Shown here: one piece after another, positions 1 through 64,000 of the stretch
How the letters are laid out: the number at the start of each line of letters is the position of its first letter
How positions within the stretch are numbered: position 1 is the first letter of the stretch
DNA from: an uncultured Chitinophagaceae bacterium
GTDB lineage: Bacteria; Bacteroidota; Bacteroidia; Chitinophagales; Chitinophagaceae
Direction: 5' to 3'
Assembly: GCA_903884185.1 (NCBI GenBank)
Contig: CAISDV010000063.1
Coordinates: 1-64,000 of the forward strand
DNA length: 64,000 bases
Translations under genes and position numbers: made by a program
Notes under the pieces: generated by a model
The model's input: only the letters and a program-made list of their open reading frames with translations
Database searches by the model: none
What the model was told of the DNA's origin: nothing

Positions 1-8
1 CCCAAAAT

Positions 9-82
9 GGCGAGGTAGCTCAGTTGGTTAGAGCACAGGATTCATAACCCTGAGGTCGGGAGTTCAAATCTCCTCCTCGCTA
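9..82 (+). tRNA. tRNA-Met (anticodon CAT)
   Basis: A complete cloverleaf can be drawn. The acceptor stem pairs 9-15 with 75-81 (one G-T pair), the D stem pairs 18-21 with 31-34, the anticodon stem pairs 36-40 with 48-52 (last pair A-C), and the T stem pairs 58-62 with 70-74. The anticodon CAT is at 43-45 and the discriminator is A82. CCA is not encoded. The T-loop is TTCAAAT. The first acceptor pair is G-T rather than the unpaired end expected for an initiator, so this is probably elongator Met. A lysidine-modified Ile2 tRNA cannot be excluded by eye. Confidence 0.95.
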
Positions 83-85
83 CAG

Positions 86-116
86 AAAGGTCTCCCATTG
101 GAGACCTTTTATTATT
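86..116 (+). terminator. Rho-independent terminator after tRNA-Met
   Basis: A perfect 10-bp stem pairs 86-95 with 100-109 around the 4-base loop CATT and runs into a T-rich stretch. It begins four bases after the tRNA discriminator, so it ends the tRNA transcript. Confidence 0.85.
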
Positions 117-266
117 TTATTCACACTTCTGAAATCTCTCACAGGCAGCATATTCACTTCCTGCCATATCTGTTAACAACATTATAAAGAAACGTGATAT
201 AATAAATTGCCCGAAGGTTATTCTTTTCTCACGCGTCTGATTGAATGTAACCCTAAATCTACCGAT

Positions 267-1445
267 ATGCATACCAACAAAATTGGAGCCGCAAAGGCCA
301 TGGGTATCTTTGTATCCATCATCAGCTTTTGTTCATGTCAAAAAGATACGATCATATCAACAGGTACAACAGTAACAACGGCTATCGCACAGGTAATAAG
401 CCTGCCTGCTACACCGTTTAATTATTCCAATCCATCCTTGCCCGCCTATCTTCTTACACCCAATATTAATGGGCAGATGAATACACCCACTAGCAATCCG
501 ATAACAGATGCAGGCGCTACTTTAGGAAGAGTATTGTTCTATGATAAAAATCTTTCTCTCAATAAAACCATTTCCTGTGCGTCCTGCCATAAACAGGAAA
601 ATTCTTTTGCAGATCCTGTTGCTTTCAGTGCTGGTTTTGCAAATGGCCATACAGCCAGGAATGCCATGTCATTGATAGATGCAAAATATTATCCCGACGG
701 AAAATTTTTTGGAGATGAAAGAGCCAATACTTTGGAGATACAAACACTTGGGCCTATTCAGAATCCTGTAGAAATGGGATTAACGTTAGATACACTGGTT
801 GGCAGGTTAAATGCGCTATCATATTATCCATCACTTTTTACAAAAGCATTTGGTGATCAATATATCAGCAGCGACCGGGTTTCACTGGCGCTTGCACAAT
901 TTGTACGTGCCATCGTTTCTTACCAGTCAAAATATGATGTGGGCAGACAATCATTTGCAGCCAATCAACCCATTGATAAAGTAAATTTTCCCAATTTCAC
1001 CGCAGATGAAAACAGGGGCAAGCAAATATTCTTTGATCCGCAGTTGAGCTCATGCGCTGCATGCCATGGTACTGAAACCTTTACAGCACCCGGACCAAAA
1101 AATAACGGGCTTGATCTTGTTTATACAGATCCAGGTGTTGGTGGAATTACAGGTATCACTGCACAGAATGGTGATTTCAAAGTGCCTTCTTTGCGGAACA
1201 TTGAACTTACCGCACCGTATATGCACGATGGCCGCTTTACTACATTGGAACAGGTGGTGGAACATTACAGCACCGGGATAAAAGCCAATGCCAATTTATC
1301 GCAACAATTAAAAACGCCTAACAATACACCAAGATTATTAAATCTTTCTACTTCAGACAAAGCGGCGTTGGTTGCATTTATGAAAACGCTTACGGATAGA
1401 AGTGTAACAACGGATGTGAAGTATTCGAATCCGTTTATGAAATAG
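267..1445 (+). CDS. diheme cytochrome c peroxidase / MauG-family lipoprotein
   Basis: Periplasmic diheme c-type cytochrome of the bacterial cytochrome c peroxidase/MauG family, which reduces peroxide or oxidises a partner protein with electrons from a small donor. Two CXXCH heme sites are visible, CASCH at about residues 104-108 and CAACH at about 263-267, followed by the typical C-terminal segment VPSLRNIELTAPYMHDGRF. The ATG at 267 gives a hydrophobic leader ending FCSC, consistent with a lipoprotein signal. The frame is open from 207, but those 20 extra residues do not look like a signal, and a start at 300 would make the leader too short. It is monocistronic. The TAG stop runs straight into a heptamer repeat array. 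Family assignment is firm; the substrate is unknown. Confidence 0.9.
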   Translation: MHTNKIGAAKAMGIFVSIISFCSCQKDTIISTGTTVTTAIAQVISLPATPFNYSNPSLPAYLLTPNINGQMNTPTSNPITDAGATLGRVLFYDKNLSLNKTISCASCHKQENSFADPVAFSAGFANGHTARNAMSLIDAKYYPDGKFFGDERANTLEIQTLGPIQNPVEMGLTLDTLVGRLNALSYYPSLFTKAFGDQYISSDRVSLALAQFVRAIVSYQSKYDVGRQSFAANQPIDKVNFPNFTADENRGKQIFFDPQLSSCAACHGTETFTAPGPKNNGLDLVYTDPGVGGITGITAQNGDFKVPSLRNIELTAPYMHDGRFTTLEQVVEHYSTGIKANANLSQQLKTPNNTPRLLNLSTSDKAALVAFMKTLTDRSVTTDVKYSNPFMK

Positions 1446-1516
1446 TTATCAGTTGCCGGTTGCTAGTTGCTAGTTGATACCCTCGCTATGATTTACCCGA
1501 CTATATCGTCCAAGCG
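1446..1516 (+). repeat. heptamer array (TTGCTAG type) plus conserved core
   Basis: Five consecutive 7-mers follow the peroxidase stop codon at 1446-1480: TTATCAG, TTGCCGG, TTGCTAG twice, TTGATAC. After a 15-base spacer, 1496-1516 carries the core CCCGACTATATCGTCCAAGCG. It matches, with five differences in 21, the core beside the S23 gene at 25566. No gene lies in the gap. Confidence 0.7.
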
Positions 1517-1532
1517 AATGTTTGTGCAGAAA

Positions 1533-3599
1533 TTAATACTGTAATAACTTATTGATCCTCTCTGCAACTTTAGCGGCTGTTGGTAACATCATTGCTTCGA
1601 GTGCAAGATTAATAGGCACTGCAGGGAGATTGAGCGCTCCCATTACTTCTACCTTGGCATCCAGAAAATGGTAACAATGATTGGAGATACGAAGTGATAA
1701 AGCTTCTGCAAATGAATTGTTCTGCTGCTCTTCACTTAGCACGATCACTTTACCATGTTTGATAACTGAATCAAAAATTAATTTTTCATCTAAAGGAAAT
1801 AAAGTTCGCAGGTCAACGATCTCTATCTGCCCGGGGAAATTTTTTGCTGCATTCTTCGCCCAATAGACTCCCATACCATAAGTGATGATGCAAACTGTTT
1901 CACCATTTTTAACTTTATTCGAATCAGCGGATAAAACAATATTTCCTTTTCCTAATGGTACAATATAATCTTTAGATGGCTCAGTTGTTTTTGCATCTTC
2001 TGTACCAGGCACTTTACTCCAGTATAAACCTTTATGCTCCAGCATTACAACAGGATTAGGATCATGGAATGCGGCTTTCATCAATCCCTTCATATCTGCT
2101 GCATTAGAAGGATAAACGATTTTGATCCCTTTAATGCTCAGTAGAGTGCTTTCCATACTGCCGCTATGATAAGGGCCACCGCCACCATAAGCCCCCACCG
2201 GCACACGCAATATCATCTGCACAGGAAATTTTCCATTGGTTAAGTAGTTCGACTTGGCGATCTCGGTGATCAATTGATTGATGGCTGGATAGATATAATC
2301 ACCAAACTGTACTTCTACAATGGGCTTCATTCCCAAAGCAGATAACCCCGCAGTTGATCCCACTATATATGCTTCCTGTATAGCAGTACTAAATACACGA
2401 TGGTCTCCAAATTTTTCTGCCAGTGTGGCTGTTTCCCTGAAAACACCACCCAGCCTGCGTCCTACGTCCTGTCCGTATAAAATAGCTTCGGGATGATCCT
2501 CCATGATCTCTTCAATGGCATGCAAGGCAGCATCTACCATGATTATTTTTTCGGCTCCTTTTGGTGACCTGTTTCCTTTTTCTTCTTTTATTCTGGATGG
2601 TGCAAAAATATTTTCTTCTACAGAACTTGTATCTGGCTCTGCTGCAACTTGTGCTCTTGCAAAAGCTTCGCTCACTTCACGCTGCGCAATAGTTTCTACT
2701 TCATTGATCTCATGTTCGGTATAATTTAAACCGGTCAACAGCATCCGTAGTTTAGGAAGAGGGTCAAACGATCCATGCTTCAAAAGGTCTTCGCGGTTGC
2801 GATAAAATTCTCTTCTTACACCACTTGTATGATGACCCAGCAATGGCACTTTTGCATGAACTAATACAGGGCAACGTTCCCTTCGCGCATAATCTACAGC
2901 AATGTTCATTGTTTCATAACTGCTTATCAGATCGCTTCCATCACATTGCATTCGTTTCAGGCCTTTAAACCCCGCAGCATACTCATACGCATCCATGGCC
3001 CTGAATTCTTCTGCAGATGCACTGATGCTCCATTGATTATCCTGTATCAGATAAATGATAGGCAGTTGTTTTAATACAGCAAACTGCAATGCTTCACTTA
3101 CTTCTCCTTCCGTAACACTTCCGTCGCCCATAGAACAGATCACAACGGGGTTCTCTCCATTGCTTCCTTTTTTTAAGAGTGATGGATTATTTCTTTCGAG
3201 GTATTGAATGCCTTGTGCAAGGCCCGTTGTAGGAATAGCCTGCATGCCGGTAGCGCTGCTTTGGTGCATAATCCCGGGGCGGTTGGGTGTTTTATTACTT
3301 GGATGGCAATAATAAGAACGACCCCCTGAAAATGGATCGTCTTTTTTTGCAAGCAATTGCAGCATTAATTCATACGGAGTAAAACCAACGGTAAGCATGA
3401 TGCTGTCATCCCTGTAATAAGGGCTTAACCAATCAACCGGTAAGAGTTGGAGGCCCGCTGCTATCTGAATTGCTTCATGCCCGCGGGAAGTAGAATGCAC
3501 ATATTTGCATACCTGTTTATTGGCCTCGTAGGTATCGCACATGGCCTTTGCGGTGACCATCAGTTTGTACGCCCACATCAGTTTATCTCTGTTCAGCAT
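1533..3599 (-). CDS. fused alpha/beta E1 of a branched-chain-type 2-oxoacid dehydrogenase
   Basis: Thiamine diphosphate-dependent E1 that decarboxylates a 2-oxoacid, probably branched-chain, and loads the acyl group on the lipoyl domain of E2. The alpha and beta chains, usually separate (BkdA1/BkdA2), are one 688-residue protein. The alpha half (about 1-330) has the ThDP motif GDGSVTEGEVSEALQ and ends it in QDNQWSIS. The beta half (about 350-688) has YGQDVGRRLGGVFRET and the transketolase C-terminal domain. The linker near 325-350 is charged and probably flexible. The fusion is common in Bacteroidota. No E2 or E3 gene is nearby, so these partners must lie elsewhere. The FAH-family gene 31 bases upstream on the same strand may be cotranscribed. 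Substrate specificity is inferred. Confidence 0.9.
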   Translation of the reverse strand: MLNRDKLMWAYKLMVTAKAMCDTYEANKQVCKYVHSTSRGHEAIQIAAGLQLLPVDWLSPYYRDDSIMLTVGFTPYELMLQLLAKKDDPFSGGRSYYCHPSNKTPNRPGIMHQSSATGMQAIPTTGLAQGIQYLERNNPSLLKKGSNGENPVVICSMGDGSVTEGEVSEALQFAVLKQLPIIYLIQDNQWSISASAEEFRAMDAYEYAAGFKGLKRMQCDGSDLISSYETMNIAVDYARRERCPVLVHAKVPLLGHHTSGVRREFYRNREDLLKHGSFDPLPKLRMLLTGLNYTEHEINEVETIAQREVSEAFARAQVAAEPDTSSVEENIFAPSRIKEEKGNRSPKGAEKIIMVDAALHAIEEIMEDHPEAILYGQDVGRRLGGVFRETATLAEKFGDHRVFSTAIQEAYIVGSTAGLSALGMKPIVEVQFGDYIYPAINQLITEIAKSNYLTNGKFPVQMILRVPVGAYGGGGPYHSGSMESTLLSIKGIKIVYPSNAADMKGLMKAAFHDPNPVVMLEHKGLYWSKVPGTEDAKTTEPSKDYIVPLGKGNIVLSADSNKVKNGETVCIITYGMGVYWAKNAAKNFPGQIEIVDLRTLFPLDEKLIFDSVIKHGKVIVLSEEQQNNSFAEALSLRISNHCYHFLDAKVEVMGALNLPAVPINLALEAMMLPTAAKVAERINKLLQY

Positions 3600-3630
3600 C
3601 TCTTATACGTATAGTGCGATAGTGTTATCA

Positions 3631-4242
3631 TTACCTGATCTCCAGTTCAAACATTCTTTCATCACCCAAAAAACCTTCCAGCACATCTCCTGTAACACAC
3701 TCACCCACTCCTGCAGGAGTTCCGGTAAAAATAAGGTCGCCAATATTCAGGGAAAAATACGTAGAAATATGAGACACTATATGATCGAAGGAAAAGATCA
3801 TGTCTTTGCTGTTTCCCGACTGCACTGTCCCCTTGTTTTTTTGCAATGAAAAAAGAATTGGATTCTTCAACATGACCGGAGTAATATCTACCCATGTGCC
3901 CACCACTGCCGAATTATCCCAGGCTTTTGCTTTTTCCCAGGGCAGTCCTTTCTTTTTTAATTCAGCTTGTATGTCCCTTGCTGTGAAGTCGATCCCTGCC
4001 GTAATACGGTCATAATATTTCCCTGCCTGGTCCTGCGGTATATATTTTCCATTCTTGCAAATATTCAATACCAGTTCCACTTCATAATGAAGTTCATTAG
4101 AGAATTCTGGATAATAGAATGGAGTTGGTCCCTGCAGCAAAGCGCTTTTGGGCTTCATGAATATGACGGGTTCTTCAGGAACTTCATTTTTCAGTTCTTT
4201 TGCATGGTCGGCGTAGTTCCTTCCAACGCAGAATATTTTCAT
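3631..4242 (-). CDS. fumarylacetoacetate hydrolase (FAH)-family protein
   Basis: A 203-residue single-domain FAH-family enzyme of the FAHD1/YcgM type. Members are metal-dependent hydrolases, decarboxylases or isomerases acting on 2-oxo acids such as acylpyruvates or oxaloacetate. Visible signatures are VGRNYADHAKEL at the N-terminus, FMKPKSALL, the metal-binding HYEVELV, DFTARDIQ, and FTGTPAGVG near the C-terminus. Length is normal for the short subfamily. The start at 4242 lies directly before the conserved N-terminal strand. It is transcribed toward the E1 gene with a 31-base gap, so the two may share a message. The substrate cannot be read from the sequence. Confidence 0.88.
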   Translation of the reverse strand: MKIFCVGRNYADHAKELKNEVPEEPVIFMKPKSALLQGPTPFYYPEFSNELHYEVELVLNICKNGKYIPQDQAGKYYDRITAGIDFTARDIQAELKKKGLPWEKAKAWDNSAVVGTWVDITPVMLKNPILFSLQKNKGTVQSGNSKDMIFSFDHIVSHISTYFSLNIGDLIFTGTPAGVGECVTGDVLEGFLGDERMFELEIR

Positions 4243-4262
4243 GGTTTGGTTGTTATGTTACG

Positions 4263-4362
4263 GGTTACTGGTTTCTAGTTACTGGTAATCGTTTTAATAG
4301 CATGAATTTCTGTGTTCCGTGTAGCATTAACCGGTAACTAGTAATCCGCCTAGGCGGACAAC
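4263..4362 (+). repeat. heptamer array with CCGCCTAGGCGG palindrome
   Basis: The 162-base gap between the FAH-family gene and pth holds four 7-mers at 4263-4290 (GGTTACT, GGTTTCT, AGTTACT, GGTAATC). After a non-repeat spacer come ACCGGTA, ACTAGTA and the perfect palindrome CCGCCTAGGCGG at 4346-4357. The segment around the palindrome recurs almost unchanged at 21443-21466. Confidence 0.7.
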
Positions 4363-4404
4363 CGATATGCAGCCACAACAATAACAGAAATCCCTCACCG
4401 TTTA

Positions 4405-4980
4405 TTATGTAAAACTCAAAGTATTTACCGCATTCATAGCCCTTTCAATACCCGTTGTGGCAAACAATTCTATGGCTTCTACACATTTCTCAATCTTTTT
4501 CTGGATAATGGGAATTTCCTCCGGAAACCACTTCCCTAAAACAAATTCAGACTGCATTCCTTTGGGGAATTGACTACCAATACCAAAGCGAAGTTTAGGA
4601 TAGGCATCTGTACCAAGTGTGAGTTGGATATCACGTAACCCATTATGTCCTGCATCACTGCCTGAAGGGCGTATCCTTAATTTCGAAACAGGCAATGCCA
4701 GGTCGTCAACAATGGTAAATGTATTGGCCAGTTCTATTTTTTCTTTGTCCATCCAATATTTGAATGCTTTACCGCTCAGGTTCATAAAGGTGGTAGGCTT
4801 GATACAAATAAATGTCTTGCCTTTCCATTTCAATTCTGCAGTATAAGCCAGCCGACCAGTTTGGAACAATCCGCCATGTTTCAACACAAAAGCATCCACC
4901 ACATCAAAGCCAATATTATGGCGCGTGTGATGGTATTCGGGACCGGCATTTCCAAGTCCTATGATCAGAAAACGGTTCAT
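4405..4980 (-). CDS. pth: peptidyl-tRNA hydrolase
   Basis: Cleaves the ester bond of peptidyl-tRNAs released early from ribosomes and so recycles tRNA. The 191-residue length is standard. The N-terminal motif LGNAGPEYHHTRHNIGF carries the substrate Asn (residue 11) and the catalytic His (residue 21). VDDLALPVSKLRIRPSGSD holds the conserved Asp, and SDAGHNGLRDI follows. It lies downstream of rplY on the same strand, a frequent pairing in Bacteroidota. A terminator-like hairpin between them suggests partly separate transcripts. Confidence 0.97.
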   Translation of the reverse strand: MNRFLIIGLGNAGPEYHHTRHNIGFDVVDAFVLKHGGLFQTGRLAYTAELKWKGKTFICIKPTTFMNLSGKAFKYWMDKEKIELANTFTIVDDLALPVSKLRIRPSGSDAGHNGLRDIQLTLGTDAYPKLRFGIGSQFPKGMQSEFVLGKWFPEEIPIIQKKIEKCVEAIELFATTGIERAMNAVNTLSFT

Positions 4981-5020
4981 GGTTGTAAAAATATTACAAA
5001 TACTGTTGGCGAAGTTGTAT

Positions 5021-5053
5021 AAAAAAAATCCTCTCCGCTGAGCGGAAAGGATT
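5021..5053 (-). terminator. terminator downstream of rplY
   Basis: Read on the minus strand, an 11-bp stem with one internal mismatch (5027-5038 with 5042-5053, loop TGA) is followed by eight T residues. It starts 20 bases after the rplY stop and precedes pth. Confidence 0.8.
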
Positions 5054-5072
5054 CTATAAAAAAGAGTATTTA

Positions 5073-5732
5073 CTATTTCTTCTTTCCGGCAGCTTTCGCA
5101 GGAGCAGCGGCAGCAGCAGGTGTAGCAGCGGCAGGTGCAGCGGCAGCAGGTGTACCGGCAGCAGGAGCAGCAGCTTCTTCCTGTTTCAGGAGTCGCGTCA
5201 ATACTACAGATGCGATCGGGATACGTGGAGAGTTTAACACTTCCAAGTTATCCAGTTTTACATCCTGTACGCGGATATTACCATTCAATTCAAGATTGGT
5301 CACATCCACTTCGATGAACTCTTTCAAATATTTTGGTAAGGTCTTTACCTTTAGCGACTTCATCTTGGTGATGAGTTTACCGCCTTCTTTTACGCCTATA
5401 GAAGCGCCAGTAAATTGAATAGGCAGGTCTGCCACTACTTTTTTGTCGCCCACTAATTCAAGCAGGTCAACATGGATCAGGTCATCGCTCACTTTATCAA
5501 ACTGAAGGTCTTTCAGAATGCATTTGTAAGTTTTGTCCCCAACCTGTACTTCGGTTAATTGGAATTCAGCGGTGTAAACCAGTGGCCTGAAGGCCTTTGC
5601 AGAAGCCGAGAAATTTACTTCTGCGGCACCCCCGTAAATTACACCTGGCACTAATTCCTGAGAGCGAAGCTGGCGGGTGGCTTTTTTGCCAAATTCGGTC
5701 CTCAGTTGTCCTTCGATTGTAATCGTTTTCAT
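5073..5732 (-). CDS. rplY: 50S ribosomal protein L25 (CTC/TL5 long form)
   Basis: Ribosomal protein of the L25/TL5/CTC family that binds 5S rRNA. The N-terminal L25 domain starts MKTITIEGQLRTEFGKKATR and carries VPGVIYGG. The C-terminal beta domain follows (about 95-180, with the PIQFTGASIGVKEGGKL segment). At 219 residues it is the long two-domain form. The last ~40 residues are an Ala/Pro-rich tail ending GKKK, common in Bacteroidota L25 and probably disordered. Its DNA is a GCAGCAGCGG-like run, so the length may vary between strains. prs lies upstream on the same strand across a 92-base gap that contains a heptamer array. Confidence 0.95.
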   Translation of the reverse strand: MKTITIEGQLRTEFGKKATRQLRSQELVPGVIYGGAAEVNFSASAKAFRPLVYTAEFQLTEVQVGDKTYKCILKDLQFDKVSDDLIHVDLLELVGDKKVVADLPIQFTGASIGVKEGGKLITKMKSLKVKTLPKYLKEFIEVDVTNLELNGNIRVQDVKLDNLEVLNSPRIPIASVVLTRLLKQEEAAAPAAGTPAAAAPAAATPAAAAAPAKAAGKKK

Positions 5733-5773
5733 TGTTGTTTGTTTTGTTTTATATAAAAGAACTTATTGTTACT

Positions 5774-5822
5774 CAAATCTCCTATCCCCAATCTCGCATC
5801 CCATATCCCGCATCTCAAATCA
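5774..5822 (-). repeat. heptamer array (GATRCGR family)
   Basis: Seven consecutive 7-mers read on the plus strand as CAAATCT, CCTATCC, CCAATCT, CGCATCC, CATATCC, CGCATCT and CAAATCA. This is the minus-strand form of the GATRCGR family. The array continues imperfectly into the prs stop codon (TGA, 5825-5827), so it forms the 3' end of the prs transcript. Confidence 0.7.
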
Positions 5823-5824
5823 CA

Positions 5825-6784
5825 TCACTTCTTATCCCTCCCCCTCAACTGCGAATGAATAAAGAGGCTGGTGATACTTTTATTTTCATATGCATTCCTT
5901 ATCGCTATTGCAAAAAGGTCTGCTACGGAAAGAACTTTTATTTTTTTACTCTCCCCTCTCAGCGGGATGGTATCGCATACGATCAATTCTTCCAACACAC
6001 TGTTATCGATATTCTCGTATGCTTTTCCACTCAAAACAGGATGTGTACATAAAGCTCTTACACTTCTTGCTCCTTTTTCCTTCATTAACCCTGCACTTTT
6101 TGCGAGGGTACCACCGGTATCGCAGATATCATCTATCAAAACGATATCCCTATCCTTCACATCACCTATCACCACCATGCTCGCTATTTCGTTAGCTCGT
6201 TTCCTGTGTTTATCACAGATCACCATTTCTACATTGAAATAACTCGCAATTTCACGTACCCTGTTGGTACTTCCCACATCGGGGGCCGCAAAGGTAAGGT
6301 TTGGCAGCCTTAATTGTTCAATATAAGGGATAAAAATCGCTGAACTGTCGAGATGATCAACCGGGATATCAAAGAAAGCTTGGATTTGTGGAGCGTGTAA
6401 ATCCATGGTAATCACCCTATTAGCTCCTGCGGCTTCCAGAAGCGTGGCTACCAGCTTGGAACCAATGGCTACACGGGGCTTATCCTTCCTGTCCTGCCTG
6501 GCAAAACCATAATAAGGGATCACTGCAACGATCAGGTGGGCACTGGCACGTTTGGCAGCATCGATCATCAGCAACAGCTCCATCAGGTTATCCATGGGGG
6601 CATAAGTGCTTTGCACCAGGAAAACATAATCACCGCGGATACTTTCGAGAAAAATGGGCTGAAATTCCCCATCGCTGAACTTCTGGATATTTATTTTGCC
6701 CAGGGGGGCTCCAAAGCGTTGTGCTATCTTTTCGGCTAAGCGTTGCGACCCTGTACCGGAAAAGATCTTGACAGATGGGTTCAT
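5825..6784 (-). CDS. prs: ribose-phosphate pyrophosphokinase
   Basis: Makes PRPP from ribose 5-phosphate and ATP for purine, pyrimidine, His, Trp and NAD synthesis. The 319-residue length is normal. Signatures include FSGTGSQRLAEKIAQRFG at the N-terminus, FSDGEFQP, YYGFARQDRK, and the PRPP loop VLIDDICDTGGTLAKSAG. It is a class I enzyme. The start at 6784 precedes a short hydrophobic strand typical of the family. It is transcribed away from radC. The 173-base divergent gap contains a heptamer array. The last codons overlap another array, but the C-terminus GRDKK looks ordinary. Confidence 0.97.
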   Translation of the reverse strand: MNPSVKIFSGTGSQRLAEKIAQRFGAPLGKINIQKFSDGEFQPIFLESIRGDYVFLVQSTYAPMDNLMELLLMIDAAKRASAHLIVAVIPYYGFARQDRKDKPRVAIGSKLVATLLEAAGANRVITMDLHAPQIQAFFDIPVDHLDSSAIFIPYIEQLRLPNLTFAAPDVGSTNRVREIASYFNVEMVICDKHRKRANEIASMVVIGDVKDRDIVLIDDICDTGGTLAKSAGLMKEKGARSVRALCTHPVLSGKAYENIDNSVLEELIVCDTIPLRGESKKIKVLSVADLFAIAIRNAYENKSITSLFIHSQLRGRDKK

Positions 6785-6821
6785 AGCGTGATAGATTGCC
6801 GCGAAGATAAAGATTCGTTGG

Positions 6822-6891
6822 GAGATTTGAGATACGGGATTTGGAATGGGGGATTGAGGATACGAGATGGGTGATAGGTGATATGAGATTG
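6822..6891 (+). repeat. heptamer array (GATRCGR family)
   Basis: Ten in-phase 7-mers: GAGATTT, GAGATAC, GGGATTT, GGAATGG, GGGATTG, AGGATAC, GAGATGG, GTGATAG, GTGATAT, GAGATTG. The array sits between divergent prs and radC, so here it lies in a promoter region rather than a 3' end. Confidence 0.75.
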
Positions 6892-6896
6892 GGGTG

Positions 6897-6904
6897 TATA
6901 TTTG
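6897..6904 (+). promoter_or_regulatory. TAnnTTTG -7 element for radC
   Basis: TATATTTG matches the Bacteroidota -7 consensus and would give radC a leader of about 50 bases. No confident -33 element was identified; the upstream DNA is the heptamer array. Confidence 0.4.
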
Positions 6905-6957
6905 ATTTCCCCTGCATTTATCTGCATATCTGCTCCATGATGCCTTAAACTACGATC

Positions 6958-7650
6958 ATGGAAAAACACACAATCAAAAACTGGGCACAGGACGACAGGC
7001 CAAGAGAGAAATTAATGCTCAAGGGAACCAACGCATTAAGTAATTCCGAATTAATTGCTATTCTCATTCGCAATGGCACACAGGACAAAAGCGCTGTAGA
7101 TGTAGCAAAAGAGTTATTGACTGTTGCCTGCGAGAATAATCTTCAGAAATTAAGCAGGTTATCCGTGAATGAAATCGTTCGCCTGAAAATAAAAGGCATT
7201 GGTAAAGTCAAAGCAACAATTATAGCTGCCGCATTGGAGTTGGGCTCCAGGAGGGATGCAACCGACAAGAAACGGGATGTAATTGTTACCAGTAGTGATA
7301 TTGCAAATTACCTGCGCGCAAAACTGCAATACAAACAACATGAGGTGTTTGTTGTTATCTATCTCAACAGGGCAAATAAGGTATTGCATTATGAGATCAT
7401 CAGCGAAGGCGGTATTACTGGTACCATTGCCGATCCAAGGGTGATCATAAAAAAGGCATTGGAACAAAATGCTACAGCCCTTATTCTTTCACACAATCAT
7501 CCCAGTGGCAGTATTAAACCAAGCAGGCATGATGAGCAGTTGACTCAAAAAATAAAAGAAGCCGCGGTTTTTTTTGACCTGAAGGTGATCGATCACATCA
7601 TCGTAAGTGATGAAGGGTTTTATAGTTTTTCAGACTCCGGATTGTTGTGA
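6958..7650 (+). CDS. radC: RadC family JAB/MPN domain protein
   Basis: RadC/YeeS-family protein, historically called a DNA-repair protein; its biochemical role is unsettled. The N-terminal part (about 1-75) has helix-hairpin-helix features with IKGIGKVKA. The C-terminal JAB/MPN domain (about 105-230) carries the zinc motif SHNHPSGSIKPSRHDE plus the downstream Asp, so the metal site is intact. The 230-residue length is normal. The stop TGA and the stop of the convergent DUF3467 gene together form the palindrome TGATCA with no spacer. Confidence 0.93.
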   Translation: MEKHTIKNWAQDDRPREKLMLKGTNALSNSELIAILIRNGTQDKSAVDVAKELLTVACENNLQKLSRLSVNEIVRLKIKGIGKVKATIIAAALELGSRRDATDKKRDVIVTSSDIANYLRAKLQYKQHEVFVVIYLNRANKVLHYEIISEGGITGTIADPRVIIKKALEQNATALILSHNHPSGSIKPSRHDEQLTQKIKEAAVFFDLKVIDHIIVSDEGFYSFSDSGLL

Positions 7651-7959
7651 TCAAGCTTGAGCAGTCGGCCCACCAAAATTCATTGGTATTTCCACTTGCT
7701 CAAGATCCTGTATGCTGCCATTAGCTGTTTCGTAACGGCTAACATTATCGATCAATGCTTTCATGAAACGTTTTGCATGCATGGGCGTAAAAATAATACG
7801 GCTTTTTACTTTGCTCTTGGGAGTGCCAGGCATTACATTCACAAAATCAATAACAAATTCGGCATGACTATGTGTAATGATGGCGAGATTTGCATAAGCG
7901 CCTTCGGCTACTTCTTCAGAAATCTCAATATTTAGTTGATTGGGTGGTTGCTGTTCCAT
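7651..7959 (-). CDS. DUF3467 domain protein
   Basis: A 102-residue cytosolic protein of the DUF3467 family. It is recognised from EEVAEGAYANLAIITHSHAEFVIDFVNVMPG-type sequence (key residues near 15-45) and PMHAKRFMKALIDNV near 60-75. No signal peptide, membrane segment or catalytic motif is evident. The function is unknown. It is convergent with radC and abuts it exactly. A TAnnTTTG element lies 13 bases upstream of the ATG. Confidence 0.85.
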   Translation of the reverse strand: MEQQPPNQLNIEISEEVAEGAYANLAIITHSHAEFVIDFVNVMPGTPKSKVKSRIIFTPMHAKRFMKALIDNVSRYETANGSIQDLEQVEIPMNFGGPTAQA

Positions 7960-7972
7960 TAGATTGTTTTTG

Positions 7973-7980
7973 CAAAAGTA
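7973..7980 (-). promoter_or_regulatory. TAnnTTTG -7 element for the DUF3467 gene
   Basis: On the minus strand the octamer TACTTTTG ends 13 bases before the ATG at 7959, so the leader would be very short. Confidence 0.45.
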
Positions 7981-8025
7981 TCTTAATATCAGTAATTGAA
8001 AACAGAAAAAAAATGTCGCCTGTGT

Positions 8026-8185
8026 GGTGCGAGATACGTGATGTGGGTTCGCGAATACCTAATACTCGCACCTTCTACCAGTATTCGCACCGCCGCCTCT
8101 TTTTGTTCGGTTCCGACGCAGTCGGAATTGGAAAAATGCGAAGCATATTTTTCCAAAGAACAAAAAGCAGCGGCGGTGCGAATAC
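8026..8185. repeat. branched palindromic element (multi-hairpin)
   Basis: A long perfect outer stem of 16 bp pairs GTATTCGCACCGCCGC (8081-8096) with its complement at 8170-8185. Inside it TTTTTGTTC (8100-8108) pairs with GAACAAAAA (8158-8166). Two hairpins sit within: TTCCGAC/GTCGGAA at 8111-8127 with a 3-base loop, and a 10-bp stem pairing 8128-8137 with 8147-8156. A further hairpin pairs GGTGCGAG (8026-8033) with CTCGCACC (8065-8072). The result is a three-way junction with no convincing coding content. It could be a MITE-like mobile element, a structured RNA or a bidirectional terminator between two minus-strand genes. Confidence 0.75.
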
Positions 8186-8215
8186 GAGGCCACCCGGCCA
8201 GAGGGAAAAGGGATT

Positions 8216-8250
8216 GATACAAGATGCAGGATATGGGATGCGGGATGCGA
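8216..8250 (+). repeat. short heptamer array (GATRCGR family)
   Basis: Five in-phase 7-mers: GATACAA, GATGCAG, GATATGG, GATGCGG, GATGCGA. They end ten bases before the 3' end of the frameshifted CHU_C gene. Confidence 0.7.
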
Positions 8251-8259
8251 TAATTAAAA

Positions 8260-10364
8260 TCACCTGATAAGCACCACTGTCCCCTTTTTCGTAACAATTT
8301 TACCGTTAAAATCAATGCCCCTTACTTCCCAAACATATACGCCTTGTTCTGCAGGGGTATAATGTATTTTTCCATCCCAGCCTTTCAGGTAATCCGTTGT
8401 TGAAAACACCTCATACCCTGCCCTGTTAAAGACCTTGAAGAATTCCATTTTACTCATTCCTACCGGGAATGGCCTGAACACATCATTCAGCCCGTCTCCA
8501 TTTGGTGTAAATGCAGTAGGCGTATATATATCAGGGCCTTTATAATATCTTACCCGCAAAGTATCCTGCATACTGCATCCAAATTTTGTAGTGGCGTTTA
8601 CATAGTATTTAATATCCCGATCATACTTACACAAAGGAGAAATTGTATCAGCACGGTCAAGCCCGGCAGAAGGGCTCCATTTAAAAGAAGAATAAATATC
8701 TGTTACACTTGCCGAAGGCTGTATCCTGTAGGAGGTTCCAGCACTGATGATAGTGTCATGCACGGGCAATTGCGGCGGGCTTATATAAATATTAATATAG
8801 CTACTGTCGGTGGCAGCACACCCCTTAGTGGTGGTCTCTTTTAACATGGCCAGGTAACTTTTATCACCTTTGTTATAGAAATGTGTAACACTATAAATGG
8901 ATGTTTTGTTATCGTATGTTCCGTCATCATTCTCCATCGTCCATAATGCACTGTTGATAGAGCCATAAGTGGTGGTAGAGGTATTAATGAATGTGACCAC
9001 TTTATTTGTACATGAATCGTAATTTTTGTATGATACTTGCAACTTAGGATATATCAATACCTTGCTGTAAGCAGTATCAGCACAATATAATCCTGGAAAG
9101 ATGATCATCCTCAAATTATACTGGCCGGTATCTCTATATGTGTGCACCGGGTAGATCGTTTTGGCTGTATCTCCATCTCCAAATTCCCAGGAAAAAAAGC
9201 TGCGTTATACTTATAATTTGAAAACAAGGGAATGCTGGTATTGGGAAAGCGGATAGTATAATCATTACATTCATTCAACAGTGCCGGTAATATAGCTTTG
9301 GGTTTTGGTAATTTTTCACAATCAAATACTTTTATGATCACATCCTTATAATGAACACCTATCAAACTATCCTGTCCATGAAACTTACGGTATTCATATG
9401 CAGCCACAGTAAGGATAAAACTTCCGGTATCATTCATTACACCATGCATAATGCCGGTTTTACTTTCTATCTCTACTCCCGGCCCTAAGGGCTCACCTGC
9501 AGTATACTTTGGCGTATAATACCATACATCAGGAAAAGGGAATTGGCGGCTAATACCAAGATTTCCTCCACCTGTTGGAACTACCTCGAAGGTCTTGGAA
9601 GCAATAAATCCATAGCTCAGTGAATCCTTATCCGGATCAATAGCGTGAAAACGGTGAGAGAATTGCTGGCCTTTGCAGAGATAAAGGATGGTATCTTCCT
9701 GGAACAATGGGCTGCCGTTTGTAAAACAGCAGGTATCTGCAAAAGCCCAAAGAGGCGGTACTTTTACATAATTGGCAATACCATTGTATACAGTGCCTGA
9801 GTTTGTGCCACCACATGTAAGAGGAGGGTCGCTTCCCGGGAAAGGGTTGCTAATGTTATAGATAACATTTCCTTCAGCAAATATATTTTTATAGGTATCC
9901 CTGCAACAGTATTCAACAACCGCAGCATAACCCCAATGGTACTGGTCTAATAAAGGAGGCAGATCAACAACCACGTGCGAGTAATACGCAGTATAGCAAG
10001 GTGGCTCAGGCAGTACAATACAGGGATTATATACATTGGTGATAACACGAATGGAATCCACTTCCAGGTCGTAGGATTTTGTTTGTCCTGAACTGAGATT
10101 AGTGATATACAAAGATTTTGCTGGGGTTGCAGCAGTATTAGAACATACTACCAGTTCTTTAAAAATAAACTTGTAGCTGGATAGCCCTGCATAAGAATAA
10201 GCCAATTCTCCTGCCTTCTCAGTATTTCCCTGAAAACAACCGTAAGGGTCTTGACCGATAATAATTTTCTGACCTTTATTAGTATAATAAGTGTCTTGGC
10301 TATGCCCACCTAATGGCAGAAATAGTATCCCCAGCAATACCAATATGGATAATGCCTTGTGCAT
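8260..10364 (-). pseudogene. frameshifted T9SS CHU_C / PKD secreted protein
   Basis: Two overlapping frames (9111-10364 and 8260-9147) are the halves of one gene. The N-terminal half begins with a signal peptide (MHKALSILVLLGILFLPLGG) and follows the intact paralog at 10476-12581 up to YNAAFF. The frame then leaves the alignment, and the second frame resumes at HTYRDTGQYN. The break is at a run of seven A residues (9192-9198, T7 on the coding strand). Adding one T restores FFSWEFGDGDTAKT, equivalent to the paralog's PKD motif, and gives exactly 701 residues, the paralog's length. The C-terminus carries the CHU_C/type B sorting domain (FTPNGDGLNDVFRPFPVG) ending KKGTVVLIR. It may be a true pseudogene, a phase-variable gene or a sequencing error; only reads can decide. 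Confidence 0.85.
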
Positions 10365-10392
10365 TGCATAAATTTACCGAATTATTATACAA

Positions 10393-10460
10393 ATGGGATG
10401 GTATGGGATGGGATGGGATGGGATGTGGGATAGGGGATTAGGGATGAAGAATATTAGTAA
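10393..10460 (+). repeat. GGGAT run grading into heptamers
   Basis: A GGGATGG-type run (period 5, GGGAT four times) passes into 7-mers GATGTGG, GATAGGG, GATTAGG and GATGAAG. It fills the gap between the two tandem CHU_C genes. Confidence 0.6.
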
Positions 10461-10475
10461 TACGAGGATGCGGGA

Positions 10476-12581
10476 TTATCTGATCAACAAAACCGTTCCT
10501 TTTTTTATAACCGGTTTCCCTGTATTATCAACCCCACTTACTTCCCATATATATGCACCTTGTTCTGCCAGCGTATAATTTATTTTTCCATCCCATCCTT
10601 TCAAATAATCCCTGGTAGAAAATACTTCTTGTCCCCAGCGGTTATATACTTTGAAATAATCCATCTTACTCATTCCAACAGGGAATGGCCTGAAGATATC
10701 ATTCAGCCCATCGCCATTAGGCGTGAATGCAGTAGGCACATATATATCGGGGCCTTTGTAATATCTTATCCGCAAAGTGTCTTCCATACTACAGCCAAAT
10801 TTGGTCTTCACGTTCACATAGTATTTAATCGTCCTGTCGTAAGTGCATAACGGGGATATGGTATCAGTACGGTCAAGACCTGCTGAGGGACTCCATTTAA
10901 AAGACGAATAATTATCTACCTGGCTGGGTGTGGGTTGTATCCTGTATGAAGCGCCGACGCTGATAATAGTATCATGCACCGGCAACTGTGGCGGGCTAAG
11001 ATAAATATTGATATAGGTGCTATCAGTGGCTTCACATCCTTTAGTAGTGGTCACTTTTAGCTTAGCGAGAAAACTTCTGTTTCCTTTTTCATATACATGT
11101 GTGGCGCTATAAGTAGATGTTTTGTTTACCAGTGTGCTGTCATCATTTTCAAAGGTCCATACTGCACTGTTAATAGAACCAATGGTTGTAGTGGATGTAT
11201 TGATATATGTTACTACCCTGTCCGTACACGAGTCATAATTTTTGAAGGAGGCGTGCAGTTCAGGGTAAACCAATACTTTGCTGTAAGTAGTGTCTGCGCA
11301 TGAAAGTCCCGGGAAGATGATCAGTCGCACATTATACTGCCCGGTATCTTTATATGTATGTGCTGGATAGATCGTTTTTGCTGTATCTCCATCGCCAAAG
11401 TTCCATTCAAAGAAAGCGGTATTGAACCGGTAGCTCGAAAATAATGGGATGCTGTTATTAGGGAAATTGATCGTATAATCATTGCATCCGTTCACCAGCG
11501 CAGGCAAAATTGCTTGTGGCTTTGGCAGTTTTTCGCATTCAAATACTTTTACGATCACATCTTTGTAGTGAACACCTATTAGACTATCCATCCCATTAAT
11601 TTTACGGTATTCAGATGCCGCAATGGTGACCATAAAATTTCCTGTATCATTCATCACTCCCTGCATGATACCGGTTTTAGGATCTATCTGAACTCCTGGC
11701 CCCAATTGTTCATCTGCCCTGTAACCACTGAACGTATTATATATAGCATCTGGGAAAGGGAAGGAACGATGAATCACAGCGCCCCCATAAACAGGATCCA
11801 TTGTATATGTTTTGGCAGCATAGAATCCATAGGTCAGTGAATCACCATCAGGATCCACAGCGTGAAAACGATGAGAGAATGTTTGTCCTTTGCAGAGGTA
11901 AAGGATAGTATCTTCCTGGAAGAGGGGACTGCTATTTGCAAAACAGCACCTGCTCTGTGAATCCCAAAGCGGAGGCACTTTTACATAATTCGCAATGCTA
12001 TTATATACCTGCCCGGGGTTAGGTGGGTTGCAAGCCAGTGAAGTTCCGGGCAGTGGGTTTATAATACTATACAGTGTATTACTGAGTAAGTATATATTTT
12101 GATAAGTATCCCTGCAACAATCTTCCACCACAGCCGCCCATCCAAACTTGAACTTGTCTTCTATTGCCGGAAGGTCAACAGTGGCATGTAAATAATAAGC
12201 AGTATAGCAAGGTGGTTGTGGTAAAACAATACAAGGGCTATAAAGGTCTGTGATCAGCCTGACAGAATCAATTGTCATCGTATAGGCTTTTGTTGCTCCT
12301 GTGCTAAGGTTGGTAATATACAATGCGCGAGCTGGCGTAGAAGAGTTACTGGAGCAGGGTATCAGCTGCTTGAAGACAAAATTATAAGTAGAAATTGGGT
12401 TAGCAGAAGAACCAAGATAAGAGTAAGTAAGCTCGCCTGCTTTTTCACCATTTCCTAAAAAACAGCCATAAGGTTCCAGTCCCATAGTGATCTTTTGGCC
12501 GGTATTGGTATAAGATGCCTGGCTTTGGGCAAGAAATGGCAGGGCCACCCACATACATATGCATAAAAAGCCCTTGCTCAT
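10476..12581 (-). CDS. T9SS type B sorted PKD-domain surface protein
   Basis: A 701-residue secreted protein with a signal peptide (cleavage near AQS-QA, residues 20-22). A Cys-rich N-terminal region (CCRDTYQN, CCFANSSPLFQEDTI) is followed by a cadherin/PKD-like portion with FFEWNFGDGDTAKT near 400 and further beta-rich domains. The C-terminal gliding-motility-associated (CHU_C, type B) sorting domain has VPTAFTPNGDGLNDIFRP and ends KKGTVLLIR. Such proteins are exported by T9SS and attached to or released from the cell surface. No enzyme domain is visible, so adhesion or matrix function is inferred. It is a tandem duplicate of the frameshifted gene downstream. SprA, PorX and a PorE-like protein are encoded in the same window. 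Confidence 0.88.
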   Translation of the reverse strand: MSKGFLCICMWVALPFLAQSQASYTNTGQKITMGLEPYGCFLGNGEKAGELTYSYLGSSANPISTYNFVFKQLIPCSSNSSTPARALYITNLSTGATKAYTMTIDSVRLITDLYSPCIVLPQPPCYTAYYLHATVDLPAIEDKFKFGWAAVVEDCCRDTYQNIYLLSNTLYSIINPLPGTSLACNPPNPGQVYNSIANYVKVPPLWDSQSRCCFANSSPLFQEDTILYLCKGQTFSHRFHAVDPDGDSLTYGFYAAKTYTMDPVYGGAVIHRSFPFPDAIYNTFSGYRADEQLGPGVQIDPKTGIMQGVMNDTGNFMVTIAASEYRKINGMDSLIGVHYKDVIVKVFECEKLPKPQAILPALVNGCNDYTINFPNNSIPLFSSYRFNTAFFEWNFGDGDTAKTIYPAHTYKDTGQYNVRLIIFPGLSCADTTYSKVLVYPELHASFKNYDSCTDRVVTYINTSTTTIGSINSAVWTFENDDSTLVNKTSTYSATHVYEKGNRSFLAKLKVTTTKGCEATDSTYINIYLSPPQLPVHDTIISVGASYRIQPTPSQVDNYSSFKWSPSAGLDRTDTISPLCTYDRTIKYYVNVKTKFGCSMEDTLRIRYYKGPDIYVPTAFTPNGDGLNDIFRPFPVGMSKMDYFKVYNRWGQEVFSTRDYLKGWDGKINYTLAEQGAYIWEVSGVDNTGKPVIKKGTVLLIR

Positions 12582-12630
12582 TGCGTGAATTTACGATTTT
12601 TAATCTACGGATGTGATTAGAAACAGGTTT

Positions 12631-12784
<154 letters not shown>

Positions 12785-12796
12785 CAAGAGGCTACT

Positions 12797-13921
12797 TTAC
12801 TTTAGTATCGCTGAAATGACTAATACCATCGAATCTGCTTTGATCGCTTTTTTAACAATTCGCCCTTCGGGGGAGATCAAAAAATTATACGGAATACTAT
12901 CAAATTTTATTGTCTTAAATGCAACCCCCTCCCACATTTTTTCATCTATCAGTTGTGCCCAGCTGTATTTTTCCTGAGCTATGATATTCTGCCATACCGC
13001 TTTATTATCGTCAATTGCCACACTTACTATTTCCATTTTGTTTGCAGGGAATAATTTAGCCAATTTCTTTTTTGCTTCGGCATATTTGATACATTGATCG
13101 CACCAGGTTGCCCAAAAATCGAGTAATAGATATTTACCTTTCGTTGAATACGTAGAAAAGTTTTTACCATTTTGATCGGGCAATATTAATTCCGGCAATA
13201 CATCTCCAATAACATACTGCTTCTCGAATATGGCTATATAATCAAGTGTACTTTTCTTAAGGGCTTGCACTCCGGTATGATTGGGGAAACGCTGTCCTGC
13301 TGCATTGATAAACTTTTTCAGTCCCTGATAATCTGTATCAAAATCAACTGTATTATAGGTTGCCAAAAATGCAGCCGGGCTATGCACTGTATCAGCAAAA
13401 GAGAAATTTCTTTTAAAATAACCTGCCAAAACTAAATCCAGTTTATGGTTGGCAGAATCAATTAATTTTTTGGAAGCATGATTCGTTTTCAAGCTATCTA
13501 TTGCTGCTTTTATATCTCTTGTTTGAGTTGCTATTACAACCTGCCCTTCACGAAAAGTTTTTAAGCTATTACTCGCAGGTGATCCCTCGAAAGAATATCT
13601 GCCCGTAGAATAATTATAATTAACAGTAATGTCCTTTGTATCGGTGATCACATATACCTGCATCCTGCTGTCTTCTACTTTCAGCTGGCACAAACGTTCT
13701 TCACCTTTGGGCACATAAAGAACGATCGTATCCAGTCCGGTCTTTACAAAAGAAGAATCCAGTAACAGTGCAGGTTCTTTATTCATTGCCACCTGTTCCA
13801 GCAACACATGTTTATGATAGGCAGATTCTATATAGAGGGTTATTTTAGTTGCCCCGGGTTTCCCCTTGTCGCAGCCAAACAGGAGAATGCAACTGATCAA
13901 TATTGGTAAGCAAACTTTCAT
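12797..13921 (-). CDS. TlpA-like thioredoxin-fold lipoprotein
   Basis: Periplasmic thiol-disulfide oxidoreductase anchored as a lipoprotein. The start at 13921 gives MKVCLPILISCILLFGC, with the lipobox Cys at residue 17; the frame is open to 13942 but that start adds only seven residues. An N-terminal DUF4369-like beta domain is followed by a thioredoxin/AhpC-TSA domain (about 240-374) with FWATWCDQC, active Cys 274 and 277. The length (374) fits Bacteroidota TlpA/ResA-like proteins. It lies downstream of the SusC-SusD-DUF1735 genes across a terminator, so it may be partly cotranscribed. It probably reduces disulfides in exported or cytochrome-maturation substrates. Confidence 0.87.
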   Translation of the reverse strand: MKVCLPILISCILLFGCDKGKPGATKITLYIESAYHKHVLLEQVAMNKEPALLLDSSFVKTGLDTIVLYVPKGEERLCQLKVEDSRMQVYVITDTKDITVNYNYSTGRYSFEGSPASNSLKTFREGQVVIATQTRDIKAAIDSLKTNHASKKLIDSANHKLDLVLAGYFKRNFSFADTVHSPAAFLATYNTVDFDTDYQGLKKFINAAGQRFPNHTGVQALKKSTLDYIAIFEKQYVIGDVLPELILPDQNGKNFSTYSTKGKYLLLDFWATWCDQCIKYAEAKKKLAKLFPANKMEIVSVAIDDNKAVWQNIIAQEKYSWAQLIDEKMWEGVAFKTIKFDSIPYNFLISPEGRIVKKAIKADSMVLVISAILK

Positions 13922-13954
13922 ATTACTCAAACTATTCTGCAAGTTAGGGTAAAC

Positions 13955-13982
13955 AAAAAAGCTATCAAATTGATAGCTTTTT
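13955..13982 (-). terminator. terminator between DUF1735 and TlpA genes
   Basis: A 7-bp stem (GCTATCA with TGATAGC, 13961-13977, loop AAT) is flanked by A6 and T5, so the pairing extends to about 12 bp. It can act on either strand. Here it follows the DUF1735 gene and would end the sus-like transcript. Confidence 0.8.
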
Positions 13983-14011
13983 GCATTGAATATAATGATG
14001 AAACAAAATAT

Positions 14012-14977
14012 CTACTGGTGAACCAATTTCAGGTACATCTGGCGTGTAAAGGTAGCCTGTCCGTTACCACCTGATGCATATCCTGCATGTAAAAAGAATG
14101 TTTTAGTAGAGACAACATAGGTATTATTATAGGTTGAAGACACCCATTGTCCTGCTCCGGGAACAGTAACAGAAGTAGGTATAGCGCCAGAATAATCAGT
14201 ATTACCCGGATTATCTAAGGTCATTAAACCTGATGCGTTTCCTGTAGGTATAGCTCCAACTGGTTGATAGTTGGTCAAAGCGCCACCTGCAGAAGGAATG
14301 TCGAGGTTAAAGAAATAGTTGCTGCTCGCCAAATCACCAAATGGGAAGCTATTGGTATTAGGCCCTGCAGTAGCAAGTCCGTAAGTAGCACTTACAGCTC
14401 TTGGTGCAGATGGATGAAAGATATATCCAGTACCTGTATAGTTCGCATCGTAAGCATTCTTAACCTGAACATTGATCAGCAAGTGATTCCACTGTTCAAT
14501 TGGTACAGATGCAGTTGCAATGGTCAAAGGCAGAACGTAAGACTTTGTAAGGTCCATTTTATTGAACTTGAAAGTCACTACCATACTGTCTAAACGCTGG
14601 CCAGCAGGGATGCTGCGTGCCATACTTGTAAGAGTATAGGTAGTATCCGGTAACAAAGCATAAGCAGTACCGTTGGTTGCATTATAACTGGTTAGGTACG
14701 CCACATCTAATGCAAGCGTTGCCGTAACAGCAGTAGATAATGTATTTGGCGAAGCCAGGTTAACATATATCGGGATGGTTGGTGTTGTTGTAGACGACAC
14801 AAACGCAAATGGTACCACTTTATTATTGTTTGCTGCTGCCAAAGGCAGATCTACCGATGCAGTTGAACTTGCAAAGTCAGTAAAATACTGCCCGCTTTTC
14901 AGGCAGGAACTCAGGAAAAACAAACTAAAGATAGTTGCTATCGCGGTTGCTTTTTTTACACCTGGGAATAGTTTCAT
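14012..14977 (-). CDS. DUF1735 (BT_3987-type) surface lipoprotein
   Basis: A 321-residue lipoprotein with signal ending FFLSSC (Cys 25). The N-terminal BT_3987/DUF1735 beta-sandwich is recognised from YVNLASPNTLSTAVTATLAL and the PAGQRLDSMVVTFKFNKMDL region. Such lipoproteins accompany SusC/SusD pairs as surface glycan- or ligand-binding proteins. The C-terminal half has no family I recognise. It follows susD with a 63-base gap on the same strand and is ended by the hairpin at 13955-13982. The ligand is unknown. Confidence 0.85.
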   Translation of the reverse strand: MKLFPGVKKATAIATIFSLFFLSSCLKSGQYFTDFASSTASVDLPLAAANNNKVVPFAFVSSTTTPTIPIYVNLASPNTLSTAVTATLALDVAYLTSYNATNGTAYALLPDTTYTLTSMARSIPAGQRLDSMVVTFKFNKMDLTKSYVLPLTIATASVPIEQWNHLLINVQVKNAYDANYTGTGYIFHPSAPRAVSATYGLATAGPNTNSFPFGDLASSNYFFNLDIPSAGGALTNYQPVGAIPTGNASGLMTLDNPGNTDYSGAIPTSVTVPGAGQWVSSTYNNTYVVSTKTFFLHAGYASGGNGQATFTRQMYLKLVHQ

Positions 14978-15040
14978 AATTATTGTTTTATCATTATTAT
15001 TAATCAGTACAAAATTAAATACGCATTTTTTTGCAAAAGG

Positions 15041-16642
15041 TTAAGGCATCCAGAAAATTTTTGTTGCAAATGGATCTACGGTAGCACCACCACCTGCTGT
15101 CCATGCTGCTGTATTACTATTAACTTCTTCTGTTGGATAAAAATACCTGTAAGGCTTATGCGTAACAGTCAATGAAGGAGATGATGACAAAGGAACCACA
15201 GGGTATCCTGTTCTTCTCCAGTCACTATATGCTTCAGAAGCATTCACACTATTCAAGGCAGCCCATTTTTGTGTAAGGATGGCCTGTAGCTGATTAGCTC
15301 CGGCAGGAATAGATGAATAAGCAATACCTGTAAAAGGCCAGGTTGAGTTTGTAGCAACCCCTACTGTCTGTGCAGAGTAGGCTGCTGCATAACCATCCGC
15401 CGCAGAGGTACTACCACCTACACCCAGAAATTCAAAAGAAGCTTGTAGTCCCTGAGCATAAAATGTTGCAGCAGTTCCTGAAGTGATCCAACCCCTGTAT
15501 GCAGCTTCTGCCTGTAAGAACAATGCTTCAGCAGCAGAAAATAAAACCAAAGGCTGTGTAGGCGCTTTGATAATGCCAGGTCCAAATCCTGATCCCTTTG
15601 TTGGTTGCAGGTTCTGTTGTCCTAATGTATCACCAGCATAGTTAGCTGTAACCGGTGTTGCAGATGGAGAATAATAAGTTGTGCTTGTTGGTTGATCGGC
15701 CTTTGCGCAATAAACCCATGCCAAACGAGGATCTTTTGTATTAATAAAGAACGCAACACCTGTTCCATTAGCTCTCAGGTAGTTAAAATTACCACCCAGG
15801 CCACCTGTTGGTGTTACACCATAGTTAGCATACAATGGATTTTGTTTACCGGCTGTGTTAGCATAACCGGGGTTTACCAAAGCATCACCACCCAATCCCA
15901 TATAGCCTACACTTGCAGTGCTTGCTATTTCAGTTTGTATATATGCTGCTTTTGAAGCTACTGCAGACTGACGCAGTAGCGCCCTCAATTTTACGGTATT
16001 CGCAAATTTCAACCATTTGGTAAGGTTGCCACCAAACATTACATCATCACTACTAACCAATGTTTCGTTTACATTTCCGTTAGCTGCTTTCAGCAAATTA
16101 ATAGCTGTATCTAATTGCGATACAGTTCCATCATATATGGCGCTTCCCTTATCATAAGTAGGGAAAAAATTGGATATCCCCTGAAGTGACTGAGTATAAG
16201 GAACATCATTATAATAATCTACCAGGTTTTGATAGCACATTGCTTTCAATATTTTGGCGATAGCTACATAGCTGTGCATATTGGAAACGGCACTGGCAGA
16301 TTGATCGATCACATTCACATTCGCAAGAATGCTGTAAAAACTACCATACAATACCGCAGGGCTTGATGTAGTCATTACATAGTTATGAACGTTGGTGTTA
16401 TAAGAATAACCACCAGAGTAGTTCCAGTATCCCATCCATGCTGCTTCAGCCTGGAAAGCGCCATCTCCATTTACCATACCAGCCAGGGAGGTAAGCGTGC
16501 CTGGCAATACCAATTGTGGTGTTGCTGCAGTTCCCGATACAGAGTTGGGGTTATTTTGCAAACTGGTCAAATAGTCTTTACCGCAACCGCTGATGAAGAT
16601 GCCTGCTGCAGCAAAAGATAATATATAAAATAGTTTTTTCAT
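15041..16642 (-). CDS. SusD/RagB-family nutrient-binding lipoprotein
   Basis: Outer-membrane surface lipoprotein that caps the SusC channel and delivers ligand. The signal MKKLFYILSFAAAGIFISGC has its lipobox Cys at residue 20, followed by GKDYLTSLQNNPNSV. The sequence fits the SusD-like_2 subfamily (TPQLVLPGTL near 45, NLVDYYNDVPYTQSL near 140, EALFLQAEAAYRGW near 385). Length 533 is typical. It lies 50 bases downstream of susC. With no glycoside hydrolase, peptidase or regulator in the cluster, the substrate cannot be named; SusD-like_2 systems are often not glycan systems. Confidence 0.93.
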   Translation of the reverse strand: MKKLFYILSFAAAGIFISGCGKDYLTSLQNNPNSVSGTAATPQLVLPGTLTSLAGMVNGDGAFQAEAAWMGYWNYSGGYSYNTNVHNYVMTTSSPAVLYGSFYSILANVNVIDQSASAVSNMHSYVAIAKILKAMCYQNLVDYYNDVPYTQSLQGISNFFPTYDKGSAIYDGTVSQLDTAINLLKAANGNVNETLVSSDDVMFGGNLTKWLKFANTVKLRALLRQSAVASKAAYIQTEIASTASVGYMGLGGDALVNPGYANTAGKQNPLYANYGVTPTGGLGGNFNYLRANGTGVAFFINTKDPRLAWVYCAKADQPTSTTYYSPSATPVTANYAGDTLGQQNLQPTKGSGFGPGIIKAPTQPLVLFSAAEALFLQAEAAYRGWITSGTAATFYAQGLQASFEFLGVGGSTSAADGYAAAYSAQTVGVATNSTWPFTGIAYSSIPAGANQLQAILTQKWAALNSVNASEAYSDWRRTGYPVVPLSSSPSLTVTHKPYRYFYPTEEVNSNTAAWTAGGGATVDPFATKIFWMP

Positions 16643-16692
16643 GTGCTTAGTTTTTATCTATGATTTTACTTAATTATGATACTTGCTCACAT

Positions 16693-19600
16693 TTAGAATT
16701 TGAAAGCCAATACAAAACTGAACTTACGTGTAGGTGGCAACTGGAAGTAGGTATTGTACCCCTGTGCATTGCTGTTACCATTTGTAAACTCAGGATCGGT
16801 AAAATCATTTTCCTTCGGCCTGAGCATGATCAGGTCATTTCCTATTACACTAAGAGTTGCACCTTTAAAGAATGTCATGTTCTTAGCTAACAGTTTTGTG
16901 AAATCATAAGTAAGTGTTACACTCCTTAATTTCCAGGCTGCTGCATTTTCTACATAGCTGGTACCTGCGCTTCTGTACTTAGAACTTACCCAGAAACCGA
17001 TATTACCATCTTGTGTATACACGTTTGTGTTAGCGATATACTTACCTGCATTGGCCGGATCAGCTATCACAGAGTTTGGATAGATGAAGTTCTGACGGCC
17101 GTTAGTGGCTGTATGAGCAGAAGCACCTGTAAAGTCAAGGTTTAATTCTGAGTTATTATAGAATACATATCCACCGCGGCAGTCAGCTACCATTTGTAAA
17201 GTCAGGTTTTTGTATGAGAAGGTTTGTGTAAAACCTAATATGTATTTAGGTGTAGTACGTCCTGCAGCAACACTCGCAGGAGCAAGGCTTGGGTAACCTG
17301 TCTTAGAATCTACTATCACTTTTCCTGTAGCAGCGTCGCGTAACAGGTCAGTGGTATATATCTGAGGAAACGCCATGTTAACAATAGCTGCGTTAGCATT
17401 ACCGATACCATAGTTTGAAGTACCTGCCAGACTTGTAACAGTAGTTGTGTTAATAGCGAAGTTGGTTGCAAAATCCCAACGGAAACCTGATTTGCTCTTT
17501 ACAAGAGGAGCAAATTTAAGGTCGAATTCCAAACCTTCGTCAGTTGATTCAGCAGCATTGATCAGGGCGCTTGTGTAACCACTCGCACTTGTGATCGTTA
17601 CTCCAAATAACTGGTTAGTACTGTTCTGCTGATAATAAGTTGCAGAAAGGTTCACTTTGTTTTTAAAGAAGCCTAATTCAAGACCTACTTCTTTTTCAAT
17701 TGTTTTTTCAGGAACGATACCAGGGTTATTATAAGTAGAACTGATTGATAAAGATGGAGGGCCTGAGTAAGGGAATCCACCACTATTACCAAAGGTATTT
17801 ACTGTAGAATATGGTCCTACAGTGATCTGGCCAGTAGAGCTATAACCTGCCCTTAACTTACCAAAAGAAAACACTTTGCTCTTTTTGAACATCGCAATGT
17901 TATCAGAGAATACATATGCAGCATCTACACCATATACATCATAAGATGTATTGATCAAAGAAGAGAAATCCCTTCTGTAACTACCATGTATGAACAAGAA
18001 ATCCTTATAGTTAGCACTCACGTCAGCAAAAGCACCGATCAAACGGGTAACAGAAATACCTTGTGAAGCTGTTGGAACGCTTGCTCCTGAACTTGTGTTA
18101 TAGAAATTAGGGATATACAATGTAGTATTACCATCTGTCTGAGAGTTAGAACTACGTTCCCAAAGTTCACTACCTATGATCAGGTTTGTATTGAAGTCTC
18201 CAAATTTATGGCTCATCGCAACTGAGAAATCCTGCTGTATCCTTCTCTGGCTAACTGATTGGTCAGTTACAGAACCTGCCAGGTTACCACCAGACTGGTA
18301 GTTACCGGTTCCCCATTGGTCAGCACGTGAATAAGCGCTGAAGTTTTCAACGTTGCTCCATGATTTGTAAACAGTAGAAGTGATCTGCGCACTTAATTTA
18401 TAGCTTGCTGTCAACCATTCAAATGGTTTTACATACAAACCTAAACCGGCAGTAAAGTTGTCTAAGTTATTTGTAGCCCTCTGGTTATCGATCTGCCAGT
18501 AAGGGTTTTGATAATATGCATTATAGAAGTTGTTTGGATTACCCCATGAACCCGGGCTCTGCCAATCAGACATTGTAGTGATAGGTACGTTTGCCGGAGT
18601 ATTCAATAAGTTCCAGTAAACTGCAGCAGTAGTAGTATTACTTGTCTGCCTTGAATATCTCAGGTTATAATCATAAGAGAAAATACCATAAGTTCTTTTA
18701 CCTGTAAAAGTAAAACCAGTTCTGCGGGCAATATCTTTTGGCATTGTTCCGCTCACAGCCACATCCTGTACACTCAGGTAGTTAGAGTTGTTATTGTCAC
18801 CCACTGAATAAGAAGCACTGTTCTGTGTAGTGATACCTGTATTAAAGAATGCATAACGTGGGTCAACAGCTGTTGGCCAGAAAGGAGTTGAATCTACTTT
18901 ACCAAATTGGTTAGGTACGCCAATATAACCATTTGCAGGATTACCGTTGAAAGCAGGTCCATAAGACTGGTTTTCAAAAGGAGCATAGTTTACAAATCCT
19001 GTATAAGGGTTGATCGCTGTAAATTGATAAGGTGTACCGTTGAACCATGTACCACCTTCACCACCATAACCAGAGAAAGTTGTCTGGAGTGCTGGGAAGT
19101 AAGCTAAATTTTCAATTGTTACGTTGGTAGATACGTTGATCGAAGGCCTTCCACCTTTGCTATTGTGCTTTGTAGTGATCAACATTACACCATTACTAGC
19201 TTCTGATCCGTAAAGGGCAGCGGCGCTGGCTCCTTTCATCACAGATATATTATCTACGTCTTCCGGGTTGATTGAAGTCAGGTAGTCAGAACGAACTTCC
19301 GTTCCGTCTACGATGATCAATGGCTGGTTATCAGCGCCCGAACCTGCATATACGTGTCTTTCGCCGCGAAGCTGGATACGTACACTTGGGCTTACACCGT
19401 TATTAATTACACTTACCTGGGCACCGGATACTTTACCGGTAATACCCTGAACAAGGTTCACTTGTTTTCCCTGTGTAAGATCAGCGCCAGTAATTGTTGC
19501 TGTGCTATACCCAAGGGATTTAGCTTCTCTCTTAATACCAAGAGAAGTAACTACTACTTCTGATAAATTACTTGAGGCACGAACAACTGAAATGTTCAAA

Positions 19601-19863
19601 GTTGCTTCTGCGCCAACCGTTACGGTTTTAGAATCGATACCAACACCGGTGATAGATAAAACATCACCTTTGTTTGCTTTAATGGTAAAGCTACCATTTT
19701 CATCGGCACTGCTGCCAGTTCTACCATTCTTTACGGATGCATAAGGTACGGGCTGTCCCTGATCATCTGTCACTTTACCCTTAATGGTTTTCACCTGGGC
19801 AAAGATGAGGGTTTGGGATACGATAATAGCCAATACTAGCGTAGCAATTTTTCTCATGTGCAT
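16693..19863 (-). CDS. SusC/RagA TonB-linked outer membrane protein
   Basis: TonB-dependent importer, 1056 residues. In order: a signal peptide (MRKIATLVLAIIVSQTLIFAQ), a CarboxypepD_reg-like domain (about 25-100, GKVTDDQGQPVPYASVKN), a TonB box-like segment and plug (about 105-225, with LIIVDGTEV and DVDNISVMKGASAAALYGS), then a beta-barrel ending in an aromatic residue (LAFKF). Either the ATG at 19863 or the one at 19857 could be used; they differ by two residues. It heads a minus-strand operon with susD and the DUF1735 gene and is energised by TonB-ExbBD encoded elsewhere. Confidence 0.95.
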   Translation of the reverse strand: MHMRKIATLVLAIIVSQTLIFAQVKTIKGKVTDDQGQPVPYASVKNGRTGSSADENGSFTIKANKGDVLSITGVGIDSKTVTVGAEATLNISVVRASSNLSEVVVTSLGIKREAKSLGYSTATITGADLTQGKQVNLVQGITGKVSGAQVSVINNGVSPSVRIQLRGERHVYAGSGADNQPLIIVDGTEVRSDYLTSINPEDVDNISVMKGASAAALYGSEASNGVMLITTKHNSKGGRPSINVSTNVTIENLAYFPALQTTFSGYGGEGGTWFNGTPYQFTAINPYTGFVNYAPFENQSYGPAFNGNPANGYIGVPNQFGKVDSTPFWPTAVDPRYAFFNTGITTQNSASYSVGDNNNSNYLSVQDVAVSGTMPKDIARRTGFTFTGKRTYGIFSYDYNLRYSRQTSNTTTAAVYWNLLNTPANVPITTMSDWQSPGSWGNPNNFYNAYYQNPYWQIDNQRATNNLDNFTAGLGLYVKPFEWLTASYKLSAQITSTVYKSWSNVENFSAYSRADQWGTGNYQSGGNLAGSVTDQSVSQRRIQQDFSVAMSHKFGDFNTNLIIGSELWERSSNSQTDGNTTLYIPNFYNTSSGASVPTASQGISVTRLIGAFADVSANYKDFLFIHGSYRRDFSSLINTSYDVYGVDAAYVFSDNIAMFKKSKVFSFGKLRAGYSSTGQITVGPYSTVNTFGNSGGFPYSGPPSLSISSTYNNPGIVPEKTIEKEVGLELGFFKNKVNLSATYYQQNSTNQLFGVTITSASGYTSALINAAESTDEGLEFDLKFAPLVKSKSGFRWDFATNFAINTTTVTSLAGTSNYGIGNANAAIVNMAFPQIYTTDLLRDAATGKVIVDSKTGYPSLAPASVAAGRTTPKYILGFTQTFSYKNLTLQMVADCRGGYVFYNNSELNLDFTGASAHTATNGRQNFIYPNSVIADPANAGKYIANTNVYTQDGNIGFWVSSKYRSAGTSYVENAAAWKLRSVTLTYDFTKLLAKNMTFFKGATLSVIGNDLIMLRPKENDFTDPEFTNGNSNAQGYNTYFQLPPTRKFSFVLAFKF

Positions 19864-20167
19864 ATAGTTTTGCGTTTAAATAGATGCCGAAAATAGGGAT
19901 TTTTACCAAATCTGTTAATTTTTTTTTAACAGTGTGTTAAATTATCGCCTACCCGGCTTTATCTGTGACAAACGGTAAATGCATATCGCTGCATTAAAGT
20001 AACAAATATTTTTGCCCATTATCCACAGTCAATTCAGAGAAAAAAGCTCATTGTAATGGCAAAGTCAATCTATATAAGCGGCGGCGCTTGAAATATGTGT
20101 TTTATGTAATATGTTTGACTTGCCATAAATAATGCCATTTCACACCATAATTAATAACGCACCCACC
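19864..20167. other. divergent intergenic region susC / folD
   Basis: About 300 bases without a gene. It holds an inverted repeat CTGTTAA (19912-19918) and TTAACAG (19926-19932) 49 bases upstream of susC, and a minus-strand TATTTTCG resembling a -7 element about 30 bases from the susC start. Neither is strong enough to call an operator. The rest is AT-rich with no repeat of the heptamer type. Confidence 0.4.
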
Positions 20168-20175
20168 TACCTTTG
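20168..20175 (+). promoter_or_regulatory. TACCTTTG -7 element abutting folD
   Basis: TACCTTTG ends four bases before the folD ATG. In Bacteroidota the transcription start falls a few bases after this box, so the folD message would be leaderless or nearly so. Identical octamers precede queE and guaB. Confidence 0.6.
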
Positions 20176-20179
20176 ATCT

Positions 20180-21064
20180 ATGGTATTATTAGATGGAAAA
20201 ATAGCCTCTGCTGCAATAAAAGAGGCCTTAAAACAAGAAGTGTCCCAATTTACCGCAGGCGGGAAAAGAGCCCCTCACCTGGCCGCTATTTTGGTTGGGA
20301 ATAATGGTGCCAGCGAAACCTATGTGGCCGCTAAAGTGAAAAGCTGTGCAGAAGCAGGTTTCAGGTCTACCCTGGTACGGTTAAATGATACGGTTACAGA
20401 GAATGAACTGCTGGCCTCTATACATGAATTAAATGGAGATGCCTCAGTTGACGGGATCCTTGTGCAATTACCTCTTCCCAAACACATCAACGAGCAAAAA
20501 ATAATAGAAGCTGTAGACCCTTGTAAGGATGTTGACGGATTTCATCCAGTGAATGCAGGTAAACTGGTGCAGGGGCTACCCGGCTTCATTCCAGCCACTC
20601 CTTATGGCATCATGCTGCTCCTTGAACATTATAATATAGTAACCACCGGGAAGACAGCCGTTGTAATTGGCCGCAGTAATATTGTTGGCAGGCCCATGAG
20701 TATTTTATTAAGCAGCAACCGGCCCTATGGCAATTGTACCGTTACCTTATGCCACTCACATACAAAAGATTTAGAAAAAATCTGTGTGCAGGCAGACATT
20801 ATTATAGCAGCTCTCGGTAAACCGGAATTTTTAAAAGCATCTATGGTAAAAGAAGGTGCCGTAATAGTTGATGTAGGCATTACAAGAGTACCCGACAGTA
20901 ATTCAAAAACCGGGTACCGTATTAAAGGTGATGTAGCATTTAACGAAGTTTCATTGAAAGCATCCGCTATAACACCCGTCCCAGGCGGCGTTGGGCCAAT
21001 GACCATTGCAGGGTTGCTGAGGAATACGATGGAGAGTTACAGGTTACAGGTTACTGGTTGCTAG
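20180..21064 (+). CDS. folD: methylenetetrahydrofolate dehydrogenase / cyclohydrolase
   Basis: Bifunctional FolD interconverts 5,10-methylene-THF, methenyl-THF and 10-formyl-THF. Signatures seen: [16 protein letters not shown] with the catalytic Lys, [14 protein letters not shown], the NADP loop [16 protein letters not shown], and [16 protein letters not shown] near the end. Length 294 is normal. The last nine residues (SYRLQVTGC) and the TAG stop are encoded by the heptamer array that begins at 21035, so the native C-terminus has been replaced or extended by repeat DNA. A TACCTTTG box lies four bases before the ATG. Confidence 0.96.
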
Positions 21065-21097
21065 TTATTAGTTATTAGTTACTGGTTGCCGGTTACC
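21035..21097 (+). repeat. heptamer array (GGTTACT family) covering the folD 3' end
   Basis: Nine phase-perfect 7-mers: AGTTACA, GGTTACA, GGTTACT, GGTTGCT, AGTTATT twice, AGTTACT, GGTTGCC, GGTTACC. The first four and a half lie inside folD and supply its stop codon (21062-21064). Confidence 0.85.
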
Positions 21098-21117
21098 GCA
21101 ATTTTAGTGTAATGCAA

Positions 21118-21260
21118 CCTTTCATGAGCGTTTGATGAGCCTTTCATGAGCGTCTGATGAGCCTCTCATGAGCGTTTGATGAGCCTTTCATGACGCCTTG
21201 ATGAGCATACAAACAAGCTACTTTGAGCCTACAAACAAGCAAGAAACAAGCAACAATGAG
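21118..21260 (+). repeat. 22-bp tandem repeat with degenerate tail
   Basis: Four head-to-tail 22-bp units start at 21118, 21140, 21162 and 21184; each has the form CCTTTCATGAGCGTTTGATG plus AG, with one to five changes. A fifth 22-bp unit at 21206-21227 keeps only the frame (CATACAAACAAGC... GAG), and a 33-bp variant follows to 21260. From about 21340 to 21382 a looser repeat (ATGTAAGTCGT... AAGCC) occurs twice. No gene is supported in 21065-21501. Confidence 0.8.
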
Positions 21261-21397
21261 CATACTTTGATCCCGCATAGGCAGGATGCAATGAAGTAAG
21301 AAAGTCATATCTAAGCCATCATTGCCCCATAGCAAAGCCGCATGTAAGTCGTATGAAAGCCCTATGTAAGTCGTGAAAAGCCGTGAGGAAATAGGGG

Positions 21398-21466
21398 GAT
21401 GGGGGATATGAGATACGGGATGCGAGATTAGAGACGATAACCGGTAATCCGCCTGGGCGGACAACT
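21398..21466 (+). repeat. heptamer array plus CCGCCTGGGCGG module
   Basis: Five 7-mers (GATGGGG, GATATGA, GATACGG, GATGCGA, GATTAGA; 21398-21432) are followed by ACCGGTAATCCGCCTGGGCG and the shared hairpin module at 21449-21460, closely matching the copy at 4340-4362. It lies directly upstream of the queE promoter. Confidence 0.7.
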
Positions 21467-21489
21467 AGTATCCTGCAATCAACAAGGCT

Positions 21490-21497
21490 TACCTTTG
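21490..21497 (+). promoter_or_regulatory. TACCTTTG -7 element abutting queE
   Basis: TACCTTTG ends four bases before the queE ATG, identical in sequence and spacing to the folD element, suggesting a leaderless transcript. Confidence 0.6.
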
Positions 21498-21501
21498 CAC
21501 C

Positions 21502-22284
21502 ATGATCTCAACCGTTACACATACACTTCCTGTAATGGAATCTTTTTACACTTTACAGGGAGAAGGATTTCACCAGGGAAGAGCCGCTTATTTTATCCGC
21601 CTCGGTGGCTGTGATGTTGGCTGCACCTGGTGCGATGTGAAGGAGAGTTGGGACGCGTCAGCGCATCCCCAGCTTAGGATTGAAGAGATTGTTGGTAAAG
21701 CGATGCGGGCCTGCCCCGCCAAAGGCGGGGATACGGGATACGAGATACGAGATGCGGGATACGGGATGCGGGATGCGGGATTGGAGATGCAGGATACAGA
21801 ATGCGGGATCGAAGATGAGAACCAGCAACCGGCAACCAGTAACAGGCAACCAACGACTAGTAACCAGCAACCAGTAACCAGTAACCGCTTAGCAGTAATA
21901 ACTGGTGGAGAACCATTACTCCATAACCTTGACGAGCTTACACGTCAATTACATGCAGCCGGATTTGAAACAAATATCGAAACCTCAGGATCATCGCCAT
22001 TAAGTGGTGAGTGGGATTGGATCTGCCTATCACCTAAAAAATTCAAAGCACCCTTACCGGAGTTAGTGCCATTGGCGAATGAATTAAAAGTAGTGGTATT
22101 TAATAAACATGATTTTGAATGGGCCGAAAAATATGCAGTGCAGGTTTCATCTTCCTGCAAATTATACCTGCAGCCGGAATGGGATAAAGCTTCTATCGTA
22201 ACACCTCTTATTATAGAATACATTAAACAAAATCCAAAGTGGGAATTGAGTTTGCAGATACATAAGTATATTAATGTTCCATAG
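21502..22284 (+). CDS. queE: 7-carboxy-7-deazaguanine synthase with repeat-encoded insertion
   Basis: Radical SAM enzyme that converts 6-carboxytetrahydropterin to 7-carboxy-7-deazaguanine in queuosine synthesis. Residues 12-70 have ESFYTLQGEGFHQGRAAYFI and the cluster motif GGCDVGCTWCD (Cys 37, 41, 44). Family sequence resumes at about 129 with LAVITGGEPLLH and runs to the end (ETSGS, CLSPKKF, LQPEW). In between, about residues 71-128, sits low-complexity sequence encoded by heptamer arrays; without it the length is about 202, close to family norm. The insert lies between the first helix and the GGEP strand, so the enzyme may still fold. folE and a PTPS/QueD homolog are at 50-51 kb. Confidence 0.9.
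   Translation: MISTVTHTLPVMESFYTLQGEGFHQGRAAYFIRLGGCDVGCTWCDVKESWDASAHPQLRIEEIVGKAMRACPAKGGDTGYEIRDAGYGMRDAGLEMQDTECGIEDENQQPATSNRQPTTSNQQPVTSNRLAVITGGEPLLHNLDELTRQLHAAGFETNIETSGSSPLSGEWDWICLSPKKFKAPLPELVPLANELKVVVFNKHDFEWAEKYAVQVSSSCKLYLQPEWDKASIVTPLIIEYIKQNPKWELSLQIHKYINVP
21712..21885 (+). repeat. composite heptamer element inside queE
   Basis: Three modules in a row: the hairpin CCCCGCCaaaGGCGGGG (21714-21730), thirteen GATRCGR-family 7-mers (21730-21820) and nine ACCAGTA-family 7-mers (21821-21883). There is no stop in the queE frame. Three DNA units make seven codons, so the product is two sets of heptads, one of the form RDAGYGM and one of the form NQQPVTS. Both repeat families are otherwise intergenic in this window. 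Confidence 0.9.
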
Positions 22285-22286
22285 AA

Positions 22287-22408
22287 ATTTACGATTTATG
22301 ATATACGATTTACGATTTTTTTTATGCAAGATTTCTGAGTAATATTAAAAAGAAAATGCGGGTATAATAGAGTTTATTATAATCGTGCAAATCGTATATC
22401 GTAAATTT
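22287..22408 (+). repeat. inverted pair of ATTTACG heptamer arrays
   Basis: The 178-base gap after queE starts with 7-mers ATTTACG, ATTTATG, ATATACG, ATTTACG (22287-22314) and a T run. About 70 bases later 22381-22408 carries the complementary units (AATCGTG, CAAATCG, TATATCG, TAAATTT). The two arms can form a long hairpin over the queE 3' end, possibly as a terminator. Confidence 0.65.
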
Positions 22409-22462
22409 TTTAACACGCCCTATACACCTAATTCACGAACTTGCTTTTACTATCTTAACTAC

Positions 22463-24373
22463 ATGAAATATTTTTTTTCAACCTTGTTCTTTTTTGTTGC
22501 TGTTACTGCCACTGCGCAGAAATACCAGCCTTCGAAGATCGATCCTAAAGCAGTTGTACTTTATAATAGTGCGATCCAGAAATTGACAGACGGAGCGATA
22601 AAAGAAGCCGTGCCTGTGCTTATCAAAACGATCGCTGCGGATACCAATTATGTAGATGCCATACTTTCCCTTGCCGGTGCCTATGGAGAATTGAAAGATT
22701 ATGAACGCGCTGTCAGATATTATCAAAAAGCAAGAAGCAAGGACACAACCTATTTTAAAGTATATAATCTACCATATTCCATTGACCTTGCAGGATTGGG
22801 AAGATTTGAAGAAGCTTTAGACGCGGTAAATATTTTTATTAAAGTTCCGGATATCAGCGAGAAAGGTGTAAAGAGTGGCGCGTACAGAAAACATTGTTAT
22901 GAATTTGCAATTAACTATAAACAGAAACACACGCACGATAATTATTCCTTCAATCCCATCAACCTGGGCGATAGCGTTAACTCTGATAAATCTGAATACT
23001 ATCCCTCATTAACTATTGATGACAGTTTATTGGTATTCACGCGAAGGCAAGGAGAAGGCGCACGGGAAGATTTTATGGAAAGCGATTTTACCAAAGGCCA
23101 TTACTCAAAAGCGAAAGTGATCAACGGTGATATCAATACACTTCCTTATAAAGGAGCGATCAATGTTTCTGCTGATGGTGAGTGGATGATCTTTGCAGGA
23201 AATTTTCAAGGCGGCTTTGGCAATTTTGATCTGTATATTTCTTATCAAACACCACAAGGCTGGAGTGAACCCGAAAATTTAGGGCCAAACATCAACAGCA
23301 GTTTTTGGGAAAGCTCCCCTAGCCTTAGCCCGGATAAACGTGTACTTTATTTCAGCAGCGACCGCCCCGGTGGTATGGGCGGCAAAGACCTTTACATGAG
23401 TACGCGAAATATGAATGGGAAATGGGGGCCGGCAGTAAATATGGGGCCGTTCATTAATTCTGCAGGTGATGAGATGGCGCCATACATTCATCCCGATAAC
23501 CAGACATTATATTATACATCTGATGGCCTGCCGGGTTACGGTGGCACTGATCTTTTTATCCTTCGCAAAAACCAACAAGGTGAATGGGGTGCTCCTGAAA
23601 ATTTTGGTTATCCTATCAATACCATTGTAAATGAAGGAAGCCTTGCTGCATCTGCAAATGGGCTGACAGCTTATTATGCAAGCGACAGGTCTGACAGTCG
23701 CGGTGGATTAGATCTTTACAAATTTGACCTGCCAGAAAATCTTCGTCCGCATAGAACATTGTACGTTAAAGGAAAAGTGTTTGATGCACGCACCAACAAA
23801 GGCCTTCCCTGCGCAGTTGAATTGGTTGACAACAGTAATAATAAAGCATTGATGCGGATACAGACCGATGAACTGGGTTCCTATTTCATTCCATTGCCAT
23901 CAGGAAAAGATTATACGTTTACTGTAAACAGGAAAGGATATTTTCCTTACAGCGAATCTTATCCGTTAAGCAGAAGCCGGTCTGATAGTACTTATCAAAA
24001 AAACATTCCTTTGCAACCTATTGAATTGAATGCAACATTTACTTTACAGAATATTCAATTCGCTTCCAACTCTTACCAACTGCTGCCGGATAATTTAATA
24101 GAACTCGATAAATTATTGCAGGCACTGAATGATAATCCTACATTGAAAGTTCAAATTGCAGGTTACACAGATAATGTTGGTAAAGAAGAAGACAACCTTG
24201 ATCTTTCCAATAACCGCGCACGAGCGGTAGCTTATTATCTCAGCTGGAAAGGAATAGATGGAGGCCGCCTGAGTTATAAAGGATATGGTTCTTCAAAACC
24301 TGTTGCAGACAATACTACAGAGGCCGGCAGGGCAAGGAACAGGCGAACAGAATTCGTCATTACCGGTCTGTAA
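22463..24373 (+). CDS. PorE-like OmpA family protein (TPR-PD40-CRD-OmpA)
   Basis: A 636-residue envelope protein with the domain order known from T9SS component PorE. It has a signal peptide (MKYFFSTLFFFVAVTATAQ), TPR repeats (about 30-115), WD40/PD40 beta-propeller blades (about 190-430; repeated SxDxxxLYFSSDRPGGxGGxDLY pattern), a carboxypeptidase-regulatory-like domain (about 435-520) and a C-terminal OmpA peptidoglycan-binding domain (about 530-636; NNRARAVAYYL, GRARNRRTEFVI). Bacteroidota carry several paralogs, so T9SS function is likely but not proven. The frame is open from 22385, but the signal peptide fixes the start at 22463. Confidence 0.88.
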   Translation: MKYFFSTLFFFVAVTATAQKYQPSKIDPKAVVLYNSAIQKLTDGAIKEAVPVLIKTIAADTNYVDAILSLAGAYGELKDYERAVRYYQKARSKDTTYFKVYNLPYSIDLAGLGRFEEALDAVNIFIKVPDISEKGVKSGAYRKHCYEFAINYKQKHTHDNYSFNPINLGDSVNSDKSEYYPSLTIDDSLLVFTRRQGEGAREDFMESDFTKGHYSKAKVINGDINTLPYKGAINVSADGEWMIFAGNFQGGFGNFDLYISYQTPQGWSEPENLGPNINSSFWESSPSLSPDKRVLYFSSDRPGGMGGKDLYMSTRNMNGKWGPAVNMGPFINSAGDEMAPYIHPDNQTLYYTSDGLPGYGGTDLFILRKNQQGEWGAPENFGYPINTIVNEGSLAASANGLTAYYASDRSDSRGGLDLYKFDLPENLRPHRTLYVKGKVFDARTNKGLPCAVELVDNSNNKALMRIQTDELGSYFIPLPSGKDYTFTVNRKGYFPYSESYPLSRSRSDSTYQKNIPLQPIELNATFTLQNIQFASNSYQLLPDNLIELDKLLQALNDNPTLKVQIAGYTDNVGKEEDNLDLSNNRARAVAYYLSWKGIDGGRLSYKGYGSSKPVADNTTEAGRARNRRTEFVITGL

Positions 24374-24454
24374 ACACAATCTCTTTACAAAGTATTTTTT
24401 CTGATAGCCATTTGTAAACGGCTATCACGCCGATCCTTATTATTTTCATCGGTG

Positions 24455-25555
24455 ATGGAAAAAAATGATCTTTTATACCAGGTAGCGCTTACACTAATTG
24501 AAGGCATTGGGCCTGTGCAGGCAAGGCAACTGGCTGAACATTTCGGAGATGCTGCCTCAGTATTTAAAGCCAGGAAAAAAGAACTGGATATAATAGAAGG
24601 TATTGGTGAAATACGTGCAAGACAGGTAAAAAAATTCCAGGATTTCAAACGTGCAGAAGAGGAAATTATTTTTTGTGAGAAACATCATATCCAGCCATTA
24701 TTCATCACTGAGAAAAATTACCCGCAGCGCTTATTGCATTGCTATGATGCCCCTGCCCTGCTTTATTATCGTGGCAATGCTGACCTTTCCTCTTCGAAGA
24801 TCATTAGTATTATCGGCACAAGAAATAATACTCCTTACGGAAAACAGGTAACAGAACAATTGGTTGCAGGACTGCAATCACATAATATTTTAATCGTTAG
24901 CGGACTGGCATTTGGAATTGATGCCATTGCACATAAAGCATCGCTTCAAAATAATATTCCCACCATTGGTGTGCTGGCACACGGGCTGGATGCAATGTAT
25001 CCACCACAACACAAACCATTAGCAAAAGAAATGTTGCTCAATGGCGGCCTGCTTACCGAGTTCAGGAAAGACACAAAACCTGATAAGCATAATTTTCCAC
25101 GCCGTAACAGGATCGTTGCAGGAATGAGCGATGCTACCATTGTAATTGAAACTGCCATCAAAGGCGGGAGTATGATCACAGCAGAATTGGCCGCTGCCTA
25201 TAACAGGGATGTGTTTGCAGTTCCCGGAAAACTAACCGATACAAAAAGTGCCGGTTGTCTTCAACTGATACGCGATAACAAAGCAGTTGTCTTTACAGAT
25301 GCAGAACAATTTGTTGAGGCCATGGGCTGGCAACGAAAAAAAATATCCCCTAAAAAACAAAGAGAATTATTTATTGATCTCACAGATAATGAAAAAATAA
25401 TTGTCAATATCCTGAAAGAAAAAGGAACGGTTCCTATTGATGATATTTATTTAAAAAGCGGATTAAGTAGTAGTGCTGTTGCGTCCGCGATATTGAATCT
25501 GGAGTTGCAGAATGTGGTGAGTGTACTACCCGGGAAGATGTATCAGCTAACATAG
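24455..25555 (+). CDS. dprA: DNA processing protein DprA
   Basis: Loads RecA on incoming single-stranded DNA during natural transformation. Residues 1-70 contain a helix-hairpin-helix/SAM-like region (IEGIGPVQARQL). The Rossmann-like DprA domain follows (about 80-290; IIGTRNNTPYG, SGLAFGIDAIAH, FPRRNRIVAGMSD, IKGGSMITAELA). A winged-helix DprA C-terminal domain is near 305-366. Full length at 366 residues. The ATG at 24455 is preferred over an overlapping GTG three bases earlier. The stop TAG is followed by TTGCC, the usual way these arrays follow genes here. Confidence 0.95.
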   Translation: MEKNDLLYQVALTLIEGIGPVQARQLAEHFGDAASVFKARKKELDIIEGIGEIRARQVKKFQDFKRAEEEIIFCEKHHIQPLFITEKNYPQRLLHCYDAPALLYYRGNADLSSSKIISIIGTRNNTPYGKQVTEQLVAGLQSHNILIVSGLAFGIDAIAHKASLQNNIPTIGVLAHGLDAMYPPQHKPLAKEMLLNGGLLTEFRKDTKPDKHNFPRRNRIVAGMSDATIVIETAIKGGSMITAELAAAYNRDVFAVPGKLTDTKSAGCLQLIRDNKAVVFTDAEQFVEAMGWQRKKISPKKQRELFIDLTDNEKIIVNILKEKGTVPIDDIYLKSGLSSSAVASAILNLELQNVVSVLPGKMYQLT

Positions 25556-25565
25556 TTGCCCCTGC

Positions 25566-25672
25566 CCGACTACGTCATTCAGGCGGGAGTTGCTGGTTAC
25601 TGGTTACTGGTTACTGGTTACTGGTAACTGGTAACTGGTAACTGGTAACTGGTAACTGGTAACTGGTAACTG
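25566..25672 (+). repeat. heptamer array with internal unit switch, left flank of S23 gene
   Basis: The core CCGACTACGTCATTCAGGCG (from 25566) is followed by twelve perfect-phase 7-mers at 25589-25672: GTTGCTG, four copies of GTTACTG, then seven copies of GTAACTG. GTTAC and GTAAC are complementary, and the TG spacers can pair as G-U, so the transcript could fold back on itself almost completely. Confidence 0.9.
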
Positions 25673-25692
25673 GTAAAATTAAAAAAAATATT

Positions 25693-26070
25693 ATGTCTTC
25701 ATACCGACAATTAGAAATTTATAAGATCTCAAAAGATTTGGCAGTTCGTATTCATCGGATGACGATGACACTTTCAAAATTTGAGTTATATGAAGAAGGT
25801 AGCCAGGTAAGAAGGTCTTCTAAAGCGGTTACTTCTGCTATTGTGGAAGGATATGGAAGAAGAATTTATAAAGCCGAATTTTTAAGATACCTGACCATCT
25901 GCATCGCTGAATGCGATGAGACAATTTTGCACCTTGATTTTTTATTTGAAACAGGATCACTAAAAGATGAGAAAATATATAAAGATCTATCAATAGAGTA
26001 TCAGCAATTAACTAAGCGCATTAACTCTTTTATACAATGGGCGAATAAGAATTGGCTAACGGGCAAATAA
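25693..26070 (+). CDS. four-helix bundle protein (S23 / rRNA intervening-sequence type)
   Basis: A 125-residue, all-helical protein of the S23/TIGR02436 family, first seen encoded in 23S rRNA intervening sequences and related in fold to the Avd accessory protein of diversity-generating retroelements. Diagnostic segments are [15 protein letters not shown] (about 7-21), [22 protein letters not shown] (about 36-57) and the [15 protein letters not shown] helix. It is not inside an rRNA gene, and no reverse transcriptase is nearby. Its biochemical role is unknown. The gene sits alone between two heptamer arrays in opposite orientation that share a 20-base core, as though it were a cassette. Confidence 0.9.
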
Positions 26071-26072
26071 TC

Positions 26073-26162
26073 AGTAACAAGAAACCAGCAACTGGGAACC
26101 CGCGCCTAAATAGCGTAGTCGGATAAGAGCAACCAGTAACTAGTAACCGATAACCAGCAACC
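26073..26162 (-). repeat. inverted heptamer arrays, right flank of S23 gene
   Basis: Units AGTAACA, AGAAACC, AGCAACT, GGGAACC (26073-26100), then the inverted core CGCGCCTAAATAGCGTAGTC (26101-26120), then AGCAACC, AGTAACT, AGTAACC, GATAACC, AGCAACC (26128-26162). Read on the minus strand, core and units correspond to the left flank at 25566-25672. Confidence 0.8.
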
Positions 26163-26196
26163 GAAACACAAATTTGCTTCATATTTAAACGTCGCT

Positions 26197-26204
26197 TACC
26201 TTTG
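26197..26204 (+). promoter_or_regulatory. TACCTTTG -7 element abutting guaB
   Basis: TACCTTTG ends three bases before the guaB ATG at 26208, matching the folD and queE arrangement. Confidence 0.6.
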
Positions 26205-26207
26205 CCC

Positions 26208-27701
26208 ATGGCAACAAGAAATTCCCCCAACAACCCATCTGCAGCGCGCTTATTCGGAGAAGGTCTCACCTTCGATGATGTTTTACTGATGCCCGCTTAC
26301 AGCAAAGTACTTCCCCGCGAAGTAGATATCCGTTCCCATCTTACAAAAGACATTATCCTGAACATTCCTATGCTATCAGCAGCAATGGATACTGTTACTG
26401 AAGCTACGTTGGCAATAGCGCTGGCAAGAGAAGGCGGCCTCGGTATCCTGCATAAAAACATGAGCATCGAAAAGCAGGCAGAGCAGGTGCGTAAAGTAAA
26501 AAGAAGTGAAAGCGGAATGATCATCGACCCGGTTACTTTATTAGTTGATGCCACTATTGGCGATGCCCTGAAGTTGATGAAAGAAAACAAGATCGGTGGT
26601 ATTCCAATCGTTGATGCCGGTGGTAAATTGGTTGGGATATTAACGAATCGTGACCTGCGTTTTGAAACAGATAAAAAAAGAAAAGTAAAAGAAGTGATGA
26701 CGAAAGAAAATCTCATCACTGCACCTGAAGGCACCAACTTAAAAAAAGCAGAAGCCATTCTGCGCAATTATAAAATTGAAAAACTTCCTGTTGTAAATAA
26801 ACAGGGGAAGTTGATCGGGTTAATTACTTACCGCGATATACTGCAGATAAGAAATTACCCTAATGCCGTAAAGGATAATCATGGAAGATTATTGGTGGGC
26901 GCGGCTTTGGGTATTACCCGCGACCTGATGGAGAGAGCGGCAGCATTACAATTTGTTGGCGTAGATATAGTAACACTTGATAGCGCACATGGGCATAGCA
27001 AAGGCGTAATAGAAGCATTAAAAGCATTACGGAAAAATTTTAAACACCTCCAGATCATTGGTGGTAATGTAGGTACGGCGGCAGGAGCCAAAGCATTGGC
27101 AGAAGCAGGAGCCGATTGCGTAAAAGTAGGAATAGGCCCGGGTTCTATCTGCACCACACGTATTGTTGCCGGCGCAGGTGTACCCCAACTGACTGCAGTT
27201 ATGGAAGCAAGCAAGGCATTGAAACAAAAGGGCATTCCGGTTATTGCAGATGGTGGTATCCGTTATACAGGCGATATGGTAAAAGCACTTGCTGCAGGTG
27301 CTAACGCAGTCATGATGGGAAGTGTTTTTGCAGGGGTGGAAGAAAGCCCGGGCGAAACGATCATTTATGAAGGAAGAAAATTCAAAGAATACCGTGGCAT
27401 GGGTTCACTGGGTGCTATGAGCCAGGGAAGTGGCGACAGGTATTTCCAGGATGTGGAAGAAGATATCAAAAAATTTGTACCCGAAGGCATTGAAGGCCGT
27501 GTAGCATACAAGGGCAACCTGAGCGAAATAGTGTATCAGTATGTAGGCGGATTGCGTGCAGGCATGGGTTATTGCGGCGCAGCAAATATGAAAGCATTAC
27601 AGCAAGCCACTTTTGTAAAGATCACCAATGCAGGTATGAAAGAAAGCCACGCACATGATATTGATGTTACGAAGGAAGCGCCGAATTATAGTAGTAAGTA
27701 G
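26208..27701 (+). CDS. guaB: inosine-5'-monophosphate dehydrogenase
   Basis: Oxidises IMP to XMP with NAD, the committed step of GMP synthesis. A TIM barrel is interrupted by paired CBS domains (about 100-215). The catalytic loop [13 protein letters not shown] carries Cys 315, and [30 protein letters not shown] and the flap [19 protein letters not shown] follow. Length 497 is normal. The start is ATG 26208, not the TTG six bases earlier. The stop TAG begins a 19-unit heptamer array. Confidence 0.97.
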
Positions 27702-27832
27702 TTACTGGTTTCCAGTTTCCAGTTGCTGGTTACCGGTTGCTGATTATTTGAAACTAGTAACTGGTTGGTTGTTACCGGTTGATGATTGTTTGAAGCTAGT
27801 AACTGGTAACCAGCAACTGGCATCCGGCAACT
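27700..27832 (+). repeat. 19-unit heptamer array between guaB and lnt
   Basis: Nineteen consecutive 7-mers remain in phase from AGTTACT at 27700 to GGCAACT at 27832. The first half reads GGTTACC-type and the last part AGTAACT/GGTAACC-type. Two non-canonical pairs, GATTATT-TGAAACT and GATTGTT-TGAAGCT, mark a higher-order repeat; a similar GATTATT unit occurs at 46809. The guaB stop codon is made by its first bases. Confidence 0.85.
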
Positions 27833-27871
27833 AAAAAATATTCCCGAACTTTCGTTTTCAAAAGATATTCG

Positions 27872-29455
27872 TTGAAAAAAATCACCCTGTTAGGATTAAG
27901 TATTGGTTCAGGCGTATTACTATGGGCGTCGTGGCCTGTATCTCCTTTTACTTTTTTGATATTCTTTGCGCTTGTCCCGTTATTATATGTTGCTGATAGC
28001 ACGCAAAAAAGAACTCGCTTCTTTTTATATTCTTTTATTGCCATGCTTACCTGGAATGCTGCTGCTACCTGGTGGATATGGAATTCTACAGATGCAGGCA
28101 GTATTGCCGCTATCATTGCCAATGCGTTATTGATGTGCATACCCTGGTGGGGTTATCATGTTTTCAAAAACAAGTTCGGAAAAAAGACAGGCTATATTTC
28201 ATTAGTTGTATTCTGGATGTGTTTTGAATACATACATCTCAACTGGCAATTAAGCTGGCCGTGGTTGACAATGGGAAATGTTTTTGCTTCTCATCCTTCC
28301 TGGGTACAGTGGTATGATTGTACAGGAGTGGGTGGTGGAACATTATGGATATTGCTGGTGAATATCCTGGTTAAGAGAACCATTGACATCCGAAGGAAAG
28401 AAGGTTGGGTGGCTGATATAGCAAACATGAAATCTTGGGCAGCCTATACTGTTCTAGTTATAGTACCTTTTTTCTATAGTGGAGTTTACGGAGCTTTGCA
28501 TTCACATGAAACTTCATCGTACAAAGTTCTTATCGTTCAACCCAATATCGATCCTTACCAAAAATTTGAGAGCCTCTCTCCTTCCCAGCAAATACAAAAA
28601 TTAATTTCATTGTCAGAACCGGCAATAGATTCTACCACCCAATTAATTCTCTGGCCAGAGACGGCGCTGGATGCTAATATTACACAAGATCAGACCCAAA
28701 CCAATTCGGTATATGAACCTGTTTTTAGCTTGATGAAACGCCACCCCAATGCCACATTGCTTTCAGGAATTGAAACTTTCAAAGTTTACGGAACAGAGAA
28801 AGCAACTGCCACAGCAAGAAAAGATGCAAATGGTTTTTATTACGACGCATTCAATGCAGCAGTTGTCATTAAAGCGGGACAGCCCTTACAATTTTATCAC
28901 AAGAGCAAATTAGTTCCGGGTGTAGAATCACTTCCTACTTTTTTAAACTTCATGGCTCCTGTATTTGAAAAATTCGGAGGCACTGCCGGAGGTTATGGAA
29001 GAGACACTGGTTCCGTTGCTTTTCATGTACCGGGCGATACATTCATTACTGCACCCATCATTTGTTATGAAAGTATTTACGGCGAATATGTTGCGAGCTA
29101 TGTAAAAAAAGGCGCGAACATACTTACTATTATCACCAATGATGGTTGGTGGGGCAATACCCCCGGGCACCGGCAACACCTGGCGTATGCAAGGTTACGA
29201 GCCATTGAAACAAGAAGGTATGTAGCACGTAGCGCCAACACGGGGATCAGTGCAGTAATAGATGATCACGGAAATATTCTTGAAACCCAGCCCTGGGATA
29301 AAGCAGCAGTGATCTCTTATGATATTCCTGCATTTTCCGGTGAAACATTTTATGTTCGCTATGGTGATTATTTATACAAGATAGCTACGCTAATAGCTTG
29401 TTTATTTTTTGCATGGAATTTGATACTTTGGATAAGAAAGAAGATCAGCCGTTAA
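27872..29455 (+). CDS. lnt: apolipoprotein N-acyltransferase
   Basis: Inner-membrane enzyme that adds the third acyl chain to lipoproteins. About residues 5-205 hold several membrane helices. The C-terminal periplasmic nitrilase-like domain has the triad Glu 263 (LWPETALDA), Lys 344 (FYHKSKLVPG) and Cys 398 (APIICYES). Length 527 is normal. The start is the TTG at 27872 giving MKKITLLGL; no ATG occurs before residue 58, which would remove two helices. Its clients would include the SusD, DUF1735 and TlpA lipoproteins encoded here. Confidence 0.94.
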   Translation: MKKITLLGLSIGSGVLLWASWPVSPFTFLIFFALVPLLYVADSTQKRTRFFLYSFIAMLTWNAAATWWIWNSTDAGSIAAIIANALLMCIPWWGYHVFKNKFGKKTGYISLVVFWMCFEYIHLNWQLSWPWLTMGNVFASHPSWVQWYDCTGVGGGTLWILLVNILVKRTIDIRRKEGWVADIANMKSWAAYTVLVIVPFFYSGVYGALHSHETSSYKVLIVQPNIDPYQKFESLSPSQQIQKLISLSEPAIDSTTQLILWPETALDANITQDQTQTNSVYEPVFSLMKRHPNATLLSGIETFKVYGTEKATATARKDANGFYYDAFNAAVVIKAGQPLQFYHKSKLVPGVESLPTFLNFMAPVFEKFGGTAGGYGRDTGSVAFHVPGDTFITAPIICYESIYGEYVASYVKKGANILTIITNDGWWGNTPGHRQHLAYARLRAIETRRYVARSANTGISAVIDDHGNILETQPWDKAAVISYDIPAFSGETFYVRYGDYLYKIATLIACLFFAWNLILWIRKKISR

Positions 29456-29465
29456 AACCCCGAGA

Positions 29466-29530
29466 AAACCCCGAGGTTTTTCATTCATCTCATAAAAGTT
29501 GGGGTGACTCTAAAAAAAACCTCGGGGTTT
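29466..29530 (+). terminator. large inverted repeat after lnt
   Basis: A 16-bp perfect inverted repeat, AAACCCCGAGGTTTTT (29466-29481) and its complement (29515-29530), encloses a 33-base loop. A direct copy of the first eleven bases, AAAACCCCGAG, precedes it at 29454-29464 and overlaps the lnt stop. It probably terminates lnt or folds in the leader of the next gene, whose ATG is 12 bases on. Confidence 0.65.
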
Positions 29531-29542
29531 GTAAATAGTTCC

Positions 29543-30352
29543 ATGCAAAAACAATTTCAATATAAAAATGCAACTATCTCCTACACATTGGTTGGCAGCG
29601 GTCAACCCGTAGTTTTATTACATGGATTTGGAGAGGACAGTCGCATCTTTAACGAACAACTTGAATTTTTAAAAGAACATTGTTTATTGATCATTCCCGA
29701 CTTACCCGGATCAGGGCTTTCTTCCATACTACCATTTGACGCAGGCATTGACGACTATGCGCATTGCATTAAGTCGTTACTTGAGTTTGAAAATATTGCC
29801 TCCTGTGTGATACTTGGACATAGCATGGGGGGATACATTGCCCTGGCATTTGCTGAAGCGTATCCACAAATGATAAGAGGTTTGGGATTGATCCATTCCA
29901 CGGCTTTTGCAGACGGTGAAGAAAAGAAGGTTTTACGCAGAAAAGCCATCTTATTTATGCAGGATAAGGGGGCTTTTGCTTTTTTAAAAACTTCCATTCC
30001 CAATTTATTCAGTAAGAAATTCCGGGAAGCGTTTCCGGAACGTATAGAGTCTTTAATTGAAGACAGCAGGCAGCTCAGTACTGAAGTTTGCTGTCAATAT
30101 TATTACGCCATGATAAACCGGCCCGACAGAACAAATGTCTTGAAAAGCAACCTGTTACCTGTTTTATTCGTAATTGGAACGGAAGACATGGCTGTCCCGA
30201 TGGATGATATAGTGAAACAGGTTCACCTGCCTGGATGTTCGTATATTCATATCCTTGAAAATACCGCTCACATGGGTATTTGGGAGGCTACCGCGCAGGT
30301 GAATCTTTACCTGTTAGATTTTATTAAACAGGTAACAACATTGGCTCCATGA
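29543..30352 (+). CDS. alpha/beta hydrolase
   Basis: A 269-residue alpha/beta hydrolase-fold protein with the oxyanion motif LLHGFGEDSRIF, nucleophile elbow GHSMGGYIALAFAE (Ser near residue 94), and the late Asp (GTEDMAVP) and His (ENTAHMGIW) that complete a triad. No signal peptide, so it is cytosolic. The frame is open from 29504, but ATG 29543 fits the family start. Its TGA overlaps the ATG of the next gene by four bases, implying translational coupling to a T9SS cargo gene. The substrate is unknown. Confidence 0.88.
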   Translation: MQKQFQYKNATISYTLVGSGQPVVLLHGFGEDSRIFNEQLEFLKEHCLLIIPDLPGSGLSSILPFDAGIDDYAHCIKSLLEFENIASCVILGHSMGGYIALAFAEAYPQMIRGLGLIHSTAFADGEEKKVLRRKAILFMQDKGAFAFLKTSIPNLFSKKFREAFPERIESLIEDSRQLSTEVCCQYYYAMINRPDRTNVLKSNLLPVLFVIGTEDMAVPMDDIVKQVHLPGCSYIHILENTAHMGIWEATAQVNLYLLDFIKQVTTLAP

Positions 30353-32970
30353 AGAAATTTTTCTTCATATTTTTTCTCCTGACCTATGCATTAAGTGCAA
30401 CAGCCAAACATATTGCCGGCGGGGAATTGTTTTACCGGTACCTCGGCCCGGGTAACACCCCCAATTCGGGCAGTTATGAGATCACATTACGTTTATTCAG
30501 GGAATGCACTTCAGATGGCCCGTTACTTGAGAATGAGGTCGTGAACACGGGCTTGTATGATCTTGTTACAAACGTTTTAATAAAAAGTATTCCGATGCCC
30601 ATCCAGGGCGGTATTGTTACGCTCAACCTGAATACTGCTGATATCCCCTGCCTGACAGGAAGCCCAAATGTTTGTTACCAGATGGCGATCTACCAGGCAA
30701 CGGTAGATATCACTTTCAATGCAAATGGCTATTTATTATCAAGAACAGGAGGTAACAGAACGGCGAACATTGTTAATGTGTCCGGATCCAGCAGCAGTAC
30801 CGGTGCTACTTATACCACACAAATTCCCGGAACGAATGTATTGCCTTCAGGAGAGTTTAACAGTAGCCCTCAATTTTTGGTGAAGGATACTACCCTTGTA
30901 TGTGCCAAGAAAAAATTTACACTTGATTTTGGCGCCAGTGATGTGGACCATGATTCTCTTTCTTATTCTTTTTGTGATTCTTACAGCGGCATGAGAACAG
31001 ATGCAGGTGCACTTACTTCCCCTTATACCAGCCTGCTTAGTTACCAGTTTCCTTATAGCGGAGGCAGCCCGTTGGGAGATAAGGTAACGATCAACAGCAA
31101 GACAGGTATCATCAGTGGGATTGCCCCGGGCGAAGGACGATATGTTGTAAATGTTTGCATCCAGGAATGGCGGCATGGTAAGCTGATCAACCAACATAGA
31201 AAAGATTTTATTTTAAGAGTGCAGGCCTGCGACCTGATCGAGGCGGATCTGCCGGATAAGATCGTCAACTGTAATGATTTTACGGTGCATTTTGAAGATC
31301 AGTCAAGTTCCTCTTCGATCATATCATATCTATGGACGATCACCGGAGGCAATACTATTGTTTCAACAGATCCAACAGTTGATTATACTTTTCCAGACAC
31401 AGGCAGGTATGTGGTATCGCTTACAGTGAACGGCCCTAATGGATGTGTGGGCAATGCCAGTGCACCGGTTTATATCTACCCGGGATTTTATCCTGGCTTC
31501 GGAGTTGTGGGTGATTGTTATGCAAAGCCTTTTACTTTCACTGATTCAACTACAGCCAAATATGGTTATATCAATAGTTGGGCATGGGCTTTTAGCGATA
31601 AGTTCATCAGTACGGGTGCAGATACTTCCTCACAGCAAAATCCATCCTATCAATATTCCCAACCTCAAAATACAACAGCGATATTAATTGTTGGAAGCAG
31701 CAAAGGCTGTGTTGACACAGTGCAGCATGATATAGCCGTATTGGGCAAACCCCTTATCCAATTGCCATTCAGGGATACTTTGATATGTAGTATTGATTCG
31801 GTGCCATTGATAGCGAATAGCAGTGGCAGTTCTTCCTGGACACCCAACTATAATATCATCAACCCAAATACTTCTAAACCTATTGTTTATCCGAAAGACA
31901 CAACTGTTTATATAGTGACCGTTACACAAAACGGTTGCACCAACACTGATTCCATCAAAGTAAATGTGCTGGATTATATTACAGTGAAAGTTGGACTTGA
32001 TACAGGCATTTGCAGAACAGATACTTTCCGGCTTCATCCGGTGAGTTACGCATTAAGTTATCATTGGACACCTGCTACCGGGTTGGATGATCCTAATACC
32101 AAATACCCGTTGGCAAAACCATTGAGCACTATACGTTATTATGTTACTGCCAATCTGGGAAAATGCCAGGACCATGATTCTATTCTTGTAAAAGTGACAC
32201 CATATCCGCAATCTAATGCGGGGCCTGATACGGCAGTTTGTTTTGGCGACAGGGCCCAGTTACATGCAAGCATTGTGGCTTCATCATTTGTATGGCGGCC
32301 GGCAAACACTTTGCTAAATCCCAATACACTTTTCCCGGTTGCAGGGCCAAGTAAAACAACACAGTATATTCTTACAGTTGCAGATACACTGGGTTGTTCG
32401 AAACTTGTAAATGATACGATAATGGTGAGAGTGATTCAGCCGATACATGTTTTTGCCGGAAGAGATACTTTTATTGTTGCCAACCAACCACTTCAACTGG
32501 CTGCTTCAACCACAGAGGAAGAAGTGGTAACTTATACGTGGACACCTGCATTCGGCCTGAATAATCCATCTATCTCCAACCCGATAGTAACATTGGGATC
32601 TGGTACTGATTCGGTAAAGTATACCGTAAGGGCAACCGTTGCTGAGGGATGTTATGGCGTAGATGATATTATCGTAAGGGTGTTTAAAGCAAGTCCCGAG
32701 ATATTTGTGCCAAGTGCATTCACCCCTAACGGCGATGGGAAAAATGATATAGTCAAATCCATACCTACCGGCATCACCAAATTTCAATACTTCCGTATTT
32801 ATAACCGGTTTGGCCAGATGCTTTTCAGTAGTTCCGACCCTTTAAAGGGATGGGATGGAAATTTTGGTGGCACACAGCAACCAAGCGGTACTTATGTTTA
32901 TACGGCACAGGGAATTGATTATATGGGTAAAACTATCTCGCGGAAGGGTACCGTGGTTTTGATTCGTTAA
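30349..32970 (+). CDS. T9SS type B sorted PKD/Ig-repeat surface protein
   Basis: An 873-residue secreted protein. The signal peptide MKKFFFIFFLLTYALSATA is followed by KHIAGGELFYRYLGPG, a start shared by a Bacteroidota family of large adhesin-like proteins. About 305-470 holds two PKD-like domains (YLWTITGG, SWAWAFSD). About 475-775 holds four repeated ~80-residue beta domains, each with a D-T-x-x-C start and a (S/T)WTP motif. The CHU_C sorting domain (FVPSAFTPNGDGKNDI) ends RKGTVVLIR. Translation may be coupled to the upstream hydrolase. Adhesion or surface-matrix function is inferred; no enzyme motif is seen. Confidence 0.88.
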   Translation: MKKFFFIFFLLTYALSATAKHIAGGELFYRYLGPGNTPNSGSYEITLRLFRECTSDGPLLENEVVNTGLYDLVTNVLIKSIPMPIQGGIVTLNLNTADIPCLTGSPNVCYQMAIYQATVDITFNANGYLLSRTGGNRTANIVNVSGSSSSTGATYTTQIPGTNVLPSGEFNSSPQFLVKDTTLVCAKKKFTLDFGASDVDHDSLSYSFCDSYSGMRTDAGALTSPYTSLLSYQFPYSGGSPLGDKVTINSKTGIISGIAPGEGRYVVNVCIQEWRHGKLINQHRKDFILRVQACDLIEADLPDKIVNCNDFTVHFEDQSSSSSIISYLWTITGGNTIVSTDPTVDYTFPDTGRYVVSLTVNGPNGCVGNASAPVYIYPGFYPGFGVVGDCYAKPFTFTDSTTAKYGYINSWAWAFSDKFISTGADTSSQQNPSYQYSQPQNTTAILIVGSSKGCVDTVQHDIAVLGKPLIQLPFRDTLICSIDSVPLIANSSGSSSWTPNYNIINPNTSKPIVYPKDTTVYIVTVTQNGCTNTDSIKVNVLDYITVKVGLDTGICRTDTFRLHPVSYALSYHWTPATGLDDPNTKYPLAKPLSTIRYYVTANLGKCQDHDSILVKVTPYPQSNAGPDTAVCFGDRAQLHASIVASSFVWRPANTLLNPNTLFPVAGPSKTTQYILTVADTLGCSKLVNDTIMVRVIQPIHVFAGRDTFIVANQPLQLAASTTEEEVVTYTWTPAFGLNNPSISNPIVTLGSGTDSVKYTVRATVAEGCYGVDDIIVRVFKASPEIFVPSAFTPNGDGKNDIVKSIPTGITKFQYFRIYNRFGQMLFSSSDPLKGWDGNFGGTQQPSGTYVYTAQGIDYMGKTISRKGTVVLIR

Positions 32971-33145
32971 TCCCTCACAAAATGCCATAATTTTTACTTT
33001 CCGTAAGCAGCAATTAGGTTGCAATCATCCTCTTTAAAACTAGTGCAGCCGCTTTGTTAAATGACCCGTTAAGGGCCATAGACTTAGCGTTTTGTGCTTA
33101 TATTCACGGCTTCTAAAATGAGGCATCAGCAAGAGACCTGATCGT

Positions 33146-35770
33146 ATGAAGAAAATCATCTGTTTACTGATCGTGCTTTTTTCAACAGTGGCCTCATTTG
33201 CCATGCACCTGAAAGGGGGATGGATACAGTATGAATACCTGGGCGTTGGGTCTGCTCCAAATACTTCTCAATACAGGATCACAGTAAGACAATACCTGCT
33301 TTGTAGCTCTACTACCGGCCAAATCGATGCTAATATTGTTCTTGGAATTTTTTACGGAGCAACAAATACTCTTTATAAAGATGTTTCTATTGCTCAGAGA
33401 GCTGATCTGAATACCAGCAAAACTACTTTTGATCCCTGTCTGAATAATCCGCCATCTGTTTGCTATAAGATCGATACTTATGTTACTGTGATCGATCTGC
33501 CTGATAACCCAGGCGGCTACATCCTTGCCGTGCAGCGCTGCTGCAGGATACAGGGTATTGTGAATGTTTCCGGTTCACAAAATGTGGGAGTTACCTACAC
33601 TAATACAATACCCGGAACGATCGGGGGTGTTGACTATCATATCAACAGCAGCCCTGCATTTGCGCAAAAAGATACCGCCATTGTTTGTTTCAGCTCGCAT
33701 TTTACTTTTGATTTCAGCGCTACAGATGCTGATGGTGATGTATTGGTATATACTTTTTGTTCGGGTCTTGATGGTGGAAGTACCAGCAATCCCGGGCCGG
33801 GAAACCCTACTAATCCGCCTTACAACAGTATTCCTTATACCGGTAATTATTCAGGTGGAAGCCCTTTGGGGCTGAATGTCACCATTGATCCTAATACCGG
33901 TATCATATCAGGGATTGCCCCTGCTACTACGGGTGATTATGTTGTAGCAGTATGCGTACAGGAATATCGCAACGGAATTTTAATTGGCACTACCAAAAAA
34001 GAGATCCATATTAGTGTAGCGGATTGTTCATTGGCAGCGGCATCGTTAAATCCAACTTATATCAACTGTAATACCTTTACAGAGTTTTTTCAAAATGAGT
34101 CCGCTTCGCCAGCCATTGTATCTTATTTATGGACTTTTGGTGACCCGCTTAATCCCGGAGCCAGTTCAACCAGTCCTACCCCTTCTTATACTTATACCGA
34201 TACAGGTACTTTTACTTTGAAACTGAAAGTAGTGGGCAGTGGGGGCTGCCAGGATTCTGCAAATGCATTAGTAAAGATCTATCCGGGTTATTCTCCGGGT
34301 TTTAAAATTACCGGAAGTTGCTACCTGAACCCATATCAGTTTACAGATACCACTAATGCAAAGTATCCTGCTGTGAATAGTTGGGCATGGAATTTTGGTG
34401 ATAATGTTTCTACAGATACTTCCAGTTTGCAAAATCCTCTTTACACTTTTGCAAGTTCAGGGCCAAGGACCATACAACTGATAGTGGCAAGCAGCAAGGG
34501 TTGTATTGATACGGTATCAAAAGTTTTAAATGTAAGTGATAAACCTGCGATAACACTTCCGTTTAAGGATACACTTATTTGCAGCATTGATACGCTACCA
34601 TTGATATCAAGTGCGAATGGAGGCACTTATTCGTGGTCGCCGAATTATAATATCAGTTCCACCACCATTGCAAAACCTTTTGTCTTTCCCAAAGACACCA
34701 CCACTTATGTTGTAACCGTCAACAATAACGGCTGCATCAATAAAGATTCCATTAAAGTGAATGTATTACAATTCATTTCGGTGGATGCAGGGCCCGATAC
34801 AGGTATTTGCAGAACAGATACGATACAATTGAATCCGGTGAGCTATGCATTGAGTTATGTATGGACATCTTCAACAGGTACGCCTGTGAACAGTGTAAAG
34901 TACCCGACCGTTCAGCCGCTTACTACCACACGTTATTATGTGTTAGCCAACCTTGGTAAATGCCAGGCACATGATTCTGTTTTAGTGAAAGTGGCTCCTT
35001 ATCCTTTTGTTGCTGTTAGTGGAGATACTGTTATCTGTTTTGGCGACCGGGTGCAATTACTAAGTGTGATCGGTGGCTCTGCTTTTGCATGGACACCCAC
35101 GAATACTTTATTGAATCCAAATACTCCCTTCCCTGTGGCAGGGCCAGTTGCAACAACTGCTTATACGCTATTTGTAACAGATACAATTGGATGCCCAAAG
35201 CCTGTTAGTGGCACGGTAACAGTAACTGTCATCCCGAAATTTAATGTGAATGCAGGAAAAGATACCACGATCGTTGCGGGCCAGCCTTTGCAATTGCAGG
35301 TAACAGGAGGGCCGGGAGCAACTAATCTTAGTTATTCATGGACGCCCACAACTGGTTTGGATAATCCGTTAATTGCTACCCCTATTGCTACTTTACCTGC
35401 GGGCACAAATCGTTTTACATATACTGCAAGGGTAACCACTTCACAAGGCTGTTATGCCGAAGATGCTGTTAATGTAATTGTCTTTAATACCGGCCCTGAG
35501 ATATTTGTTCCAAGCGCCTTTACTCCCAATGGCGATGGTAAGAATGATATTCTTCGTCCTGTTCCTGTTGGAATTGTACGCCTTGATTTCTTCCGTGTGT
35601 ATAACAGGTGGGGCCAATTGGTGTATAGCACCAGTGAAATTGGTAATGGTTGGAATGGAAACCTTGGCGGTACTGCACAGCCCAGCGGCGCTTATGTTTT
35701 TGAAGCGCAGGGGCTTGATTATTTAGGCAAGACCGTTTTTAGGAAGGGGACTTGTGTACTGATCAGGTAG
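33146..35770 (+). CDS. T9SS type B sorted PKD/Ig-repeat surface protein (paralog)
   Basis: An 874-residue paralog of the preceding gene with the same architecture throughout: signal (MKKIICLLIVLFSTVASFA), MHLKGGWIQYEYLGVG start, PKD domains (YLWTFGDP, SWAWNFGDN), four (S/T)W(T/S)P repeats, and the CHU_C domain FVPSAFTPNGDGKNDILRP ending RKGTCVLIR. The two genes look like an old tandem duplication, since identity is clearest in the last 400 residues and weaker at the N-terminus. A 175-base gap separates them, so this copy may have its own promoter. Likely T9SS cargo. Confidence 0.88.
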   Translation: MKKIICLLIVLFSTVASFAMHLKGGWIQYEYLGVGSAPNTSQYRITVRQYLLCSSTTGQIDANIVLGIFYGATNTLYKDVSIAQRADLNTSKTTFDPCLNNPPSVCYKIDTYVTVIDLPDNPGGYILAVQRCCRIQGIVNVSGSQNVGVTYTNTIPGTIGGVDYHINSSPAFAQKDTAIVCFSSHFTFDFSATDADGDVLVYTFCSGLDGGSTSNPGPGNPTNPPYNSIPYTGNYSGGSPLGLNVTIDPNTGIISGIAPATTGDYVVAVCVQEYRNGILIGTTKKEIHISVADCSLAAASLNPTYINCNTFTEFFQNESASPAIVSYLWTFGDPLNPGASSTSPTPSYTYTDTGTFTLKLKVVGSGGCQDSANALVKIYPGYSPGFKITGSCYLNPYQFTDTTNAKYPAVNSWAWNFGDNVSTDTSSLQNPLYTFASSGPRTIQLIVASSKGCIDTVSKVLNVSDKPAITLPFKDTLICSIDTLPLISSANGGTYSWSPNYNISSTTIAKPFVFPKDTTTYVVTVNNNGCINKDSIKVNVLQFISVDAGPDTGICRTDTIQLNPVSYALSYVWTSSTGTPVNSVKYPTVQPLTTTRYYVLANLGKCQAHDSVLVKVAPYPFVAVSGDTVICFGDRVQLLSVIGGSAFAWTPTNTLLNPNTPFPVAGPVATTAYTLFVTDTIGCPKPVSGTVTVTVIPKFNVNAGKDTTIVAGQPLQLQVTGGPGATNLSYSWTPTTGLDNPLIATPIATLPAGTNRFTYTARVTTSQGCYAEDAVNVIVFNTGPEIFVPSAFTPNGDGKNDILRPVPVGIVRLDFFRVYNRWGQLVYSTSEIGNGWNGNLGGTAQPSGAYVFEAQGLDYLGKTVFRKGTCVLIR

Positions 35771-35791
35771 TTATAAATTTCTTCAAAAAGC

Positions 35792-35899
35792 TGTATCGCA
35801 ATCCCGATAGGTATCGGGACGCAATGAACCGCAATGAGCGCAAAGTTCTATGGCACATCATTGCGTACTTTGCGAAACCTTTGCGTTCCTTGCGATACA
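35792..35899. repeat. 108-bp palindromic element
   Basis: Outer arms TGTATCGCAA (35792-35801) and TTGCGATACA (35890-35899) enclose a perfect hairpin CCCGATAGGTATCGGG (about 35803-35818) and opposed GCAAAG/CTTTGC motifs (GCAATGAGCGCAAAG and TTGCGTACTTTGCG). A long branched fold results. It occupies the place where the toxin partner of the following regulator would be expected. An overlapping frame here (35752-36045) is not a credible gene. Confidence 0.7.
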
Positions 35900-35983
35900 A
35901 AAAAATGTTGCAAGATTTGCAGAAACAGGAACAAGTTTCTATATTTGGAAACAGCTATTTTACAAAGAATGTTTTCAAATTTT

Positions 35984-36310
35984 ATGGCAAAGACAGCAAT
36001 GAAATCCTATTCGCTTGCCGAAATGAAAGACAAGTACATAGGTAAAACAGGAACAAAAAATAGAGATGAATATGAATACGAACTCCGTATGGATGTTTTG
36101 GGGCGGATGATCAAAACCGCAAGGCAGGAACGCAACCTTACCCAGGAACAATTGGGTGAATTGGTTGGTGTACAGAAATCACAGATATCCAAACTCGAGA
36201 GTAGCGCCAACAGTGCAACTATAGATACCATCTTAAAAGTATTCAAGGCCCTGAAAGCTGATATTCATTTTAATGTAACACTTGAAAAGAAGCATTTGCG
36301 GCTTGCGTGA
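35984..36310 (+). CDS. HigA-like XRE antitoxin/regulator, apparently orphan
   Basis: A 108-residue protein whose helix-turn-helix XRE domain (about 42-95) reads LGRMIKTARQERNLTQEQLG and VQKSQISKLESSANSATIDT. The N-terminal YSLAEMKDKYIGKTGTKNRD segment matches antitoxins of Bacteroidota HigBA/RelE-type pairs, where the toxin gene usually lies just upstream. Here that space holds a palindromic element and no toxin-like frame, so it is probably an orphan antitoxin or regulator. Starts at 35984 or 35999 are both possible. It could autoregulate through the upstream palindrome, but there is no direct evidence. Confidence 0.82.
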   Translation: MAKTAMKSYSLAEMKDKYIGKTGTKNRDEYEYELRMDVLGRMIKTARQERNLTQEQLGELVGVQKSQISKLESSANSATIDTILKVFKALKADIHFNVTLEKKHLRLA

Positions 36311-36350
36311 GGGTTGAATTTTTGTATATTTCCTCTATCGATTGTAACTA

Positions 36351-36896
36351 ATGAAGACAAAAATTTTAATAGCACTTTTAGGTTTGGCTTTCTTTTCCTG
36401 TAGTGATTCTTCAAAAAAAGATATTACTGCCAGAAAAAGAATTCTCAATTCAGATACTAAATACTACCCTTCAAAATACTGCCCTTATTGTTATCTTGGA
36501 GTAATCTCAGACCCAAATGAAATTGTTAGCTTCTTAAATGACTCTTCGGATTTAGAGAGCAAGGGAATTGGTCTTGAGGGAAGATATAGTGAAAGATATG
36601 CACAATTCGAAAGGCTAAGCGAAATCGCTTCTGATACTACTCTTCTTCGGTTGACACATCACTCAAATTCAAAAATAAGAGTATATGCCATGTGGGCTTT
36701 GATTGAAAAAAATAGGTCTTTGGCATTAAAGGAACTCCCAAGATTTAAGAATGACAATTCAACAGTCATCTATTATTCAAGCGACACAAAAAGCCCTATG
36801 CCAGTTTCTCTTTTAGTAGCAGGTCGCTTTGAACCATCCGAGACTAAAATCAAATATGTTGACTCTTCCGGTTTTTTAAAGATTAAAGTATTTTAG
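36351..36896 (+). CDS. hypothetical lipoprotein
   Basis: A 181-residue protein with a clear lipoprotein signal (MKTKILIALLGLAFFSC, lipobox Cys 17). I do not recognise the family. The middle (about 85-125) has a HEAT-like helical look (TTLLRLTHHSNSKIRVYAMW), and a CPYCYLG motif near 43-49 could bind metal or form a disulfide. Its DNA is more AT-rich than that of neighbouring genes, which with the adjacent orphan antitoxin suggests a small acquired region. It lies 40 bases after the regulator gene. Confidence 0.7.
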   Translation: MKTKILIALLGLAFFSCSDSSKKDITARKRILNSDTKYYPSKYCPYCYLGVISDPNEIVSFLNDSSDLESKGIGLEGRYSERYAQFERLSEIASDTTLLRLTHHSNSKIRVYAMWALIEKNRSLALKELPRFKNDNSTVIYYSSDTKSPMPVSLLVAGRFEPSETKIKYVDSSGFLKIKVF

Positions 36897-36972
36897 TTGA
36901 GTTTACCTCAAACACTTGATCAGCCCAAATCATTTACCTCCTATATTCGCATTTCAAAATCATTTCTTTTTT

Positions 36973-37731
36973 ATGGATCAGATCATCCTCATCACCGGCG
37001 CTACTTCGGGCTTTGGAAAAGCTATCGCTGAAAAGTTCGCTTCTAATCAATGGAACTGCATTATCACCGGCAGAAGAAAAGATAGGCTGGAAGCAATCGC
37101 CAAAGAATTAAAAGAAAAATATAAAATAAAAGTATTGCCACTTGTCTTTGATGTGCAAAGCCGGGAAGAAGTAATGAGTGCATTGGGCAACCTGCCCGAT
37201 GAATGGAAACAGGTTGATATACTTGTAAATAACGCCGGGCTTGCATTGGGCCGCGACAGCTTTGACCAGGCCAACCTGGATGACTGGGATACGATGATAG
37301 ACACAAATGTAAAAGGCCTGATGTATGTTAGTAAGGCGATACTTCCCTTAATGGTAGAAAGAAAAAAAGGACACGTTATTAATTTGGGTTCTGTAGCTGG
37401 AAAAGAAGTGTATCAAAATGGCAATGGGTACTGCGCCAGTAAATATGCAGTGGATGCATTAAGCAAAAGCATGCGCATTGATCTTCTTCCCCATAAAATA
37501 AAAGTAACGGCCATACAACCCGGCGCTGCAGATACAGAATTCTCCATTGTGCGTTATAAAGGCGATCAAACAAAAGCCGATCAAACATATATAGGGTATA
37601 AACCTTTATATGCTGAAGATATTGCCAACATAGCATATTACTGCGCTACACTTCCGCCACATGTTTGTATCAATGACCTGGTGGTTACCTGCACTGCACA
37701 GGCAGATGCGATCTATTTTCATAAAGAATAA
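36973..37731 (+). CDS. short-chain dehydrogenase/reductase (YdfG-like)
   Basis: A 252-residue classical SDR that oxidises or reduces an alcohol/carbonyl with NAD(P). Seen are the cofactor loop TGATSGFGKAI with basic ITGRRKDR after strand 2 (favouring NADP), NNAGLALG, the catalytic Ser (INLGSVAGKE region) and YCASKYAVDALSKSM with Tyr and Lys. The best resemblance is to YdfG-type 3-hydroxy acid/serine dehydrogenases. The frame is open from 36916, but ATG 36973 opens the Rossmann fold. It converges on sprA with a 10-base gap. Confidence 0.9.
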   Translation: MDQIILITGATSGFGKAIAEKFASNQWNCIITGRRKDRLEAIAKELKEKYKIKVLPLVFDVQSREEVMSALGNLPDEWKQVDILVNNAGLALGRDSFDQANLDDWDTMIDTNVKGLMYVSKAILPLMVERKKGHVINLGSVAGKEVYQNGNGYCASKYAVDALSKSMRIDLLPHKIKVTAIQPGAADTEFSIVRYKGDQTKADQTYIGYKPLYAEDIANIAYYCATLPPHVCINDLVVTCTAQADAIYFHKE

Positions 37732-37741
37732 TTATTACTCA

Positions 37742-40700
37742 TCACGGCGCTAATGATATACGCACCTGTAATCCCGCACGGGTATTAACAGTTGGCGCAG
37801 AAGTAGAGATATATGGTGTATTTCTTCGCTGGTCGAAATAGAATTTAAGATTGATACGGCTGTTATAAACATAATCTATCGAAGGTTGTATGGTTACAAC
37901 CTTTCCGCCGCCAGTGCCGTATGCATTGCTTTGATCTAACCGGCTATTACTCGTAGCATCATCACGCATGGAAACATCTAATTTTAATGTAAGGTCGTTC
38001 TGCAATTTATTTCCAAACATACCCGGCAACTTAAATGGCAGCTTCATGCCTTTCTTTTTAAAACTCACACCAAAGGTCCATTCGGTGCTATTGGTCTCAC
38101 TCATCTGGTAATCTATCAAACTCAAACTCAATTGCCTTGATTTTTTATACTCGAATTTCAATCCCAATTGTTTTCGCGTGGTTACTTCAATACCGAGCAA
38201 TGGCGTAAACTGTTCCTGTATGGTAATATTCGGAACAAGATAAAAAGGTATATAGTTGCCGCTTACTGTATCGATAAATCCCGGTGCATTGTACCTGAAA
38301 GGATCAAGGTATGATAAGGCACTTGCAAAACTGTTCATGCTTAGCGTACCTGAATAGGCATGCGTAAGACGGATGGTAGTAAAGACCTTAGACAATGCGG
38401 GGATACGTGTCAATCCTGTATAACTCATATTCCAGTTAGGCATGGGAACTATGCCACTAAAAGGATTAGACTTGATATTGGTATTACTTTCTTTGAGCAA
38501 TGAAACGGTGTTGGGGCTTTTATTAGTGTATGCGGCAATAAATGCAGGTATCAATACATCCTGTGAATAACGCCCATATCCTTTCGCAAATCCATCAGCC
38601 GTAAATTTTTGCGGTAATGCCTGCCAGTAAGGATTTTCCTGCGCCACTCGTTTTGAAACAATGATACGGTTATCTTCAAACCTCTGGAAAGTGGCAGATA
38701 TTTCGTTAGGGTTTGTTTTATTAAAAAGTGTATTAAAAGCAATATATGAAACGCTAAAGCCGCCGGCAGCATACGGATTCAAATGTTGCATGTGGCTGCC
38801 ATTATTAAATGTGTCTTTAATTAATTCTGTATAATTTTTGCTGAACGATTTATCGAGGTTGAGCGTGATGAGGAATTCGCGAACAGGTTCTACCTGCACG
38901 GTAAGACTGAGTTTCTGCTGGAAGTCCTGGTAATAAAGTGAATTAAAAGTGCTGTCTCTTGAAAGTAAACCCTTCGCTGCCTTTTGATTGATCCAGATAC
39001 TGTCGGGCTGCCTGCCAAATACATAATCAAGCCCTGGCTCCATCGACTTCCAATCCTGCCCAAGTATTTGTGTACTGTCTAAATAACCCGGTATGCGGCT
39101 ATGATAGTTTTCTGAATAGTCGATTGAGGCAGATTTTACCATTGTCAGTAATTGCCCTAACGCCCTGGCTAAGCCACCTATCTGTAAGGGCTGGCTGTTT
39201 CTTTGCAATTTCTGCGCCAGTTCAAGGTCTCTTTTTTGTTGCCTCCATTTTTTCAGCGCTTCTCTTTTCTTCTTGCCTAATAAACCATCTATCACTTCTT
39301 CCCTGCTCTTGATAGTAGTACCTAACCCGTTTTGTTGTGGCCGCACAGGGTTAGCCCTTTGCTGAGGTGCAGGATTGCCAACTGATCTTAACCATTTGCT
39401 TTTATTATACAATCTTGTAAAATCAAATTGGCCCCTGAAACTATTTTCCTGGCTGTTCTCAATTGTATTTCCTAAAGTGCGTGCCAGCAAACTTGCTGCG
39501 ATCCAGTTATAAGACGCTGCATAATTATACGAAGCAGTTATCCAGTCTGTCAACGGGAATTTACCCAGCGGAAGGGTATAAGAAAATCCTGCCCGTTGCT
39601 GGTAAGCCGTATTACGACCACCCTTCATGAAATTTTTGAACACAGTATCTTTTTTTGCTTGTGTATTCAATACGCCATACGGTTCATCAATGGTAGCATT
39701 GTTGATAGCAGAAAAATCGAAATTCACGGAACGGGCAAGGCTCCATTTCATATTATAATACCTGTCGAACGTAAAATATTTATCATAGGTGGTATCTACC
39801 TGTGTAACCTTGCTTATGGTAAGATCGGTATTAATGATACGCGGAATATATTGCCCGAACTGCCTGTTCACATCAGCCCTGAAACTCAGCGAGGATGGTG
39901 AGAGGTTGAAGTTGAAATCTCTTATCAGGCTCAGCCATTTATTAGTACCACCGATCAGTTTCTTAAACGGCTCAACATATTTTATTGTTTGTTTATTATA
40001 TGTATAGCCGAGGTTCGCCCTCCATTTGGTTACTGTATTATTTAGTATCTCAGGGTTTACCTGGACGGTTTCAGTGAGGGAATAACTGAAGTCGAGATTG
40101 CTCAGGCTCCACAAGTAAATTTTTCCTTTCGGTGCGATCCTCACACCGGTAAAATTGAGTGTCTTGATCGTGGTCTGGTCTATTGCAGCATTGCGGATAG
40201 AATCCTGCTGTGCCCTTGTTTTTGCCGCACTCATTTTAGAATTCAATGTAATATCCAGGTCGTATGGATCATATTGAGGTGTATGTGTAATTGTATTGAT
40301 TCCCGCATATACAGGAATACTTAGCCTTGCTTTTTTGGGAAGAAGCCTGCCTGCATCAATTGTTACAGATGCATCTAACTGTGTCATATTATCTTTTGCC
40401 CTGTCATTGATATGCGATTCAAGCGATCCAAATCCCTGCGAATAAGTATTAGCCGAAAGAGATATTTTTCCAAGGTCTGCCAATTGAATATCTACACGGC
40501 CCAGTGCTGCATAAGCGCCCTGTTCATTGATATTGGATAATCGCAGTTCATCTACCCATACCTCCGCACTTAAAGGAGATATATTACCATCTTTTGCATT
40601 TTCAACGCCGATCAAAACTCCACTCACCTGCCCCAGGTTCGGGTTACCTAATACACTGATTATTTTATTGCCATCCACCTGCCGGTAAATACCAGTGACC

Positions 40701-43700
40701 GATGTACCAGATGTATTTCGTTTCAATTTTAAATTCACCAGATCCTGCAAATTGAAATCCAGGTTATTGGCTGTTGGCCATACAGCTGTATCGGCTGCTG
40801 CTGAATAATTTCCCGGAGGTGTAACTTTTAATGGCACTTTGATCTCGTAATAATTATTCAGGAAATCCTGCCCGATACGCATTATCAAATTCAGTTCATT
40901 ATCTTTTACAGGAGTTTGCCCAACAATACTTTCGGCATGTGCAAACATAGATAAGCTACCATATTGCCTCAGGTCCCAGTTGAATGTTTTAAAGACAGCC
41001 CTTGCATCGCCATCGGCAAGATTGGTCAATTGCAAACTCATGGATTGTTCGTTCTGCAAAAGGTTCACACCATTGTTACTTAATGTCTGCACACGTTCAA
41101 TACCAGGAGGAATGACATAGTTAACAGGAGTACGGCTACTATTTTCTTCCAGGTTTACAGATAACAAATTAAAGTTGGTGGCAGAATTGGTAAGCTGGGT
41201 ATATGAACCTGTGGTATCTAATTTATAAGTGAATGGCCTCCACACATCTTTCACCAGGTCGAGCTTTGCCAAACGCAGTACAACAGAATCCTGAAAACCT
41301 GTGAGATACATACGGATAAAACGGATAGATTTAAAATCAGGCACCTGGCCAACATTCTGTACATAATCTTTAATTGGTATGCGGAACAAGTACCAGTTCT
41401 CATTGCCGCGCGTACCATCAGCATAAGTAACAGGCACCACTCTTTTATCAGTAATATATTTTGTAATACCCACAGCCATTCCAGGCTTCAGATCAACCTG
41501 GTATTCATAATAAGCTTCTGTTTCATTAAGGGTATTATCGTGATCGAGGTCTTCATTATCGGGGTATAAAGTTGCTGCCGGAGAAAATTCGCTGCTGCCG
41601 GTTGCTACAGGTGAGTTGCCCTGCGGGTTGTTATAATTTTTATATCGGCCAAGAATACCTGTGCCTGCTACATCAAAAGAAGGATCCCTGTACCATACAT
41701 AATCATCATTGGATGGATCATTTACAGCTCTTCGGTAAAATGCGGAAGCAGGGCCAAAATTTGCTGCCACCTGGTTTAAATAATCTTTTCGTTTGCGTCT
41801 TTCGCCATCATTGTCCAATCCGTCAAAACCAACATCCTGGTAGGGCCTGTCGTTAGGGTCATTACTAAACGCGTTGGTAACCTGTAAGGGGTTAACGGGC
41901 GCTTTACCCCATGTACTGCTACTATCCACTGCTGAAGGAGAGCCTGGTGTACTCAATCCATTTTCATAAAAACGTTGCCCGTCTTTTAAAATGTCTTCGC
42001 TCACGCTTCCAAGGTCAATAAACAGTTTACCACCGGTGCTGTTTGGATTTTTTATAAACGGGTCTTGCATCCATGTTTCAACGAATTCAATATTGTTTGT
42101 TTCGAAATCGGTTTGATCGACCGAACGCATCAAGCCGCCCCAACGGGCCTGCGGATTTTTTAATTTTCCATTGGCATCAATTTGTGAAGGGTCTTTTTCA
42201 AAATTATACGGACCGGGATCAGTTGGATAAAAAGCAAGGTCTAAAGTAGCTGTTTGTGTATTGGTAATATTAGTTGTTTGTTGCGGGAATAATTCATTTG
42301 TATAAACCAGGCGAACTCTTGGATCGCTTAATTCTTTCAGGTTGTTGCGTAATGGATTATTTTGAGCATTCTTATCCTGTAGGTTGGGTTCAATATTATA
42401 CCATGCCAGCTTTGCACGGTTCTTTCCATAGTCAACAGAATCAAGCAGGGAAGCTTCAGGGAATTTTCCATTTCCTGCTGGTGTAGATGCAAGTGCCCAC
42501 GCCACAAATGGAAAACGGAGATCTATATTACTGGTGGTTCCTTCAAAATCATCAATGTATATCAATCCACTTCCACCCGTTCCAATTTGTGGTGGATGGC
42601 CCGGTTGAAAATATGCACCTTCACCATAAGCAGTGATAGATGATTTTGCTTTTGAAGTATAAAAAGGTAACTTATTCAGCAGCCTCGTAAGCCCCGGCCA
42701 TTCTGATTTATAACTGAAGTCAACCCCATACATGGTATTCCGTATCGGATCTTCCGCATAATTCACTTTTGTAAAAAATGGCCTTTCATTCAATCGCTCT
42801 ATCGTGCCACCAATAGCGAGTTTTTTACTGGCAGCATAATCCAATCTCAATCCAAGAAAACCACGTTGCTGTAAACCAACGCTGGCATTATTTTCATAAG
42901 AAACATTTACCGGCACACCTGAATTGATAATTCCCTGGTTTAATATTTTTACCGATCCTGAATTATAATCAACAGAAAAATCAATATTTTCCTGCAGTGT
43001 TTGCCCACCTGCCGTCACTTTTACAGAACCACGTGGAATATTTACAGCACCTAATGAAATATCAGAACCCGTTGCCGTTCCCTTCACCACCCCTTGCATG
43101 ATAAAGCGGTCGAGGTTGGCATAAGTTTGTGCAATCGCTTTTATCGAATCATATAATTGGCGGTACACATATTTCTGTTTGATGGCCAAAGGCTGGTTTG
43201 CAAAGGCCAATGTATCCAGGTCGGCGCCAAATGGTTCCAGTTCAGGAAAGATGATCCTTCCCTGTTGAGATAATACAGTAAACCCTTCTACATAATCAAA
43301 CACACCATCAGGCTGCGGATCGTTATGGCTGTTTAACCTGTCCAGTTTTAAAAAAGATAAAAAGGTCTTTCCATTCACTGCTTGCGATGCTTCCGGCAAG
43401 TAAACATTATTACCACCACCCGGTTGCTGGTATAGAACATTCAGTTTAAATCCATCGCGTGATATGGCTGAGAGGTCTAATGAATATACATTCTTCATCA
43501 TCAGTTTCCATATCGGCAAATTGGTGCGTGCGGAAGTTGCTTTTAATAATTTCAGGAATAAAACTTTTTGTACTCCCTGGGTTGAATCAACCGTTACATC
43601 CTGAGAAAATTCACCTACTGTATATACCCTTCCGTTATAAGTATATTGATAGGCAACTGCCAGCACATCATTAGGTTGCAATTGCGCATTCACAGAAATA

Positions 43701-45022
43701 AAACCTATCTGCGGATTTAAATAATATTCTGATGGGTTTAGTTTTCTTGCAAATGTTTTTTCATAATCAGTTACCGGTGTAAGCCCTTTGTTTTGTAGTT
43801 CTCCTGTTACCAAAGAAGGATTGCGCGCAAGTTTATCGCCAGCCAAAGAACTATATAAACTATTGGAACCATTATCAGGCAGTGAATTAGCTGTAAACGA
43901 AGTAACACCTGCATTATAAGGTTGGTTCTCTGCAAGGTCCATCAAACCCACAATATACCTGGCGTCTGTAGTGATACCGGTACGATTGGTGACCCATACT
44001 TCTGTGCGAAGGATCTGTACCTGGCTGTTCACCACAGGCAATTTGCTCATCGCACTCTGAAAATTATTTTTGAAATATTGCGCCAGTAAAAAATGCCTGT
44101 TCTCATCATAGTCATCCAGTTTCTTCAAAAAAGGTATTACTGCTGCACCCCCTTTTAATGTCTGGCTCTGTGTCTGTGAACGTTGGTTGGCGATCGTAGC
44201 AACAATAGATAATTTTCCAAACTGCAATCCTACTTTCAATCCAAACAGATTTTGTGCTGATGGAATCAATGTTCCTTTCGACTGGAAAGAGAGATTACCT
44301 GCTTCCACACTTCGAAGTATCTCGTCATCCATGCCTTTGTAATTTAACTTGAGCTGGTTGAGATAATCGAAAGTGGCCAGTGTATTATAGTTGATAGGGA
44401 GTTTCAGTTTATCGCCGATATTGGCATTGACATTAAAATCTGCATTCATGTCAAAATCAAGCCCGCCGTTACTCCTGGCACTTTCCGGAAGTGTGGGGTT
44501 CATGGTGTTTTGTCCCTGGTACCCGATTGAAGCAGTAACAGAACCCTGCGGTTTGATATCTACTTTTAATCCATTGGGGCCTACACCAAATATCCTATCA
44601 AACAATTTATCATACACATGTGGTTTAGGGCGCTGTGTTTTTTTATTGAGCTCTGTTAATGCTGCAGCTCTTTGTTTAAAATAATCTTCTTCGGCGTGCT
44701 TGGATTGTAACCGGTAATATTCATCAAAAGTTAAGTAGGTAGGCTTGCGGTAAGTTGTGTTGCCGATCTTTTCAGTGATATAATATTGTTTGGTAACAGG
44801 ATCGTACTCCACTCTTTGTTTGACAAAGGAAGTATCCTGTATGTCGAATGGATTATAGCTTTGCGAACTGAAACGGTCTCCTCTTCTGTCGCTGATAGGA
44901 AAATGAAGTGAATCTTTTTTGGGAATTGAATCGGTTTTCTGGGCAAAAAGATTTGACACCGGGCATAGAATCGCCAAGGCAGTAGATAAAGCAAAAAGTA
45001 GATGGCTCAGTAGTCGGTTCAA
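37742..45022 (-). CDS. sprA: SprA/Sov, T9SS outer-membrane translocon
   Basis: A giant outer-membrane beta-barrel forming the protein-conducting channel of the type IX secretion system. Length 2426 is in the family range. Diagnostic stretches include the N-terminal signal ending NLFAQ, YLTFDEYYRLQSKHAEEDYF, FGVGPNGLKVDIKPQGSVT, the repeated SprA_N motifs (SARSNGGLDFDMNADFNVNA), GEGAYFQPGHPPQIG, YIDDFEGTTSNIDLR and a barrel-type C-terminus. The start is a TTG at 45022: an in-frame TAG lies three codons upstream and no ATG precedes the signal peptide. ruvA lies 40 bases upstream on the same strand, a neighbour often seen with sprA in this phylum. It would export the CHU_C proteins here. Confidence 0.96.
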   Translation of the reverse strand: MNRLLSHLLFALSTALAILCPVSNLFAQKTDSIPKKDSLHFPISDRRGDRFSSQSYNPFDIQDTSFVKQRVEYDPVTKQYYITEKIGNTTYRKPTYLTFDEYYRLQSKHAEEDYFKQRAAALTELNKKTQRPKPHVYDKLFDRIFGVGPNGLKVDIKPQGSVTASIGYQGQNTMNPTLPESARSNGGLDFDMNADFNVNANIGDKLKLPINYNTLATFDYLNQLKLNYKGMDDEILRSVEAGNLSFQSKGTLIPSAQNLFGLKVGLQFGKLSIVATIANQRSQTQSQTLKGGAAVIPFLKKLDDYDENRHFLLAQYFKNNFQSAMSKLPVVNSQVQILRTEVWVTNRTGITTDARYIVGLMDLAENQPYNAGVTSFTANSLPDNGSNSLYSSLAGDKLARNPSLVTGELQNKGLTPVTDYEKTFARKLNPSEYYLNPQIGFISVNAQLQPNDVLAVAYQYTYNGRVYTVGEFSQDVTVDSTQGVQKVLFLKLLKATSARTNLPIWKLMMKNVYSLDLSAISRDGFKLNVLYQQPGGGNNVYLPEASQAVNGKTFLSFLKLDRLNSHNDPQPDGVFDYVEGFTVLSQQGRIIFPELEPFGADLDTLAFANQPLAIKQKYVYRQLYDSIKAIAQTYANLDRFIMQGVVKGTATGSDISLGAVNIPRGSVKVTAGGQTLQENIDFSVDYNSGSVKILNQGIINSGVPVNVSYENNASVGLQQRGFLGLRLDYAASKKLAIGGTIERLNERPFFTKVNYAEDPIRNTMYGVDFSYKSEWPGLTRLLNKLPFYTSKAKSSITAYGEGAYFQPGHPPQIGTGGSGLIYIDDFEGTTSNIDLRFPFVAWALASTPAGNGKFPEASLLDSVDYGKNRAKLAWYNIEPNLQDKNAQNNPLRNNLKELSDPRVRLVYTNELFPQQTTNITNTQTATLDLAFYPTDPGPYNFEKDPSQIDANGKLKNPQARWGGLMRSVDQTDFETNNIEFVETWMQDPFIKNPNSTGGKLFIDLGSVSEDILKDGQRFYENGLSTPGSPSAVDSSSTWGKAPVNPLQVTNAFSNDPNDRPYQDVGFDGLDNDGERRKRKDYLNQVAANFGPASAFYRRAVNDPSNDDYVWYRDPSFDVAGTGILGRYKNYNNPQGNSPVATGSSEFSPAATLYPDNEDLDHDNTLNETEAYYEYQVDLKPGMAVGITKYITDKRVVPVTYADGTRGNENWYLFRIPIKDYVQNVGQVPDFKSIRFIRMYLTGFQDSVVLRLAKLDLVKDVWRPFTYKLDTTGSYTQLTNSATNFNLLSVNLEENSSRTPVNYVIPPGIERVQTLSNNGVNLLQNEQSMSLQLTNLADGDARAVFKTFNWDLRQYGSLSMFAHAESIVGQTPVKDNELNLIMRIGQDFLNNYYEIKVPLKVTPPGNYSAAADTAVWPTANNLDFNLQDLVNLKLKRNTSGTSVTGIYRQVDGNKIISVLGNPNLGQVSGVLIGVENAKDGNISPLSAEVWVDELRLSNINEQGAYAALGRVDIQLADLGKISLSANTYSQGFGSLESHINDRAKDNMTQLDASVTIDAGRLLPKKARLSIPVYAGINTITHTPQYDPYDLDITLNSKMSAAKTRAQQDSIRNAAIDQTTIKTLNFTGVRIAPKGKIYLWSLSNLDFSYSLTETVQVNPEILNNTVTKWRANLGYTYNKQTIKYVEPFKKLIGGTNKWLSLIRDFNFNLSPSSLSFRADVNRQFGQYIPRIINTDLTISKVTQVDTTYDKYFTFDRYYNMKWSLARSVNFDFSAINNATIDEPYGVLNTQAKKDTVFKNFMKGGRNTAYQQRAGFSYTLPLGKFPLTDWITASYNYAASYNWIAASLLARTLGNTIENSQENSFRGQFDFTRLYNKSKWLRSVGNPAPQQRANPVRPQQNGLGTTIKSREEVIDGLLGKKKREALKKWRQQKRDLELAQKLQRNSQPLQIGGLARALGQLLTMVKSASIDYSENYHSRIPGYLDSTQILGQDWKSMEPGLDYVFGRQPDSIWINQKAAKGLLSRDSTFNSLYYQDFQQKLSLTVQVEPVREFLITLNLDKSFSKNYTELIKDTFNNGSHMQHLNPYAAGGFSVSYIAFNTLFNKTNPNEISATFQRFEDNRIIVSKRVAQENPYWQALPQKFTADGFAKGYGRYSQDVLIPAFIAAYTNKSPNTVSLLKESNTNIKSNPFSGIVPMPNWNMSYTGLTRIPALSKVFTTIRLTHAYSGTLSMNSFASALSYLDPFRYNAPGFIDTVSGNYIPFYLVPNITIQEQFTPLLGIEVTTRKQLGLKFEYKKSRQLSLSLIDYQMSETNSTEWTFGVSFKKKGMKLPFKLPGMFGNKLQNDLTLKLDVSMRDDATSNSRLDQSNAYGTGGGKVVTIQPSIDYVYNSRINLKFYFDQRRNTPYISTSAPTVNTRAGLQVRISLAP

Positions 45023-45062
45023 GAAAATCTAACCTTGTTTAAGTAGCGCTCAGTACGATAAG

Positions 45063-45644
45063 CTATAGGTTTTTAAGTGCCTGTTTGATGATATTTTCTA
45101 AACTGATACCGGGATTGGACAGCATGATCTTTTTGATCACCTGTTCTGCAGCCGGCCTTGTGATCCCTAAACCGATCAGGGCATTCACAGCGTCCATATC
45201 CATCGTGGTTTGGCCCTGTGAAGATAATGGCGAATCCATTGCCATCCTCCCTAATTTATCCCTTAATTCCACCACCAGCCTTTCGGCCGATTTTTTCCCT
45301 ATTCCTTTGATACCCATTAATTGGGTAATGTTGCCCTGTACGATGGCTTTTGCTATCTCGTCGGGCTTCATACCAGACAGCATCATCCTTGCCGTTGCTG
45401 CACCCACCCCCGAAACGCTGATCAGCTCCAAAAACATCTCTTTCTCAGCCGGTTCCGCAAAACCATATAATGTTTGGCCATTATCGGTAATATGCAGGTA
45501 TGTATGAAGCTGGCCTTTGTCCAGGTTGCTGATAGCCGAATAAGTATTCAGGCTTATTTGCAGGTCATACCCCACACCATTCACATCCACCACCACGTGC
45601 GCCGGGGTTTTTACTACGAAATGACCACGTACAAAAGCTATCAT
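45063..45644 (-). CDS. ruvA: Holliday junction branch migration protein RuvA
   Basis: Tetrameric junction-binding subunit that positions RuvB motors for branch migration. Domains: an OB fold (1-65, MIAFVRGHFVVKTPAHVVVD), helix-hairpin-helix region (about 70-140, SVSGVGAATARMML and IKGIGKKSAERLVVELRDKL) and a C-terminal RuvB-binding three-helix domain (about 148-193). Length 193 is normal. The frame is open to 45746, but 45644 is the family start. It is divergent from fabH and cotranscribed with sprA by position. Confidence 0.96.
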   Translation of the reverse strand: MIAFVRGHFVVKTPAHVVVDVNGVGYDLQISLNTYSAISNLDKGQLHTYLHITDNGQTLYGFAEPAEKEMFLELISVSGVGAATARMMLSGMKPDEIAKAIVQGNITQLMGIKGIGKKSAERLVVELRDKLGRMAMDSPLSSQGQTTMDMDAVNALIGLGITRPAAEQVIKKIMLSNPGISLENIIKQALKNL

Positions 45645-45782
45645 AAATACTATGAGTCTCAAATGTATGATATTCAACGCAAAAAGCCCCTTTTTCACCC
45701 CGCTTAGGGGGGCAGAAAAAAAATTAGACCTGCCATAAAAGATCATTGCAGATATTTGCGGTCACTTTACTTATTATTTTAT

Positions 45783-46772
45783 ATGAATAAGATCACAGCA
45801 GCTATTACCGCAGTTGGGGGCTACGCACCCGAGAACAAACTAACCAATTTTGACCTGGAGAAAATGGTGGATACCAACGATGAGTGGATACGTACCCGTA
45901 CCGGCATTTCGGAAAGAAGGATATTAAATGAACCTGGAATGGCAACGAGCGACCTGGGCGCGCCGGCCGTAAAGGAACTGCTTCGCAAAAGGAACATGGA
46001 TGCGAAAGAAATTGACTGCATCATCTGTGCTACTGTTACAGCAGATATGGCATTCCCTGCTACTGCCAATATCATCAGCGACAAAGTAGGCGCTACTAAT
46101 GCATGGAGCTTTGACCTGAATGCAGCCTGCAGCGGATTTTTATTTGCACTGACTACCGGCGCCAGTTTTATTGAAAGCGGCCGTTATAAAAAAGTGGTTG
46201 TTGTTGGTGCTGATAAAATGAGCGCTATTGTTGACTACACCGATAGAAATAATTGCATCTTGTTTGGTGATGCTGCCGGAGCAGTTTTGCTGGAGCCAAG
46301 CACAGAGGGAAATGGCATCCTTGATAGTTTATTAAAAACTGATGGCAGCGGAAAAAATTTCCTTCACATGAAAGCAGGAGGTTCTTTAAGACCAGCGAGT
46401 GTTGAAACGGTGATGGCTAAAGAGCATTATATCTACCAGGAAGGGCAAAGCGTTTTCAAATTTGCGGTAAAAGGAATGGCAGATATCAGCGCTGAATTAT
46501 TAGAACGCAATGGTTTAACGGGAGATGATATTTCCTGGCTCGTGCCACACCAGGCCAACCTGCGCATCATTGATGCCACAGCCAACCGCATGGGATTGCC
46601 CAAAGAAAAAGTAATGATCAATATTGGCAAATATGGCAATACTACAGCCGCAACCATACCACTTTGTTTATGGGAATGGGAAAGCCAGTTAAAGAAAGGT
46701 GAGAATATAGTACTGGCGGCCTTTGGTGGTGGTTTTACATGGGGAGCTACGCTGGTGAAATGGGCGTATTGA
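45783..46772 (+). CDS. fabH: beta-ketoacyl-ACP synthase III
   Basis: Starts fatty acid synthesis by condensing acyl-CoA with malonyl-ACP. The triad is Cys 116 ([13 protein letters not shown]), His ([10 protein letters not shown]) and Asn ([12 protein letters not shown]). Length 329 is normal. The ATG 45783 precedes [14 protein letters not shown]; the frame is open from 45756. It is convergent with the DinB-like gene, and the gap between them is a palindromic heptamer array. fabD is at 49 kb, and the lpx genes that use its products are at 61-64 kb. Confidence 0.96.
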
Positions 46773-46773
46773 G

Positions 46774-46876
46774 AGTTATAAGTTATGGGTTATAAGTTAT
46801 AAGTGGTTGATTATTTGATTAATCTTCTCTATACTCTACGACAACTCATAACTTATCACTTATAACTCATAACTAC
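46774..46876. repeat. palindromic AGTTATA heptamer arrays between convergent genes
   Basis: Left arm 46774-46801: AGTTATA, AGTTATG, GGTTATA, AGTTATA, then AGTGGTT, GATTATT, TGATTAA. Right arm 46842-46876: CAACTCA, TAACTTA, TCACTTA, TAACTCA, TAACTAC. The arms are complementary, so each transcript gets a hairpin. The DinB-like TAG stop (46873-46875) lies in the last unit. Confidence 0.8.
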
Positions 46877-47364
46877 TTCTTCCTGCTCCACGCAATATAA
46901 TCTGTTGAAGGAATTTTTGTTACCCCTACCTGGCGTAGTATTGTAACTATTTGCCCGCGGTGATAAGTGCCATGATTAAGCATGTGCAGAATCATCTGCC
47001 ATACCGGTTGTTTAAAATATTCTTTGCGGCTGTTATGATAAGCAAATACATGTTGCAGTTGCGCATCATTGGCAGCGCTGATCCATTCTATCCATTGTGT
47101 ATTCAATTGTAATAATGCATTGGCAATTTCCTGCATGGTTGGATCAAAGGTTACACTGGGTACTATTATCTGTTCATGCAATTTCATCCGCTGCCACCAG
47201 ATACTTTCGGCATCCCACATATGCAGGCAGGTAGCACGTAGCCCCGGGAAGCTGCTCATGACATCCTGCCGCTGCTTTTCTTCGTCCAGGTTTAATACAA
47301 TATTGAATAATTGCTTATTTGCCCAATTATGATAAACGGCGTAGGATACCAACACTTCCTTCAT
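46873..47364 (-). CDS. DinB family protein
   Basis: A 163-residue DinB/YfiT-like four-helix metal-binding protein. Members are often thiol transferases or stress-induced proteins; the name is historical and unrelated to DNA polymerase IV. The expected His ligands are seen in LHMWDAESIWWQRM (near 47) and MLNHGTYHRGQIVTILRQVG (near 133-150). Cytosolic, no signal. The start is the ATG at 47364. The stop TAG comes from the heptamer array. The function is not specified. Confidence 0.88.
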   Translation of the reverse strand: MKEVLVSYAVYHNWANKQLFNIVLNLDEEKQRQDVMSSFPGLRATCLHMWDAESIWWQRMKLHEQIIVPSVTFDPTMQEIANALLQLNTQWIEWISAANDAQLQHVFAYHNSRKEYFKQPVWQMILHMLNHGTYHRGQIVTILRQVGVTKIPSTDYIAWSRKK

Positions 47365-47374
47365 GGTTAAATAT

Positions 47375-47382
47375 TACTTTTG
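47375..47382 (+). promoter_or_regulatory. TAnnTTTG -7 element for the PLP enzyme gene
   Basis: TACTTTTG lies 49 bases upstream of the ATG at 47432 in the divergent gap shared with the DinB-like gene. Confidence 0.4.
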
Positions 47383-47431
47383 GTTTTGAAGTTACGAAGC
47401 CTCTATTTTACATCCTGTTGAAATTATTCAC

Positions 47432-48655
47432 ATGAGCAAAAAAAAGCCCTTGACCGGTATCAGTTCTGTTGCCTTGCACAGCGGGGGAAAGAACGCAGAA
47501 TACTCGCATGTTACACCTATCTATGCCAGTTCCACTTTTACTTTTGATACTGCACAGCAGGGAATGGAACGTTTTGAAAGTGCGGACAAAGAAAATATTT
47601 ACAGTCGATGGAGTAATCCTACTTTCAAAGCTGCAGAATTAACCATTGCAGCACTGGAAGGATTTGGATTGAGGGGTGAAGATGGGGGCCCTCTGCAATT
47701 GAAAGCTCTGCTGCATTCCAGCGGACAAGCAGCCATGACCACCATGTTCATGAGCAACCTTGAACCCGGTGATACCATCCTTTCTCATTTTTCATTGTAT
47801 GGCGGTACGTATGAACTCATGCACAAAGTACTTGGGCAAACAGGTATCAAAACGGTGATCGCTGATCTGAGAGACCTTAGTGTTGTAGAAGATTCTATCA
47901 AACAGCATAAAATAAAACTCATCCATATTGAAACACCTGCCAACCCAACCATACAGTGTGTGGATATTGAGGCGGTGACAAAACTCGCGAAGCAACATGG
48001 CATCATCGTAACAGTGGACAATACTTTTGCCACGCCTTATCTTCAGCAACCTTTTAAATATGGGGTTGATTTTGTTTTTCATTCCACTACCAAATTCCTG
48101 AACGGGCATGGCAGCGCCATTGGCGGAGTATTATTGGGAAAGGATATTGGACTGATGAAAACCAAAGTGTGGAAATGGTATGCACTGCTTGGCGGCAACA
48201 GCAATCCATTTGATGCTTTCTTACTGATCAATGGGATGAAGACTCTTGAGATCAGGATGGAACGGCATTGCGACAATGCGATGCAGGTAGCCAATTACCT
48301 GGAGAAACATCCTGTTATTGCAAAAGTGAATTATACCGGGCTTGCTTCACATCCCGATCATACGGTGGCAATGAAACAGATGAAACATCCCGGTGCATTA
48401 ATGAGTTATGAATTGAAAGGCGGATTGGAAGCAGGAAAAAAATTCATAGATCGTTTACAAATGTGTGTGCGTGCCGTATCATTGGGAACAGTTGATACAT
48501 TGATCTCTCATCCTGCAAGCATGACGCATTATGGATTGTCGAGAGATGAACGTATAAAATTTGGCATCACTGATGGGTTGATCCGCATGAGTGTTGGGAT
48601 AGAGAACGTACAGGATATTTTGAACGACCTGGAACAGGCACTTGAAGGTTTATAA
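47432..48655 (+). CDS. Cys/Met metabolism PLP-dependent enzyme
   Basis: A 407-residue member of the cystathionine gamma-synthase/gamma-lyase/methionine gamma-lyase superfamily. PLP Lys 221 is in FHSTTKFLNGHGSAIGG, the phosphate site in SGQAAMTTM, the ring Asp in VTVDNTFATPYLQQP, and the substrate loop in YSRWSNPT. The late motif VSLGTVDTLISHPASMTH resembles methionine gamma-lyase or O-acetylhomoserine-type enzymes, so the reaction (lyase or sulfhydrylase) is not fixed. The GNAT gene follows 17 bases after the stop. Confidence 0.9.
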   Translation: MSKKKPLTGISSVALHSGGKNAEYSHVTPIYASSTFTFDTAQQGMERFESADKENIYSRWSNPTFKAAELTIAALEGFGLRGEDGGPLQLKALLHSSGQAAMTTMFMSNLEPGDTILSHFSLYGGTYELMHKVLGQTGIKTVIADLRDLSVVEDSIKQHKIKLIHIETPANPTIQCVDIEAVTKLAKQHGIIVTVDNTFATPYLQQPFKYGVDFVFHSTTKFLNGHGSAIGGVLLGKDIGLMKTKVWKWYALLGGNSNPFDAFLLINGMKTLEIRMERHCDNAMQVANYLEKHPVIAKVNYTGLASHPDHTVAMKQMKHPGALMSYELKGGLEAGKKFIDRLQMCVRAVSLGTVDTLISHPASMTHYGLSRDERIKFGITDGLIRMSVGIENVQDILNDLEQALEGL

Positions 48656-48659
48656 AATT

Positions 48660-48667
48660 TATTTTTG
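48660..48667 (+). promoter_or_regulatory. TATTTTTG -7 element abutting the GNAT gene
   Basis: TATTTTTG lies five bases before the ATG at 48673, inside the 17-base gap after the PLP enzyme gene. If used, the GNAT message is leaderless. The gene may instead be read from the upstream promoter. Confidence 0.4.
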
Positions 48668-48672
48668 CATTT

Positions 48673-49125
48673 ATGAATGATATTGCTATCCGGCGCGCTG
48701 AAAAAAAGGACTGTGCACGTTTACTGGAACTCATACACGAACTGGCTGTTTATGAAAAAGCGCCAAATGAAGTAACAGTTACCCAGGAACACTTTGAAGA
48801 AAGTGGTTTTGGCGAAAAGCCGGTGTGGTGGGCGTTTGTAGCCGTCCTGGAGAAAGAGATTATTGGGTTTGCCCTTTACTATATCCGCTACTCTACCTGG
48901 AAAGGCCAGCGCATGTACCTCGAAGATATTTTAGTAACAGAAAAAATGCGAGGTAAGGGTGTGGGTAAATTATTGTTTGATAGGTTGATCGAAGAAGCAA
49001 AAGAAAAAAAATTGAATGCCATCGCCTGGCAGGTATTGGAATGGAATGAACCTGCTATCAACTTCTATAAAAAATACAATGCAAGTTTTGACGGGGAATG
49101 GGTGAATTGCGGGATACCTGTTTAG
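48673..49125 (+). CDS. GNAT family N-acetyltransferase (SSAT-like)
   Basis: A 150-residue acetyl-CoA-dependent transferase resembling diamine/thialysine acetyltransferases. Seen are AIRRAEKKDCARLLELIHEL, the central strand YLEDILVTEKMRGKGVGKLL with the R/Q-G-x-G-x-G/A CoA loop, and the SSAT-like ending WNEPAINFYKKYNASF. Cytosolic. It follows a sulfur-amino-acid PLP enzyme, but no functional link is proven. The substrate is probably an amine or thialysine-like compound, by family only. Confidence 0.9.
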   Translation: MNDIAIRRAEKKDCARLLELIHELAVYEKAPNEVTVTQEHFEESGFGEKPVWWAFVAVLEKEIIGFALYYIRYSTWKGQRMYLEDILVTEKMRGKGVGKLLFDRLIEEAKEKKLNAIAWQVLEWNEPAINFYKKYNASFDGEWVNCGIPV

Positions 49126-49128
49126 TGA

Positions 49129-50022
49129 TCAACTCATCCCATCCACCACCGCTTCCTTATAAATTTTTTGCACCAATCCCTGTAATACTTTACCAGGGCC
49201 ATTTTCAGTAAAATGAGTAGCGCCATCCGACACCATAGATAAAACGCTTTGTGTCCAGCGCACTGGGCTTGTCAATTGATCGATCAAATTCTTTTTTATT
49301 TCATCAGGATCTGTTACCGCTTTTGCAACAACGTTCTGGTATACCGGGCAAGAAGGTTTATTAAACATCGTTGCTTCAATAGCTGCTGCCAGTTCCTCTT
49401 TTGCAGGCGACATTAATGGAGAATGAAACGCACCACCAACAGGTAATACCAATGCTCTTTTTGCACCGGCTTCTTTCATTCTTGCGCAAGCCAGTTCAAT
49501 TCCTTTTACAGAACCACTGATCACGAGTTGGCCCGGGCAATTATAATTTGCTGGTACTACTACCTCAAAAGATTCATTTTCAACTTCGGCACAAATTTGT
49601 TCTACTTTTTCATCTGCAAGTCCGAGTACAGCTGCCATCGTGGAAGGGCGTACCTCACATGCTTTCTGCATGGCCAGTGCACGTATGCTGACCAGTCTCA
49701 ATGCATCCTCGAAATTCAAAACACTATTGGCAACAAGAGAAGAGAACTCGCCGAGTGAATGTCCTGCCACCATATCCGGTTTTGCATCGGGCAAACTTTT
49801 ATAGACGATCACTGAATGAATAAATATGGCGGGCTGTGTTACTTTGGTTTGTTTCAATTCTTCATCGGTACCGGCAAACATGGTATCGCTGATGCGAAAG
49901 CCAAGAATATCATTTGCCTTTTCAAACAAAGCTTTTGAGGCAGCATTTGTTTCATATAAATTTTTACCCATTCCCGGAAACTGTGAACCTTGCCCTGGGA
50001 AAATATAAGCGTGCTTCATCAT
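49129..50022 (-). CDS. fabD: malonyl-CoA:ACP transacylase
   Basis: Transfers malonyl from CoA to ACP for fatty acid elongation. Seen are IFPGQGSQFPGMGKNLYE, the nucleophile GHSLGEFSSLVA (Ser 89), the VRPSTMAAVLGL substrate Arg region, and GGAFHSPLMSPA with the catalytic His near 203. Length 297 is standard. Two adjacent ATGs (50022, 50019) could start it. It is minus strand, downstream of folE across a 273-base gap filled by a tandem duplication, with its own TATTTTCG-like box 12 bases upstream. Confidence 0.96.
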   Translation of the reverse strand: MMKHAYIFPGQGSQFPGMGKNLYETNAASKALFEKANDILGFRISDTMFAGTDEELKQTKVTQPAIFIHSVIVYKSLPDAKPDMVAGHSLGEFSSLVANSVLNFEDALRLVSIRALAMQKACEVRPSTMAAVLGLADEKVEQICAEVENESFEVVVPANYNCPGQLVISGSVKGIELACARMKEAGAKRALVLPVGGAFHSPLMSPAKEELAAAIEATMFNKPSCPVYQNVVAKAVTDPDEIKKNLIDQLTSPVRWTQSVLSMVSDGATHFTENGPGKVLQGLVQKIYKEAVVDGMS

Positions 50023-50050
50023 TACTATTTGAAACGAAAATACATTATTT

Positions 50051-50350
50051 AAACTGTTAGACTATCATCCTATCAATCCACAAATCCTATACATCTTACT
50101 CCGGTTTGGCGCTGATAAATTTTAAGAATTTGCTCCTTGCAGCGTCTTTTAAACTGTTAGACTATCATCCTATCAATCCACAAATCCTATACATCTTACT
50201 CCGGTTTGGCAGTGATAAATTTTAAGAATTTACTCCTTGCAGCGTCTTTTAAACTGTTAGAGTATCATCCTATCAATCCACAAATCCTATACATCTTAGT
50301 CCAGTTTGGCGCTGATCAATTTCAAGAACTCACTTCTTGTAGCATCTTTT
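50051..50350 (-). repeat. three 100-bp tandem repeats containing the folE 3' end
   Basis: Exact 100-bp periods start at 50051, 50151 and 50251, each beginning AAACTGTTAG. In the third unit, bases 50296-50350 are the genuine last codons and stop of folE. In units one and two the same region still reads, on the minus strand, as a FolE-like tail (KDAARSKFLKFISAKPE plus stop) against the real [17 protein letters not shown]. The two spare copies differ from each other at about three positions and from the real end at about a dozen. Confidence 0.9.
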
Positions 50351-50892
50351 AAAAATTCACCATCAAATGCAGAAGTAGCCGTTACGGAATTTTGTTTTTG
50401 TACGCCGCGCATCATCATGCACAAATGTTTTGCTTCGATCACAACAGCCACCCCATGCGGGTTCAGCGATTGTTTGATGGCTTCAAGTATTTCAGTGGTA
50501 AGCCTCTCCTGTACTTGCAGGCGGCGTGAATACACATCTACCACTCTTGCAATTTTACTCAGACCCGTGATCCAGCCATTGGGGATATAAGCTATATGCG
50601 CTTTGCCAAAGAAAGGAAGTATGTGGTGTTCGCACATAGAATACAATTCAATATCCTTTACAACAATCATCTCGCTCACATCTTCCCTGAACTTGGCAGA
50701 ATCAATGATCGCTTTTGCATCCTGCGAATATCCCTGCGTCATGTATTGCATGGCTTTTGCCACACGCTCGGGTGTTTTCAGCAAGCCTTCCCTTTCAGGA
50801 TCCTCGCCCAATGATGACAGCACTTTACTATACAAGCCCGAAAGTTCCGAAGTAGATTCACTGTCATATTGTTCCGTTTTCAAATAAGCCAT
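50296..50892 (-). CDS. folE: GTP cyclohydrolase I
   Basis: Converts GTP to 7,8-dihydroneopterin triphosphate for folate and 7-deazaguanine synthesis. A 198-residue FolE1 with zinc ligands Cys and His in [19 protein letters not shown], the second Cys in [14 protein letters not shown], and [16 protein letters not shown] near residue 42. Full length. Its last 18 codons are part of a 100-bp unit repeated three times downstream. The PTPS/QueD homolog lies 16 bases upstream on the same strand, so the two consecutive pterin steps are probably cotranscribed. Confidence 0.96.
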
Positions 50893-50908
50893 ATCAGTTG
50901 CATTTATT

Positions 50909-51322
50909 TTATTTAGCAGGATATTCTACAAAATTTCTTTCCGTTTCATATAACCTCACAACAAGGTCAAGCCCATGGCCAAGTTTCCCGCGCAGAAGAT
51001 TATAAATAACAATAGCAATATTTTCTGCTGTAGGGTTAAGGTTGGCAAATTCAACAGTGTCCAGGTTCAGGTTCTTATGATCAAACCTGGTGATCACTTC
51101 TTTTTTAATGAGGTTACTTAAAGATTTTATATCCAGTACATACCCGGTTTCTTTGTCGGGCACTCCCGTCACTTTCACTTCCAGTTCATAATTATGTCCG
51201 TGGAAATTTTCACTGTTGCATACCCCAAACTCTTCTTTATTTTTCTCTTTGCTCCATGCGGGGTTATTCAACCTGTGCGCGGCGTTAAAATGTTCTTTCC
51301 TGTAAACTGCAACTTTATTCAT
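50909..51322 (-). CDS. 6-carboxytetrahydropterin synthase / PTPS family
   Basis: A 137-residue PTPS/QueD-family enzyme acting on dihydroneopterin triphosphate, the FolE product. Zinc ligands are His 16 (NAAHRL) and the [10 protein letters not shown] pair (His 41, 43), with catalytic Cys 35 in FGVCNSENF. The six-residue spacing from Cys to the HGH pair resembles PTPS more than classic E. coli QueD, so the product may be 6-carboxy- or 6-pyruvoyl-tetrahydropterin. With folE next to it and queE at 21.5 kb, a role in queuosine synthesis is likely. The frame extends to 51460, but 51322 is the family start. Confidence 0.88.
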
Positions 51323-51541
51323 GGTACTTAAAATAATGGCGTAAGCCTTAACCCATCGCCACAAAGCTAAGAACGATGAAATTAAGAGGAGCGTTCCTTT
51401 TTTTGGATGAAAAAGGATGTTTTTCCCGAAAACATAAATCAGCCGGATTTCTGCCCACACCTGCTATTTTGTCGCATTCCATTCATTTGCACAATATTTG
51501 AAACTTCAAATCACTTATCTTCAATTAATAAATTCCGTTCA

Positions 51542-52237
51542 ATGAATCTGGGAAAAGAATTCAGACAATATGCTGTTAAACACAAAGGCATTAGCAGCGC
51601 CACCTTGCATAATTACGAGGCACATTTCAACCCTGTAGGCCTTACGCCATATATTATTGAGGAACGCACACTCAATGTGGCACAGATGGATGTGTTCAGC
51701 CGATTAATGATGGACAGGATCATTTTTTTAGGCCAGGGTATTGATGATTATGTGTCAAACATCATCACCGCACAATTGCTTTTTTTGGAAAGTACCGACC
51801 GCACAAGGGATATTCAGATGTATATCAACAGCCCTGGTGGAAGCATTTATGCAGGCCTTGGTATTTATGATACCATGCAATTCATCAGCCCCGATGTAAG
51901 TACCATTTGTACAGGCATCGCAGCAAGCATGGGCGCAGTATTATTATGTGCCGGTGTAAAAGGAAAAAGGACCGCATTGAAACATAGCCGTATCATGCTT
52001 CACCAGCCCAGTGGCGCTATTGGTGGGCAGGCAACAGATATCGAGATCACCGCAAGAGAGATCAAGAAACTGAAAGGCGAATTGTATGAAGTGATCGCGC
52101 AGCACACAGGAAAAGATGTGGAGCTTGTTGCAAAAGATTGCGACCGCGATTTCTGGATGAAAGCAATTGATGCAAAAGAATACGGGCTTGTGGATGAAGT
52201 ATTATTAACCAATCCAAGAAAAGAGAAAAAAGATTAA
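51542..52237 (+). CDS. clpP: ATP-dependent Clp protease proteolytic subunit, first copy
   Basis: Serine peptidase subunit of the Clp protease. Catalytic residues are all present: Ser 129 (GIAASMGAVLL), His 154 (IMLHQPSGAIGG) and Asp 203 (CDRDFWM). At 231 residues it has a longer N-terminus than E. coli ClpP. The start at 51542 (MNLGKEFRQYAVKH) follows from family similarity; the frame is open from 51407. The second clpP begins one base after its stop, and clpX follows, so the three are one operon. Confidence 0.95.
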   Translation: MNLGKEFRQYAVKHKGISSATLHNYEAHFNPVGLTPYIIEERTLNVAQMDVFSRLMMDRIIFLGQGIDDYVSNIITAQLLFLESTDRTRDIQMYINSPGGSIYAGLGIYDTMQFISPDVSTICTGIAASMGAVLLCAGVKGKRTALKHSRIMLHQPSGAIGGQATDIEITAREIKKLKGELYEVIAQHTGKDVELVAKDCDRDFWMKAIDAKEYGLVDEVLLTNPRKEKKD

Positions 52238-52238
52238 T

Positions 52239-52874
52239 ATGATACAGTCAAAGCAGATGATATATCCTTATTTACAAGACGATGATGATGAGAACCCAAA
52301 AGATGGGAAGCAGGAACAGGTTGGACCCGGCATGATGAAGAAGATGGAAAAACTTTTCTTCGAAAAACGTGCTGTGTATTTATGGGGAGTGGTGGATGAT
52401 AAAAGTGCCAAAGACATCGTTACTAAATTATTATTGCTCGAAGCAGATAAACCTGGCGAAGAAATTAAAATGTACATCAATAGTCCGGGTGGTGTTGTCA
52501 CCAGTGGCATGGTGATGTACGATACCATGAAACTGATCAAATCTCCGGTGAATACCATCTGTATGGGACTAGCCGCGAGCATGGGTTCTATCCTGCTGAG
52601 TGCCGGCACCAAAGGAAAACGTTTTATTTTTCCGCATGGCGAAGTAATGATCCACCAGCCCAGTATTGGCGGATATTTCCAGGCCAATTCGGCTGATATT
52701 GAGATCCAGGCCAATCAAATGCAAAGAACAAAAGAGATCAGCGCACAGATACTGGCCAAAAATTGCGGCAAAAGCTTTGAACAGATCATGAAAGACTTTG
52801 ACCGCGACTACTGGATGAATGCCGATGAGGCCATTGCCTATGGTATCGTGGATGGGGTGTTAAAAAGCCTCTAA
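52239..52874 (+). CDS. clpP: ATP-dependent Clp protease proteolytic subunit, second copy
   Basis: A second full ClpP paralog, 211 residues, with Ser 114 (GLAASMGSILLSAG), His 139 (VMIHQPSIGG) and Asp 190 (FDRDYWM), so it should be active. Its N-terminus has an acidic patch (DDDDE, 14-18) not seen in the first copy. It follows the first clpP by one base. The two may form mixed tetradecamers, as in some bacteria with two ClpPs; this is inference. clpX lies 129 bases downstream. Confidence 0.95.
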   Translation: MIQSKQMIYPYLQDDDDENPKDGKQEQVGPGMMKKMEKLFFEKRAVYLWGVVDDKSAKDIVTKLLLLEADKPGEEIKMYINSPGGVVTSGMVMYDTMKLIKSPVNTICMGLAASMGSILLSAGTKGKRFIFPHGEVMIHQPSIGGYFQANSADIEIQANQMQRTKEISAQILAKNCGKSFEQIMKDFDRDYWMNADEAIAYGIVDGVLKSL

Positions 52875-53003
52875 ACCAGCGATTTTCGTCCTGAACCCCC
52901 CTTTTCCGGGGAAAAATGTAACTTTAGGCCTGCATTTTTATACCCGCCTGGGATTCCATGCGTATATACAATTGCCCTCAAATCAATTTAATAAGAAATA
53001 CCA

Positions 53004-54248
53004 ATGCCCAAGCAAAGCCATTTACATTGCTCATTCTGTGGCCGCAGCCGCGATGAAGTAAAGATCCTCATAGCAGGCCAGGAAGGGCATATCTGTGAAA
53101 ATTGCGTTGAGCATGCCCAGGAGATCATTGCCCAGGAATTAAATATCAGGCAGGAAAATGGTGCAGCCGCTTCTTCCTCTTTTAAATTATCCGTTCGCAA
53201 ACCCGCAGAAATAAAAAGATTCCTGGATGAATATGTCATTGGACAGGATGATGCTAAAAAAATATTGTCGGTAGCGGTCTACAATCATTATAAAAGGATC
53301 ACTCAAAAACAACTGGCCGATGATGTTGAGATCGAAAAAAGCAATATCATCATGGTGGGAGAAACAGGTACAGGTAAAACCTTACTTGCAAAGACTATCG
53401 CACGCATGTTGAATGTTCCTTTCGCTATTGTAGATGCAACCGTTTTTACAGAGGCCGGATATGTAGGTGAAGATGTGGAAAGTATGCTCACCCGTTTATT
53501 ACAAAATTGTAATTATGATGTAGCAGCTGCTGAAAGAGGGATTGTTTATGTTGATGAATTGGATAAGATCGCACGCAAGGGAGATAACCCATCCATTACA
53601 AGAGATGTAAGTGGCGAAGGTGTGCAGCAGGGCTTATTAAAGATGCTCGAAGGCACAGAAGTGTTGGTTCCACCACAAGGCGGAAGAAAGCATCCTGAGC
53701 AGAAGATGATAAAAGTGGATACAAAAAATATCCTGTTTGTATGCGGTGGCGCATTCGATGGAATAGATAAAGTGATCGCACGCCGTGTAAATACCAATGC
53801 CATTGGGTTTAACGTGAACAAAGAACAACAGGAAATGCAGCGCAGCAACCTGCTTCAGTTCATCAATGCACAGGACCTGAAGAGTTTTGGATTGATACCT
53901 GAATTGTTAGGCCGCTTACCTGTTGTAACGCATCTGGATCCGCTGGATATGGAAACATTGAGAAGCATCCTTACCGAGCCAAAGAATTCTTTGATAAAAC
54001 AATACACCCGTTTGTTTGACATGGAAGGAGTAAACCTGGTAATAGATGAAGAAGTATTGAACTTCATGGTAACAAAAGCACTGGAATATAAACTTGGGGC
54101 AAGAGGTTTACGCAGTATCTGTGAAAGTATCTTAACCGATGCCATGTTTGAGTTGCCGGGGCAGGGACAAAAAGAATTACATGTTACCCTTGATTATGCA
54201 CAAAGAATGTTCAACAAGAGCAAGATGAGCCTGTTGAAAGTAGCATAA
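53004..54248 (+). CDS. clpX: ATP-dependent Clp protease ATP-binding subunit ClpX
   Basis: AAA+ unfoldase that feeds substrates to ClpP. The N-terminal zinc-binding domain has Cys 9, 12, 31, 34 (CSFC and CENC). Walker A is GETGTGKT (119-126), Walker [11 protein letters not shown], and the AIGF loop (near 275) docks on ClpP. The C-terminal small domain ends at 414. Length is standard. Cotranscription with the two clpP genes is likely. A strong terminator follows at 54278. Confidence 0.97.
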
Positions 54249-54277
54249 GAAAAAAACGGGTTAATAATATTGTACAG

Positions 54278-54306
54278 CGGTGGGAACAAGTTCTCACCGT
54301 TTTTTA
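54278..54306 (+). terminator. terminator after clpX
   Basis: A 9-bp stem (CGGTGGGAA with TTCTCACCG, one G-T pair, 54278-54299) is followed by six T residues. It lies 30 bases after the clpX stop. Confidence 0.88.
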
Positions 54307-54342
54307 TTGCAGGTAAAATAACTTGCAGTATAAATTATCAAT

Positions 54343-54504
54343 ATGAACGAGTTAATTGAACGCCTTACCAAAGAAGCCAAGCTTACTCCCGACCAGGCAA
54401 AAAAAGCTATTGAGACCATTGCCAGTTTTGTAAAAGAAAAATTCCCGATGCTGGGTGGTGCGGTAGATAATATTTTCGGTGCAGGCTCCAAGGATAATGA
54501 CTAA
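54343..54504 (+). CDS. small helical hypothetical protein (53 aa)
   Basis: A short frame starting ATG at 54343 and ending TAA at 54504. It encodes MNELIERLTKEAKLTPDQAK and continues with an amphipathic helix (AIETIASFVKEKFPMLGG) and the ending GAGSKDND. The pattern LTPDQAKKAIETIASFVKEK resembles small DUF2267/DUF2780-like helical proteins of Bacteroidota. It lies between the clpX terminator and a minus-strand terminator, so it would be a single-gene transcript. No signal or membrane segment. The function is unknown, and the coding call rests on composition and family resemblance. Confidence 0.75.
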   Translation: MNELIERLTKEAKLTPDQAKKAIETIASFVKEKFPMLGGAVDNIFGAGSKDND

Positions 54505-54534
54505 AAAAAGCGCCCGCTAAAAAGCAGGCACTTT
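54505..54534 (-). terminator. terminator of the acyl-CoA dehydrogenase gene
   Basis: On the minus strand AAAGTGCCTGCT pairs with AGCGGGCGCTTT (two G-T pairs) and is followed by T residues. It lies 25 bases after the dehydrogenase stop. On the plus strand the same pairs would be C-A mismatches, so it acts for the minus-strand gene. Confidence 0.75.
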
Positions 54535-54558
54535 ATACAAGCAAGCAACCGAAAAAAG

Positions 54559-55698
54559 TTATTGAAGTACTTCCCGTGCTATCACCACTTTCTGGATCTC
54601 GGAAGTTCCTTCGCCGATGGTACACAATTTTGCATCGCGGTAATATTTTTCAACGGGAAAATCTTTGGTATAGCCATATCCACCAAATATCTGCACCGCA
54701 TCTGTTGCCACTTTCACAGCAATTTCGCTGGCATAATATTTTGCCATAGCGCTTTGCTTGGTTACTTTTTCACCACGATTTTTCAGGTCGCAACTCTGCC
54801 ATACAAGCAGGTCGGATGCCATGATCTCAGTAGCCATATCTGCCAGTTTAAAACTGATTCCCTGGAAATTAGAAATGGGCTGATCGAACTGGTGCCGTTC
54901 TTTTGAATATTGCAAAGCAGCTTCATACGCGCCTTTCGCAATACCAATTGATAATGCTGCAATAGATATTCTTCCTCCATCCAATACTTTCAATGCCTGC
55001 TTAAAACCATCGCCCACATTACCCATGCGTTGCGCATCGCTGATCCGGCAATTATCAAATATCATTTCCGTTGTTTCGCTTGCGCGCATTCCCAGTTTGT
55101 TTTCTTTTTTACCGGCGCTAAAACCTTTGGTTCCTCTCTCTACTATAAATGCGGTGGCATTATTGCTCGTGCGTGGCTCACCTGTTCTGCATATCACCAC
55201 AGCAACATCGCCGCTCTTGCCATGTGTGATCCAGCTTTTTGTTCCATTCAATACCCATTCATTTCCTTCCTGTACTGCCACTGTTTTCATATTACCCGCA
55301 TCACTGCCGGTATTGGGTTCTGTTAATCCCCATGCACCAATAAAATTTCCGCTTGCTAATTTTGGCAGGTATTTCTGTTTTTGTTCTTCGTTACCAAAAC
55401 TTAAAATATGATTTGTACAAAGTGAATTATGCGCCGCAAGGCTTAGACCGATAGAGCCGCATACTTTTGATATCTCCTGTATTACCGCATTGTATTCAAA
55501 ATAGCTTAACCCTGCACCGCCATATTTTTCAGGAACCAGCATGCCCATCATTCCCAGTTTGCCCAATTCTTTGAACACGTGAACAGGAAATTCCTGGCTC
55601 TCATCCCATTCCATGACATGAGGTTTGATATGCTGCTGTGCAAAATCTTTCGCTGTTTGCGCTACCTGCTCCGTTAATTCGCTCTGCTTAAAATTCAT
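54559..55698 (-). CDS. acyl-CoA dehydrogenase
   Basis: FAD-dependent short/medium-chain-type acyl-CoA dehydrogenase, 379 residues, for fatty acid or branched-chain acyl-CoA oxidation. Seen are the N-terminal helical domain, WGLTEPNTGSDAGNMKT at the flavin site, the FAD-binding dimer region QIFGGYGYTKDFPVEKYYRD, and the ending GEGTSEIQKVVIA with the catalytic Glu. Length is normal. The fused 2-oxoacid E1 at 1.5 kb would make branched acyl-CoAs, so a role in Val/Leu/Ile breakdown is possible but unproven. Monocistronic by flanking signals. Confidence 0.94.
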   Translation of the reverse strand: MNFKQSELTEQVAQTAKDFAQQHIKPHVMEWDESQEFPVHVFKELGKLGMMGMLVPEKYGGAGLSYFEYNAVIQEISKVCGSIGLSLAAHNSLCTNHILSFGNEEQKQKYLPKLASGNFIGAWGLTEPNTGSDAGNMKTVAVQEGNEWVLNGTKSWITHGKSGDVAVVICRTGEPRTSNNATAFIVERGTKGFSAGKKENKLGMRASETTEMIFDNCRISDAQRMGNVGDGFKQALKVLDGGRISIAALSIGIAKGAYEAALQYSKERHQFDQPISNFQGISFKLADMATEIMASDLLVWQSCDLKNRGEKVTKQSAMAKYYASEIAVKVATDAVQIFGGYGYTKDFPVEKYYRDAKLCTIGEGTSEIQKVVIAREVLQ

Positions 55699-55772
55699 TT
55701 TTGTTGGTTAAAACTTAAACTAACAATTGTTAGTTTGCAAACATAAGAGATAAAAAGCCTGTCACAAAAAAA

Positions 55773-56696
55773 TTATTGTACTGTAATATAAGGCACGATC
55801 TTATCAAACATTTCCTGGGTGATAAAAACGATCTTTTTAACATCCTCCAACTGCCGGTAAGGCCCGTGCTGTGTGCGGTAGATCACAATGGCTTTTGCGA
55901 TCTCGCGGCTGATATAGGGGTGCCGGGATATTTCAAAATCGCTGGCTGTGTTTATATTGATCTTTTTAATGGAAGCTGGTTCAATTTTCAGGTAAGGAAG
56001 TATGGATTGAAAAACTGAGTCGCTCATTCCGTAAGTTTCCTTTACCTGTTGTACAGAAAAAAATCCACCCAGCTTATCCCTGAATTTAAGAATACGATAA
56101 GGAAGCGAGCGCCCGATCCCGGGAAGCTGCATGAATTGTTCTACCGTAGCAGTATTAATATCGATGGGAGAAATATTGACTGCCTGTATTGTTATTTTAT
56201 TTTTTGGATAAGGTGTGAAGATTGGCACCGCTGGAGCTTCTATTTGTACATAAGCCATTAACCTTTCTGCCTCTTCTTTTTTCAACCCCCATATTTTGCC
56301 AATATCTGCCGCGTTGCGGAATTTTCCACCCTTTGCCCGGTAGTTTAAAATAGTAGTAATCGTTTTATCGCGGAGGCCCAATCGTTTCCAACCATTTGCA
56401 TCAATCGTATTTGGATCAAATGCAAACAATTCAGATTTTATTTCAGGGTTATGATTGACAGGTTCCAGCGCCGTTTGAAAATTTTCTTCTTTGTCACTCG
56501 CACTGTCAATGCGTGTATTTTTTCCCTGGATCTTTGCCAATGCATCCTGCAACTCTTTATTGACAAGAGGTTTTATTTTTTTTGTGGGAATGAGATAGGG
56601 CATGGCAACAAACCCTCCTATCAATAACAATAAGATGCTTGCCGCGATCCTTTCCTTTTTGGAGAAAGTAAAATAATCTTTGATGATCTTTTTCAT
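55773..56696 (-). CDS. ComEA-like helix-hairpin-helix membrane protein
   Basis: A 307-residue protein with one N-terminal membrane segment (about 15-35, ERIAASILLLLIGGFVAMPY) and three helix-hairpin-helix/ComEA-like DNA-binding repeats, near 92-150 (DPNTIDANGWKRLGL), 175-235 (DINTATVEQFMQLPGIGRSL) and 245-305 (NINTASDFEISRHPYIS). Membrane-tethered HhH proteins of this type bind DNA during transformation in other bacteria. dprA in this window fits a competence role, but it is not shown. The ATG at 56696 is preferred over an in-frame TTG at 56702. Confidence 0.85.
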   Translation of the reverse strand: MKKIIKDYFTFSKKERIAASILLLLIGGFVAMPYLIPTKKIKPLVNKELQDALAKIQGKNTRIDSASDKEENFQTALEPVNHNPEIKSELFAFDPNTIDANGWKRLGLRDKTITTILNYRAKGGKFRNAADIGKIWGLKKEEAERLMAYVQIEAPAVPIFTPYPKNKITIQAVNISPIDINTATVEQFMQLPGIGRSLPYRILKFRDKLGGFFSVQQVKETYGMSDSVFQSILPYLKIEPASIKKININTASDFEISRHPYISREIAKAIVIYRTQHGPYRQLEDVKKIVFITQEMFDKIVPYITVQ

Positions 56697-56727
56697 GAGC
56701 AACTGTTTTAGTTGGCCATTGAAAGGA

Positions 56728-57504
56728 TCATATATGCAAGGTCAAACCATCGTACGCGAGGTGTATATGCGGGGGGAGTTGTTTGCTGACATCGGCATGT
56801 TTGCCTAGCTGGTGACTGATATGCGTAAAGTACACTTCGGGTACTTCCAGTTCCAACGCCAGTTCTACGGCTTCGTTCAAACTAAAATGAGAAACATGTG
56901 CTTCTTTTCTAAGCGCATTCAATACCAATATTTTCGAGCCCCTGATCTTTTCTTTTTCTTTATCATCTATCCTATTAGCATCTGTAATATATGAAAAATC
57001 ACCAAAGCGGTAACCAAACACCATCATCTTCATGTGCCATACTAAAATGGGCGTGATACCAATATCTCCAACTTTAAAATGTGATTCATCAATTCTATGC
57101 AGGTTGATCTCCGGTACACCTGCATAACGCTGTTCAGAAAAAGCATAATAATAATCACGCTGCAATGCTTCTTCTGTTAACGCATTTGCATAAATATCCA
57201 TTGGCTTCTTCTGGAAGTAATTATATGCTTTCACATCATCCAGTCCGGCTATATGATCTTTATGGGGATGTGTAAATACAATTGCGTCCAGTTTTTTATT
57301 CTGCAGCCGAAGCATCTGATACCTAAAATCGGGCGTAGTATCTACCACCAATGTAGTATCCGAAGAACGCACCATGATACTACTGCGAAGGCGTTTATCT
57401 TTTATATCTGTTGAAGTACATACTTCACATCCGCACGCGATCATGGGAACGCCACCGCTGGTTCCGGTTCCGAGGAATGTTATTTCTAATGAAGATTGTT
57501 TCAC
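56728..57504 (-). CDS. MBL-fold metallo-hydrolase (PhnP-like)
   Basis: A 258-residue metallo-beta-lactamase-fold hydrolase. The metal motif HPHKDHIAGLDDVKAYN is typical of PhnP-type phosphodiesterases and related enzymes, and FLGTGTSGGVPMIACGCEVC at the N-terminus has the Cys pair seen in that group. Further His ligands are in LVWHMKM and YFTHISHQLG. The start is GTG at 57504. It is 31 bases from the ComEA-like gene on the same strand, so the two may be cotranscribed. The substrate, perhaps a cyclic phosphate, is unknown. Confidence 0.88.
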   Translation of the reverse strand: MKQSSLEITFLGTGTSGGVPMIACGCEVCTSTDIKDKRLRSSIMVRSSDTTLVVDTTPDFRYQMLRLQNKKLDAIVFTHPHKDHIAGLDDVKAYNYFQKKPMDIYANALTEEALQRDYYYAFSEQRYAGVPEINLHRIDESHFKVGDIGITPILVWHMKMMVFGYRFGDFSYITDANRIDDKEKEKIRGSKILVLNALRKEAHVSHFSLNEAVELALELEVPEVYFTHISHQLGKHADVSKQLPPHIHLAYDGLTLHI

Positions 57505-57526
57505 ATTACAAAATTACTGGAAAGCC

Positions 57527-57772
57527 GGTTACCGGTTGCTGGTTACCGGTTGCTGGTTACTGGTTACACGCAAGAAAAATTCATGACCAATAACGGATGT
57601 TACAATTTTATCGGAATTAAACCGGCAACTGGTAACCGGCATCTGGCAACTAGGAACCAGTTAGAGTAAAGAAAAATTCATGCCCAATAACGGATGTTAG
57701 AATTTTATCGGGGTTAAACCGGCAACCAGTAACCACCAACTGGTAACTATGAACTTGCTACCGGTAACTGCG
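57527..57772. repeat. heptamer arrays with a 97-bp duplication
   Basis: Six GGTTACC/GGTTGCT units (57527-57568), six AACCGGC-type units (57620-57661) and eight more (57717-57772). The two latter arrays are each preceded by the same ~47 bases (GAAAAATTCATG, CCAATAACGGATGTTA, AATTTTATCGG), at 57574 and 57671, so a 97-bp segment is duplicated. The last 26 bases lie inside the following minus-strand gene. Confidence 0.85.
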
Positions 57773-58010
57773 AATAGAGTTTCTGACTCTCAAGCGTGAG
57801 TTTATCAAATTGAATATCCAACTGCGGAATGAGCTCCATCAATGTATTCATGCGGCCTTCTGTGTCGAGGAATTTATTCAGCACAACAATCCTTCTCGCT
57901 TCCAGCAAACACCAGCCACTCTGGAAAGTGCCGCGTTCATAGCGGACAATATATTCAGATTCACTAAGGATATCTTCTAATTTATCTAAAGAGGATTGCG
58001 TGAATTTCAT
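57747..58010 (-). CDS. small conserved hypothetical protein
   Basis: An 87-residue cytosolic protein with helical N-terminus (FTQSSLDKLEDILSESEY) and a GWCLLEARRIVVLNKF strand region. I recognise no named family, but the composition is that of a conserved Bacteroidota protein. The last eight residues (SQLPVASS) and the TAG stop are largely encoded by heptamer repeats that extend into the gene. It is upstream of the MBL gene and downstream of porX on the same strand. The function is unknown. Confidence 0.75.
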   Translation of the reverse strand: MKFTQSSLDKLEDILSESEYIVRYERGTFQSGWCLLEARRIVVLNKFLDTEGRMNTLMELIPQLDIQFDKLTLESQKLYSQLPVASS

Positions 58011-58075
58011 AGCAGTTCTAATTCATTCAAAATTAACCCGGTGTTATTTATGAATGGAGATGTTTTATCCACACA

Positions 58076-59632
58076 TTATTTACTGATCATCTTCACCACC
58101 GGCACGATCATTTCCTCTAAACTAACGCCGCCATGCTGAAAAGTATTGCGGTAGTAGTTCACAAAATGATTGTAGTTATTTGGATAGCACAGGTATCCGT
58201 CTTCTTTTGCGAAAATATAAGACGAGTTTACCGTTGGCACTGGCAGGCCTGCTTCACGTGGATCTTTGAACGCCAGTACATCTTTTGGTTCGTAGTTAAG
58301 ATTGCGCCCGTGTTTATAGCGAAGATTGGAAGTAGTTTGTTTATCGCCCACCACTTTATAAGGCGTGTTCACGCGAACCGTTCCATGATCCGTTGCAACA
58401 ATAAGTTTGATCTTTTTATCGGCTATCTTTTTCAATGCCTGGTGCAAAGCGCTGTGTTCAAACCAGCTTTTGGTCACACTGCGGTAACTGATCTCATCGC
58501 TTGCTAGTTCTTTCAGCACTTCCATTTCCGTGCGGGCATGGCTCATCATGTCAACAAAATTGTAAACGATCACATTCAGGTCGTTGTTCAGTAAATTATG
58601 AATATTACTTACCAGGTTCTGCCCGTCCTGGTGGTTCACTACTTTGGTATAACTGCAACGTATATCATCTTTTTTCAGGCGTTTTATTTGTGCACGGAAA
58701 AACTCCTCTTCAAATAAATTTTTTCCCCCTTCATCCTCATCATTCTTCCACTGCGAAGGGAATTGCTTTTGAATATCTACCGGCAACATTCCACTGAAAA
58801 TGGCGTTGCGGCTATATTGCGTAGCAGTTGGCAAAATAGAATAGAATGTTTCTTCTTCAAGGATGCGGAAACTTTCAGCGAATATGGGTTGAATCGCTTT
58901 CCACTGATCAAAGCGCAGATTGTCTATCAGTACAAAAAAAACAGGTATCCCTTTTTCAACATGCGGAAGCACTTTGAACTGGAATAAATTATGGCTCATA
59001 ATCGGGGCTTCAGAACTTTTGGGGTTCATCCACTTGGCATAATTCTTTGATACGAATTTGAAGAACTCTGTATTGGCTTCCTGCTTTTGTGAGGCGAGTA
59101 TTTCCTGCATTTCCGGGCTATCGCTTTTCTCCATCTCCAATTCCCAATACACCAATTTTTTATATATCTCCATCCATTCATTATAGTCCGGGTTATTGTT
59201 CAATGCCATGAACAACTCACGAAACTGTTGCTGGTAAGCAGTTGTGGTTTTTTCGGCAACTAATCTTTTATTATCAATGATCTTTTTTAAACTGAGCAAT
59301 ACCTGGTTGGGGTTAACAGGTTTGATAAGGTAATCAGTGATCTGGCTGCCAATGGCATCATCCATTAAATTCTCCGTTTCATTTTTTGTGATGAGCACCA
59401 CCGGTACCTGCTGGTTGATCTCTTTGATCCTCGCCAAAGTTTCGAGCCCAGTAATGCCAGGCATCGTTTCATCCAGCAATACCACATCCACCAGGTTATT
59501 CTTTACGTGCTCGATGGCATCGAATCCATTGGCGAGGGTGGTTACTTCATATCCCTTGTTTTCGAGGAACATTTTCTGCGATTGCAGGCTTTCGATCTCA
59601 TCATCTACCCATAAAATTTTTGCAAGGGCCAT
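58076..59632 (-). CDS. porX: PorX, T9SS response regulator with PglZ domain
   Basis: A 518-residue regulator of type IX secretion. Residues 1-125 form a receiver domain with acidic pocket WVDDE (10-12), phospho-acceptor Asp 54 (VLLDETMPG), Thr 82 and Lys 104 (YLIKPVNP). A helical linker leads to a PglZ/alkaline-phosphatase-like domain (about 205-518), with LIDNLRFDQWKAI, SILPTATQYSRNAIFSG and LIVATDHGTVRVNTP carrying metal and catalytic residues. In Porphyromonas PorX works with the kinase PorY and affects T9SS gene expression. No PorY gene is in the window. The start is the ATG at 59632, directly before the first receiver strand. Confidence 0.94.
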   Translation of the reverse strand: MALAKILWVDDEIESLQSQKMFLENKGYEVTTLANGFDAIEHVKNNLVDVVLLDETMPGITGLETLARIKEINQQVPVVLITKNETENLMDDAIGSQITDYLIKPVNPNQVLLSLKKIIDNKRLVAEKTTTAYQQQFRELFMALNNNPDYNEWMEIYKKLVYWELEMEKSDSPEMQEILASQKQEANTEFFKFVSKNYAKWMNPKSSEAPIMSHNLFQFKVLPHVEKGIPVFFVLIDNLRFDQWKAIQPIFAESFRILEEETFYSILPTATQYSRNAIFSGMLPVDIQKQFPSQWKNDEDEGGKNLFEEEFFRAQIKRLKKDDIRCSYTKVVNHQDGQNLVSNIHNLLNNDLNVIVYNFVDMMSHARTEMEVLKELASDEISYRSVTKSWFEHSALHQALKKIADKKIKLIVATDHGTVRVNTPYKVVGDKQTTSNLRYKHGRNLNYEPKDVLAFKDPREAGLPVPTVNSSYIFAKEDGYLCYPNNYNHFVNYYRNTFQHGGVSLEEMIVPVVKMISK

Positions 59633-59813
59633 AGTGGGTACATTTAGATATTACATAATAAATCAAGGTCCGGTAAAAACAACCTAAATGTAGTGATCAA
59701 CTCAAATAAAGAAGATTTTAACAGGATAAATGCCCTGTTCGTATGTTCAAATATATCTCTTCGCAACACAAGTAGTACATTTGAAAAACCGCTTTAACAA
59801 ACTATCAACAGGC

Positions 59814-61025
59814 ATGGCAGTAAAACGAAAGATCATCAACGACCCGGTATATGGTTTCATCACCATTAACCACCCGCTGATCTTTGATATCATCGCACAT
59901 CCACGTTACCAGCGCCTTCGCCGCATTCACCAGATGGCATTGGCCTATTTGGTTTATCCCGGCGCGGTACATACCCGCCTGCTGCATTCGCTTGGCGCTT
60001 ATCATTTGATGGGCCTCGCAATAACAGAATTACGGGCAAAAAACACAGAGATCACAGAAGAAGAAGAAATAGCCGTAAAAGCCGCGATCCTGCTGCATGA
60101 TATCGGACACGGGCCCTTCTCACATGCTCTCGAAAACAGGTTATTGCCGGGAGTACATCATGAAGAGATAGGCTTGCAGATCATGCAGGAAATGAACAAG
60201 GAATTGGGTGGAAGATTATCCATGGCCATTGAAATATTTACCGGCAGCTATCATAAAAAATTCCTGCATCAACTCGTGAGCGGACAACTGGATGTTGACC
60301 GGATGGATTATCTAACAAGAGATAGTTTCTTCACCGGCGTAAGTGAGGGAGTGATCGGGTACGACAGAATATTAAAAATGCTGGTGGTGAGCGATGGTGG
60401 ATTAATGGTGGAAGAAAAAGGAATCTACAGCATTGAGAAATTTTTAGTCGCCCGCAGGCAAATGTACTGGCAGGTTTACCTGCACAAGACCGTGATGAGC
60501 GCCGAAAAAATGCTGGTCAATATTTTAAACAGGGTACGCATGTTAAGTGAGAAAGGAACCGATCATCTAAAAACCGGCGGAGCCACTGATTTCTTTTTGT
60601 ATGATTTTAAAGGAGAGATGAACCCTGAAATTTTAGAGAAGTTCTGCAGGCTCGATGATATTGATTTTTCTTTCGCCGTAAAACATTGGAGCAATCATCC
60701 CGATCGTGTATTAAGTGAATTGTGCAAAAGATTACTCAATCGCCAGTTGCTAAAAGTAAAACTCCGGTCAGAATCATTTGAAGAAACATTGGTAAAAGAA
60801 AAATTAAAACAGGCATCCAAGCAACTTCAGATCACCGAAGAAGAAGCAACTTATTTTGTTTTTACAGGCGAGGCCATGAATACCATGTACCGGGTTGGGG
60901 ATGAAAGAATTCATATTTTATATAAGGATGGGACAGTGAAAGATATTTCGGCCATTGACGATGCACTGATCAACCAAACCATTTCGGCCCCTGTCAGGAA
61001 ATTTTACATTTGTTCCCTGTCTTAG
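59814..61025 (+). CDS. HD domain phosphohydrolase
   Basis: A 403-residue HD-superfamily protein related to dGTP triphosphohydrolase/SAMHD1-type enzymes. Metal residues are His 53 (GAVHTRLLHSLG), His-Asp 95-96 (LLHDIGHGPFSHALE) and the later Asp in QLDVDRMDYLTRDSF. The helical C-terminal half is typical. The start at 59814 (MAVKRKIINDPVYGFI) fits the family; the frame is open from 59730. The substrate, deoxynucleotide or other phosphate ester, is not known for this subfamily. It is divergent from porX. Confidence 0.9.
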   Translation: MAVKRKIINDPVYGFITINHPLIFDIIAHPRYQRLRRIHQMALAYLVYPGAVHTRLLHSLGAYHLMGLAITELRAKNTEITEEEEIAVKAAILLHDIGHGPFSHALENRLLPGVHHEEIGLQIMQEMNKELGGRLSMAIEIFTGSYHKKFLHQLVSGQLDVDRMDYLTRDSFFTGVSEGVIGYDRILKMLVVSDGGLMVEEKGIYSIEKFLVARRQMYWQVYLHKTVMSAEKMLVNILNRVRMLSEKGTDHLKTGGATDFFLYDFKGEMNPEILEKFCRLDDIDFSFAVKHWSNHPDRVLSELCKRLLNRQLLKVKLRSESFEETLVKEKLKQASKQLQITEEEATYFVFTGEAMNTMYRVGDERIHILYKDGTVKDISAIDDALINQTISAPVRKFYICSLS

Positions 61026-61174
61026 AAACTATTTAAATTTAGTTACCATAATACCTTTCCGGTCTTAAAATCGTTATAAATAAGGAAAAGTTCAGGAGAG
61101 ACGGCCATAAAAAATATATCTTTCAGCTGTATAAACCATGGCTCCCCTGCGAGAGTCTATTTTAAAAGGAAAAC

Positions 61175-62227
61175 ATGCAATTCACTGCTGCGCAAATAGC
61201 CTTACTGGTCAATGGCAAAATTGACGGAGATGCCACTGCCGCTGTTGCTTCATTTGGGAAAATTGAAGAAGCACAGCCGGGCCAACTGGCTTTCCTGGCC
61301 AATCCTAAATACGAAGAACATCTTTATACCACGCAGGCATCTGTAATTCTTATTAATGAAAATTTAGAGTTGAAGCAGAAGCTTAGTGCCACATTGATCC
61401 GTGTACCCGATGCTTATTCTGCCTTTGCCACATTGCTGGCGAAGTACCAGGAAATGATGACGCAACAGTTAAATGGTATTCAGCAACCTTCTTATATCGC
61501 CACTACATCCACCATTGGTGAAAATGTTTTTATAGCTGCATTTACTTATGTCTCCGAAAATGTGCAGATAGGAAAGAACGTAAAAATTTTCGCAGGTGTT
61601 TTTTTGGGGAATAATGTGAAGATCGGCGACAATACATTGTTACATGCAGGTGTAAAGATCTGTCATGATTGTGTGATCGGGAATAATGTCACTATTCATG
61701 CCGGAGCAGTCATTGGTAGTGATGGGTTTGGATTTGCACCACAGACAGATGGCAGTTTTAAAAAAGTACCGCAGATAGGAAATGTAGTAGTGGAAGATTT
61801 TGTAGAGATAGGCGCTAATACCACAATAGATCGCGCTACTATCGGTTCCACGACAATAAAAGCAGGCGCCAAATTAGATAACCTGATACAGATCGCGCAT
61901 AATGTGGAAGTGGGCAATCATACCGTGATCGCTGCACAATCTGGCGTGAGCGGAAGTACCAAGATCGGCGACAATGTAATGATTGGTGGGCAGGCAGGCA
62001 TTGTAGGACATATCACCATTGCTGATGGCAGCAAGATCAATGCACAGAGCGGCGTATCAAAATCGATCAAAATAAAAAATACTGTTGTTACAGGAAGCCC
62101 GGCCCATGATTATACGGCTACGCTAAGGAGCCAGGCGGCAACACGTAACCTGCCTGAGCTCGAAAAAAGGGTGAAAGAGCTCGAAAAATTAGTACAGCAG
62201 TTATTGGCCGAAAGGGTCAATGCTTAG
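61175..62227 (+). CDS. lpxD: UDP-3-O-acylglucosamine N-acyltransferase
   Basis: Third lipid A enzyme; adds the N-linked hydroxyacyl chain from ACP. It has an N-terminal uridine-binding domain (about 1-100, [18 protein letters not shown]), then a left-handed beta-helix of hexapeptide repeats (about 105-315) with the catalytic His in [14 protein letters not shown]. The C-terminal helix ([19 protein letters not shown]) helps form the trimer. Length 350 is normal. An AAAGGAAAA purine tract precedes the ATG. It is followed 69 bases on by lpxC/fabZ and then lpxA, a lipid A cluster. Confidence 0.96.
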
Positions 62228-62249
62228 GCCTTTTACCGTACATTAATCT

Positions 62250-62257
62250 TATTTTTG
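62250..62257 (+). promoter_or_regulatory. TAnnTTTG -7 element for lpxC/fabZ
   Basis: TATTTTTG lies 39 bases upstream of the lpxC/fabZ ATG, in the gap after lpxD, and could give that gene its own transcript within the cluster. Confidence 0.4.
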
Positions 62258-62296
62258 CCGGATTATTCCTTCAGCCCGGAGTATAAATAAACAAGA

Positions 62297-63703
62297 ATGG
62301 ACATAAATTTCAATCCCGATAAACAACATACTTTAGGCAGTGCGGTCAGCATCAGTGGTACAGGCCTGCACACTGGTATATTGGTTGATATGACCCTGAA
62401 GCCTGCCAACCCGGGTTTTGGCATGCAGTTTCAGCGTATTGATCTCCCGACCCGCCCGGTTATTAAAGCAGACTGTGACCTGGTAACAGATACCAGTCGC
62501 GGTACTACTTTACAAGTAGGCGATGCCAAAGTGAGCACGGTGGAACATGTATTGGCTGCGCTGGTTGGAATGGGAGTTGATAATGTTCTGATTGAATTAA
62601 ATGGCCCCGAAATACCCATTATAGACGGCAGCTCCAGTCCATTTATTGAACTGATCGAAGAGGCAGGTGTCATTGAGCAGGAAGCTGCCAAAGCATGGTA
62701 CAGCCTGGATGATAATATTTACCACTACGACGAAAATAAACGTGTGGAAATGGTTGCCCTTCCTTCGGTGGAGTACCAAATTACTACACTGATAGATTTT
62801 AATAGCCCGGTTTTAGGCACACAACATGCCGGTTTAAAAAGCATCAAAGATTTTAAGGCAGAGATAGCCCCATGTCGCACATTCTGCTTTTTGCATGAGC
62901 TGGAAATGTTGCTGGATAACGATCTGGTGAAAGGTGGCGATATCAACAATGCCATCGTTGTGGTTGACAAGCCGGTGACCGATGAAGAAATGAATCGCCT
63001 GGCAAAAGCCTTCAAACGCGAAAAGATCGAAATAAAGAGTGGCGGTTACCTGAATAACCTTGAACTGCGTTTTACCAACGAACCTGCCCGGCACAAACTG
63101 CTGGATGTGGTGGGTGATCTTGCCCTGACCGGCTACCCGCTCAAAGCAAGGATCATTGCCAACCGCCCGGGGCACAGCACCAATGTGGAGTTTGCCAAAA
63201 AGATCAAACAATATATCCGGAAGAACAAGCATGTGAAGAATGTTCCGGTCTATGACCCTACTTTGCCACCTGTTTTCAGCCTGGAAAGGATCGAAAGGAT
63301 ATTACCTCACCGTTTCCCCTTCCTGTTAGTGGATAAGGTGGTGGAGCTCACAGACAAGCACATCATCGGCATAAAAAATGTCACTTTTAATGAATGGTTC
63401 TTCCAGGGGCATTTTCCCGGAAATGCAGTCATGCCGGGCGTTTTACAGGTAGAAGCCCTGGCGCAAACCGGTGGGCTTTTGTGTATCAATTCCATGCCTG
63501 AAGGCCAATACGACACTTATTTTCTGAAGATCAATAACTGTAAATTCAAGCAGAAAGTGGTGCCGGGCGATACCATGATCCTGAAAATGGAATTTGCAGG
63601 CCCCATCCGCCGCGGTATCTGCGAAATGAAGGGAACCGTGTATGTAGGGGGCAAAGTGGCTACCGAAGCCGACCTGGTGGCACAGGTGGTAAAAAGAACT
63701 TAA
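62297..63703 (+). CDS. bifunctional LpxC deacetylase / FabZ dehydratase
   Basis: A 468-residue fusion. LpxC (about 1-305) removes acetate from UDP-3-O-acyl-GlcNAc, the committed lipid A step. Its zinc ligands are His 84 (STVEHVLAAL), His 266 and Asp 270 (HKLLDVVGD), with the catalytic His in RPGHSTN near 293. FabZ (about 320-468) dehydrates 3-hydroxyacyl-ACP, with His 338 (ILPHRFPFLLVD) and Glu 386 (GHFPGNAVMPGVLQVEA). The fusion is characteristic of Bacteroidota and joins lipid A and fatty acid synthesis, which compete for hydroxyacyl-ACP. It lies between lpxD and lpxA. Confidence 0.96.
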   Translation: MDINFNPDKQHTLGSAVSISGTGLHTGILVDMTLKPANPGFGMQFQRIDLPTRPVIKADCDLVTDTSRGTTLQVGDAKVSTVEHVLAALVGMGVDNVLIELNGPEIPIIDGSSSPFIELIEEAGVIEQEAAKAWYSLDDNIYHYDENKRVEMVALPSVEYQITTLIDFNSPVLGTQHAGLKSIKDFKAEIAPCRTFCFLHELEMLLDNDLVKGGDINNAIVVVDKPVTDEEMNRLAKAFKREKIEIKSGGYLNNLELRFTNEPARHKLLDVVGDLALTGYPLKARIIANRPGHSTNVEFAKKIKQYIRKNKHVKNVPVYDPTLPPVFSLERIERILPHRFPFLLVDKVVELTDKHIIGIKNVTFNEWFFQGHFPGNAVMPGVLQVEALAQTGGLLCINSMPEGQYDTYFLKINNCKFKQKVVPGDTMILKMEFAGPIRRGICEMKGTVYVGGKVATEADLVAQVVKRT

Positions 63704-63727
63704 AACCCAAAAATTTCTTAATAAAGC

Positions 63728-63735
63728 TATTTTTG
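63728..63735 (+). promoter_or_regulatory. TAnnTTTG -7 element for lpxA
   Basis: TATTTTTG lies about 50 bases upstream of the lpxA start, in the gap after lpxC/fabZ. Confidence 0.35.
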
Positions 63736-63784
63736 TAGCGACAGCCATGTTACCTGGCATCATTTTAACGGTCAACGGTGTCTT

Positions 63785-64000
63785 ATGCCAATGCAGACAC
63801 TTGTAGCCCCAAAACCACAGACACGGATGACCCATCCCTACGCGTACATAGATCCTAATGCCAGGATAGCATCCAACGTAAAGATCGACCCATTCACCGT
63901 GATTCATGGTGATGTCCAGATAGGCGAAGGCACCTGGATCGGGAGTAATGTGACCATCATGGATGGGACACGTATTGGCAAGAACTGCCAGATATTCCCC
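63785..64000 (+). CDS. lpxA: acyl-ACP--UDP-N-acetylglucosamine O-acyltransferase, 5' part
   Basis: The first lipid A enzyme, cut by the window end. The frame reads MTHPYAYIDPNARIASNVKI, then FTVIHGDVQIGEGTWIGSNV and further hexapeptide repeats of the LpxA beta-helix. In-frame ATGs at 63785, 63791 and 63827 are possible; the last gives the family-like start MTHPYAYI, while the first two add a short unmatched leader. It follows lpxC/fabZ in the usual Bacteroidota order. The catalytic His lies beyond the window. Confidence 0.92.
   Translation, partial: MPMQTLVAPKPQTRMTHPYAYIDPNARIASNVKIDPFTVIHGDVQIGEGTWIGSNVTIMDGTRIGKNCQIFP

Follow-up and report, generated by a model that had tools for sequence, protein, structure and literature searches.

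The queE locus

The gene queE, coding for 7-carboxy-7-deazaguanine synthase, lies at 21502-22284 on the forward strand of the window, by which we mean the whole 64,000-nucleotide stretch of Chitinophagaceae DNA analysed here. Its frame of 260 residues is uninterrupted and passes through an insert of repeat DNA on the same strand (21709-21885, approximately residues 70-128), the ends of which were set by alignment and by a structural model. Three modules follow one another along the forward strand: a hairpin, CCCCGCC-AAA-GGCGGGG, read directly off the sequence (21714-21730); a GATRCGR-type array of 13 consecutive heptamers (21730-21820); and an ACCAGTA-type array of nine heptamers (21821-21886). 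In translation the first array gives RDAGYGM-like peptide repeats and the second NQQPVTS-like repeats. An earlier note on this DNA had described the hairpin, both arrays and the two sets of heptads within a stop-free coding region, and sequence and open reading frame (ORF) agree with that description. Neither array is perfect; seven of the 13 GATRCGR units are exact and six are degenerate (1-3 mismatches), and of the nine units in the ACCAGTA part three are exact ACCAGTA, six match ACCRGYA and three are degenerate. The hairpin occurs once in its exact form in the own-genome DNA examined, and a similar one, TCCGCC..GGCGGA, occurs there 12 times.

Cys37, Cys41 and Cys44, together with the GGEP motif (Gly135-Pro138), are found where the earlier note had placed them and are invariant across 42 aligned QueE sequences, in which there are 60 invariant columns in all. 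The NCBIfam families TIGR04322 and TIGR04508 each match the protein in two stretches, with whole-protein scores under their curated cut-offs (129.8 bits against 200, and 116.1 against 240). We name it QueE despite these scores because its cysteine and GGEP motifs, its fold and its alignment with relatives agree. The case carries a practical warning, since a queE gene that scores below the family cut-off in this way could be called missing during annotation.

Comparison with relatives and structural model

QueE was parsed in 107 of 109 loci from relatives, the remaining two being without a frame; some of the unnamed loci duplicate named ones, and the 80 named loci, taken alone, were all parsed. 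Between the last residue of the cysteine motif and GGEP there are 34 residues in 77 of these 107 loci and 53 at most, compared with 90 in the window. A comparison of this kind had been named in advance as a possible refutation of repeat capture, and its outcome supports that reading. Relative to the commonest loop the net gain is 56 residues, or 168 nt, so that the addition of residues stands and the figure first given for it, about 58, does not.

In an AlphaFold2 model based on the 42-sequence alignment (mean pLDDT 82.8), the insert is bracketed by a helix (residues 60-70) and a strand (residues 129-135). The pLDDT is below 50 over most of residues 83-125, with ten-residue blocks from 81 to 130 at 41-59, and outside the insert most of the blocks reach at least 90. 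Modelling, which the earlier note had suggested, thus depicts the insert as a low-confidence loop between conserved halves. When the model is searched against the PDB with Foldseek the first six matches are all QueE (entries 4njg, 6nhl, 5th5 and 5tgs), 4njg being at the top with an E value of 2.6e-14. Both halves of QueE and its conserved motifs are intact around the insert.

Repeat arrays in the window and in the genome

Two-unit GATRCGR runs occur 15 times in the window, against none in 100 dinucleotide shuffles, and two-unit ACCAGYA runs seven times, again against none in 100 shuffles. On the forward strand, GATRCGR arrays are located upstream of queE (21398-21437, a GATRCGR-type array with an ACCGGTA unit and a TCCGCC-TG-GGCGGA hairpin behind it), outside genes (12633-12737, followed by AAACTGG-type heptamers) and adjoining the ends of ORFs (8216-8250). 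The reverse strand has a degenerate GATRCGR array between ORFs (5780-5836), an ACCAGTA array of 12 units (25591-25675) and an ACCAGTA-type array (57515-57564). Apart from those of queE, no array of either kind in the window lies within a stop-free ORF of at least 150 amino acids that extends 45 nt past both of its sides, which bears out the earlier observation that the same modules are otherwise found outside genes here.

Other repeats accompany these arrays. An ATTTACG heptamer array, belonging to a further family, begins directly past the queE stop codon (22287-22318, forward strand), and heptamers of ATTTACG/ATCGTAA, ACATCGT and TTATGAG types are seen beside arrays both there and in flanks from the rest of the genome, which seems to hold several period-7 families. 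Between a folD-type gene and queE there is a 22-bp tandem repeat, CCTTTCATGAGCGTTTGATGAG, in four copies (21118-21206), and a 100-bp tandem repeat with three copies at 92% match is found at 50048-50353.

The genome to which the window belongs (G000) comprises 2.95 Mb in 188 contigs, and its completeness is estimated at 100. It has 119 places with three exact GATRCGR units (67 forward, 52 reverse) and 39 with three ACCRGYA units, against a count of zero for the reversed control in the first case and for the control in the second. Only three of 147 Chitinophagaceae genomes have the GATRCGR triple, and the two others have it twice and once. A relaxed detector, run on the window and on 60 stretches around arrays, found 71 GATRCGR and 21 ACCRGYA arrays; the former number is to be read as at least 71, the DNA having been chosen where searches pointed and not as a full census. 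No shared array end is visible by eye in the flanks of the 71 arrays. The GATRCGR and ACCAGTA repeats are thus dispersed in the genome.

Arrays inside conserved genes

Fourteen of the 71 GATRCGR arrays are enclosed by the stop-free ORF of a conserved gene, and the remaining 57 were not taken as genic. The array is in the sense orientation in queE, bioA, birA, a heptosyltransferase gene, bshC, ispE, tsaD and icmF, and antisense in purM, a pseudouridine synthase gene, mutL, trpE, valS and argS. Its core spans 28-119 nt in the 14 genes. A short hairpin stands beside it in queE, bioA and bshC, and the palindrome CCTGCCTGCCGGTAGGCAGG follows it in both bioA and bshC. The capture of repeat DNA with the frame kept, as the earlier note had proposed for queE, is supported for that gene but is not peculiar to it, as GATRCGR arrays lie in the same manner in seven or more further conserved genes, the probable number being 13.

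HMMER alignments with solved homologues show a net gain of residues at the array in seven of these genes, as does the comparison with relatives for queE: 32 residues in bioA (against 6ed7), about 23 in birA (2eay), about 33 in purM (3kiz), 13 in ispE (1oj4), about 14 spread over several gaps in bshC (4wbd), 7, equal to three heptamers, in tsaD (4ydu) and about 8 in two gaps in valS (1gax). The purM loop has 41 residues in G000 compared with 5-14 in all 46 genomes that gave two pairable matches. These 46 are drawn from 58 with a purM match, our own genome being set aside and the pairing also dropping three that gave one joined match (G013, G034 and G023) and eight with partial, double or overlapping matches (G019, G033, G040, G044, G046, G051, G054 and G056). 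Inserts in argS, trpE, mutL, icmF and the heptosyltransferase and pseudouridine synthase genes are less certain. Homologue alignment gave no clear net gain at the array in argS or trpE; in mutL the array lies directly ahead of the MutL_C domain, and in the pseudouridine synthase gene it lies ahead of the S4 domain.

Several further arrays were left uncounted. Those of gldD, folB and the ORF that follows a sulfate permease gene may precede the true start. In gldD (L124:1824-2585), an ORF for a gliding lipoprotein, an antisense GATRCGR array is present in the N-terminal part, ahead of a signal-peptide-like hydrophobic stretch, and may either belong to the frame or precede the actual start. Another array, towards the 5' end of the birA ORF, was not counted as an insert, nor were four array-spanning ORFs without a family match in our scans (L198, L209, L223 and L127). 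A second in-frame palindromic repeat, with the core CCCTTGGAGGGTT and an LEGxKPSKGLE-like peptide, is seen in birA (L120) and icmF (L206). As regards gene disruption, 18 same-strand ORF pairs were flagged, and the same Pfam family was found on both sides of the array in none of the nine pairs scanned, in three of which (L210, L213 and L215) one ORF matched no family.

Each array could instead have been born locally, a heptamer that happened to occur in the gene being multiplied by replication slippage without any DNA having moved. Two papers (PMC4692102, PMC4679880) report an excess of heptamers among the simple repeats of bacteria and suggest polymerase slippage as their source, and the gain in TsaD, of exactly three units, would be in keeping with such growth. 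Against this, one heptamer consensus was detected at 71 sites and lies either way round with respect to genes, the same palindrome follows the array in bioA and in bshC, and the triple that is abundant in G000 is all but missing from the other family genomes. Arrays that arose independently would hardly be expected to agree in sequence, and for this reason we regard growth in place as unlikely and prefer the insertion of dispersed repeat DNA.

The draft state of the assembly might also be held responsible, some of its 188 contigs (C4, C39, C64 and C84) starting within arrays. An artefact of assembly or binning is scarcely credible, however, since 13 further conserved genes have arrays that keep the frame; all 14 frames are open, with conserved sequence flanking the insert on both sides. 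Moreover, heptamer arrays are found in a genome of 3.7 Mb assembled into only 3 contigs (G021), and the L039 and L040 genomes show inserts of the same kind, as described below.

Had slippage been suppressed in the genic arrays, they would be expected to be more degenerate than the rest. They are instead equal to the other 57 in regularity or more regular, with a median lag-7 identity of 0.78 against 0.71 (p 0.08) and a longest perfect run of 10.5 against 6 (p 0.03). This speaks against long-term selection for stability, and the undiminished regularity may reflect recent insertion. The same regularity would suit a switch, in which the gain or loss of heptamers turns genes on and off by phase variation, as the unit is not a multiple of three and slippage by a single unit would break the frame. 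But valS, argS, tsaD and ispE are usually essential, so that the off state would be lethal in these hosts, and there are no outer surface proteins among the 14 named genes. We consider such a switch highly improbable.

Reading frames through a heptamer array

A heptamer array runs through every frame, 7 and 3 having no common factor, so that the three frames of one strand are equivalent. Read forward, GATRCGR gives the codons GAT RCG RGA TRC GRG ATR CGR, and read backward YCG YAT CYC GYA TCY CGY ATC, with no stop among either set. All six frames of a GATRCGR array are thus free of stops, and the one requirement is a total length divisible by three. The 14 arrays as they stand have no stops in the frame of the gene; the two remaining frames have 2 and 8, and seven of these ten are in queE. 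The ACCRGYA heptamer differs in that its forward reading includes YAA, which is a stop if Y stands for T. In queE the three codons of this type all read CAA. Elsewhere C is found at that position in 82 of 202 counts (∼41%), of which the fraction alone is usable as the pattern scores most units twice. Avoidance of TAA in the ACCAGTA part of queE (three of three with C, ∼0.07) is too weak to serve as proof of translation, because some 41% of such units have C in any case.

The same loops in other lineages

The earlier note had pointed to close relatives, in which the insert should be absent. In the nearest relatives the insert of the window is indeed absent from the queE loop, but the loop is not simply empty, as L039 and L040 carry other, repeat-like DNA there and L051 a hairpin repeat. 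In L039 and L040, both from Chitinophagaceae metagenome-assembled genomes (MAGs), the QueE loop holds a short stretch of CCGTTGA-like heptamer DNA. Three CCGTYRA units are found nine times in the L039 genome and twice in that of L040, with a reversed control of zero, and in none of the genomes G000, L041 and L042; the L039 and L040 genomes yielded 27 and 30 matches to the L039 loop DNA (E up to 1), the best of them being the loop itself. The QueE loop of L051 contains a hairpin, which L052 shares in less exact form. At up to three mismatches this hairpin has six copies in its own genome, three of them exact and the queE copy included, one copy in the L052 genome, on a contig other than that of its queE, and none in G000 or the L039 genome.

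Other genes carry such repeats too. In the L039 and L040 genomes (the sister genomes G170 and G171), CCGTTGA-type repeat peptides are found in mfd, mutS, valS, purM and the genes for a NadR-type kinase, an ABC ATPase and a KDO transferase (element-bearing loci L260, L262, L265, L269, L270, L272, L274, L275 and L276), the in-frame calls being judged from the presence of the repeat peptide inside the family match. The purM site in G171, which is the L040 genome, is the very loop that is occupied in G000, and other period-7 arrays are found in that loop in G013, G034 and G007. Different repeats therefore fill the QueE loop in L039/L040 and in L051 and the PurM loop in G171, and probably also the PurM loop in G013, G034 and G007.

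The period of these repeats was examined at lags 4-13 with one threshold. Lag 7 alone was positive, in three of 81 queE loops (the window, L039 and L083) and five of 22 purM loops, where mononucleotide shuffles lead one to expect 0.00 and 0.01; at every other lag the count was zero. The threshold was of our own choosing, and the repeat-looking queE loop of L040 fell short of it. The 22 purM loops, our own included, are those parsed out of 31 loci, unparsed ones being dropped (12 of 30 with a stricter pattern). L083, from a Bacteroidetes MAG, has an A-rich period-7 stretch in its queE loop. In G021, long regular heptamer arrays are present at two loci (L313 and L314), for instance GATGTTG in 13.6 copies at 100% match at L313, and peptides similar to the translations of the G021 arrays are encoded at L315-L317.

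That several lineages have lengthened the same loops of queE and purM might mean that the loop is useful, for instance in partner binding or regulation, and has been selected. Most relatives, however, keep a short loop at both sites, and the inserted sequences differ between lineages, which a site tolerant of length explains better; selection of this kind seems to us very unlikely. Related bacteria have unrelated repeats in the same enzyme loops, a finding that suggests a continuing recruitment of repeat DNA into additional loops of proteins. A broader reading, to which we lean only slightly, is that unrelated repeat families across the Chitinophagaceae, mostly of period 7 and different in each lineage, repeatedly invade the same few permissive loops of core enzymes (QueE and PurM) and form a recurrent, convergent source of new protein loops; the success of heptamers would then lie in the fact that a unit without stops leaves every frame open. 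Loops that are hit again and again would provide natural maps of insertion tolerance in core enzymes.

Origin and fate of the inserts

We conclude, with a probability of about 0.86, that dispersed heptamer DNA has been inserted with the frame kept in queE and in other conserved genes of this genome (at least seven, probably 13), where it is most likely translated as a tolerated extra loop. That the arrays become extra loops of the enzymes is what the sequence of these genes would lead one to predict. Arrays would be copied into new sites, and most of those landing in genes would be lost by selection; the survivors would be stop-free arrays in permissive loops, with a total length that is a multiple of three. 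A removal of out-of-frame genic arrays is at most faintly indicated. Most likely the inserts are neutral or mildly costly and represent no adaptation.

Comparison with known repeat systems

Dispersed heptamer arrays have been described in other bacteria, and the comparisons made here refer to the accessible parts of the papers cited. The GGGAATC-type heptamers of Xanthomonas and Nostoc, which can form G-quadruplexes and are reported there to be under-represented in coding regions (PMC4692102), resemble the G000 repeats in forming dispersed arrays near gene ends, whereas in-frame loops in core enzymes, as found in G000, are not mentioned in that part of the text. The TAACTGA heptamers of Beggiatoaceae, cyanobacteria and some Bacteroidetes, described in what is accessible as mostly intergenic (PMC4679880), likewise appear as lineage-restricted dispersed arrays, some of them in Bacteroidetes, but TAACTGA has stops in its forward reading and GATRCGR is stop-free and lies partly inside genes.

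The tandem repeats of Borgs offer a likeness of another kind, in that repeat DNA within ORFs gives rise to disordered protein segments. In the accessible part of that report (PMC9879509), all units within ORFs are divisible by three, extracellular proteins are enriched among the hosts and the same unit seldom recurs at a second locus. The G000 unit, in contrast, is 7 nt long and so not divisible by three, is common to many loci and resides mostly in metabolic, tRNA or repair enzymes. The arrays thus run counter to the expectation that genes tolerate only repeat units divisible by three.

Among the matches listed in a search of open-licence full texts, neither titles nor the starts of abstracts report heptamer arrays that lie in frame within Bacteroidota core genes. 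The closest likeness is to the Rickettsia palindromic elements (RPE; Ogata et al. 2000/2002), for which the accessible parts of two reviews (PMC10969869, PMC2229807) describe in-frame capture of dispersed repeats by conserved genes at high frequency. They are given there as stem-loops of ∼105-150 bp with terminal inverted repeats, inserted within 19 reading frames, and an RPE-bearing guanylate kinase is reported to be translated and active. As far as these descriptions go, both systems consist of short dispersed repeat DNA that lies between genes and also in frame within conserved genes, 14 of 71 arrays being so placed in G000. The G000 arrays are nevertheless not RPEs by structure, as their core is built of tandem heptamers, varies in length (28-119 nt) and occurs in either orientation in a member of the Bacteroidota, whereas an RPE is a single stem-loop unit of ∼105-150 bp in Rickettsia. 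They would constitute a second large case of such capture, in another phylum and built from heptamers, and would show that the incorporation of repeat DNA into conserved genes is no quirk of intracellular parasites.
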